Virus record (IMG/VR): IMGVR_UViG_3300037961_001128 | Coordinates: 1 to 30,691 of that record | From: a virus | DNA length: 30,691 bases | Strand: one strand, 5' to 3' | Part shown: positions 1 to 30,691 of the stretch, piece after piece | How the letters are laid out: each line of letters begins with the position of its first letter | How positions within the stretch are numbered: position 1 is the first letter of the stretch | The notes under the pieces: generated by a model | Told to the model about the DNA's origin: nothing | The model's input: only the letters and a program-made list of their open reading frames with translations | Databases searched by the model: none | Translations under genes and position numbers: made by a program

Positions 1-2
1 AC

Positions 3-731
3 CCTTCAATAAATTCTATACAATTTAAATTTTATGATAGTTCAAATAGTTTACTACAAACTACAAACATAACTACACAATCATCAAACGGGGGGCACGC
101 TGGGTATATGAATGATAGTAATGTGAAACTACAATTTGTTGGGGTTGGAACTGGTAATATAACAGGTTCAGGAACATCTATACCAGCTACATGGAGTTAT
201 TATACAGTCAGAGCGGTCAGTAATAGTAATTTTATAAGTGATACATATTATTATTACAAACAAACTGATGATTGTAAAAATTACGAAACTATACGATTGA
301 CTTGGTTGAATAAATTTGGGGTATGGGATTATTATAATTTTACTAAAAAATCTGTAAGAACATTTAACACAACTAGAAAATCATACACGCAAATTTCAGG
401 AACATGGAACACGAGTAAATTTAGACCTGATGGACATTTAGGTGGTAAGAAATATTTTGCTAATAACACAACTGAAAGTATAACATTAAATACAGATTAC
501 ATAACAGAAGAAGAAGCTATCTGGTTGGAAGAATTGTTTAATAGTAATGATGTTTATGTGTTAGAACAGAAAAGTACCGACAATCAATTTGAAGGTTATT
601 TAAGAAAGTATATAAAACCAACAACAATTACTAACACAACACACACAAGAAAAACAAAATCTAATGATAGATTAATACAATATACTTTCAATATAGAATT
701 AGATAAAACTAAGAAAAGTCAATTAATGTAA
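3..731 (+). CDS. Tail protein, C-terminal part (5' end outside window)
   Basis: The frame is open from base 3, so the first ATG (108) is internal and the true start lies outside the window. About 242 residues are visible, rich in Thr, Asn, Tyr and Ser, as in beta-rich virion proteins. The C-terminal half has the look of a tail or baseplate component (sequence around ITEEEAIWLEELFNS, then VYVLEQKS). It ends in TAATG, overlapping the next tail gene by one base. The gene that runs off the right end of the window (start 30336) has the same composition and fits as its N-terminal half. I do not recognise a named family. The structural role rests on neighbours and composition. Confidence 0.6.
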   Translation, partial: PSINSIQFKFYDSSNSLLQTTNITTQSSNGGHAGYMNDSNVKLQFVGVGTGNITGSGTSIPATWSYYTVRAVSNSNFISDTYYYYKQTDDCKNYETIRLTWLNKFGVWDYYNFTKKSVRTFNTTRKSYTQISGTWNTSKFRPDGHLGGKKYFANNTTESITLNTDYITEEEAIWLEELFNSNDVYVLEQKSTDNQFEGYLRKYIKPTTITNTTHTRKTKSNDRLIQYTFNIELDKTKKSQLM

Positions 732-3484
732 TGAGCGTACAATTAATTTTATTTCCACAGAACTATCAAGGTCAATTTTCATCATTTGGAACACCAATAT
801 TCACTGAATATGTAAGTGATTATAGTTTTAACATAGGAACGCTGGGAACTGGTTTTAGTGGTAATGTAAATTCAACTCCACAAAATTTTTATTCTAATTT
901 AGCAGCGCCTACAAATGTTTGGCAACAATTCAATTCAACTGGAGGTCAATTTGATTCAACATCAGCAGCTACAATAAGTGGTGGAAAAGCCACACTTACA
1001 AGTTCTTCAGGTAATGATAGTTTAACAGGCTTGTATCAATTGATTAGTAATTTAACAATTGGAGCAACTTATGAAATAAAGATTCAAAGATTAGCAGGAA
1101 CGACAGGGAATGTAAGTATAGGGTGGTTATCAGCTTTGTATATTTCTGGTACAATTTATTTTCCTATTCCTTCAATGTCTGTAGCTAACACAATAGGAAC
1201 ACAAACATTCACATTTACAGCAAGCCAAACAGAACATCTATTTTTACTCAATTATATAAATAATGATGGAACAAATTTAGAAATAGGAGATGTTTCTATT
1301 AAGGAAAGTGTTGGAAGCGCGCCTTTAACAGATGTATTTAGAGATGGTCAAGTGATTTGTGATTTGTATGAAGAAAGTTATATTCCACTGACATTAAGTA
1401 TAGATGACTTTAAAAACATAGATAGTAAAAAACAAAGTTTTTCAAAACCCTTCAAACTACCAGCAACAAAACGGAACAATAAAATATTTACAAACCTTTT
1501 TGATGTGACTAAAAACATAACTGATGACGCTTTTATGTTTAATCCATACAAGAAAACAAAGGCAATACTAAAAGAAGATAGTTTTACTATTTTTGAAGGG
1601 TATTTAAAGTTAATTGATATCTTAGAAAAAGAAGGGGAAACTAGCTACAATGTAAATTTATACGCAGATAGTGTGACTTTGAAAGACATACTTAAAGACA
1701 AGAAATTTTATGATATTGAATGGACTGAATTAAACCACAATTTTAATGAACAAAATATTGTAAATTCCTTTAACGGATTTGTAAGATTGACTGTGCCATT
1801 GAGTGTTGATAGTTTTGCATACGATGCTGTATTAGGTACAGATGATACAGATGTTATACTTTATCCGATGTGTAGGTGGAATGGTAATTTGTATATAGAC
1901 CCTTTTGATTTGTTGAAATTAAAGATGCAAAAAAATACAGACGCATTTAGACCATGGATAAAATGTAAATATTTAATCGATAGAATATTTGATGAAGCAG
2001 GGTTTACATTTAGTAGTGATTTTTTAAATAGTTCAGATTTTACAAATTTATACATGGATTTTAATTGGGGAGAAGGTATAGAACCTGCTCCAGCTGGATT
2101 ATTGACAATGATTCAAATGACACAAGCAAATGTAAACCACCCAGACACAACAAATTCACATAGATTAAAATTTGATTTTAATGTACCTGCGATATATAGT
2201 GGTACGAATAAATTATTCACAGCGGTAGTTGATTTTACAAATATAGATGGGTACATTTCTCTTGTGTATTCTAATAGTGGTGCATTCGGAACATCAGAAC
2301 AAAGTACACTTACAGCTATTCACAAAGATGTAAATGGAAATATAATAGCTCAAAATTCAGAAACATTTACTATTCCTGGACAAGATACAAATTACCTTAC
2401 ACAACCATTAATCAGAAATTTTAGTTTTAACTATACTATAAATACTAATGAAACTCTTGAGGTAGTAATATCTAGCACAAATCAAGTTTCTAGCAGTACT
2501 TTGAAATATCATAGTGCTTTAACTTTAACAAACAATTTAGTAGTTCGAAGTACAATGGATGTCCGTATAAGTGGAGAGGGGGAAATACCTAACCTGTTAA
2601 ACATAGCTAGAGGGGAAATGAAGCAATGGGATTTTGTAAGTGGGCTGTTCAAAATGTTTAATCTAATAGCATTACAAGACAAAGACAATCCGAATAACTT
2701 AATTATAGAGCCGTATAGTGATGTTTTTATCACTTCTAATAGTCAATATATTACTTCTAAGACACTTACATGGACTGATAAGGTAGATATATCAGAAATC
2801 AAATATAATCCCGTAAAACTTAAAAAAGAAGTTTCTTTTAAATACACACCAGAACCTGACGATTATTCAAAGAATCTATATTTAGGTGCTGTAGGACAAG
2901 ATTTTGGTTCAAAAATTTTAGAAAATAATGATTTTACATTGTTAGAAGGAGAAGAAAAAGTACAAACTACTTTCGCTAGCACATTTACAAAGGAACTACC
3001 ATGTCATGTAAATGATAGGGTAATTATACCATTTATATATAAGATGAATGAAGATGGTACATTTACAGGGTATAAAAACAAACCTAGAATTCTATACAAT
3101 ATAGGGAAAACTAATTTAACTAATGGAAGATATCAATTAGAAGATGGAGTTAATAGAAGTAATTATTTAAAATTTTCACACCTAACAGAATCACCTACAA
3201 CAGCAAATACAAAAGATTATAATTATGAAACCCAAAGATTACCTAGTTATTTAGGAAATGTACCTGTTGATAATTTATACAACACATATTGGAGTCCGTA
3301 TTATGATGAATTATATAATCCAGACACAAGGGTTGTAAAACTAAAAATATACCTAACACCTACAGACATTGCAAATTTTGAATTTTATTATAAAATCAGG
3401 ATAAAAAACAGGTTGTATAGAGTTAATAAAATAGAATACAAACCTTATGAGTTGAGTAGTGTAGAATTAATATTATTACCATAA
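731..3484 (+). CDS. Large tail protein with CBM-like N-terminal module
   Basis: This 917-residue virion protein is probably part of the tail tip or baseplate. Residues about 50-195 read like a family 4/9-type carbohydrate-binding beta-sandwich: a stretch like ATISGGKATLTSSSGNDSLT, then LYQLISNLTIGATYEI, then TFTFTAS and finally IGDVSIKE. This is the usual pattern of such modules. The rest starts near VICDLYEESYIPLTLSIDDF and is a long Asn/Asp/Tyr-rich beta protein with no motif I can name. It lies between two other tail genes, overlapping each by one base. The module suggests that the tail contacts a cell-surface glycan. The module call is by pattern only. The tail assignment is firmer, because the tape measure gene is two genes downstream. 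Confidence 0.65.
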   Translation: MSVQLILFPQNYQGQFSSFGTPIFTEYVSDYSFNIGTLGTGFSGNVNSTPQNFYSNLAAPTNVWQQFNSTGGQFDSTSAATISGGKATLTSSSGNDSLTGLYQLISNLTIGATYEIKIQRLAGTTGNVSIGWLSALYISGTIYFPIPSMSVANTIGTQTFTFTASQTEHLFLLNYINNDGTNLEIGDVSIKESVGSAPLTDVFRDGQVICDLYEESYIPLTLSIDDFKNIDSKKQSFSKPFKLPATKRNNKIFTNLFDVTKNITDDAFMFNPYKKTKAILKEDSFTIFEGYLKLIDILEKEGETSYNVNLYADSVTLKDILKDKKFYDIEWTELNHNFNEQNIVNSFNGFVRLTVPLSVDSFAYDAVLGTDDTDVILYPMCRWNGNLYIDPFDLLKLKMQKNTDAFRPWIKCKYLIDRIFDEAGFTFSSDFLNSSDFTNLYMDFNWGEGIEPAPAGLLTMIQMTQANVNHPDTTNSHRLKFDFNVPAIYSGTNKLFTAVVDFTNIDGYISLVYSNSGAFGTSEQSTLTAIHKDVNGNIIAQNSETFTIPGQDTNYLTQPLIRNFSFNYTINTNETLEVVISSTNQVSSSTLKYHSALTLTNNLVVRSTMDVRISGEGEIPNLLNIARGEMKQWDFVSGLFKMFNLIALQDKDNPNNLIIEPYSDVFITSNSQYITSKTLTWTDKVDISEIKYNPVKLKKEVSFKYTPEPDDYSKNLYLGAVGQDFGSKILENNDFTLLEGEEKVQTTFASTFTKELPCHVNDRVIIPFIYKMNEDGTFTGYKNKPRILYNIGKTNLTNGRYQLEDGVNRSNYLKFSHLTESPTTANTKDYNYETQRLPSYLGNVPVDNLYNTYWSPYYDELYNPDTRVVKLKIYLTPTDIANFEFYYKIRIKNRLYRVNKIEYKPYELSSVELILLP

Positions 3485-4329
3485 TGAATTTTAAAAAAGG
3501 ATATAAAATAAAACCCCAACAAATACTATTTAATGGTAGGGTTGTGTTCACTGATGGAACAAATGAAGTTGTACCGAATCAAAAAGCATGTGAGGCGTAC
3601 GGATATACTTATGATAGGAATACAGGTTCATGTGTAGCTTATATACCTTCTGTGGACTTTGATTATCATATAAACAATTCATCAAATAAAAGTCGTGGAG
3701 ATAGAAATAAATTTGGAGAAAAGACATTTAACACAAATGTATTTGGATTAGAAAATAAGACGAAAGGAAATAATCAGAATTGTATAATATCAGGTTCAAG
3801 CAATGAAGTAGATAGAGATGTAAATAACGCTATTGTAGTAGGAAAACATGGTAAGGCAACACATAGTAGTGAGTTCTGTATTGGGGGTGGTGGTTTTAAT
3901 AGTGAAGCAGGATTAACACAATATTCAGTATTACAAGTTTCAGGAAAAACGACAAGTGTAGCTGATGTTGATTTGTATATTGAAGGAGATGATGTAGCAG
4001 ACAAAGAAATAACTCTACCAGCAAATAGTATTACTACATACGAAATTTGGTTGAGTGGATTAGTCACGGGGGGAAGTAGTGGAACTCCAGGGGATTATGA
4101 AACTTACGAATATCATGGTGCTATCAGGTGTGCAGATAATGGAACACTAACACACAACGCAAAAATCAGTAGATTATTAGGAAGAACAGGAAGTTTAGGA
4201 ACACAAACAATAGATACAAGTACTGCATACACACTAAAAATACAGATAGCAGGACAAAACAATGTGAATTGTAGTTGGCACGCAGTAGTAAAATTACACA
4301 CAAATAAAACAAACGCCGCAACATTTTAG
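3484..4329 (+). CDS. Putative tail fibre or tip protein
   Basis: A 281-residue protein just upstream of the tape measure gene. The middle (about residues 85-150) carries short polar repeats such as NCIISGSSNEV, NAIVVGKHGKA and SSEFCIGGGG. They resemble the NAIxxGxxA repeats of trimeric beta-roll adhesins and phage fibres. The C-terminal half is a predicted beta domain with several Cys. This would suit a trimeric fibre or receptor-binding protein at the tail tip. No enzymatic motif is visible. It starts in the TAATG of the preceding tail gene, which suggests coupled expression. The tail role is inferred from position and composition; receptor binding is a guess. Confidence 0.5.
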   Translation: MNFKKGYKIKPQQILFNGRVVFTDGTNEVVPNQKACEAYGYTYDRNTGSCVAYIPSVDFDYHINNSSNKSRGDRNKFGEKTFNTNVFGLENKTKGNNQNCIISGSSNEVDRDVNNAIVVGKHGKATHSSEFCIGGGGFNSEAGLTQYSVLQVSGKTTSVADVDLYIEGDDVADKEITLPANSITTYEIWLSGLVTGGSSGTPGDYETYEYHGAIRCADNGTLTHNAKISRLLGRTGSLGTQTIDTSTAYTLKIQIAGQNNVNCSWHAVVKLHTNKTNAATF

Positions 4330-4332
4330 AAT

Positions 4333-5979
4333 ATGAGTGAAAAAGTAGACATAGAAATCAATAGTAATTTAAAAGAAGCAGCTGAAGGAGCTGAAGAATT
4401 AAAAGAAGAACTGAAAGAAACGAAAGAAGCCGCAAAAGATGTAGGTAAAGAAAGTGAAAACGCTGGAAAAAAGGGTGGTAAAGGTTTTGCAATGTTAAGA
4501 AACGGAGCAAGGTCTTTTGGAACAGCCTTAAAAGCGATGGGTATAGGAATTATTGTAGGTGCGTTAGCTTTACTAGCAAAAGGATTTTCTACAAATTCCA
4601 AAGTGATGGTAAAAGTTAATGCAATTATAGGAACAATTACAGGAGTTGTAAGTGAGTTTGTATCCGTTTTAGTTGATACATACAACTGGATTACAGCAAG
4701 TGGAGAAAGGTTTGATGCATTCGGAAAAGTTGTTAAGGGATTATTGACTATAGCATTATATCCATTAAGAATTACATTTAACGCTTTGAAACTGGGTGTT
4801 TTAAGTTTGATGAAAGCTTATGAGGAATCATTTTTAGGTTCTGGGGACACGACTAGAATTAACCAATTAACGAATGATATTAACCAAACAAAAGAAACAA
4901 TCGCACAACTAACAGAAGAAGTAAAAACAGCTGGAAAAGAAGTCACTACTAACTTTTTTGAAGCGGTACAAGAGTTAGGAGATGCGTATAACCATGTTGC
5001 AGATGGTGTGAAAAAAATTGATGTAAAGAAAATATATGATACGGCAGAGGGAGCGGCGGTACTAGCAAACAAAGCAAAGGTAGCAGCAGCAGAATTACAG
5101 GGTTTGATTGAAAAATACGATAGACAAGCGGAACTACAAAGAAACATTAGAGATGATGAAAGAAAAACATTTGCAGAACGAAAACAAGCTAACGAGGAGT
5201 TAGGTAGGATATTAGATGAACAAGAAAAATTAATGTTAAAACAAGCAGACACGAGAATTGCAGCAGCAAGAGCGGAACTAGCATTAGACAAAGAGAATGT
5301 AGATTTACAAGTTGCAGTAAAAGAAGCTCAAAACGAAAGAGCAGCGGTTCAAGCACAAATAGCAGGGTTCAGGTCAGAACAATTGCAAAATGAAATGACA
5401 TTAGAAAAAGAGTTATTAGAAGTTCAAAACGAAATAAGACAAGAGGGATTATCAGGTTTAGAAAAAGAATTATTAGAGTTAGAAAATTCTTATAATGAAA
5501 AATTGAGAATGGCAAAAAAAGCAGGTGAGGAAACAACAGCTATCACTGAACAATACGAAAGACAAAAATCACAAATAGTAGCAGAAAATACAGCTACACA
5601 ATTAGCAGCGTATTCAGGTTTGGTGGGTAATCTTAGTAAATTAGCTGGAGAAAATAAGGCTCTTGCAGTTGCTCAAGCTATCATAGACACATACGCTGGA
5701 GCAAACAAAGCATTCGCACAGGGTGGTACGGTAGGTTTCGTGACTGCAGCGGCTGTAATAACGGCGGGATTAAATAATGTTAGACAAATCATGAAACAAG
5801 ATGTGGGAGGAGGTTCAGGGGGTTCAGTTGGAGCGCAAACAGAAATGAAACCCCCAAACACTGGAGCGTTCTCATTTAATAACACACAACAAGAACCAGT
5901 TAAAGCCTTTGTGGTAGAATCAGAAATAACAAATAGTCAAGCACAGATGGCTGATATAAATAGAAGAAGTACAATTTAA
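4333..5979 (+). CDS. Tail tape measure protein
   Basis: 548 residues. The charged N-terminal helix (KEAAEGAEELKEELKETKEA) is followed by a hydrophobic Gly/Ala segment around residues 70-115 (ALKAMGIGIIVGALALLAKG), as in tape measure proteins. A long coiled-coil rich in Lys, Glu and Gln runs from about 170 to 430. The C-terminus has NKALAVAQAIIDTYAGANKA and a Gly-rich stretch, which I have seen repeatedly at the end of tape measures of marine phages. At the usual 0.15 nm per residue the tail would be roughly 80 nm long. The protein sets tail length and leaves the tail at DNA injection. The neighbours are tail genes upstream and the capsid protease downstream. Confidence 0.85.
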   Translation: MSEKVDIEINSNLKEAAEGAEELKEELKETKEAAKDVGKESENAGKKGGKGFAMLRNGARSFGTALKAMGIGIIVGALALLAKGFSTNSKVMVKVNAIIGTITGVVSEFVSVLVDTYNWITASGERFDAFGKVVKGLLTIALYPLRITFNALKLGVLSLMKAYEESFLGSGDTTRINQLTNDINQTKETIAQLTEEVKTAGKEVTTNFFEAVQELGDAYNHVADGVKKIDVKKIYDTAEGAAVLANKAKVAAAELQGLIEKYDRQAELQRNIRDDERKTFAERKQANEELGRILDEQEKLMLKQADTRIAAARAELALDKENVDLQVAVKEAQNERAAVQAQIAGFRSEQLQNEMTLEKELLEVQNEIRQEGLSGLEKELLELENSYNEKLRMAKKAGEETTAITEQYERQKSQIVAENTATQLAAYSGLVGNLSKLAGENKALAVAQAIIDTYAGANKAFAQGGTVGFVTAAAVITAGLNNVRQIMKQDVGGGSGGSVGAQTEMKPPNTGAFSFNNTQQEPVKAFVVESEITNSQAQMADINRRSTI

Positions 5980-5991
5980 TAAATAGAAAAG

Positions 5992-6615
5992 ATGCCTAAA
6001 AAGAAAAAAAAGAAGAAAAAATATTATAAGATTACTGAATTGGTTATAAGTGAAAATAATCAAGACTTAGCTATAGACGCTATTTCCTTAGTCACTGACC
6101 CTGCTATTGAAGTGGATTTTGTATATTTTAACAAATCAAAAAACAATTTAACACTAGCAAAAATAGATGAAGAAAAAAGAATGTTAGTTAGTCCAGCATT
6201 GATACCGAACAAACAGATATACAGGTATGATGCAGCAACAGACCAGGATTACTATGTGTATTTTTCTAAAGAAACTGTCAGGTTAGCTTCAGAAATGTAT
6301 TTGAAACACAACAACCACCACAAAGCAACATACCAACACGAGGAACAGGTTGATGGGGTTTTAACAATTGAAAGTTGGATAAAGGAAGGAGATATGGATA
6401 AGTCAAAGTTGTACGGATTTGATTTACCTGATGGAACATGGTTTGTAAAAATGAAAATAGAGAACGAACAAATGTGGGAAAAGATTAAACAGGGTGAATT
6501 GAAAGGATTAAGTATAGAAGGCTATTTTGTAGACAAAATGGAACAACTTAGTAAACCTAAATTTACAGATGAAAATATCTTAGAAGCGTTAGCAGATATT
6601 TTGAAAATCAAATAA
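5992..6615 (+). CDS. Capsid maturation protease, XkdF-like serine protease
   Basis: 207 residues, opening with a poly-Lys stretch. Family features: a His in YQHEEQVDG (His116), then GTWFVKMKI, and the active-site Ser in KGLSIEGYF (Ser174). These fit the XkdF-type phage serine proteases, which cleave the scaffold and sometimes the capsid protein during prohead maturation. It sits directly upstream of an acidic scaffold-like gene and the major capsid gene, the usual protease-scaffold-capsid order. The early DAISLVTDPAIEVDFVYF segment is also typical of the family. I am confident of the family. The exact catalytic partners are inferred from the motif. Confidence 0.8.
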   Translation: MPKKKKKKKKYYKITELVISENNQDLAIDAISLVTDPAIEVDFVYFNKSKNNLTLAKIDEEKRMLVSPALIPNKQIYRYDAATDQDYYVYFSKETVRLASEMYLKHNNHHKATYQHEEQVDGVLTIESWIKEGDMDKSKLYGFDLPDGTWFVKMKIENEQMWEKIKQGELKGLSIEGYFVDKMEQLSKPKFTDENILEALADILKIK

Positions 6616-6623
6616 ACAAATTG

Positions 6624-6642
6624 TATTTCCTTTTTATAGTAT
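6624..6642 (+). promoter_or_regulatory. Candidate late promoter motif, copy 1
   Basis: TATTTCCTTTTTATAGTAT, 17 bases upstream of the scaffold start in the 43-base gap after the protease. It matches the copy at 9106 at 17 of 19 positions. Gap position and recurrence support a regulatory role; the promoter reading is inference. Confidence 0.45.
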
Positions 6643-6658
6643 AAACAAATTAAATACC

Positions 6659-7369
6659 ATGGAATTAAAAGAACAAATTTTAAAAGCTCTAGGATTAAGT
6701 GCTGAAGAAGATGTTAAACTTGAGTACCAATCTAAATTAGAAGATGGAACAATTATTGTTTCAAGTGCTGATGGTTTGGAAGCTGGTGTTGATATTTCCG
6801 TTCTAACAGAAGATGGTACTACTATTCCTTTACCAGTTGGTGAATACAAAACTGAGGACGGAGTGTCTTTCAAAGTTGAGGAAGAAGGTAAGGTATCTGA
6901 AATTTTAGAAGAGGAAGAAGAAACACCGGAAGAAGAAGAGGCGCGTAAAGAAGAAGATTACAAAGATGAGGAAGAAGTAGAAATGGAAGAAATCATTGAG
7001 GAAGTTGTTGAACCTTCAGAAGTAGAAGAAGCTAGACACCCGAAAAAGATTAAAACAACTGAGGAAATTGAATTTAGTAAAGAAGATTTGATTAATGCAG
7101 TGACTGAGGTAGTTTCTGAAATGTTAGGAAACATGAACACAGAAATTACAGAATTATCTAGTCAAGTTGATGAAATGAGAGGTTATAAAGAAACACTTGA
7201 ACTAGAAACAATTGAATTACAAAAAGAGGTTGATAAATTATCTGCAAAACCAGCAGCTGAACCAATCTCAACAAACAAATTTTCTAAAACAAATAAAATT
7301 AAATCTAACAAAGCGTATAAAGATATGAGCGTGAGAGAAAGATTTATGTATAACTTAAATAATAACTAA
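6659..7369 (+). CDS. Putative scaffolding protein
   Basis: 236 residues with a strikingly acidic middle (about residues 75-135, long runs of Glu) and a predicted coiled-coil from about 150 to 200. A basic C-terminal tail ends in SVRERFMYNLNNN. Small, acidic, coiled-coil proteins between the protease and the major capsid protein usually act as capsid scaffolds, with the basic C-terminus contacting the shell. The N-terminal 60 residues form a separate beta-like region. It follows the first copy of the TATTTCCTTT motif and precedes the capsid gene by 15 bases. There is no sequence signature for scaffolds, so this rests on position and composition. Confidence 0.65.
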   Translation: MELKEQILKALGLSAEEDVKLEYQSKLEDGTIIVSSADGLEAGVDISVLTEDGTTIPLPVGEYKTEDGVSFKVEEEGKVSEILEEEEETPEEEEARKEEDYKDEEEVEMEEIIEEVVEPSEVEEARHPKKIKTTEEIEFSKEDLINAVTEVVSEMLGNMNTEITELSSQVDEMRGYKETLELETIELQKEVDKLSAKPAAEPISTNKFSKTNKIKSNKAYKDMSVRERFMYNLNNN

Positions 7370-7384
7370 AAAAAATAAAAAAAG

Positions 7385-8290
7385 ATGGGATTTTCAATCA
7401 CAAGTAATTATGCTGGAGAACATGCTGGTCAGTATATCGCAGCAGCTCTGAAGTCTAGTAAGTCAATGGAATTTTTGACTGTATTAGAAAATGTAAAGTA
7501 TAAAAGAAACATCACAAAAGTAGCTACATCAGGATTAATTGTAGATGCAACATGTGATTTTACAGATGCGGGAACACTTACTCTTACAGAAAGAGTGTTA
7601 AACCCAAAAGAATTACAAATTAATGTAGATTTATGTAAGAAAGATTTACTAGCAGATTGGCAAGCAGCTCAAATGAGAGCAGGAGCTTCTAACAACGGAA
7701 TGTCAGCTGATTTTACAGCATTTGTAATTTCACACTTAGCTGACACAGTCGCAGACCATGTAGAAACTAATATATGGGACGGAAACAGCTCAAACGCTGG
7801 ACAATTTGATGGTATAAACTTAAATTTGAACGGAGATGGTACTTCTGTTGAGGTAGATGCTCAAGGTGGTGCAGGTACTGCATTTACAAACGCAAATATA
7901 GATGAGAATTTAGCTAAAGTGACAGAGAATATTCCTTCTGCTGTATACACTAAAGAAGATTTATACATCTATATGAGTGTATCTTCTTACAGATTATACT
8001 TAGAGAATCAAGCAGCTCTAGGATATGAAAGACTTTACAACATGGGCGATGGATTCAAACCAATGTATAATGGAATAAATATCGCTGTACTTCCAGGAAT
8101 GGTAGACAACGGACTAATTGCAGCTCAAACATCTAACTTATTCTTTGGAACAGACTTAATATCAGACCATGCAGAAATCAGAATGTTAGACATGTCTGCT
8201 TTAGATGGTTCAGATAACATCAGAGTTGTAGTAAGATTTACAGGTGGTACGCAACATGCTCAAGGTGGTGATATTGTAAGAGTAAACTAA
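7385..8290 (+). CDS. Major capsid protein (HK97-fold type)
   Basis: 301 residues, small for the family. It comes right after protease and scaffold, with an A-rich leader (AAAAAAATAAAAAAAG) that suits strong expression. The N-terminus has an alpha-helical stretch, then segments such as LTLTERVLNPKELQINVDLCKKDLL that resemble the E-loop and P-domain regions of marine-phage capsid proteins. The middle has YKYMSVSSYRLYL-like phrasing (here YIYMSVSSYRLYL), and the C-terminus has GTDLISDHAEIRMLDMS, both seen in capsid proteins of Bacteroidota phages. No N-terminal delta domain longer than about 30 residues is obvious, so the separate scaffold may do that job. Fold is inferred, not computed. Confidence 0.8.
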   Translation: MGFSITSNYAGEHAGQYIAAALKSSKSMEFLTVLENVKYKRNITKVATSGLIVDATCDFTDAGTLTLTERVLNPKELQINVDLCKKDLLADWQAAQMRAGASNNGMSADFTAFVISHLADTVADHVETNIWDGNSSNAGQFDGINLNLNGDGTSVEVDAQGGAGTAFTNANIDENLAKVTENIPSAVYTKEDLYIYMSVSSYRLYLENQAALGYERLYNMGDGFKPMYNGINIAVLPGMVDNGLIAAQTSNLFFGTDLISDHAEIRMLDMSALDGSDNIRVVVRFTGGTQHAQGGDIVRVN

Positions 8291-8317
8291 TTATTAACCA
8301 ATAAAAAAACTATAAAC
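8291..8317 (+). promoter_or_regulatory. Leader with TTATTAACCA element
   Basis: The gap before the tail tube gene opens with TTATTAACCA followed by an A-rich run into ATG. The same 10-mer opens the leader at 15561, and close variants (TATTAAC) precede the genes at 16336 and 23932. It may aid translation initiation; function is not shown. Confidence 0.3.
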
Positions 8318-8872
8318 ATGGCTTGTGAATTAACTAGAAGTAGAGGACTGGATTGTAAAGACATCATGGGCGGTGTAAAGAATATTTACTTTGCACAACA
8401 CGAAGACTTAACAATTACGCATTCAGCAGGTGCTCTTACTCAAATTGCAGGAGCTGGGGGGTATAGTGATGGTTATTATAGATACAAGATACCAAAAGGA
8501 CAAGCGAGTATGGTGGAAACTATAAACGCTTCAGTTGAAAATGGTACAGTATTTTATGAAGGTGCTATTAACCTCAAGCTACACAAATTAACATTAGATG
8601 ACAGAAACGAAATTAGATTATTGGCTCAAAATAGATTAATCATATTCGTAGAACTACACCAACAAACAAATGGTAAGAATGAAATTTGGGCGTTTGGAGT
8701 AGAAAACGGGTGTGAATTAACAGCGGGTACAGCTAATTCAGGAGCTGCATTTGGTGATATGAATGGATACGATTTAACCTTTACATCACAAGAGAGTTTT
8801 CCTTGTTTAAGGTTAGGGCAATATTCTTCCGTTCCTTTTGATAACTTTACATTAACAACGATACACGCATAA
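8318..8872 (+). CDS. Putative major tail tube protein
   Basis: 184 residues. It starts MACELTRSRGLDCKDIMGG and continues with VKNIYFAQHEDL, a layout I associate with small structural proteins in Bacteroidota phages. The C-terminal part (FGDMNGYDLTFTSQESFPCLRL) resembles the closing beta strands of tail tube proteins, where a GDxNGY-type phrase precedes a final LTFT strand. It lies directly behind the capsid gene and just before a strong terminator, consistent with a second highly expressed virion protein. Alternatives are a head decoration protein or another minor head protein. I favour tail tube by pattern and size, with moderate confidence. Confidence 0.5.
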   Translation: MACELTRSRGLDCKDIMGGVKNIYFAQHEDLTITHSAGALTQIAGAGGYSDGYYRYKIPKGQASMVETINASVENGTVFYEGAINLKLHKLTLDDRNEIRLLAQNRLIIFVELHQQTNGKNEIWAFGVENGCELTAGTANSGAAFGDMNGYDLTFTSQESFPCLRLGQYSSVPFDNFTLTTIHA

Positions 8873-8890
8873 GGAACTTTATATATTTAA

Positions 8891-8921
8891 AAAGGGGAGT
8901 GTAATAACTCCCTTTTTTTTT
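8891..8921 (+). terminator. Intrinsic terminator after capsid/tube genes
   Basis: GGGAGT (8895-8900) pairs with ACTCCC (8907-8912) across a six-base loop. An outer G-U and A-T pairs extend the stem, which is followed by nine T residues. This is a textbook rho-independent terminator. It would limit the scaffold/capsid/tube transcript so that downstream genes need the next motif copy at 9106. Confidence 0.85.
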
Positions 8922-8938
8922 AACTTAAAAAAATTATT

Positions 8939-9097
8939 ATGTACACACTTAAATCAAAATACAAAGGACACATCGTTTCTAAAGACGGATATAGTATCAT
9001 TTTAGACGATGTTAGACAAAATCAAATAAAACCCTTAGGGCTGGAAAGTTATTTCCTTAAAACTTCTAAAAACGACTCTAAAAAGAAAACAAAATAA
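8939..9097 (+). CDS. Small basic protein, 52 residues
   Basis: A short gene that fills the gap between the terminator and the next gene. It begins MYTLKSKYKGHIVSKDGYSI and ends in a very basic tail (KTSKNDSKKKTK). An A-rich stretch (TTAAAAAAATTATT) precedes the ATG, as for other genes here. Short proteins of this look occur after capsid or tube genes in related phages, so a minor virion or head-completion role is possible. No domain is recognised. It is supported by good codon use, position and start context rather than by homology I can verify. Confidence 0.55.
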   Translation: MYTLKSKYKGHIVSKDGYSIILDDVRQNQIKPLGLESYFLKTSKNDSKKKTK

Positions 9098-9105
9098 ATT
9101 CATAG

Positions 9106-9124
9106 TATTTCCTTTACATAGTAT
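9106..9124 (+). promoter_or_regulatory. Candidate late promoter motif, copy 2
   Basis: TATTTCCTTTACATAGTAT, running into the start codon of the next gene (ATG at 9123). It differs from copy 1 at two positions. It lies downstream of the terminator, where a restart of transcription would be useful. Confidence 0.45.
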
Positions 9125-9599
9125 GATATTAGGAACATACGGAAGCAATATAGAAACATACCTTAGTTTAGAAGAAAAAAGAATAAATACATCAGTTGTA
9201 GAAAACAAAGTAAGATATTTATTCAAGTTTATTAATGATATGACTGGGGCTGTTAAGTATGCGTATGGAACTAAAGGAACAACAAATGAAAGATATGTAA
9301 AAAACACCTTTACGCACAACACTTCTGAAAATATATTCACTGGTAATATTAATTTTAAACCTTACGGATTTTGGAAATACGAGGTTTATGAAATAACATG
9401 GAATGGTTCGGTTGCTGTGAATGATACAAACGCTCCTAATTCTGAAACAGAAACATTGACAGTCAATGATAATAACGGAGTTGTAAGAGGTAAAGTAGAA
9501 GAAGGAAAATTATATATACAAGAAACATCAGGACAAGAACAGGTGAAATACACAAAATATGAACCAAGTTCATCAACAAATTATTTATATACAAATTAA
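9123..9599 (+). CDS. Hypothetical virion protein, 158 residues
   Basis: The start codon overlaps copy 2 of the TATTTCCTTT motif, so its mRNA would be leaderless or the motif is not a simple promoter. The protein alternates charged and aromatic strands (VRYLFKFINDMTGAVKYAYG, then FWKYEVYEITWNG) and looks like a two-sheet beta protein. Its short C-terminal tail includes KLYIQETSGQEQVKYT. I recall similar proteins in structural modules of Bacteroidota phages but cannot name a function. It may be a virion surface or neck component. Neighbours are small structural genes and a lectin-like protein. Confidence 0.55.
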   Translation: MILGTYGSNIETYLSLEEKRINTSVVENKVRYLFKFINDMTGAVKYAYGTKGTTNERYVKNTFTHNTSENIFTGNINFKPYGFWKYEVYEITWNGSVAVNDTNAPNSETETLTVNDNNGVVRGKVEEGKLYIQETSGQEQVKYTKYEPSSSTNYLYTN

Positions 9600-9602
9600 A
9601 TT

Positions 9603-9878
9603 ATGGATACTACACAAGAATTACTAGGAGAACAATTAGGAAAAGGCGGTATAGAAATCGTTGTATCAGGAACTGGAGCAGTCAGTGGAAAGAATTGTTA
9701 TGCAGTTGCATTTCCAATAGAAACTACAGTCACGAATTTAGATACTGGAAGCAGTGTTTCGGGTACAGACACAAACTTACATCAAACTTATGCAGCTGGA
9801 ACTACTCTGTTTCTTAACTTTACAGCAATAACAATCAGTTCAGGATTAGCATTAATATACAAGAATAATACCCTATAA
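9603..9878 (+). CDS. Small beta-rich protein, probable virion component
   Basis: 91 residues with little charge and many Thr, Ser and Gly, including GIEIVVSGTGAVSGKNCYAV and a C-terminal TLFLNFTAITISSGLALIY. This reads as a single small beta-sandwich, as in head decoration or fibre-associated proteins. It overlaps the next gene by one base (TAATG), so both are likely translated together. It resembles the protein at 29333 in style but I see no clear sequence match. No named family recognised. Confidence 0.45.
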   Translation: MDTTQELLGEQLGKGGIEIVVSGTGAVSGKNCYAVAFPIETTVTNLDTGSSVSGTDTNLHQTYAAGTTLFLNFTAITISSGLALIYKNNTL

Positions 9879-10591
9879 TGAAACTAGGACTTACAAATTC
9901 TTTAAGTAGGTATTTGAGCGGAGCATGGGCACCAAACAATCTATCAGGATTACAGGCTTGGTTTCAAAAAGACACTGCTATATTAGAAAGTGATGGTTCT
10001 AGGGCTGAAGATGGGGAAAATGTGACTCAGTGGTCTGACCAGAGTGGTAATAATAACCACCTCACAGCGCCTGATAATTATTTCACATTTAATGAAGATA
10101 GTGGTGGGGTTGAAAGTGGAGATGCAGAAAACGATAAACTACATTTGACTAGTCAGATAAATTTTTCAGGACAATTTTCAATGTATTTAAGAGTTAAATT
10201 TAGTACATTCAGTTCTGGTGCTACAGATTTGTTTTTTTACGATAAGGATTCAAGTAGTCAAGATTTTTTTAGGGTGCAAAGTACAAGTGAAATAAGGGGA
10301 AAAATCAACAATAGTGCAAAAATAGGGTTCAGTACCACAATAGAAACAGGAACTTACTACAATATTGGTGTTGAAAGAGATGGAACAAACAGAGTGGTTG
10401 TATATTTGAACGGGAGTGGATTAACACAAATCACGACAACTGGATATGAAGCTGGTGTTGTTAGTGGAACATTAGATATTGATGCAATTGGAGGAAGTTT
10501 AGATGGTATAATTAAGGAAGTTGTAATCACAAATAGTGCATTGTCTAGTTCTGACCGCTCTAATTTACAAACATATTTGAACAAATTATAA
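9878..10591 (+). CDS. LamG/concanavalin A-like lectin domain protein
   Basis: 237 residues. Residues about 18-60 carry the phrase NNLSGLQAWFQKDTAI followed by VTQWSDQSGNNNHLTAP, the classic opening of LamG-type jelly-roll domains in marine phage and Bacteroidota proteins. The remainder alternates strands (FSMYLRVKFSTF, YYNIGVERDG, RVVVYLNGSG) and ends with a typical IKEVVITNSALSSSDRSNLQTYL helix. It probably binds glycans and may decorate the capsid or tail so that the particle sticks to host polysaccharide. It lies just upstream of the portal gene, between structural genes. Fold call is strong by pattern; binding target is unknown. Confidence 0.75.
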   Translation: MKLGLTNSLSRYLSGAWAPNNLSGLQAWFQKDTAILESDGSRAEDGENVTQWSDQSGNNNHLTAPDNYFTFNEDSGGVESGDAENDKLHLTSQINFSGQFSMYLRVKFSTFSSGATDLFFYDKDSSSQDFFRVQSTSEIRGKINNSAKIGFSTTIETGTYYNIGVERDGTNRVVVYLNGSGLTQITTTGYEAGVVSGTLDIDAIGGSLDGIIKEVVITNSALSSSDRSNLQTYLNKL

Positions 10592-12705
10592 TGGATAAGA
10601 TTTTAAATATAAACTTAGAAACACAAACAGCGCCAAAAGTTATTGAAAACATATCTAAGGATTGGATTGAGTATGGTACAGAAAACTGGAACAACTTATA
10701 CCCTCAATTTCTTATAGATTTATATTACAATTCTAGTACTCATGCGGCAATCATAAACGCAACCGCTGATATGATAGCTGGAGAAGGTATAATAGTTGAG
10801 GAAAACGATAATCTTGATGTTGATGTTAAGTTAAAAAGGTTCATATCAAACGCAAATAGTAATGAAACATTACATGAGGTTATTAAGAAACTAGCATTTG
10901 ACTATAAATTACAGGGGGGATTTGCTATCAACATTATATGGAATCAAGCAAGAACAGAAATCGCTGAAATCTACCATGTACCAGTTGAAAGAATTAGAGC
11001 TGGGAAACCAAACGCTCTAGGAAGGGTTGAATGTTATTATGTGTGTAGTGATTGGAATAACACTAGGAAAAATAAGCCTATGAAAGTTCCAGCATTCAAC
11101 ACAAACGACAGAACAAGTCCTAGTCAAATTTTGTATATGGGAACATATAGTCCTAATATGGATATTTATTATACTCCTGATTACACAGCGGCTTGTAATT
11201 GGGCTTTAATTGACCAGAGAGTAGCTGAGTTTCATTTATCTAATATAGAGAATGGATTCAGTGGTTCATATTTTATTAGTTTTGCGAATGGTATACCTAC
11301 AGAACAAGAAAGATTTCAAATAGAAAATAGTATAAAAAATAAATTTACTGGAGCAAAGGCGAGTGGAAAGTTTGTTTTGACATTTTCAGACGACCAAACT
11401 AAAACACCAACAATCACACCAATAGCAGTAGCAAACGCAGACAAGCAATATCTAGCTTTACAGGAACTTTTGGTACAGAATATACTAACAGGTCATAGAG
11501 TCACTTCACCGATGCTTATGGGTATTAAAAACGATACAGGGCTCGGTAATAACGCTGAAGAATTAAACAGCGCGTTTGAAGTGTATCTAAATACAGTCAT
11601 AAAACCATACCAACAAACTATCTTAAAAGCATTAAATAAGATTTTTGATATTAATAACATTGCTTTACCGATAGAATTTATACAGAACAAACCTATCACA
11701 TCTAAATTTACAATTGAAGATATGAAAGAGGTTATGACTACAGAGGAAATTAGAGAGGAATTAGGATTACCACCATTAGAAACAGGTGAGGAAGTTGGTT
11801 TTGCTAAAGTTGGAAGTATGATAACAGATGGTATAGAATTACCTTTGTTTGACACAATAGAAGAAGCAGAAGCGGAAGCTGAAAAGATGGGTTGTAAAGG
11901 TCATCACATACATTCACAAGATGGTAAAGAGTATTACATGCCTTGTACTGACCATGAAACAATAAAAAGTTTAGATTTGAAAGATTGTGGGTGCAAGGAA
12001 GAATTTATAACACCGAATCCATGTCAAGATGGTTATGAGCCATACGGTCATAAAATAAAAGATGGTAGGAAAGTTCCTAATTGTGTTCCTATTGAAAATG
12101 AGTTAGATAAATTTCTAGCACAACATGGGGAAATAATAGATGAAAATGATTGGGGGCTGTTATCTGATGAAATAGTTGAAGATGAGCATGAAGATTTTGA
12201 TTTTGAACACGAATTAAACGATATATACAATTATGAGTTTGCAAGGGTAGGTGAAAGTAAAGCAGACAGAAAATCGGAACAAGACGGACAAGATAAGGAA
12301 TCTAATTTATACAAAGTTCGTTATGAGTATGCAACAGGAAGAACATCAGATAGTAGTAGAGAGTTTTGTAAAAAAATGTTAAGGTCTGGAAAAGTATATC
12401 GTAAGGAAGATATTATAGGACAAAAACATAGTTTGAGTAATATAAAATGTAATCCAGGATTTGGACCCAGAGGAGCAAACAAATACAATGTATGGTTATA
12501 CAAAGGAGGAAAGAATTGTGGACATTTTTGGAGAAGAAAAATATATTTTTACAAACTAGGTGAAGCAACTGGTACAAAAATTAATCAAGCTACGGATATT
12601 ATAGGTACGGTGGAAGCAAGGTCTAGAGGGTTTTATCCAAAAGCAAACGATAGTAAAGTAAGTAGAATACCTTATAACATGCCGAATAGAGGCGGATTAA
12701 AATAA
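10591..12705 (+). CDS. Portal protein with Cys-rich linker and conserved C-terminal domain
   Basis: 704 residues, long for a siphovirus portal. Residues 1 to about 400 are portal-like: DLYYNSSTHAAIINATADMI near the start, then EIYHVPVERIRAG, and the NNAEELNSAFEVYLNTVIKP helix that corresponds to the stem/crown region. Residues about 430-500 hold a Cys/His-rich linker (GCKGHHIHSQDGKEYYMPC, CGCKEEF, CQDGYEPYGHK, VPNCVP). Residues about 570-650 form a separate domain with LYKVRYEYATG, SREFCKKM, VYRKEDI and NPGFGPRGANKYNVWLYKGG. I have seen that last domain in other Bacteroidota phages but know no function. The portal is the dodecameric DNA gate of the capsid. Confidence 0.8.
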   Translation: MDKILNINLETQTAPKVIENISKDWIEYGTENWNNLYPQFLIDLYYNSSTHAAIINATADMIAGEGIIVEENDNLDVDVKLKRFISNANSNETLHEVIKKLAFDYKLQGGFAINIIWNQARTEIAEIYHVPVERIRAGKPNALGRVECYYVCSDWNNTRKNKPMKVPAFNTNDRTSPSQILYMGTYSPNMDIYYTPDYTAACNWALIDQRVAEFHLSNIENGFSGSYFISFANGIPTEQERFQIENSIKNKFTGAKASGKFVLTFSDDQTKTPTITPIAVANADKQYLALQELLVQNILTGHRVTSPMLMGIKNDTGLGNNAEELNSAFEVYLNTVIKPYQQTILKALNKIFDINNIALPIEFIQNKPITSKFTIEDMKEVMTTEEIREELGLPPLETGEEVGFAKVGSMITDGIELPLFDTIEEAEAEAEKMGCKGHHIHSQDGKEYYMPCTDHETIKSLDLKDCGCKEEFITPNPCQDGYEPYGHKIKDGRKVPNCVPIENELDKFLAQHGEIIDENDWGLLSDEIVEDEHEDFDFEHELNDIYNYEFARVGESKADRKSEQDGQDKESNLYKVRYEYATGRTSDSSREFCKKMLRSGKVYRKEDIIGQKHSLSNIKCNPGFGPRGANKYNVWLYKGGKNCGHFWRRKIYFYKLGEATGTKINQATDIIGTVEARSRGFYPKANDSKVSRIPYNMPNRGGLK

Positions 12706-12710
12706 AAAAA

Positions 12711-13247
12711 ATGAATAAAAAAGAAAAATTTTACAAGAACCTTAGTGAGTTCAACATACAAAAACCTGAAGTAGAGAAGGTTGAATTAAAAGATGTTAAA
12801 ACACTAGACAAAATCTTAAGAGATAGTGACAAATTAATACAAACTCACATTAAACAAGAAGCAAAATATAGAAAATCTTTTATTGAAGTAGAAAATTTGA
12901 CAAAAGAAGTACAAGAACTAGATAAAAATCTCGATAAATTTGAAAAGGAAGAAAAAGATTTACTGAAAAAACATGATAAGGAGAGAAAAGTTGCTTCAGA
13001 TAAAAGGATAAAAGCTAACGAATTGTTGCAAAAAAGTGATACTAAATTAGTAAAAGCTTTTCAAAAAATGAATGATGATGAAGATGCAGCAATAAAAGTA
13101 CAAACACAAATAAAAGGAGCAATAAACAATTTAGAAAATAATATTAAAACATTCCAAAACGCTGCTAAAGCATTAGGAGTTGATGTAAATGTAGATAAAT
13201 ACACATCAATGGTAAATAAATTGAGAAATAAACAAGATTTAGTATAA
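12711..13247 (+). CDS. Coiled-coil protein, possible virion or assembly factor
   Basis: 178 residues, highly charged (Lys, Glu, Asp) with almost no Gly or Pro. Long helical heptads run from about residue 25 to 160 (for example VENLTKEVQELDKNLDKFEK). This indicates a rod-like coiled coil. It lies between portal and connector genes, so a role in head assembly or an internal virion protein is plausible. A second scaffold cannot be excluded, since the 6659 gene is only a predicted scaffold. No family recognised. Confidence 0.5.
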   Translation: MNKKEKFYKNLSEFNIQKPEVEKVELKDVKTLDKILRDSDKLIQTHIKQEAKYRKSFIEVENLTKEVQELDKNLDKFEKEEKDLLKKHDKERKVASDKRIKANELLQKSDTKLVKAFQKMNDDEDAAIKVQTQIKGAINNLENNIKTFQNAAKALGVDVNVDKYTSMVNKLRNKQDLV

Positions 13248-13249
13248 AC

Positions 13250-13825
13250 ATGGCAAATTACATACTATTTATATCAGAAAACAAACTTAAAGACAGTACA
13301 GCTCTAGGCGGTAATGTTGATAATGAGTTCATTCTCCCGTACTTAAAAGTTGCACAGAAGAAGTATATAGAAACGAAACTAGGAACGGATTTGTTTGTTA
13401 AGCTACAGAATGATATAAGTGGAAGTAGTTTATCTGGTGTGTATCAAACTCTCGTTGATGACTATATACAAGACGCTCTAGTCCACTGGGCTTTTTATGA
13501 GTGTTTACCATTTCTTAGAGTAAGGGTTTCTAACAATGGTATTGGTGTGAAAACTAGTGAAAACCTTGAAAGTATGAGTCAAGAGGATATGAGTAGTCTT
13601 AGAGAGGAGATTAGAAATACAGCTGAGTTTTATACTGAAAGACTTGTAGATTATATAAGACATAATACATCTAGTTATCCGGAATACAACACAAATACAG
13701 GTCCTGATGTTAGTCCAACAAAAAATGTGTATTATTCAGGAATGAATATTGAAAGAGCAACGATGAAAGATAGGGGTGGAATGATTACGCTAGATGACTT
13801 TTTAACACCAGATTTGAACCCTTAA
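13250..13825 (+). CDS. Head-tail connector (adaptor) protein
   Basis: 191 residues. The N-terminus (LGGNVDNEFILPYLKVAQKK followed by YIETKLGTDLFVKLQNDI) matches the helical adaptor proteins of Bacteroidota phages, related to the gp6/gp15-type connectors and the family I know as DUF6712. The mid-section DDYIQDALVHWAFYECLPFL is a typical second helix. The adaptor ring sits under the portal and links it to the neck, and the gene accordingly lies one gene after the portal. It ends in TAATG, overlapping the next small ORF. Family assignment is from memory of the pattern. Confidence 0.65.
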   Translation: MANYILFISENKLKDSTALGGNVDNEFILPYLKVAQKKYIETKLGTDLFVKLQNDISGSSLSGVYQTLVDDYIQDALVHWAFYECLPFLRVRVSNNGIGVKTSENLESMSQEDMSSLREEIRNTAEFYTERLVDYIRHNTSSYPEYNTNTGPDVSPTKNVYYSGMNIERATMKDRGGMITLDDFLTPDLNP

Positions 13826-13938
13826 TGAGAAAAAATTACAAACCAAAAGCTAAGAACGAAACAGCTTTGAAAAAATATATACAAAGTGCCGATAAGAACA
13901 GCAACAAAGGACACCGCAGAAACAATACTAGTAAATAG
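13825..13938 (+). CDS. Small basic ORF, 37 residues
   Basis: Starts in the TAATG of the connector gene and encodes a Lys/Arg/Asn-rich peptide (MRKNYKPKAKNETALKKY and so on). Its 3' half overlaps the holin-like gene at 13886 in another frame by 53 bases. Coupling to the upstream stop favours real translation, and it could serve to bring ribosomes to the overlapping GTG start. A function as a protein is not evident. Confidence 0.35.
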   Translation: MRKNYKPKAKNETALKKYIQSADKNSNKGHRRNNTSK

Positions 13939-14059
13939 TTCTGTAATTGGTTTTACAACCTTTGCAGAAATAGAAATGGTATTGAAAATATTGTTATTAG
14001 TATTGACCATTGGTTATACTATTAACAGGTGGTATTCACACTATAAAAAAAATAAATAA
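13886..14059 (+). CDS. Holin-like small membrane protein (GTG start)
   Basis: 57 residues if translated from GTG at 13886; the frame closes upstream at a TGA (13868-13870). The protein runs PIRTATKDTAETILVNSSVI, then one hydrophobic helix (MVLKILLLVLTIGYTI, about residues 32-47), then a basic tail (NRWYSHYKKNK). I recall very similar small proteins next to phage endolysins in Bacteroidota phages. One membrane helix, basic C-terminus and location two genes before the M15 peptidase suggest a holin or holin-like protein that opens the inner membrane. The GTG start and overlap with the previous ORF make it easy to miss. It ends in TAATG, joined to the next tiny ORF. Confidence 0.6.
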   Translation: MPIRTATKDTAETILVNSSVIGFTTFAEIEMVLKILLLVLTIGYTINRWYSHYKKNK

Positions 14060-14145
14060 TGAAACTAATTTGTAATTTTTTATATTACATATCTAACGGA
14101 AAGATATGTTTTGGAGCGTGTAAAACTAATTGTAAAAAAAAATAA
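14059..14145 (+). CDS. Tiny Cys-rich peptide, 28 residues
   Basis: The start sits in the stop of the holin-like gene and its own stop overlaps the start of the peptidase (TAATG on both sides). The peptide has a hydrophobic N-terminal half (ICNFLYYISN) and a Cys-spaced second half (ICFGACKTNCKKK), with four Cys in all. The double coupling in a lysis cassette supports real translation. A small membrane-attached lysis accessory is conceivable. Nothing firmer can be said. Confidence 0.4.
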   Translation: MKLICNFLYYISNGKICFGACKTNCKKK

Positions 14146-14531
14146 TGACGCTAAAATATTTTAAATATTCAGAATTTGATAGTCCAGACCAACGGGGTTC
14201 TGGTAAACACATGAGTAATGAGTTCATGCAAATGTTAGATGACGCTCGTGGATTAGCTGAAATACCTTTTGTAATAACCAGTGGGTATAGAACAGAAGCC
14301 TATCAAGATGATTTGACAAGACGCGGGTATAAAACTGCTAAAAAAGGAACATCACCACATTTGAAAGGGGTTGCCGCTGATATTGCATGTACTAATAGTA
14401 GAGATAGATGGATAATTATCAACGCTCTAGTGTTAGCAGGTTTTTCAAGAATAGGTATCGCAGACACATTTATTCATGTAGATTTGTCTACTTATGAAGG
14501 ACATAGACAAAATGTTATTTGGACATATTAA
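14145..14531 (+). CDS. Endolysin, peptidase M15 family
   Basis: 128 residues, a single catalytic domain without a cell-wall binding part. The metal site of D-Ala-D-Ala/L-Ala-D-Glu type M15 peptidases is clear: SPHLKGVAADI gives His72 and Asp79, and FIHVD gives His111. The substrate-site phrase VITSGYRTEAYQDDL is also typical. It cleaves peptide stems of peptidoglycan to release progeny. Short, unfused M15 endolysins are common in phages of Gram-negative hosts. It follows the holin-like gene and precedes another small membrane protein, forming a lysis cassette. Confidence 0.88.
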   Translation: MTLKYFKYSEFDSPDQRGSGKHMSNEFMQMLDDARGLAEIPFVITSGYRTEAYQDDLTRRGYKTAKKGTSPHLKGVAADIACTNSRDRWIIINALVLAGFSRIGIADTFIHVDLSTYEGHRQNVIWTY

Positions 14532-14548
14532 CTAAATTTTTATATATT

Positions 14549-14704
14549 ATGGAATTATCAAGTATCGACTGGACTACATTGATTTGGAGTCTTATTGCAA
14601 TCTTTGAAGTTATTGTTAGATTAACACCAACGGAAAAAGATAACTCATTATTAAACAAAGTTATTTGGTTCATAGACAAGATTGTACCGAACAAAATCAA
14701 GTAA
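14549..14704 (+). CDS. Small membrane protein, lysis-cassette type
   Basis: 51 residues from ATG 14549, which I prefer because it lies behind an A/T-rich leader and clear of the endolysin; an earlier ATG at 14519 would overlap it. A hydrophobic helix (TTLIWSLIAIFEVIVRL) is followed by LTPTEKDNSLLNKVIWFIDK and a basic end. I recall this TPTEKDNS phrase in many small phage proteins from Bacteroidota. It could be a second holin or antiholin, or a spanin-like partner. It overlaps the next gene by one base. Confidence 0.6.
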   Translation: MELSSIDWTTLIWSLIAIFEVIVRLTPTEKDNSLLNKVIWFIDKIVPNKIK

Positions 14705-15423
14705 TGAAAACAAATCGTTTCCGATTAAAACCTCACGAGATTAATTGGTTGCTGAAAGCTAGAAAACAGAAGGGTTCTAATGTCCTAGTCATAGGGGACT
14801 TACATGAGCCTTTCTGTTTAGATGCTTACTTAGATTTTTGTAAAGAACAATACGAAAAATTTGGTTGTCAGGAAGTCGTGTTTATCGGTGATATCATAGA
14901 CAATCATTACTCCAGTTATCATGAAACAAATCCAGATGGAATGTCTGGTGGTGATGAACTAGAACTAGCAATTAAAAGGATATCAAGGTGGTATAAAGCC
15001 TTCCCCAAGGCAACAGTCATCATCGGTAATCATGACCGCATGGTTATGAGGAAAAGTCAAACAGGTAATATACCTAAAAAGTGGATAAAATCATATCAGG
15101 AAGTATTAGAGGTTCCTAACTGGGTGTTCACTGAGCGTTATGTAAAAGACAATATTCAATACATACATGGTGAGGGTGGAACAGCACGGACAAAATGTAG
15201 GGCTGATATGATGAATACTATACAAGGGCACTTACATACACAATGTTATACAGAACATTATGTCGGAATGAATTACAGAGTGTTCGGTTCACAAGTTGGT
15301 TGTGGTATTAATCACGAATCCTATGCAATGGCCTACGCAAAATATGGTAAAAAACCAGCAATCGGCTGTATGGTTGTGTTAAAAAATGGTGAAATACCTA
15401 TCAATTTATTGATGGATTTATAA
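14704..15423 (+). CDS. Calcineurin-like metallophosphoesterase
   Basis: 239 residues from ATG 14704, chosen because it overlaps the previous stop (TAATG). An earlier in-frame ATG at 14665 would overlap that gene by 40 bases. All five metal motifs are present in order: GDLH (Asp32, His34), GDIIDNH (Asp63, Asp66), GNHD (Asn109, His110, Asp111), His155 and GHLH (His176, His178). The enzyme family hydrolyses phosphoesters, including nucleotides, RNA and DNA ends. The substrate here is unknown. It is the last gene before the non-coding stretch that carries the first early-type promoter. Confidence 0.85.
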   Translation: MKTNRFRLKPHEINWLLKARKQKGSNVLVIGDLHEPFCLDAYLDFCKEQYEKFGCQEVVFIGDIIDNHYSSYHETNPDGMSGGDELELAIKRISRWYKAFPKATVIIGNHDRMVMRKSQTGNIPKKWIKSYQEVLEVPNWVFTERYVKDNIQYIHGEGGTARTKCRADMMNTIQGHLHTQCYTEHYVGMNYRVFGSQVGCGINHESYAMAYAKYGKKPAIGCMVVLKNGEIPINLLMDL

Positions 15424-15589
15424 CAAAATCTATACATTTTCTTAATTTTCTTAATTTTTTTTTGACCATTCTACTAGGTTAAAATAAAAAAATATTCGTT
15501 TTTTTTAAAAAAAATTGTTAAAAATTGTTGTTGTATATAATTTTTTATATATTTGTTCCATTATTAACCATAAAATAAAAATTAAAAAA
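15424..15589. other. Intergenic region between late and early genes
   Basis: The longest gene-free stretch in the window (166 bases). It contains a tandem ATTTTCTTA repeat (15436-15444 and 15445-15453), a weak A/T hairpin with a TTCG loop near 15486-15508, and the first early-type promoter. It separates the metallophosphoesterase from the early genes. No origin-like iterons seen. Confidence 0.6.
15516..15555 (+). promoter_or_regulatory. Bacteroidota-type promoter P1
   Basis: Ends in TATATTTG (15548-15555), a perfect TAnnTTTG -7 box of Bacteroidota. TTG at 15525-15527 lies 20 bases upstream, a suitable -33 position. The 40-base element is nearly identical to P2 at 16262: TGTTAAAAA, six variable bases, then 25 bases differing at two positions. 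It is 35 bases before the next ATG. Confidence 0.75.
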
Positions 15590-15775
15590 ATGAATTACAA
15601 AACTAACAAAACTTACACTTGCAAAACCTACAACGACACACTAATAATCAAGGAATATACATATGGAAGATATGACAATCCAAATAAAATTACTGGAGGA
15701 TATGTAATATTTAATGGTAAGAGGGAGCACTGGAATGATGGTAAAATATACAACTTTATAGAGAATTGGTGTTAA
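15590..15775 (+). CDS. Small hypothetical protein, 61 residues
   Basis: First gene behind promoter P1. ATG 15590 is chosen because P1 lies 35 bases upstream; an upstream in-frame start (15515) would fall inside the promoter. The protein is rich in Tyr, Asn and Lys (YKTNKTYTCKTYNDTLIIKE, then GGYVIFNGKREHW) and looks like a small beta domain. No family recognised. Position directly after a strong host-type promoter suggests an early protein, possibly one acting on the host. Confidence 0.5.
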   Translation: MNYKTNKTYTCKTYNDTLIIKEYTYGRYDNPNKITGGYVIFNGKREHWNDGKIYNFIENWC

Positions 15776-15783
15776 GTAATACT

Positions 15784-16254
15784 ATGAATATATTTTACTT
15801 ACATAAAGACCCTGTACAAGCGCCTAGGTATTTATACAACAAACATTGTGTCAAAATGATACTAGAAACTGCTCAGATGTTATGTACAGCACACCACCAT
15901 TACGGACAGGGTGATAATGTTCCATACAAAGCAGCATATTACAACCACCCGAGTACAAAGTGGGCTAGAGAAAGCAAACAGAATTACAAATGGTTATATG
16001 ATTATTTCTTAAGTATTAACATAGAATACTTCACAAGATATAAAAAAATACACCAATCATATATCAAATGTAAAGACGCATTATCAAAACCACCAAAAGG
16101 CATACCGAACACTGGTTTTACACAACCTCCACAATGTATGCCAGACACACACAAAACGGAATGTAGTGTTGATGCGTATTGGAACTACTATATACATGAT
16201 AAAAACCATATCGCAAGAAATGACGAAATTAAATGGGAAAAACAACCACAATAA
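15784..16254 (+). CDS. Pyrimidine dimer DNA glycosylase-like protein
   Basis: 156 residues from ATG 15784. The opening MNIFYLHKDPVQAPRYLYNK followed by HCVKMILETAQMLCTAHHHY is a recurrent phage protein; I know it as related to the T4 endonuclease V/pyrimidine dimer glycosylase family (Pyr_excise). Conserved Trp/Tyr positions appear in STKWARESKQNYKWLYDYFL. If active it would excise UV damage, useful in sunlit surface water. The catalytic N-terminal Thr of T4 endonuclease V is not present after the Met, so activity is uncertain; it may be a divergent member with another role. Second gene of the P1 unit. Confidence 0.55.
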   Translation: MNIFYLHKDPVQAPRYLYNKHCVKMILETAQMLCTAHHHYGQGDNVPYKAAYYNHPSTKWARESKQNYKWLYDYFLSINIEYFTRYKKIHQSYIKCKDALSKPPKGIPNTGFTQPPQCMPDTHKTECSVDAYWNYYIHDKNHIARNDEIKWEKQPQ

Positions 16255-16261
16255 AAAAAAA

Positions 16262-16301
16262 TGTTAAAAACTCCAATTGTATAATATTTTTTATATATTT
16301 G
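16262..16301 (+). promoter_or_regulatory. Bacteroidota-type promoter P2
   Basis: Ends in TATATTTG (16294-16301) and repeats the P1 element: TGTTAAAAA at 16262, a different six-base spacer, then TTGTATA and a T-rich run into the -7 box. It is 35 bases before ATG 16336, exactly the P1 spacing. Confidence 0.75.
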
Positions 16302-16335
16302 CAATGTCAAACTAATATTAACTAAATTAAAAACA

Positions 16336-16542
16336 ATGTTCAAAATAACAAACAAACAAACAGGTTTCACACAATACAGAAACTCAAAGGAAACAGCTGA
16401 TTTTGTGTTCAAAAACAAATACTCTAATTACACAATAGAACAAATCACAGAGTATGACTTCACTAAATACACGGATATAGCATTGGGGGTACTTACAATG
16501 ACTTTATTCATAATACTATCATTTGCATTATTGCAATTCTAA
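16336..16542 (+). CDS. Small protein with C-terminal membrane helix
   Basis: 68 residues, first gene behind promoter P2. The N-terminal 45 residues are soluble (FKITNKQTGFTQYRNSKETA); the last 22 or so form a membrane helix (IALGVLTMTLFIILSFALLQ) with almost no tail, as in tail-anchored proteins. No family recognised. An early membrane protein could affect host envelope functions or superinfection, but that is speculation. Confidence 0.5.
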   Translation: MFKITNKQTGFTQYRNSKETADFVFKNKYSNYTIEQITEYDFTKYTDIALGVLTMTLFIILSFALLQF

Positions 16543-16555
16543 AACTAAAAAAACT

Positions 16556-16942
16556 ATGACAAAAACTATGACAGAAGAGTTATATCAACACACTATTGAT
16601 AAACTTACAGAATTTAAAGATTGGAGCTCAAAATATTATGGTTGTGACTTACACCATTACATTTTTAACGAAAGTATGTACCTTATAGGGCACTATAATT
16701 GTAGAGAATGGATTAAGAAACACGACTTAGATGTTTTTGAAATGATTGATATAATAGTTCAATATGAAAGAGAACAATTTGGACAAATACATACTGATTT
16801 ATCTACCCCTGAAAATGTTGTAAATATGTATGTATATATAGAAGGAGAGGAGATACTTAACGAAACAGAACATTTGAAAGATGTTTGGGACGAAGAATTA
16901 ACTGGAGAGGATTACGATAAAATTATAAAAGAGCTATCATGA
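16556..16942 (+). CDS. Conserved phage hypothetical protein
   Basis: 128 residues from ATG 16556; a second ATG lies four codons on. Acidic, largely helical, with a characteristic stretch FEMIDIIVQYEREQFGQIHT and VVNMYVYIEGEEIL. I remember this pattern from uncharacterised proteins in early regions of other phages (possibly the family DUF7222) but know no function. It overlaps the next gene by 4 bases (ATGA) and belongs to the P2 operon. Confidence 0.5.
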   Translation: MTKTMTEELYQHTIDKLTEFKDWSSKYYGCDLHHYIFNESMYLIGHYNCREWIKKHDLDVFEMIDIIVQYEREQFGQIHTDLSTPENVVNMYVYIEGEEILNETEHLKDVWDEELTGEDYDKIIKELS

Positions 16943-17277
16943 AAATAAAAGATTTAAACAAACCATGTGTCAACAGCTTTACAGGTGAACCATTAGACAA
17001 CAAACAGGTGATAGCTCAAGAATGGATATTAAAACCCACATTACAAAAAGTTAGCACCACAAGAAACGATGGATATGGTGGTACTGAAAGTTGTGTTGAT
17101 TACAAAAGAAAAGGTTCTGAGGTAGTTGCAATAGGAACAGAATTACAAATTTACAGATTGTTTGTTCACATGTTAGAAAATCACGCATGGCAATTGAGGG
17201 ATAGTTTCAATATTGAAATTAAAGATTGGCAATTACAAGAATATAATAATAATAATCAAAAACCAATAATACTATGA
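16939..17277 (+). CDS. Hypothetical protein, 112 residues
   Basis: Starts in an ATGA overlap with the previous gene and ends in one with the next. Contains TGEPLDNKQVIAQEWILKPT and a mixed alpha/beta middle (EVVAIGTELQIYRLFVHMLE). Single Cys residues are scattered and no motif for catalysis or metal binding is evident. No family recognised. Early P2 operon. Confidence 0.45.
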   Translation: MKIKDLNKPCVNSFTGEPLDNKQVIAQEWILKPTLQKVSTTRNDGYGGTESCVDYKRKGSEVVAIGTELQIYRLFVHMLENHAWQLRDSFNIEIKDWQLQEYNNNNQKPIIL

Positions 17278-17738
17278 AAGAAGAAATTATGTACTTACAT
17301 TCAATTAATACATTTGCTTGTCACGATAACGAAGTTTATATAAGAGCAGTAAATAACAGGGGTATAGATACTTTATTAGTTATACCAGCTGATGAAGTTT
17401 TAGAATGGATTGATATATCCTATGTAAGAAACGAAGTCATTAAACATTATAGAAACATAAATAAAGAAGATGTGATTGATGAAGTTAGGGAACAAATTAT
17501 TGAAACCTATAAAAAAAAAGTAGAACACCCTGATGAATTAGCTTTAAAAGATGTGGACAAAGTTATAGAAAAGACATGGAAAGAGGGTGGGGTAGATAGA
17601 GAATGGGAAAAGGGTGTGGTAGCAAAACTTCCACATGAAATAGATGAGAAAGAAATAGAATACTCATGTTGTGGAGATGAAATAACAGGTGTATATGAGG
17701 ACATACAAATGTGTCCAACATGTAAAGAACATTTATAG
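17274..17738 (+). CDS. Hypothetical protein with C-terminal zinc-ribbon-like motif
   Basis: 154 residues. The N-terminal 60 residues form a small beta region (NEVYIRAVNNRGIDTLLVIP). A charged helical middle follows. The C-terminus has two Cys pairs: SCCGDE and MCPTCKEHL, spaced like a zinc ribbon. Such short ribbons often mediate protein or nucleic-acid contacts. No enzyme motif. Overlaps the previous gene by 4 bases; a 48-base gap with an A-rich leader separates it from the OB-fold candidate. Confidence 0.5.
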   Translation: MKEEIMYLHSINTFACHDNEVYIRAVNNRGIDTLLVIPADEVLEWIDISYVRNEVIKHYRNINKEDVIDEVREQIIETYKKKVEHPDELALKDVDKVIEKTWKEGGVDREWEKGVVAKLPHEIDEKEIEYSCCGDEITGVYEDIQMCPTCKEHL

Positions 17739-17786
17739 AGGAAGCCGAAAATCTAAAGAGTAGGCAAAATAAATAAATATATAAAA

Positions 17787-18269
17787 ATGGAAGTAAAAAA
17801 ATCAACAGTCAAACAGGTACAACCAAACGGAACATGGGAAAGTAAATATGGTCTTATGTATAAGTTTGATATACACATGACTAACGGAGATGCAGGACAA
17901 TACATGTCTAAGTTTGAAAAACAGGACAAATTCAGACAGGGAGATGTTGTTAGTTATGAATATCATGGTGGTGATTTCCCTAAAATTAAACCTCACTTTG
18001 CACAGAGTTATGAAAAAAAGTTTGGTGATGGGGGAACCAGTTATGATAGGGAAACTGGACAAACTTATAAAACAAAAACAGGACAAGTGATAGACACCGA
18101 CAAAGAGGATAGGATTATGAGGCAAAGTTCAGTTCGTTCTGCTGTAGAGTTTTGTAAGGGGGATTGCACTATTGAACAAATGATTCAAGATGCTGATGTT
18201 ATTTTCCAATACGCAAAGTATGGAACAATACCACAATCATTTGAAGTAGACATGGAAAAACCATTCTAA
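17787..18269 (+). CDS. Putative single-stranded DNA-binding protein (OB-fold type)
   Basis: 160 residues. The N-terminal 75 residues have the strand order of an OB fold (VKQVQPNGTWESKYGLMYKF, then YMSKFEKQDKFRQGDVVSYE), followed by a flexible Gly/Thr-rich section. A C-terminal helix region (RQSSVRSAVEFCKGDCTIEQ) is typical of phage proteins I associate with ssDNA binding. The acidic last residues (EVDMEKPF) resemble the acidic tip plus terminal Phe of SSB proteins. It stands just before DnaA-like and replisome-organiser genes. Role in coating replication intermediates is inferred. Confidence 0.55.
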   Translation: MEVKKSTVKQVQPNGTWESKYGLMYKFDIHMTNGDAGQYMSKFEKQDKFRQGDVVSYEYHGGDFPKIKPHFAQSYEKKFGDGGTSYDRETGQTYKTKTGQVIDTDKEDRIMRQSSVRSAVEFCKGDCTIEQMIQDADVIFQYAKYGTIPQSFEVDMEKPF

Positions 18270-18271
18270 TC

Positions 18272-18802
18272 ATGAGGAAAGTAAGTATAACAGATGAACA
18301 GGAGTTGACTACATTGTTAGCTATAGTCAAGAACAACTTTGGCCTTGATAAACATGTGGTCACAGGGACTAGTAGAAAACAATTACATGTAATCTGTAGG
18401 CAGGTTATATCAAACATTGCAAGAGTTGAAAAAAATATACACCCTGAAATTATTGGTGCAAAACTTAATAAAGACAGGACTAGTATTATAGTATATTTTA
18501 ACAACCATGATTCATACTATAGAACATGGAGTTTGTATAGGGATACTTATAACAAAGTTTACAGGGAGTATTGTAAGTTAAAAGACAAAAGACAAGTTTT
18601 CTATGATGAACAAGAGTTGAGGTCATATCTTTTCAATTGTGGTGTTAAGTTTTCTGATGACCCTCAGATATTTATTAAAGTTTCAATGAAGGATTTTTGG
18701 GTGGTAGTTGGAACAGATTTTAGAAACTTTACATTTAACTCAGAATTGATTAGAGTTGCATTAATTGATTACGATTGTAAAATAGATATATCACTAAAAT
18801 GA
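18272..18802 (+). CDS. DnaA domain IV-like DNA-binding protein
   Basis: 176 residues. Residues about 29-86 read like the C-terminal DNA-binding domain of the initiator DnaA: TSRKQLHVICRQVISNIARV for the first helices, then IIGAKLNKDRTSIIVYFNNH, which parallels the IGxxxxRDHTTVxxA helix-turn-helix of DnaA. The AAA+ ATPase part is absent. The C-terminal 80 residues are of unknown fold. It probably recognises an origin in phage DNA and works with the replisome organiser that overlaps it by 4 bases (ATGA). His in RDH is replaced by Arg-Thr here, a divergence worth noting. Confidence 0.6.
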   Translation: MRKVSITDEQELTTLLAIVKNNFGLDKHVVTGTSRKQLHVICRQVISNIARVEKNIHPEIIGAKLNKDRTSIIVYFNNHDSYYRTWSLYRDTYNKVYREYCKLKDKRQVFYDEQELRSYLFNCGVKFSDDPQIFIKVSMKDFWVVVGTDFRNFTFNSELIRVALIDYDCKIDISLK

Positions 18803-19452
18803 AAAACCTATTAAGTAGTACATCGTTTTTAGTTGTAAATAAACAGGTTGCAAAGCGGGTAGGACTAAAAGAGGCAATCCTACTCGCTGACTTAGTTTCT
18901 AAAGAACAATACTTTATAAATACACAACAACTCGTTGATGGATATTTTTACAACACTGAGGAAAATATATATAAAGACACGACACTATCACCATATCAAC
19001 AAAGAAAGTGTCTTAAAACTCTTAAAAATCACCAATTAATAGAAACCAAGCGTATGGGCGTTCCTGCTAAAATGTATTATAAAATAAATGAAGGACAAGT
19101 TATTAAGTTTCTAAAGGACTTGACATTAAGTAATTTAACAACTATTAATAAGAATAAAGAAATAAAAATAAATAATACTATAAAAGATATGTCAGAGCGT
19201 TTGCAAGATTTCACAGAAAAAGTTTTTTCATCAAATTATTCTACTGAACTATGCACAGAATTTTGTGAGTATTGGACTGAAACAAATCCAAAAGGAACTA
19301 AAATGAAGTTTGAGATGCAGAAAACATTTGATATAGGAAGAAGATTAGCACGATGGGCAAAAAACGATAAAACATGGAACAAAACACAAACATCAAAAAT
19401 TGATGCTCAATTAAGTAATTATGAACAAGCAAGAAAAAAATTAGGATTATGA
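18799..19452 (+). CDS. Replisome organiser / replication initiation protein
   Basis: 217 residues. The N-terminal half is a winged helix: KEAILLADLVSKEQYF, then TTLSPYQQRKCLKTLKNHQL and the wing ETKRMGVPAKMYYKIN. This is the layout of phage replisome organisers and DnaD-like proteins. The C-terminal half has FCEYWTETNPKGTKMKFEMQ and TFDIGRRLARWAKND, the usual end piece of such proteins in Bacteroidota phages. It likely binds the origin and recruits the host helicase, since no helicase or polymerase gene is visible in the window. ATGA overlaps on both sides. Confidence 0.7.
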   Translation: MKNLLSSTSFLVVNKQVAKRVGLKEAILLADLVSKEQYFINTQQLVDGYFYNTEENIYKDTTLSPYQQRKCLKTLKNHQLIETKRMGVPAKMYYKINEGQVIKFLKDLTLSNLTTINKNKEIKINNTIKDMSERLQDFTEKVFSSNYSTELCTEFCEYWTETNPKGTKMKFEMQKTFDIGRRLARWAKNDKTWNKTQTSKIDAQLSNYEQARKKLGL

Positions 19453-19694
19453 AAGTAAAAAGATTTAAAAAAGCAAACTATACAACATTAGACAAAAGTA
19501 AATTACATAAATTTCTCAAAGAAGAAGGTTTCAGCAGACAGGGTATGTCTATGGATTTTAATGTGACGCCTATGACTATTGATAGGTGGATGGATAATCC
19601 AGAGAAAATACAGATGCGTTATGTTAAAACGATATGTGAAGAAACAGGTGTTGACGCTAACTTTATATTCAGTTTGATTTATGAAAACTATTAA
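19449..19694 (+). CDS. XRE-like helix-turn-helix protein
   Basis: 81 residues. Helix-turn-helix phrase: KFLKEEGFSRQGMSMDFNVT, then MTIDRWMDNPEKIQMRYVKT, as in Cro/CI-type domains where a helper helix precedes a recognition helix. It may control early genes or act on replication, since it lies in the replication operon. With no integrase nearby I do not read it as a lysogeny repressor. Overlaps the next gene by 14 bases. Confidence 0.6.
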   Translation: MKVKRFKKANYTTLDKSKLHKFLKEEGFSRQGMSMDFNVTPMTIDRWMDNPEKIQMRYVKTICEETGVDANFIFSLIYENY

Positions 19695-20547
19695 TAGTAT
19701 AAGTGGAGGAAAGAGTTCCTGTTATATCGCTATAAATTATCCAGCTGATTACAATGTGTTTAGTTTAGTTAGAACAAATGACAAACTTTGTGAATATCCT
19801 GATAAAAAAGTAAGACAAATTGTATCTGATTTAATTGGGTGTGAATTTGTTGGAACAACTGAACAGGATAATATAATCCGTGTAATGTTAGATTTATCAG
19901 AAAAAGTAGATATACAATGGATAACAGGCAAACCATTTGAAGAAATAATAAATGGAGATTGGAATAGAGGAAAAAACGGAAGTCATTACCTACCAAATAT
20001 GATGGTCAGATATTGTACAACACACCTTAAAATGTATCCTATTTTTGAGTGGTGGAAAAAAGAAGTAAACGAAGTTTGTGAAATGAGGATAGGTTTTAGA
20101 AAAGGTGAAGAAAAACGACAAAAAAGAATGATAGAAAAGTTAAACGATAACGGAAACGAAGAAATAAAAATTGTAGTTGGAAAGCATGAAAATGGTAATA
20201 ATAAGTGGGGGGTAGTTGAGTGGAGGAAACCTACATTTCCTTTAATTGATAATAATGTTAGAATAAAAGATATCAATGATTATTGGTTAAAAAATAAAGA
20301 AATCAGATTTGCTAAAGGATATTACAATAATTGTGTAGGGTGTTTTCACAGAAACCCTTTGTTTCTAAATAAAATGGCTCAGGAGCACGCTAATAAAATG
20401 GAATGGTTTGCAAAACAGGAAGAAATGAATAAACCTAACACATTCAGAAAAGGAATAACATATAGAGAAATTATTAACTTTCAACCACAAACAGAATTAC
20501 AATTTGAAGATTTTAACGATTGTGATACTGGTTATTGTGGATTATAA
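19681..20547 (+). CDS. PP-loop ATPase, PAPS-reductase-like
   Basis: 288 residues. The N-terminus has SGGKSS (residues 8-13), a variant of the PP-loop SGGxDS that binds ATP. MVRYCTTHLKMYP (Cys112) matches the RxCTxxxKxxP phrase of the PAPS-reductase family. A C-terminal cluster, Cys218/Cys221 (NCVGCFHRN) and Cys281/Cys286, could hold an Fe-S cluster, as in DndC-like and tRNA-thiolating relatives. Family chemistry is adenylation, sulfur transfer or nucleotide-base modification. It overlaps the HTH gene and lies in the replication region. Whether it works with the TET/glycosyltransferase cassette 4 kb away is unknown. Confidence 0.7.
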   Translation: MKTINSISGGKSSCYIAINYPADYNVFSLVRTNDKLCEYPDKKVRQIVSDLIGCEFVGTTEQDNIIRVMLDLSEKVDIQWITGKPFEEIINGDWNRGKNGSHYLPNMMVRYCTTHLKMYPIFEWWKKEVNEVCEMRIGFRKGEEKRQKRMIEKLNDNGNEEIKIVVGKHENGNNKWGVVEWRKPTFPLIDNNVRIKDINDYWLKNKEIRFAKGYYNNCVGCFHRNPLFLNKMAQEHANKMEWFAKQEEMNKPNTFRKGITYREIINFQPQTELQFEDFNDCDTGYCGL

Positions 20548-20553
20548 AAAAAT

Positions 20554-20934
20554 ATGAAAATAAAAGAATATACAGAAAAGGATTTGAAACTAAAATGTTT
20601 AGATTTAATTACTCAAACTTTTGTTGAGTTAGGACAAACTAAAGATGATAAAACACTTATCATTCTATCACAAAGTTTATATCAGGATATACTATTAGAT
20701 TTCAAAAACTTAACATTTGAGGACATTCAACAGGCGTTCAGGAATGGTGTTAGGCATACAGATAAGTTTGTTTTAAATGTTCAAACATACTATTCATGGA
20801 TAAAAACTCAAAGAAAATTAATTTGGGATAACGCTGACAAAGAACCAGAACGACAAGACAAACGATTACATTACAGAAGTCGGACAGGAACAGGATTAAC
20901 AAAAATAAGTAATAATATAAAACAAATAAAATGA
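20554..20934 (+). CDS. Conserved protein of phage replication regions
   Basis: 126 residues. Helical, with FEDIQQAFRNGVRHTDKFVL followed by NVQTYYSWIKTQRKLI. I recall this 'AFRNGVR ... NVQTYYSWI' layout in small proteins near replication genes of Bacteroidota phages, perhaps a helicase loader or primase partner. The C-terminus is basic and probably disordered. No catalytic motif. ATGA overlap with the next small gene. Confidence 0.5.
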   Translation: MKIKEYTEKDLKLKCLDLITQTFVELGQTKDDKTLIILSQSLYQDILLDFKNLTFEDIQQAFRNGVRHTDKFVLNVQTYYSWIKTQRKLIWDNADKEPERQDKRLHYRSRTGTGLTKISNNIKQIK

Positions 20935-21098
20935 ACGAAGAAATGAACCCAGTAAGTAAAGCAAGAGTAATCGCAGACACTTTAACAGAAGATGTAAGTT
21001 TGCAAAACAAATTACTAGAAATAATTACACACAATTTAACAGGTGAACAAATAAATAAAATTTATCAAACATGCAATACATTAGAGAACACGAAGTAA
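20931..21098 (+). CDS. Small hypothetical protein, 55 residues
   Basis: Begins at the ATGA overlap with the previous gene. It overlaps the HTH gene that starts at 21071 by 28 bases. The sequence (NPVSKARVIADTLTEDVSLQ, then ITHNLTGEQINKIYQ) suggests two or three helices. Codon use and the linked start support a real gene. No function recognised. Confidence 0.45.
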   Translation: MNEEMNPVSKARVIADTLTEDVSLQNKLLEIITHNLTGEQINKIYQTCNTLENTK

Positions 21099-21322
21099 AA
21101 AATCAAACAGACGCTGTATTATGGCATCTACAAAACAAAGGGTCTATCACAAGTTGGGAAGCAATTAAAGAGTATGGAGCAACGCGACTATCAGCTATTA
21201 TCTTTAATCTTAGAAACCGAGGGCATCACATCAATAGTCTACCATTAACAAAAACCAATAGATTCGGCAAAACGACTACAATTGCAAAATATACCTATGT
21301 AGAACCTCACTTACTTTATTGA
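21071..21322 (+). CDS. Winged helix-turn-helix protein
   Basis: 83 residues. NQTDAVLWHLQNKGSITSWE followed by AIKEYGATRLSAIIFNLRNR matches the small phage HTH family in which GSITSWEAxxxYGxTRL precedes an IxxLRxxG helix (HTH_39 type). The wing is HHINSLPLTKTN and beyond. Likely a DNA-binding regulator or replication accessory. It overlaps the 55-residue gene upstream and the nuclease downstream (TGATG). Confidence 0.65.
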   Translation: MQYIREHEVKNQTDAVLWHLQNKGSITSWEAIKEYGATRLSAIIFNLRNRGHHINSLPLTKTNRFGKTTTIAKYTYVEPHLLY

Positions 21323-21723
21323 TGAAAAAGAAAACCACAGCACAACTAAAAAAAGAACTAGATAAATGGTTCAGTCAGTATATAAGATTGAGGAGAGCTG
21401 ACGCTAACGGATTAGTAGAATGTTTCACATGTGGCAAAATAGACCATTGGAAAAAACAGCAAGCAGGTCATTTTCAATCAAGAAGGCACTTAACAACACG
21501 ATGGAACGAATTAAATGTTCAAGTCCAGTGTGTCCGTTGCAACATGTTCAACCAAGGAGAACAATACAAGTTTGGAAAACTACTAGATGTTAGGATAGGA
21601 GATGAAACATCAGAAAAGTTAGAAAGATTATCAAAACATACTGCAATGTTTAGAAGGGTTGATTATCTAGAAATGATAGAAAAATATAAGGAAAAAGTCA
21701 AGAAGTTAAAAAACGATTGTTGA
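21322..21723 (+). CDS. NinG-like recombination nuclease
   Basis: 133 residues from ATG 21322, which overlaps the previous stop; the in-frame TTG just before it is less likely. Contains LKKELDKWFSQYIRLRRADA, then VECFTCGKIDHWKKQQAGHF and QVQCVRCNMFNQGEQY. These are the two CxxC pairs and the GHF motif of NinG/Rap-type HNH nucleases, which resolve branched DNA in recombination in lambda-like phages. Last gene of the early operon before a 56-base gap. Confidence 0.8.
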   Translation: MKKKTTAQLKKELDKWFSQYIRLRRADANGLVECFTCGKIDHWKKQQAGHFQSRRHLTTRWNELNVQVQCVRCNMFNQGEQYKFGKLLDVRIGDETSEKLERLSKHTAMFRRVDYLEMIEKYKEKVKKLKNDC

Positions 21724-21757
21724 TAACTTTTTGAAACATTAGCAAAATATTACTGGT

Positions 21758-21778
21758 ATATTTTCCTTTATTTGTATC
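21758..21778 (+). promoter_or_regulatory. Looser copy of TATTTCCTTT motif
   Basis: TATTTTCCTTTATTTGTAT lies at 21759-21777, just before the GTG at 21780. It has TTTCCTTT and a trailing GTAT, but the space between them is one base shorter than in the other copies. A TTTTTG at 21727-21732 could serve as an upstream element. Confidence 0.3.
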
Positions 21779-21779
21779 A

Positions 21780-22136
21780 GTGAAAATCAAATTTGTAAAT
21801 TATCAACATGAAGTAATTTTACAACCATATCTAGACATGGTTTTAGATAGTATTGATAAGATAGTTAGAGAACCAGAAGTAAAGAAAGATTATATTGATA
21901 TTTTTCAAGCTATAATTGATTACAGCAATCTATACGATTCAATAACAAATGATGGTAATTTTCATGACTACCTAAATATAATCCCCTTACAAATATCCAC
22001 TATGACTAGTGGATTTTTTTGTGGATATGAAAATAAATACAACCAACACGAAGTCCGTATATATAGACAAATACTCGCTGAATATGCGAGTAAAGTAATT
22101 GGTGAATTAAAAGAAATAAGACCACATGAAGAATGA
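21780..22136 (+). CDS. Hypothetical protein, GTG start
   Basis: 118 residues from GTG at 21780; no ATG lies near the start in this frame. Mostly helical (LQPYLDMVLDSIDKIVREPE, then YRQILAEYASKVIGELKEIR) with a short polar middle. It is the first gene after the gap that carries the fourth motif copy and overlaps the sigma-like gene by 11 bases, so it may be part of the middle/late regulatory unit. No family recognised. Confidence 0.45.
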   Translation: MKIKFVNYQHEVILQPYLDMVLDSIDKIVREPEVKKDYIDIFQAIIDYSNLYDSITNDGNFHDYLNIIPLQISTMTSGFFCGYENKYNQHEVRIYRQILAEYASKVIGELKEIRPHEE

Positions 22137-22665
22137 TTTAAAAAAAACCCTAACATCACTTCAACAGGTTTTTAAAGGGATAGCAGGTCAGTATGTAGGA
22201 CAACAACACAAAATTGATGACGCCGTACAAATGTTGTATGAAATGTTTTTAACTATGAATCAAGAAACATTAAACAGGATATTTGAAAAAGATGGTAGAG
22301 ATGGTTTGATTCGATATGCGGGCGTCACATTAAGAAGGTATTTTACAGCAAACAAAAACAAATATTACTATACATATCGTAAGTACTATGAGAAACTAAA
22401 AAATGAAGATGTAAGTAATTATGAATACATACAGAATCAAAACACAACACAAGATGAAACACAAAAGTGGGAGTATTTTGAAAAGATAGATATTGAACTA
22501 GATAAAATGTATTGGTATGATAGGGAAGTCTACAGGTTGTATTATGATGTTGAAAAAAACGAAACACTAGACACACTATCAAAGAAAACTGGTATTAGTA
22601 GGAATAGTTTATTTAACACAATAGACAATGTACGAAAAGTTCTAAAGAAAGTTTTAGATGAGTAA
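22126..22665 (+). CDS. Sigma-factor-like protein
   Basis: 179 residues. N-terminal helices (QYVGQQHKIDDAVQMLYEMF) recall region 2 of small sigma factors, where the IDDAVQ phrase contacts core polymerase. The C-terminus (ETLDTLSKKTGISRNSLFNT, then IDNVRKVLKKVL) is a helix-turn-helix like region 4. The linker is rich in Tyr, Lys and Asn and the region 2.3/2.4 core is weak, so it is a divergent member. I have seen such proteins annotated as putative sigma factors in Bacteroidota phages. It could redirect host RNA polymerase to the TATTTCCTTT motif upstream of late genes; that link is inference. Confidence 0.6.
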   Translation: MKNDLKKTLTSLQQVFKGIAGQYVGQQHKIDDAVQMLYEMFLTMNQETLNRIFEKDGRDGLIRYAGVTLRRYFTANKNKYYYTYRKYYEKLKNEDVSNYEYIQNQNTTQDETQKWEYFEKIDIELDKMYWYDREVYRLYYDVEKNETLDTLSKKTGISRNSLFNTIDNVRKVLKKVLDE

Positions 22666-23059
22666 TTTTTTTATAGATAAAAAACTATACAATGAAAGAT
22701 TAAAAGTTTGCAGGACTTGTGAACATTTATTCAAACCTACAATGACTTGTAAGAAATGTGGGTGTTTCATGAGGATAAAAGCTAGTATAAGTGTAATGTC
22801 ATGTCCAGATAATAAGTGGGAAGCAACAGAACACACAAAACTAAAAGAAATACCAAAACACCTACACAAAGAAATACTAGATATTTGGGAAGATATTAAA
22901 ACAGGTGAGGCAAAAACAAAAGAAGCAAAACACAAAATGATTGAACTACATAATACAATATACAATACAGGTTTTAGAACAAATAGTAATTGTAATAGTT
23001 GTCTTTCACAATGTTATAACGGAATAAAAAATATATATGAAAAAATCAGAAAAAAGTAA
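22658..23059 (+). CDS. Double zinc-finger protein
   Basis: 133 residues. The first finger is clear: ERLKVCRTCEHLFKPTMTCK, KCGCFMRIKA and MSCPDNKW, a CxxC/CxxCxC/C pattern known from small phage zinc proteins (DUF6171-like). A second possible site is SNCNSCLSQCY near residue 113. A helical stretch links them. It overlaps the sigma-like gene by 8 bases and may act with it as a transcription regulator, but this is inferred from context. Confidence 0.6.
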   Translation: MSNFFIDKKLYNERLKVCRTCEHLFKPTMTCKKCGCFMRIKASISVMSCPDNKWEATEHTKLKEIPKHLHKEILDIWEDIKTGEAKTKEAKHKMIELHNTIYNTGFRTNSNCNSCLSQCYNGIKNIYEKIRKK

Positions 23060-23333
23060 ATATTACTGGGATTTTGACAGAAACTTAGATAACGCAAAAC
23101 AAATGAATCAAACAGAAGATAGAAGGGTTCCTGAATATTACAAAGGTAGAAACCAATATGAAGCAAGAAAGGTATGTGATAATTTTGATTTAACATATCA
23201 TCTAGGAACCGCCGTCACTTATATACTAAGAGCATATCATAAACACGAAACACCGATAGAATGTCTTAGTAAAGCTATAGCACATTTACAATTTGAAATA
23301 GAAAAATATGAAGAACTGGAGAAAAGCAGGTAG
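23037..23333 (+). CDS. DUF3310-like protein
   Basis: 98 residues. After a basic start it has YYKGRNQYEARKVCDNFDLT and YHLGTAVTYILRAYHKHETP, then CLSKAIAHLQFEIEKYEELE. The YYKG, LGxAxxYIxRxxxK and KAIxxLxxEI phrases match DUF3310, a phage family sometimes called 'nucleotide kinase-like' without proof. Possibly linked to nucleotide metabolism. Overlaps the genes on both sides. Confidence 0.7.
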   Translation: MKKSEKSKYYWDFDRNLDNAKQMNQTEDRRVPEYYKGRNQYEARKVCDNFDLTYHLGTAVTYILRAYHKHETPIECLSKAIAHLQFEIEKYEELEKSR

Positions 23334-23490
23334 GAAAACAAAAAAATACTACTACAAACCAAGTATAGTAAAAAATGGTAAAGTTGTTTTGCCTGAGATA
23401 ATTAGAGAAGATTATGGATTTGAGATGCAGTTCGGTATTGAAGAAAAACATATTACAGAAGAAGTACAATATTTAAGAAATAAAAAATGA
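23308..23490 (+). CDS. Small basic protein, 60 residues
   Basis: Lys/Arg-rich N-terminus (KNWRKAGRKTKKYYYK) followed by KNGKVVLPEIIREDYGFEMQ. It overlaps the upstream gene by 26 bases and the next by 4. No family recognised. The charge suggests nucleic-acid contact, which is not shown. Confidence 0.4.
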   Translation: MKNWRKAGRKTKKYYYKPSIVKNGKVVLPEIIREDYGFEMQFGIEEKHITEEVQYLRNKK

Positions 23491-23612
23491 ACGAAACAAC
23501 AAAACACTTACTAGGATTATGCGGTGAATCACACCCGAATTTATTTACTATCACATTATTATTGATATTATTAAGTTATACATTGTATAAAACAAAACAG
23601 AATGATAATTAA
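23487..23612 (+). CDS. Tiny membrane protein, 41 residues
   Basis: Starts in an ATGA overlap. The N-terminus (HLLGLCGESHPNLF) matches a phrase I have seen in very short proteins of marine phages. One membrane helix (ITLLLILLSYTLY) and a polar tail follow. The next tiny gene starts inside its last codons. Function unknown. Confidence 0.55.
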   Translation: MNETTKHLLGLCGESHPNLFTITLLLILLSYTLYKTKQNDN

Positions 23613-23682
23613 TGTAATATTTTTTGGGGTGGGTTTTGTATTAGGTATGTATGTATTAACACAAATAGAAAATAGATTATGA
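23602..23682 (+). CDS. Tiny membrane peptide, 26 residues
   Basis: A single hydrophobic helix (VIFFGVGFVLGMYVLTQI) with a short charged end (ENRL). It overlaps the upstream gene by 11 bases and the downstream zinc-finger gene by 4 (ATGA). The GMYVxTQIE ending is familiar to me from other tiny phage peptides, which supports translation. Function unknown. Confidence 0.5.
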   Translation: MIINVIFFGVGFVLGMYVLTQIENRL

Positions 23683-23906
23683 AGTTTGTTTGTGATATAT
23701 GTGGTAATGAACTAAATTTATACAAAGTAAGTTTCGTTCAAAAGGGTTCAAAACTAGTTTGTAAGAAAGCTGTGTGTTGTGGTGAGTATATGAAACAGGT
23801 TAAATTGAAAGAGTATGAAGGATTGCCACAAATTAAAAGGAATGAGGAACACATGAGCGGAGATAAATTGTGGAATGATTTTAAATATAATAATACAGAA
23901 AAATAA
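23679..23906 (+). CDS. Small zinc-finger-like protein
   Basis: 75 residues. VCDICGNEL gives one CxxC pair; CKKAVCCGEY gives another three Cys, together a plausible zinc knuckle. A basic linker and a helical end follow (HMSGDKLWNDFKYN). No family named. Joined to the tiny membrane peptide by an ATGA overlap. A 25-base leader with a TATTAAC element precedes the next gene. Confidence 0.55.
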   Translation: MKFVCDICGNELNLYKVSFVQKGSKLVCKKAVCCGEYMKQVKLKEYEGLPQIKRNEEHMSGDKLWNDFKYNNTEK

Positions 23907-23931
23907 TTATTAACAAATTACTTTATATAAA

Positions 23932-24504
23932 ATGGATAAGACAGTAAAAATCAGTGAGTTAGTTCCTAACGAAAACAATCCTAGGATAATTAAGGATAGT
24001 AAATTTAAAAAACTAGTAGATAGTATTAAAGGTTTTCCAGAAATGTTATCACTAAGGCCAATTGTAGTTGATGAAGATATGGTTATACTAGGTGGTAATA
24101 TGAGATACAAAGCATCTTTGGAGGCTGGGTTAGATAAAATACCTATCAAAATAGCTAAAGGGTTAACAGAAGAACAGAAACAAGAATTTATCATAAAAGA
24201 TAATGTAGGGTTCGGTGAGTGGGATTGGGATATATTAGCTAATGAATGGGATAATGTTGAATTGAAAGACTGGGGAATAGATGTGTGGCAACCAGAAGAA
24301 GAAGTTGATTATTCTGTTCTAGATGATATTGACTTAGATGAGGAAATAACTGAAATGAAAAAAGGTGTTAAGAATGCTATCTGTATAGAGTTTGAATCAG
24401 GAGATTATGAACAGGCGGTTGAAACGATAGCAACATATAGAAAAGCAGGGGCGTATGTAGGTGGATTAATATTGAAACAATTATTAGAAAAAAAACCTGA
24501 ATGA
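23932..24504 (+). CDS. ParB-like nuclease-domain protein
   Basis: 190 residues. ISELVPNENNPRIIKDS opens a ParB/sulfiredoxin-type domain. VVDEDMVILGGNMRYKASLE carries its GGNxR box, and IKIAKGLTEEQKQEFIIKDN closes it. Such domains bind or cut DNA, or bind CTP. In phages they are often next to terminase or base-modification genes. Here the gene overlaps the glycosyltransferase by 4 bases, and the dioxygenase follows, so a common role in DNA modification or sequence targeting is plausible. The C-terminal 60 residues (acidic, then helical) are unassigned. Confidence 0.75.
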   Translation: MDKTVKISELVPNENNPRIIKDSKFKKLVDSIKGFPEMLSLRPIVVDEDMVILGGNMRYKASLEAGLDKIPIKIAKGLTEEQKQEFIIKDNVGFGEWDWDILANEWDNVELKDWGIDVWQPEEEVDYSVLDDIDLDEEITEMKKGVKNAICIEFESGDYEQAVETIATYRKAGAYVGGLILKQLLEKKPE

Positions 24505-25181
24505 AACACAATGTATATGTAATATCAGCAGGTAGGTATGACAAACTACCATTCAACAAACAACAAAAAGAGAAATACATTTTTTGTGTTAAAGATGGTG
24601 AGAAAGAATTATATGAATCACATGGTTGTAAGAATGTATATAACACTGGAAACTTGATGGATAGTAGAAACTTTGCTCTAGAACATGCGTTCAAAGAAAA
24701 AAAGATATGTGTTCAATTAAGTGATGATATCACAAAAGTAGTTTTGAATAAGAATTTTTATGAACCAAAAAAAATAGAAGTTCATGAAGCTATAGAGGAT
24801 ATAGTTAAAAAATTTAATAAGATAGAAAATGTAGATTTATTAGGGGTTCCACCGACAGATAATTATTTTTTTGCTGGTAAGTTAGTTGCAGAAAATAAAT
24901 TCTGTATTGGTGATATGTTATTTGTAAAACCATCAGAAGTAAGATTTGATACTCAGCTTACTCTTAAAGAAGATTATGACTTTACATTACAACACATATC
25001 TAGAAAGAAAGTTTTAAGGTATCAGAAATACTTATTTTCTTTTAAACATTATTCAAACAAAGGTGGAGCGGTTGATATAAGAAACAATGAAGAAGAACAG
25101 AAAAACATAAGAATACTGAAATCTAAGTGGAGGGACAAAGTAAGATTGAACCCTAAAAGAAAAAACGAAATATTGATATGA
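24501..25181 (+). CDS. TET-associated-type (GREB1-like) glycosyltransferase
   Basis: 226 residues. NVYVISAGRYDKLPF opens a GT-A-like fold. VYNTGNLMDSRNFALEHAFK precedes the acidic LSDDI motif (Asp75, Asp76), probably binding metal and sugar nucleotide. The C-terminal part has KEDYDFTLQHI (Glu157, Asp158) and LFSFKHYSNKGGAVDIRNN, then helical KNIRILKSKW. This matches the family described as TET/JBP-associated glycosyltransferases, also related to the GREB1 C-terminus. It would add a sugar to a hydroxymethyl pyrimidine in DNA. It lies between ParB-like and TET/JBP genes with 4-base overlaps on both sides, a strong functional link. Donor sugar unknown. Confidence 0.75.
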   Translation: MKHNVYVISAGRYDKLPFNKQQKEKYIFCVKDGEKELYESHGCKNVYNTGNLMDSRNFALEHAFKEKKICVQLSDDITKVVLNKNFYEPKKIEVHEAIEDIVKKFNKIENVDLLGVPPTDNYFFAGKLVAENKFCIGDMLFVKPSEVRFDTQLTLKEDYDFTLQHISRKKVLRYQKYLFSFKHYSNKGGAVDIRNNEEEQKNIRILKSKWRDKVRLNPKRKNEILI

Positions 25182-25993
25182 AAACTATAAAACTGAAACA
25201 GGTTGAACACAATGTAAAGGTAGGTAAGAACTGTCCATACATAGAACCGAACATCACAGAATCTTGTCTTTTAGAAGTTGATGGTGAGATTATAGGGTTT
25301 TATATTGAAGATGTATCAAAACACTCTAAGAAGTTATCTAAATTACTCTCAGTTGCAAATAAAGAGTTCAGAAGTGATAGGGTTCCAAAAACATATTTAG
25401 ATAGAATGAGCACGATAACAAATGAAGCGGACAAATCAAAATCACATGTTAGAGCAGAATCAAGGGTTTTAGGTTGTAGTCAGTGGAGTACGATAATTGG
25501 TTCTATACCACCAAACGCAGTAATGAGAAGGCCATACCCAAACAAATCACAAGTTCATAAAAATAAAGAAGCTCAGTTATACATCAAAGCAATGTTAGCA
25601 ACAGCCTACGAAAGTGAAAAGATAATACAAAAACTAACACCACATATACACGAAAAACAGGTTGAGGTATTAAGTGATGTTGATAAGAAATGGAAGTTTG
25701 GAAACCTTTGGACTGGGAGTATATCTAATTTTAATATTGCAGCAAGTTTTCATAGAGATACTGGAAACATAAAAGGAGCGGTAAATGTTATACTAACAAA
25801 AAGAAATAATAGTAAAGGAGGTTGTTTAAATGTACCTGATTATAATGTCACATTTGAACAGAAAGACAATAGTATGTTAGTATATCCAGCATGGAAAAAC
25901 ATTCATGGAGTCACACCAATTAAACAAACACACGAAACAGGGTATAGAAATAGTTTAATATTCTACCCGATTAAAGCATTCAAAGGAATATAA
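25178..25993 (+). CDS. TET/JBP-family 2-oxoglutarate/Fe(II) dioxygenase
   Basis: 271 residues. The iron triad is clear: HRD gives His192 and Asp194 (NIAASFHRDTGNIKG), and NIHGVTP gives His243. Arg257 in GYRNSLIFY is placed to bind 2-oxoglutarate. Between them lies KGGCLNVPDYNVTFEQKDNS, the GGxLxxPxY phrase of the TET/JBP group. The N-terminal 100 residues are a helical extension containing SQWSTIIGSIPP. The family oxidises the methyl group of 5-methylcytosine (TET) or thymine (JBP) in DNA. With the glycosyltransferase it would make a sugar-bearing base. It overlaps the small terminase by one base, so modification is tied to packaging. Confidence 0.85.
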   Translation: MKTIKLKQVEHNVKVGKNCPYIEPNITESCLLEVDGEIIGFYIEDVSKHSKKLSKLLSVANKEFRSDRVPKTYLDRMSTITNEADKSKSHVRAESRVLGCSQWSTIIGSIPPNAVMRRPYPNKSQVHKNKEAQLYIKAMLATAYESEKIIQKLTPHIHEKQVEVLSDVDKKWKFGNLWTGSISNFNIAASFHRDTGNIKGAVNVILTKRNNSKGGCLNVPDYNVTFEQKDNSMLVYPAWKNIHGVTPIKQTHETGYRNSLIFYPIKAFKGI

Positions 25994-26346
25994 TGGACAA
26001 AAGTAGGCACATAAAAAAGGAAGCAATGATAAAAGCTCTTGAAGCTAGTTTGGGAGTAGTCACGATAGCATGTGAAAAACTAAAACTACCAAGAAGCACA
26101 TTTTACAAATGGATTAATGAAGATGAAAAGTTTGCAAAAAAAGTAAAGGACATAGAAAATATTACACTGGACTTTGCAGAAAGTCAATTACATAATCAAA
26201 TCAAAAGTGGAAACACCTCAGCAACAATATTCTATCTAAAAACAAAAGGTAAGAAACGGGGTTATGTAGAAAAATCAGAACTTGATATCACCAGTGGTGA
26301 TGAACCTATTAAAATCAATATCAATATAGAAGGAGTTGAATATTAG
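25993..26346 (+). CDS. terS: Terminase small subunit
   Basis: 117 residues. N-terminal helix-turn-helix (SLGVVTIACEKLKLPRSTFY, then KWINEDEKF) followed by LDFAESQLHNQIKSGNTSAT and IFYLKTKGKKRGYVEK, a phrase typical of small terminase proteins. It recognises the packaging start on phage DNA and hands it to the large subunit. It starts in the TAATG of the dioxygenase gene and overlaps the large subunit by 11 bases. Confidence 0.8.
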   Translation: MDKSRHIKKEAMIKALEASLGVVTIACEKLKLPRSTFYKWINEDEKFAKKVKDIENITLDFAESQLHNQIKSGNTSATIFYLKTKGKKRGYVEKSELDITSGDEPIKININIEGVEY

Positions 26347-27646
26347 TCCTAAATTTACTAGAACACAAGAACAGGCAATTAAATACCTATTTGATAACAC
26401 AACTAACGACATATTGTTTGGAGGTGCAGCGGGTGGGGGAAAATCATATATTGGTTGTAGTTGGTTAATACTATTGTGTTTGAAATATCCAGGAACAAGA
26501 TATTTGATGGGTAGGAGTAAATTAGACAACTTAAAGAAAACAACTTTAAACACATTTTTTGAAGTGTGTGGTAAGTGGGGTATAACATCAGGAAAACATT
26601 TTAATTTCAACGCTGGGAGTAATATTATAAAATTCTATAATGATAGTGAAATATTACTAAAAGATTTGTTCCATTATCCAGCTGACCCGAATTATGATTC
26701 ATTAGGTTCTTTGGAAATAACTGGGGCGTTCATAGATGAAGCTAATCAGATAACTGAAAAAGCTAAGAACATAGTAAACTCTAGGATTAGATATAAATTA
26801 GACATATACGGGTTGATTCCTAAATTATTATTGACTTGCAACCCATCAAAGAACTGGACATATACACAATACTATAGGCCATCAAAAGAGAACAAATTAG
26901 AGCCACACAAAAAATTCATACAGAGTTTAGTTGATGACAACCCTTATATCAGTAAACATTATAAAGGACAATTAGATAAACTTGATGAAATTAGTAAACA
27001 AAGATTACTATACGGAAACTGGGAATATGATGCAAACCAAGATAACCTGATAAATTACAATTCTATTATAAACCTATTCACACAAACAGGGATAGAAGGT
27101 GAAAAATACATTACATGTGATGTTGCTCGTTTTGGGAACGATAAGACAGTTATTATGTATTGGGAAGGGTTGCATATTAAAAAGATTAAAACATTCCTTA
27201 AAAGTTCCGTCACACAGATTGTGGAAGAAATTAAAGAACAACAAAGAATAGAAGGTGTGAACCTTAAGAACATTATTGTTGATGAAGATGGTGTTGGTGG
27301 AGGTGTTGTTGATGTGTTAAGGTGTCAAGGGTTTTTGAATGGTGGGAAAGTTATAAACAAAGAAAACTACCAAAACTTAAAAACTCAATGCTACTATAAA
27401 TTAGCAGACATGGTAAACAAAGGTCAAGTAGGTATAACAACACAAGACATCACACAAAGAAACGAAATAATAGAAGAACTAGAACAGGTAAGAAGTAAGG
27501 ATATGGACAAAGATGGTAAATTAAAACTTATACCAAAAGAAAATATACGCTCTATTATTGGGCGTTCCCCTGATTATTCTGATGCCATAATGATGCGTAT
27601 GTATTATGAACTGAATCCAAACTTCGGTAAGTATTTTGTTCAGTAA
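26336..27646 (+). CDS. terL: Terminase large subunit (ATPase and nuclease)
   Basis: 436 residues from TTG at 26336; no ATG or GTG suits the start. Walker A is GGAAGGGKS (residues 29-37), Walker B FIDEAN (Asp134, Glu135). LLTCNPSKNW is the coupling motif. The nuclease has acidic residues at Asp262 (CDVARFG), Asp316 (VDEDGVG) and Asp416 (PDYSDA), matching RNase H-like terminase nucleases. It pumps DNA into the capsid and cuts it. Near the C-terminus it has a short tail (YYELNPNFGKYFVQ). The family (Terminase_6C-like) suggests headful or cos packaging; I cannot tell which. Confidence 0.92.
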   Translation: MNISPKFTRTQEQAIKYLFDNTTNDILFGGAAGGGKSYIGCSWLILLCLKYPGTRYLMGRSKLDNLKKTTLNTFFEVCGKWGITSGKHFNFNAGSNIIKFYNDSEILLKDLFHYPADPNYDSLGSLEITGAFIDEANQITEKAKNIVNSRIRYKLDIYGLIPKLLLTCNPSKNWTYTQYYRPSKENKLEPHKKFIQSLVDDNPYISKHYKGQLDKLDEISKQRLLYGNWEYDANQDNLINYNSIINLFTQTGIEGEKYITCDVARFGNDKTVIMYWEGLHIKKIKTFLKSSVTQIVEEIKEQQRIEGVNLKNIIVDEDGVGGGVVDVLRCQGFLNGGKVINKENYQNLKTQCYYKLADMVNKGQVGITTQDITQRNEIIEELEQVRSKDMDKDGKLKLIPKENIRSIIGRSPDYSDAIMMRMYYELNPNFGKYFVQ

Positions 27647-27659
27647 ACGATTTTATCAT

Positions 27660-27678
27660 TATTCCCTTTCTATTGTAT
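27660..27678 (+). promoter_or_regulatory. Candidate late promoter motif, copy 3
   Basis: TATTCCCTTTCTATTGTAT, directly overlapping the ATG at 27677. Fifteen of 19 bases match copy 2. Like copy 2 it touches the start codon. Confidence 0.4.
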
Positions 27679-28453
27679 GAAACTTAAATTCTCAGTTGGA
27701 AAAGATAGTTATGATTTTGACATACCAGAATCAATCAATAATTTGACTTTGGAGCAGTTTATAAATTTACAGAAAACAATTGAGAAAACAAAAGATGAAA
27801 AAGAAGTTGATAAGGTTTTAGAAATTGTATCAACATTGTCTAAAATACCATTAAAAGCATTAAAAACAATTGACGCTGAAAGTGTAGGTGTATTGTTAAA
27901 ATATGTGAACGATTTTTTACACACAGACACGACAATTGAATTTAAGGAAAAGATTAGAGTTGAGGGAAAAAATTATGGTATGAACCCTACATTTGATGCT
28001 TTAACATTGGGGGAATTTGTTGATTTGGAAACTTATAGTAAAAACTGGACAAGCAACCTACATAGAATTTTAGCAATATTGTATAGACCGATTAAGAATA
28101 AACAGGTTGTTGAATATACACCAGATAGGGAACGAGGGGATATGTTTTTGAAGAAATTATACATTAAAGATGTGTATGGAACCTTTGTTAAATATTTAGA
28201 TTACAGAACAAAGTTGTATGAAGATTTTGAGGAATTATTCACAACTGGAGAAAAAGAACATGGGATAAATAGTTATAATGACATGGGAGAAAAGTGGGGT
28301 TGGTATAATCACATTTATTTACTAGCTAATGAAAACATACTTAATATTAATAAAATAACAAAACTACCTGTATATGAGTGTTTAACATTTATGACATATA
28401 AACAGGATTTGAACGAAAAATTAGAAAATGAGCGTAGATTCAATAAGGTATAA
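27677..28453 (+). CDS. Tail assembly chaperone-like protein (tentative)
   Basis: 258 residues. YDFDIPESINNLTLEQFINL is a recurrent start in structural operons of Bacteroidota phages, where such a protein precedes the tail genes. The C-terminal ENILNINKITKLPVYECLTF, then MTYKQDLNEKLENERRFNK is helical and charged. Position right after the terminase and the mostly helical build suit a tail assembly chaperone. No slippery sequence (programmed frameshift) was found. Moderate at best. Confidence 0.4.
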   Translation: MKLKFSVGKDSYDFDIPESINNLTLEQFINLQKTIEKTKDEKEVDKVLEIVSTLSKIPLKALKTIDAESVGVLLKYVNDFLHTDTTIEFKEKIRVEGKNYGMNPTFDALTLGEFVDLETYSKNWTSNLHRILAILYRPIKNKQVVEYTPDRERGDMFLKKLYIKDVYGTFVKYLDYRTKLYEDFEELFTTGEKEHGINSYNDMGEKWGWYNHIYLLANENILNINKITKLPVYECLTFMTYKQDLNEKLENERRFNKV

Positions 28454-28937
28454 AACATACAACAATGTAGTTGATACATTAGTTTGTTTAGGAAACCAAC
28501 ACTTACAAATCAACACAACTACAACGGGAGATATTTGGGATATTGATTTGGAAAAAAACACATTATTTCCATTACTACATATTAATCCTGTATCAGTTGG
28601 AATATCACAAGGACAACGACAATTTAACTTTCAGTTGTTTGTTATGGATTTGGTAAATGAAGATATATCTAACGAACAGGAAGTTTTCTCAGACACCTTA
28701 GAAATCATGAATGATATTATAGCATTATTAAAACATGGAGAAATCTTATATCACTATAATACAGAAAGTGGTGAAGAAGCTAGATATTTCATTAATAACG
28801 ATTTTTCATGTGAACCATTTACAGAAAGGTTTGATAACGCCGTGACTGGTTGGGTAATGGATTTGGGAATTGTGGTTGAAAACGAACTAAATACATGTAA
28901 TATACCAATAGATAATACCACAATATGTGTAAAATAA
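28428..28937 (+). CDS. Neck or tail completion protein
   Basis: 169 residues. The phrase TTTTGDIWDIDLEKNTLFPL, then FNFQLFVMDLVNEDISNEQE and ERFDNAVTGWVMDLGI is common to proteins in tail-neck regions of Bacteroidota phages. A short C-terminal CNIP phrase is also typical. It overlaps the upstream gene by 26 bases. Probably a tail terminator or head-tail joining protein, inferred from position. Confidence 0.5.
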   Translation: MSVDSIRYKTYNNVVDTLVCLGNQHLQINTTTTGDIWDIDLEKNTLFPLLHINPVSVGISQGQRQFNFQLFVMDLVNEDISNEQEVFSDTLEIMNDIIALLKHGEILYHYNTESGEEARYFINNDFSCEPFTERFDNAVTGWVMDLGIVVENELNTCNIPIDNTTICVK

Positions 28938-28993
28938 AAATAGGAAAATTAACAATACAACTAATACCACCGAAAATAACATATGGACTATAA
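28925..28993 (+). CDS. Tiny basic peptide, 22 residues
   Basis: Encodes MCKIKIGKLTIQLIPPKI and a short end. It fills the gap between two genes, overlapping 28428 by 13 bases and 28983 by 11. The repeating KxKIxKLTIxLIPPKI style is familiar from tiny phage ORFs, but coding is not proven. Confidence 0.3.
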   Translation: MCKIKIGKLTIQLIPPKITYGL

Positions 28994-29333
28994 CGATATA
29001 CTAGAAAAATTAGAGGAAATAAGTATCAATTTAGAAAGTTATACTGACTACCCACAAGCAGCAACAAACAACGCAAAAAGAGCTAGAAAGTGGAAAGAAG
29101 AAAACGGAAGTTCTTGTGGTACTCGTGTGGGGTGGACAAGAAGTGCACAATTAGCAAACAGGGAACCAATAAGTCGTGATACAATAGCTCGTATGGCTTC
29201 ATTTAAAAGGCACCAACAAAATAAAGATGTACCATACTCAGAAGGTTGTGGGGGTCTAATGTGGGACGCGTGGGGTGGAAGTAGTGGTATTAACTGGGCG
29301 ATAAGTAAATTAAAACAAATAGATAAAAAATAA
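28983..29333 (+). CDS. Conserved structural-region protein with WDAWGG motif
   Basis: 116 residues. From residue about 22 it has YPQAATNNAKRARKWKEENG, then CGTRVGWTRSAQLANREPIS and TIARMASFKRHQQNKDVPYS. The end is CGGLMWDAWGGSSGINWAIS. I know this as a highly conserved domain in phages and prophages, often attached to head or protease proteins, but with no function I can state. Stand-alone here. Overlaps the next gene by one base. Confidence 0.55.
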   Translation: MDYNDILEKLEEISINLESYTDYPQAATNNAKRARKWKEENGSSCGTRVGWTRSAQLANREPISRDTIARMASFKRHQQNKDVPYSEGCGGLMWDAWGGSSGINWAISKLKQIDKK

Positions 29334-29788
29334 TGGCAGATTTAACAACAACAATCACAGAGAGTGTAATCATTAATGGTTCTGATAGGGGCTCAACGAA
29401 TACACTTACAACAACTGGTATAAATAATACCTTAGAAAGAACACTAACAGCAGCTCATTCCAACATTACAACAATTGCAGAATTTGCTACATCAAATCAT
29501 GGTAGTGAAAGTGCTATTGATTTGAACGATGTAAGATATATTAGAGTGACTAATTTAGATGATACACAAGAATTAATTGTAGGAATCATAACAACTGGTT
29601 CAACTAATTATCAAGTTAGATTAACTCCAGGAGCTTCACACATATTATTTCATGGAGAAAATGTAGCAGTAGCTGAAGCAGATGGAGACCCTGCGATGGC
29701 GAGTATGACTAATGATATGTCCGCTATAGAAGTACAACCTGTTAGTTCAACTAATGTTCAGGTTGAATTATTTATAGCAAGTGTGTAA
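29333..29788 (+). CDS. Beta-rich virion protein, 151 residues
   Basis: Ser/Thr-rich beta protein: DLTTTITESVIINGSDRGST at the start, and VRYIRVTNLDDTQELIVGII in the middle. The YIRVTNLD phrase recurs in structural proteins of marine phages. Probably a minor tail or decoration protein. One-base TAATG overlaps tie it to genes on both sides. Confidence 0.5.
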   Translation: MADLTTTITESVIINGSDRGSTNTLTTTGINNTLERTLTAAHSNITTIAEFATSNHGSESAIDLNDVRYIRVTNLDDTQELIVGIITTGSTNYQVRLTPGASHILFHGENVAVAEADGDPAMASMTNDMSAIEVQPVSSTNVQVELFIASV

Positions 29789-30339
29789 TGTCTGTATTTG
29801 GACTTGATACAAGTAGTTTAGAGAAGTATTTAGATAGTTATGGAAGCTATTTAGTAAGACAAGCTAAAAAGATTCTTAAAAAGAGAAATAATACTGGAAA
29901 ATTACAAAAGAGTTTGACATACATAGTTGATACAACACCAAAAGGATTCAGTATTCAATTGGTTAGTGCAAAACATGGTGAGTTCGTTTCTAAAGGAGTA
30001 TCAGGAACCAAAACAAAAAGAACATACATAACAGCGGAAGGGAAAAGAAAAAGGAGCCCGTATAAATTTAAACCGACAAGTAATTTAAGAGGACTAGAAA
30101 ACGCAACTGGAACATTCAGGAAATACGCTAAGAAAAAAGGATTAAAAGGTAGGGGGAAAGATGGTAGGTTCATAACAGACAGGCAACTAGGATTTATGAT
30201 TGCTGAAAGTGTTAAGAAAAAAGGAATCAAAGCGGCAAGCTTCTACGCCAAACCATTATCAATGAGTTTTGGTATATTTAAAAAGAAACTAGGTGAAAAC
30301 TTTGTTAAGGACATAGTTAAAGAAATAAGAGAAATATGA
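29788..30339 (+). CDS. HK97 gp10-like neck protein
   Basis: 183 residues, very basic (many Lys). TGKLQKSLTYIVDTTPKGFS, then SAKHGEFVSKGVSGTKTKRT follow the layout of HK97 gp10-type head-tail joining proteins, in which a KLxxSI phrase is followed by YAxxVExGtxxx. The ARPF-type phrase is replaced by ASFYAKPLSMSFG. It likely closes the neck or tail end. It overlaps the last gene by 4 bases (ATGA). Confidence 0.6.
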   Translation: MSVFGLDTSSLEKYLDSYGSYLVRQAKKILKKRNNTGKLQKSLTYIVDTTPKGFSIQLVSAKHGEFVSKGVSGTKTKRTYITAEGKRKRSPYKFKPTSNLRGLENATGTFRKYAKKKGLKGRGKDGRFITDRQLGFMIAESVKKKGIKAASFYAKPLSMSFGIFKKKLGENFVKDIVKEIREI

Positions 30340-30691
30340 GTGTAGTAATAGAACAGAAACCGAAATATAGATTAATACCAGCAGCTAGTCAAATCATATA
30401 TACCGTATTTGATAGTTCTACAATTAATCCAGCTAACGGGAAACAGAAAATAAAATATACAGCGAAGTTATATGTTAAAAACAGAACTTCAGGATTAACA
30501 GACCCTGAAAATTTAGTAGGTGTATTTAAGGTTTCACCAAATGGTGAGGGGTATGGAATGTTTGATTTTAGTAGTATATTACAGAATTTTGTCAGTCCTG
30601 ATTATCAGGGTGGAACAGTCCATAATGTGAACAATATCAATATGAGTAGTTATAATACTCAACAATATTCTGAAACAACACCACACACAAT
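30336..30691 (+). CDS. Tail protein, N-terminal part (3' end outside window)
   Basis: 118 codons are visible before the sequence ends. MSVVIEQKPKYRLIPAASQI opens the protein; YTAKLYVKNRTSG and YGMFDFSSILQNFVSPDYQG follow. The composition and beta style match the truncated protein at 3-731, and tail genes lie on both sides. I infer that both are parts of one gene cut by the window ends. The frames do not join directly, so bases are missing between the ends (a number leaving remainder 2 on division by 3). Confidence 0.6.
   Translation, partial: MSVVIEQKPKYRLIPAASQIIYTVFDSSTINPANGKQKIKYTAKLYVKNRTSGLTDPENLVGVFKVSPNGEGYGMFDFSSILQNFVSPDYQGGTVHNVNNINMSSYNTQQYSETTPHT

Follow-up and report, generated by a model that had tools for sequence, protein, structure and literature searches.

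The window analysed here is a stretch of 30,691 nucleotides of viral DNA, positions 1 to 30,691 of IMG/VR record IMGVR_UViG_3300037961_001128. Near its right end, a compact block of genes encodes a ParB-like protein, a glycosyltransferase and a TET/JBP dioxygenase, and the block runs on into the genes for the small (TerS) and then the large (TerL) terminase (Table 1). The middle gene is referred to below as the slot. Three open reading frames joined by four-base overlaps had been proposed in an initial annotation of this DNA, and an ATGA is indeed found at 24501 and at 25178. The single-base overlap between TET and TerS is likewise present, as TAATG at 25993.

Table 1. Genes and junctions of the block, in positions of the window
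Feature	Position	Strand	Description
ParB-like gene	23932..24504	+	190 aa; ParB_N at residues 4-91, GGNMR box (by eye); C-terminal half conserved
Variable slot gene	24501..25181	+	226 aa; GT-A type glycosyltransferase of the TAGT/phrog_842 kind; SDD at ~74-76, KED at ~157
TET/JBP 2OG-Fe(II) dioxygenase	25178..25993	+	271 aa; from Pfam, alignments and fold search
Small terminase TerS	25993..26346	+	Translationally coupled to TET
Large terminase TerL	26336..27646	+	TTG start; Terminase_6N match just below cut-off
ATGA stop/start overlap, ParB/slot	24501..24504	+	Left edge of the swap
ATGA stop/start overlap, slot/TET	25178..25181	+	Right edge of the swap

The dioxygenase is a member of the TET/JBP family, as had been claimed (Tet_JBP PF12851, E=9e-11, 41.7 bits against a cut-off of 34.9). 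Its proposed iron triad and arginine are invariant in 58 homologues (His192, Asp194, His243 and Arg257), and alignment shows the triad and the 2OG-binding arginine also kept in cyanophage and mycobacteriophage TET homologues. A Foldseek search with a predicted model of medium confidence (pLDDT 71) returned CcTet, human TET2 and NgTet1 as the best PDB matches (probability ~1.00, TM ~0.5). PDB sequence searches with the TET, slot glycosyltransferase or P-loop proteins or their profiles gave no significant match, and an NCBIfam search gave nothing useful. No J-binding domain was found in the TET protein; the Pfam signal beyond Tet_JBP is a sub-threshold match to Bcr-Abl_Oligo. The TET of the window matches phrog_6059 over its full length, and the label of that PHROG, queuine tRNA-ribosyltransferase, was considered and rejected. 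True DpdA proteins, such as FrenchFry gp2, belong to phrog_7068/887 and not to phrog_6059. The same label is carried by TET/JBP proteins of RefSeq phages (L088:776-1744, L086:19980-20765 and L097:810-1766), where it looks like a propagated misannotation.

The ParB-like domain was readily recovered with ParB_N (PF02195, E=1.6e-7, 31.7 bits against a cut-off of 26.3), and PHROG 498/620 match the ParB-like protein as well. Membership of the slot protein in the TAGT family, another early claim, passes by a narrow margin (PF20691, E=2.6e-6, 28.0 against a cut-off of 27.5 bits). Stronger support comes from PHROG 842, a beta-glucosyl-HMC-alpha-glucosyltransferase, which matches at 3e-12; the profile match to GT-A enzymes of the PDB is sub-threshold. 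The TAGT and TET/JBP family searches both passed, so the cassette would most naturally be expected to yield a glycosylated hydroxymethyl-pyrimidine. The slot protein of the window may thus cap a base with a sugar, and both this product and the identity of the sugar are predictions from protein family.

The DNA had been attributed to a small Bacteroidota phage, and both the host group and the genome size of about 31 kb are supported. TerL is 56% identical to that of Flavobacterium phage 11b and the portal protein 35% identical to those of Nonlabens phages; the host is probably Flavobacterium-like. A closely related contig, L001, leads from the last base of the window round to about base 71 by way of roughly 430 bases. 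Because L001 bridges the two ends, the window is read as a nearly complete, permuted genome of ~31 kb, and the absent ~430 bases are too short to hide a whole C5-methyltransferase gene. A search of genome contigs returned only one 3.2-kb MAG fragment, with no prophage or host link. Elsewhere in the window, a Pyr_excise gene (15766-16254) encodes a T4 endonuclease V-like pyrimidine dimer glycosylase, and a PAPS-reductase-like gene (phrog_424; 19681-20547) lies 3.4 kb upstream of ParB. A second DNA modification is possible in this phage, since the PAPS-reductase-like family also lies between two ParB genes in phages Heathcliff and Salgado.

The order ParB-slot-TET-TerS is conserved. A scan of IMG/VR gave 80 such loci, many of them on fragmentary contigs, whose TET proteins are 60-99% identical. 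Of the 77 loci in which TerS was found, 76 have it directly after TET, and ParB is present in every locus that has over 1.5 kb of sequence ahead of TET (60/60). Downstream of TerS, two quite different TerL families (clusters 5 and 10) follow the same block, which indicates transfer of the block from one packaging module to another.

What lies between ParB and TET varies from locus to locus. The initial annotation treated the sugar as a fixed feature, and this did not hold: the slot can be filled by many interchangeable genes, of which the glycosyltransferase gene is one. The DNA flanking the slot is ~97% identical between the window and L001 (95-98% up to base 24501 and 93-100% from base 25178), whereas the slot itself has ~50-60% identity in a forced global alignment and no BLASTN match. 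The collapse of identity between these two bases means that a single gene was exchanged, from its start codon to the next start codon. L001 carries a glycosyltransferase of another family than that of the window. Clustering at 40% identity gave ten occupant families adjoining TET: eight glycosyltransferase-like, one P-loop and one FkbM methyltransferase (PF05050), the last including cultured Prochlorococcus phages. The glycosyltransferase assignment is based on TAGT above cut-off in families F0, F1, F5, F7 and F11 and on phrog_842 in F3 and F8, with F4 counted from its 32-33% identity to F5 and F8. TAGT scores in the sister slot families F1, F5, F7, F9 and F11 range over 29-42 bits, and F3 fails the cut-off. 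On the TET tree, the ten families require 36 slot changes, against a minimum of 9, and 27 of 64 TET pairs at >=93% identity have different slot families. The pattern suggests diversifying pressure on the cap chemistry, probably exerted by host nucleases.

Replacement extends beyond glycosyltransferases. Between two contigs whose TETs are 98% identical (L045 and L051), a glycosyltransferase has given way to the P-loop protein. This protein of 154 aa aligns with Ploopntkinase3 (hhalign probability 96, E 4e-9) and lies below the Pfam cut-off for that family; a fold search with its model found weak likeness to nucleotide and shikimate kinases. It is remotely like the 5-hmU DNA kinases. No ADDT was found in the contigs with this kinase-like slot. 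It is plausible that all slot occupants are decorators of a hydroxyl group. Two tandem transferase genes precede TET in a few contigs (L046:8599-10004, L079:2-1209 and L024:3-1393), possibly producing two-sugar caps. In the Arthrobacter phages Klevey and Altadena (L091:4860-6190 and L095:4558-5906), TET is followed by a glycosyltransferase, which in Klevey falls just below the TAGT cut-off, and then by a PIG-L-type GlcNAc deacetylase. This arrangement suggests a GlcNAc-type sugar that is later deacetylated on the DNA.

The pyrimidine oxidized by TET could be 5-methylcytosine or thymine. The phage TETs assayed by Burke in 2021 reportedly act on 5-methylcytosine. Asn197 of the window's TET, likewise invariant in 58 homologues, lies at the position of the cytosine-contacting Asn1387 of TET2; the active site therefore offers no argument for thymine. 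The same cassette might act on 5-methylcytosine made by the host or by an unrecognised phage methyltransferase and yield glycosylated hydroxymethylcytosine. The name of phrog_842, which refers to an HMC glucosyltransferase, fits this reading, as do known phage TET systems, which combine a C5-methyltransferase, TET and glycosyltransferases on cytosine; the characterised route begins with the methyltransferase (PMC12730594). However, the C5-cytosine methyltransferase family (PF00145) is absent in 90 of the 93 records searched, including the window and complete cultured phages (12 cultured phages in all: MED4-117, P-HS2, Nigel and nine others), although the same search matched 10 of 14 control genomes. 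The usual 5-methylcytosine route would therefore lack its first enzyme. The exceptions are contigs L011, L014 and L016 (L082-L085), where a PF00145 gene about 2 to 5 kb upstream of TET agrees with the cytosine reading. A host enzyme could supply the methyl group, but the phage would then be bound to the methylated sites of each host.

Genes of relatives also bear on the choice of base. A thymidylate-synthase-like hydroxymethylase would make hydroxymethyl nucleotides; no thymidylate synthase homologue (PF00303) was found in any of 15 records, window included. ADDT and Ploopntkinase3 are hallmarks of thymidine hypermodification and act on hydroxymethyluracil in DNA. Neither ADDT nor a 5-hmU kinase was found in the window. 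Among actinophages, the ParB-TET pair is accompanied by both enzymes in CaiB and Tonitrus, by ADDT in LilMcDreamy and Phelemich, and by Ploopntkinase3 in Ottawa. MO526 has TET and ADDT, with no ParB detected next to TET. The authors of the Tonitrus genome annotated its ParB-TET operon in 2025 as a thymidine hypermodification system (PMC11955845). The missing C5-methyltransferase, together with the thymidine-hypermodification enzymes of relatives, favours thymine over 5-methylcytosine. We consider thymine the probable substrate and 5-methylcytosine a rather unlikely one.

The ParB-like gene had been suggested to provide sequence targeting. Comparison supports this gene as a conserved partner of TET, which is as far as the comparative support for a targeting role extends. 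The pair occurs in Prochlorococcus, mycobacterial, Gordonia, Rhodococcus, Arthrobacter and Microbacterium phages. ParB precedes TET in Nigel and KayaCho, two phages in which no decorator gene accompanies the pair, and Nigel-related ParBs are found before other enzymes: before DpdA and QueC/D/E in Saguaro and FrenchFry (the Saguaro and Nigel ParBs are 72% identical over 150 aa), and before PAPS-reductase-like genes, together with a second ParB, in Heathcliff and Salgado. Related ParBs that precede TET, DpdA or PAPS-reductase-like genes are always near the terminase (L088, L097, L100, L101, L103 and L104; first 8 kb). In bacterial Dpd systems, the ParB-like ATPase DpdB is used with DpdA (PMC12839542), and the authors of the CRB2 study linked ParB and DpdA in a similar way (PMC6392294). 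ParB may be a general adaptor through which base modifiers are loaded onto DNA.

ParB could instead be a nuclease or transcription regulator that is co-inherited with the terminase region and has no part in modification, which would be compatible with the proposed chemistry of TET and the slot. Genes with a ParB_N domain are often found close to phage terminases or fused to methyltransferases, Flavobacterium phage 11b has a similar TerL and no annotated ParB there, and ParBc is carried by CmoX contigs with its role beside modifiers given as unknown (PMC12783734). Such a bystander role does not readily explain the invariable linkage to TET, the correlation between ParB and TET distances (0.76, against 0.06 between TET and TerL), or the recurrence of ParB beside several unrelated base modifiers. 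We regard it as doubtful.

A further reading places the substrate outside phage DNA, in RNA, the host surface or a regulatory molecule, with ParB a separate partition or regulatory protein. Family models cannot give a substrate, polysaccharides are also substrates of FkbM and GT-A enzymes, and ParB-like proteins have other roles. Nevertheless, the strict coupling of ParB and TET in unrelated phages, the position of the cassette directly before the terminase, and best fold matches to DNA-oxidizing TETs all point to DNA, as does the adjacency of related ParBs to DpdA, a DNA-base-exchange enzyme (PMC6392294). This reading is accordingly improbable.

Several known systems resemble the cassette in part. 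The phage C5-methyltransferase-TET-glycosyltransferase system (Burke et al. 2021) also uses TET/JBP and TAGT-type enzymes on DNA pyrimidines; the present family differs in that the C5-methyltransferase is nearly always absent, ParB is constant, a single slot is swappable and the operon ends in TerS. The actinophage operons of Tonitrus and CaiB (PMC11955845) have ParB and TET adjacent or nearly so, decorators close by, no C5-methyltransferase, and a position before the terminase. Here, in contrast, ADDT is missing and the decorating enzyme is a glycosyltransferase encoded between ParB and TET. Kinetoplastid base J is made by the same two steps predicted here, hydroxylation of thymine by JBP1/2 and addition of a sugar by the J glucosyltransferase; the present system is viral, has no detected J-binding domain, and its product is a prediction. 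Dpd 7-deazaguanine systems (DpdA with the ParB-like DpdB) similarly pair a ParB-superfamily protein with a DNA base modifier, and in cluster B mycobacteriophages ParB-DpdA-QueCDE lies directly before the terminase region. Those systems exchange the base, whereas the window's cassette is predicted to oxidize it in place. The Prochlorococcus phages MED4-117, MED4-184 and P-HS2 have the same order, ParB-slot-TET-TerS-TerL, with a TET 42% identical to that of the window; their slot holds an FkbM methyltransferase instead of a glycosyltransferase.

In summary, the block is best explained, and with reasonable likelihood, as a cassette for hypermodification of bases after replication. In this model, the ParB-like protein would bind phage DNA and load or target TET. 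TET would act on a pyrimidine already incorporated into DNA, most probably thymine, and hydroxylate its 5-methyl group, giving 5-hydroxymethyluracil. The slot enzyme would cap the new hydroxyl: in the window, a TAGT-type transferase would add a sugar to form a base-J-like glycosylated hydroxymethyluracil, and in other phages the cap would perhaps be a phosphate or O-methyl group. The capped DNA would then be packaged. By exchanging the slot, close relatives would confront host restriction with DNA of differing chemistry, and evasion of host nucleases would be the presumed benefit. A broader proposal is that phage ParBs serve as a general adaptor for TET, DpdA and PAPS-reductase-like enzymes before packaging, and that the cassette is a viral base J whose cap is exchanged like an antigen. 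We offer this as a tentative idea, somewhat less likely to be right than wrong.

Phage TET, TAGT and ParB neighbourhoods are already known in part. In the literature searched, which did not include key earlier studies, we found no description of the exchangeable slot and its replacement by kinase-like or FkbM genes, of the near-total absence of C5-methyltransferase from the ParB-slot-TET family, or of the parallel association of ParB with TET, DpdA and PAPS-reductase-like genes at one locus. To our knowledge, kinetoplastids and related organisms are the only ones known to form glycosylated hydroxymethyluracil by oxidation of DNA. Should thymine be the substrate, viruses would also make it in this way, with no methyltransferase needed. 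The recurrent partnership of ParB makes its role beside DNA modifiers (PMC12783734) addressable in cultured phages. The slot, in turn, would be a ready library of DNA-decorating enzymes for the labelling of hydroxymethylated bases.
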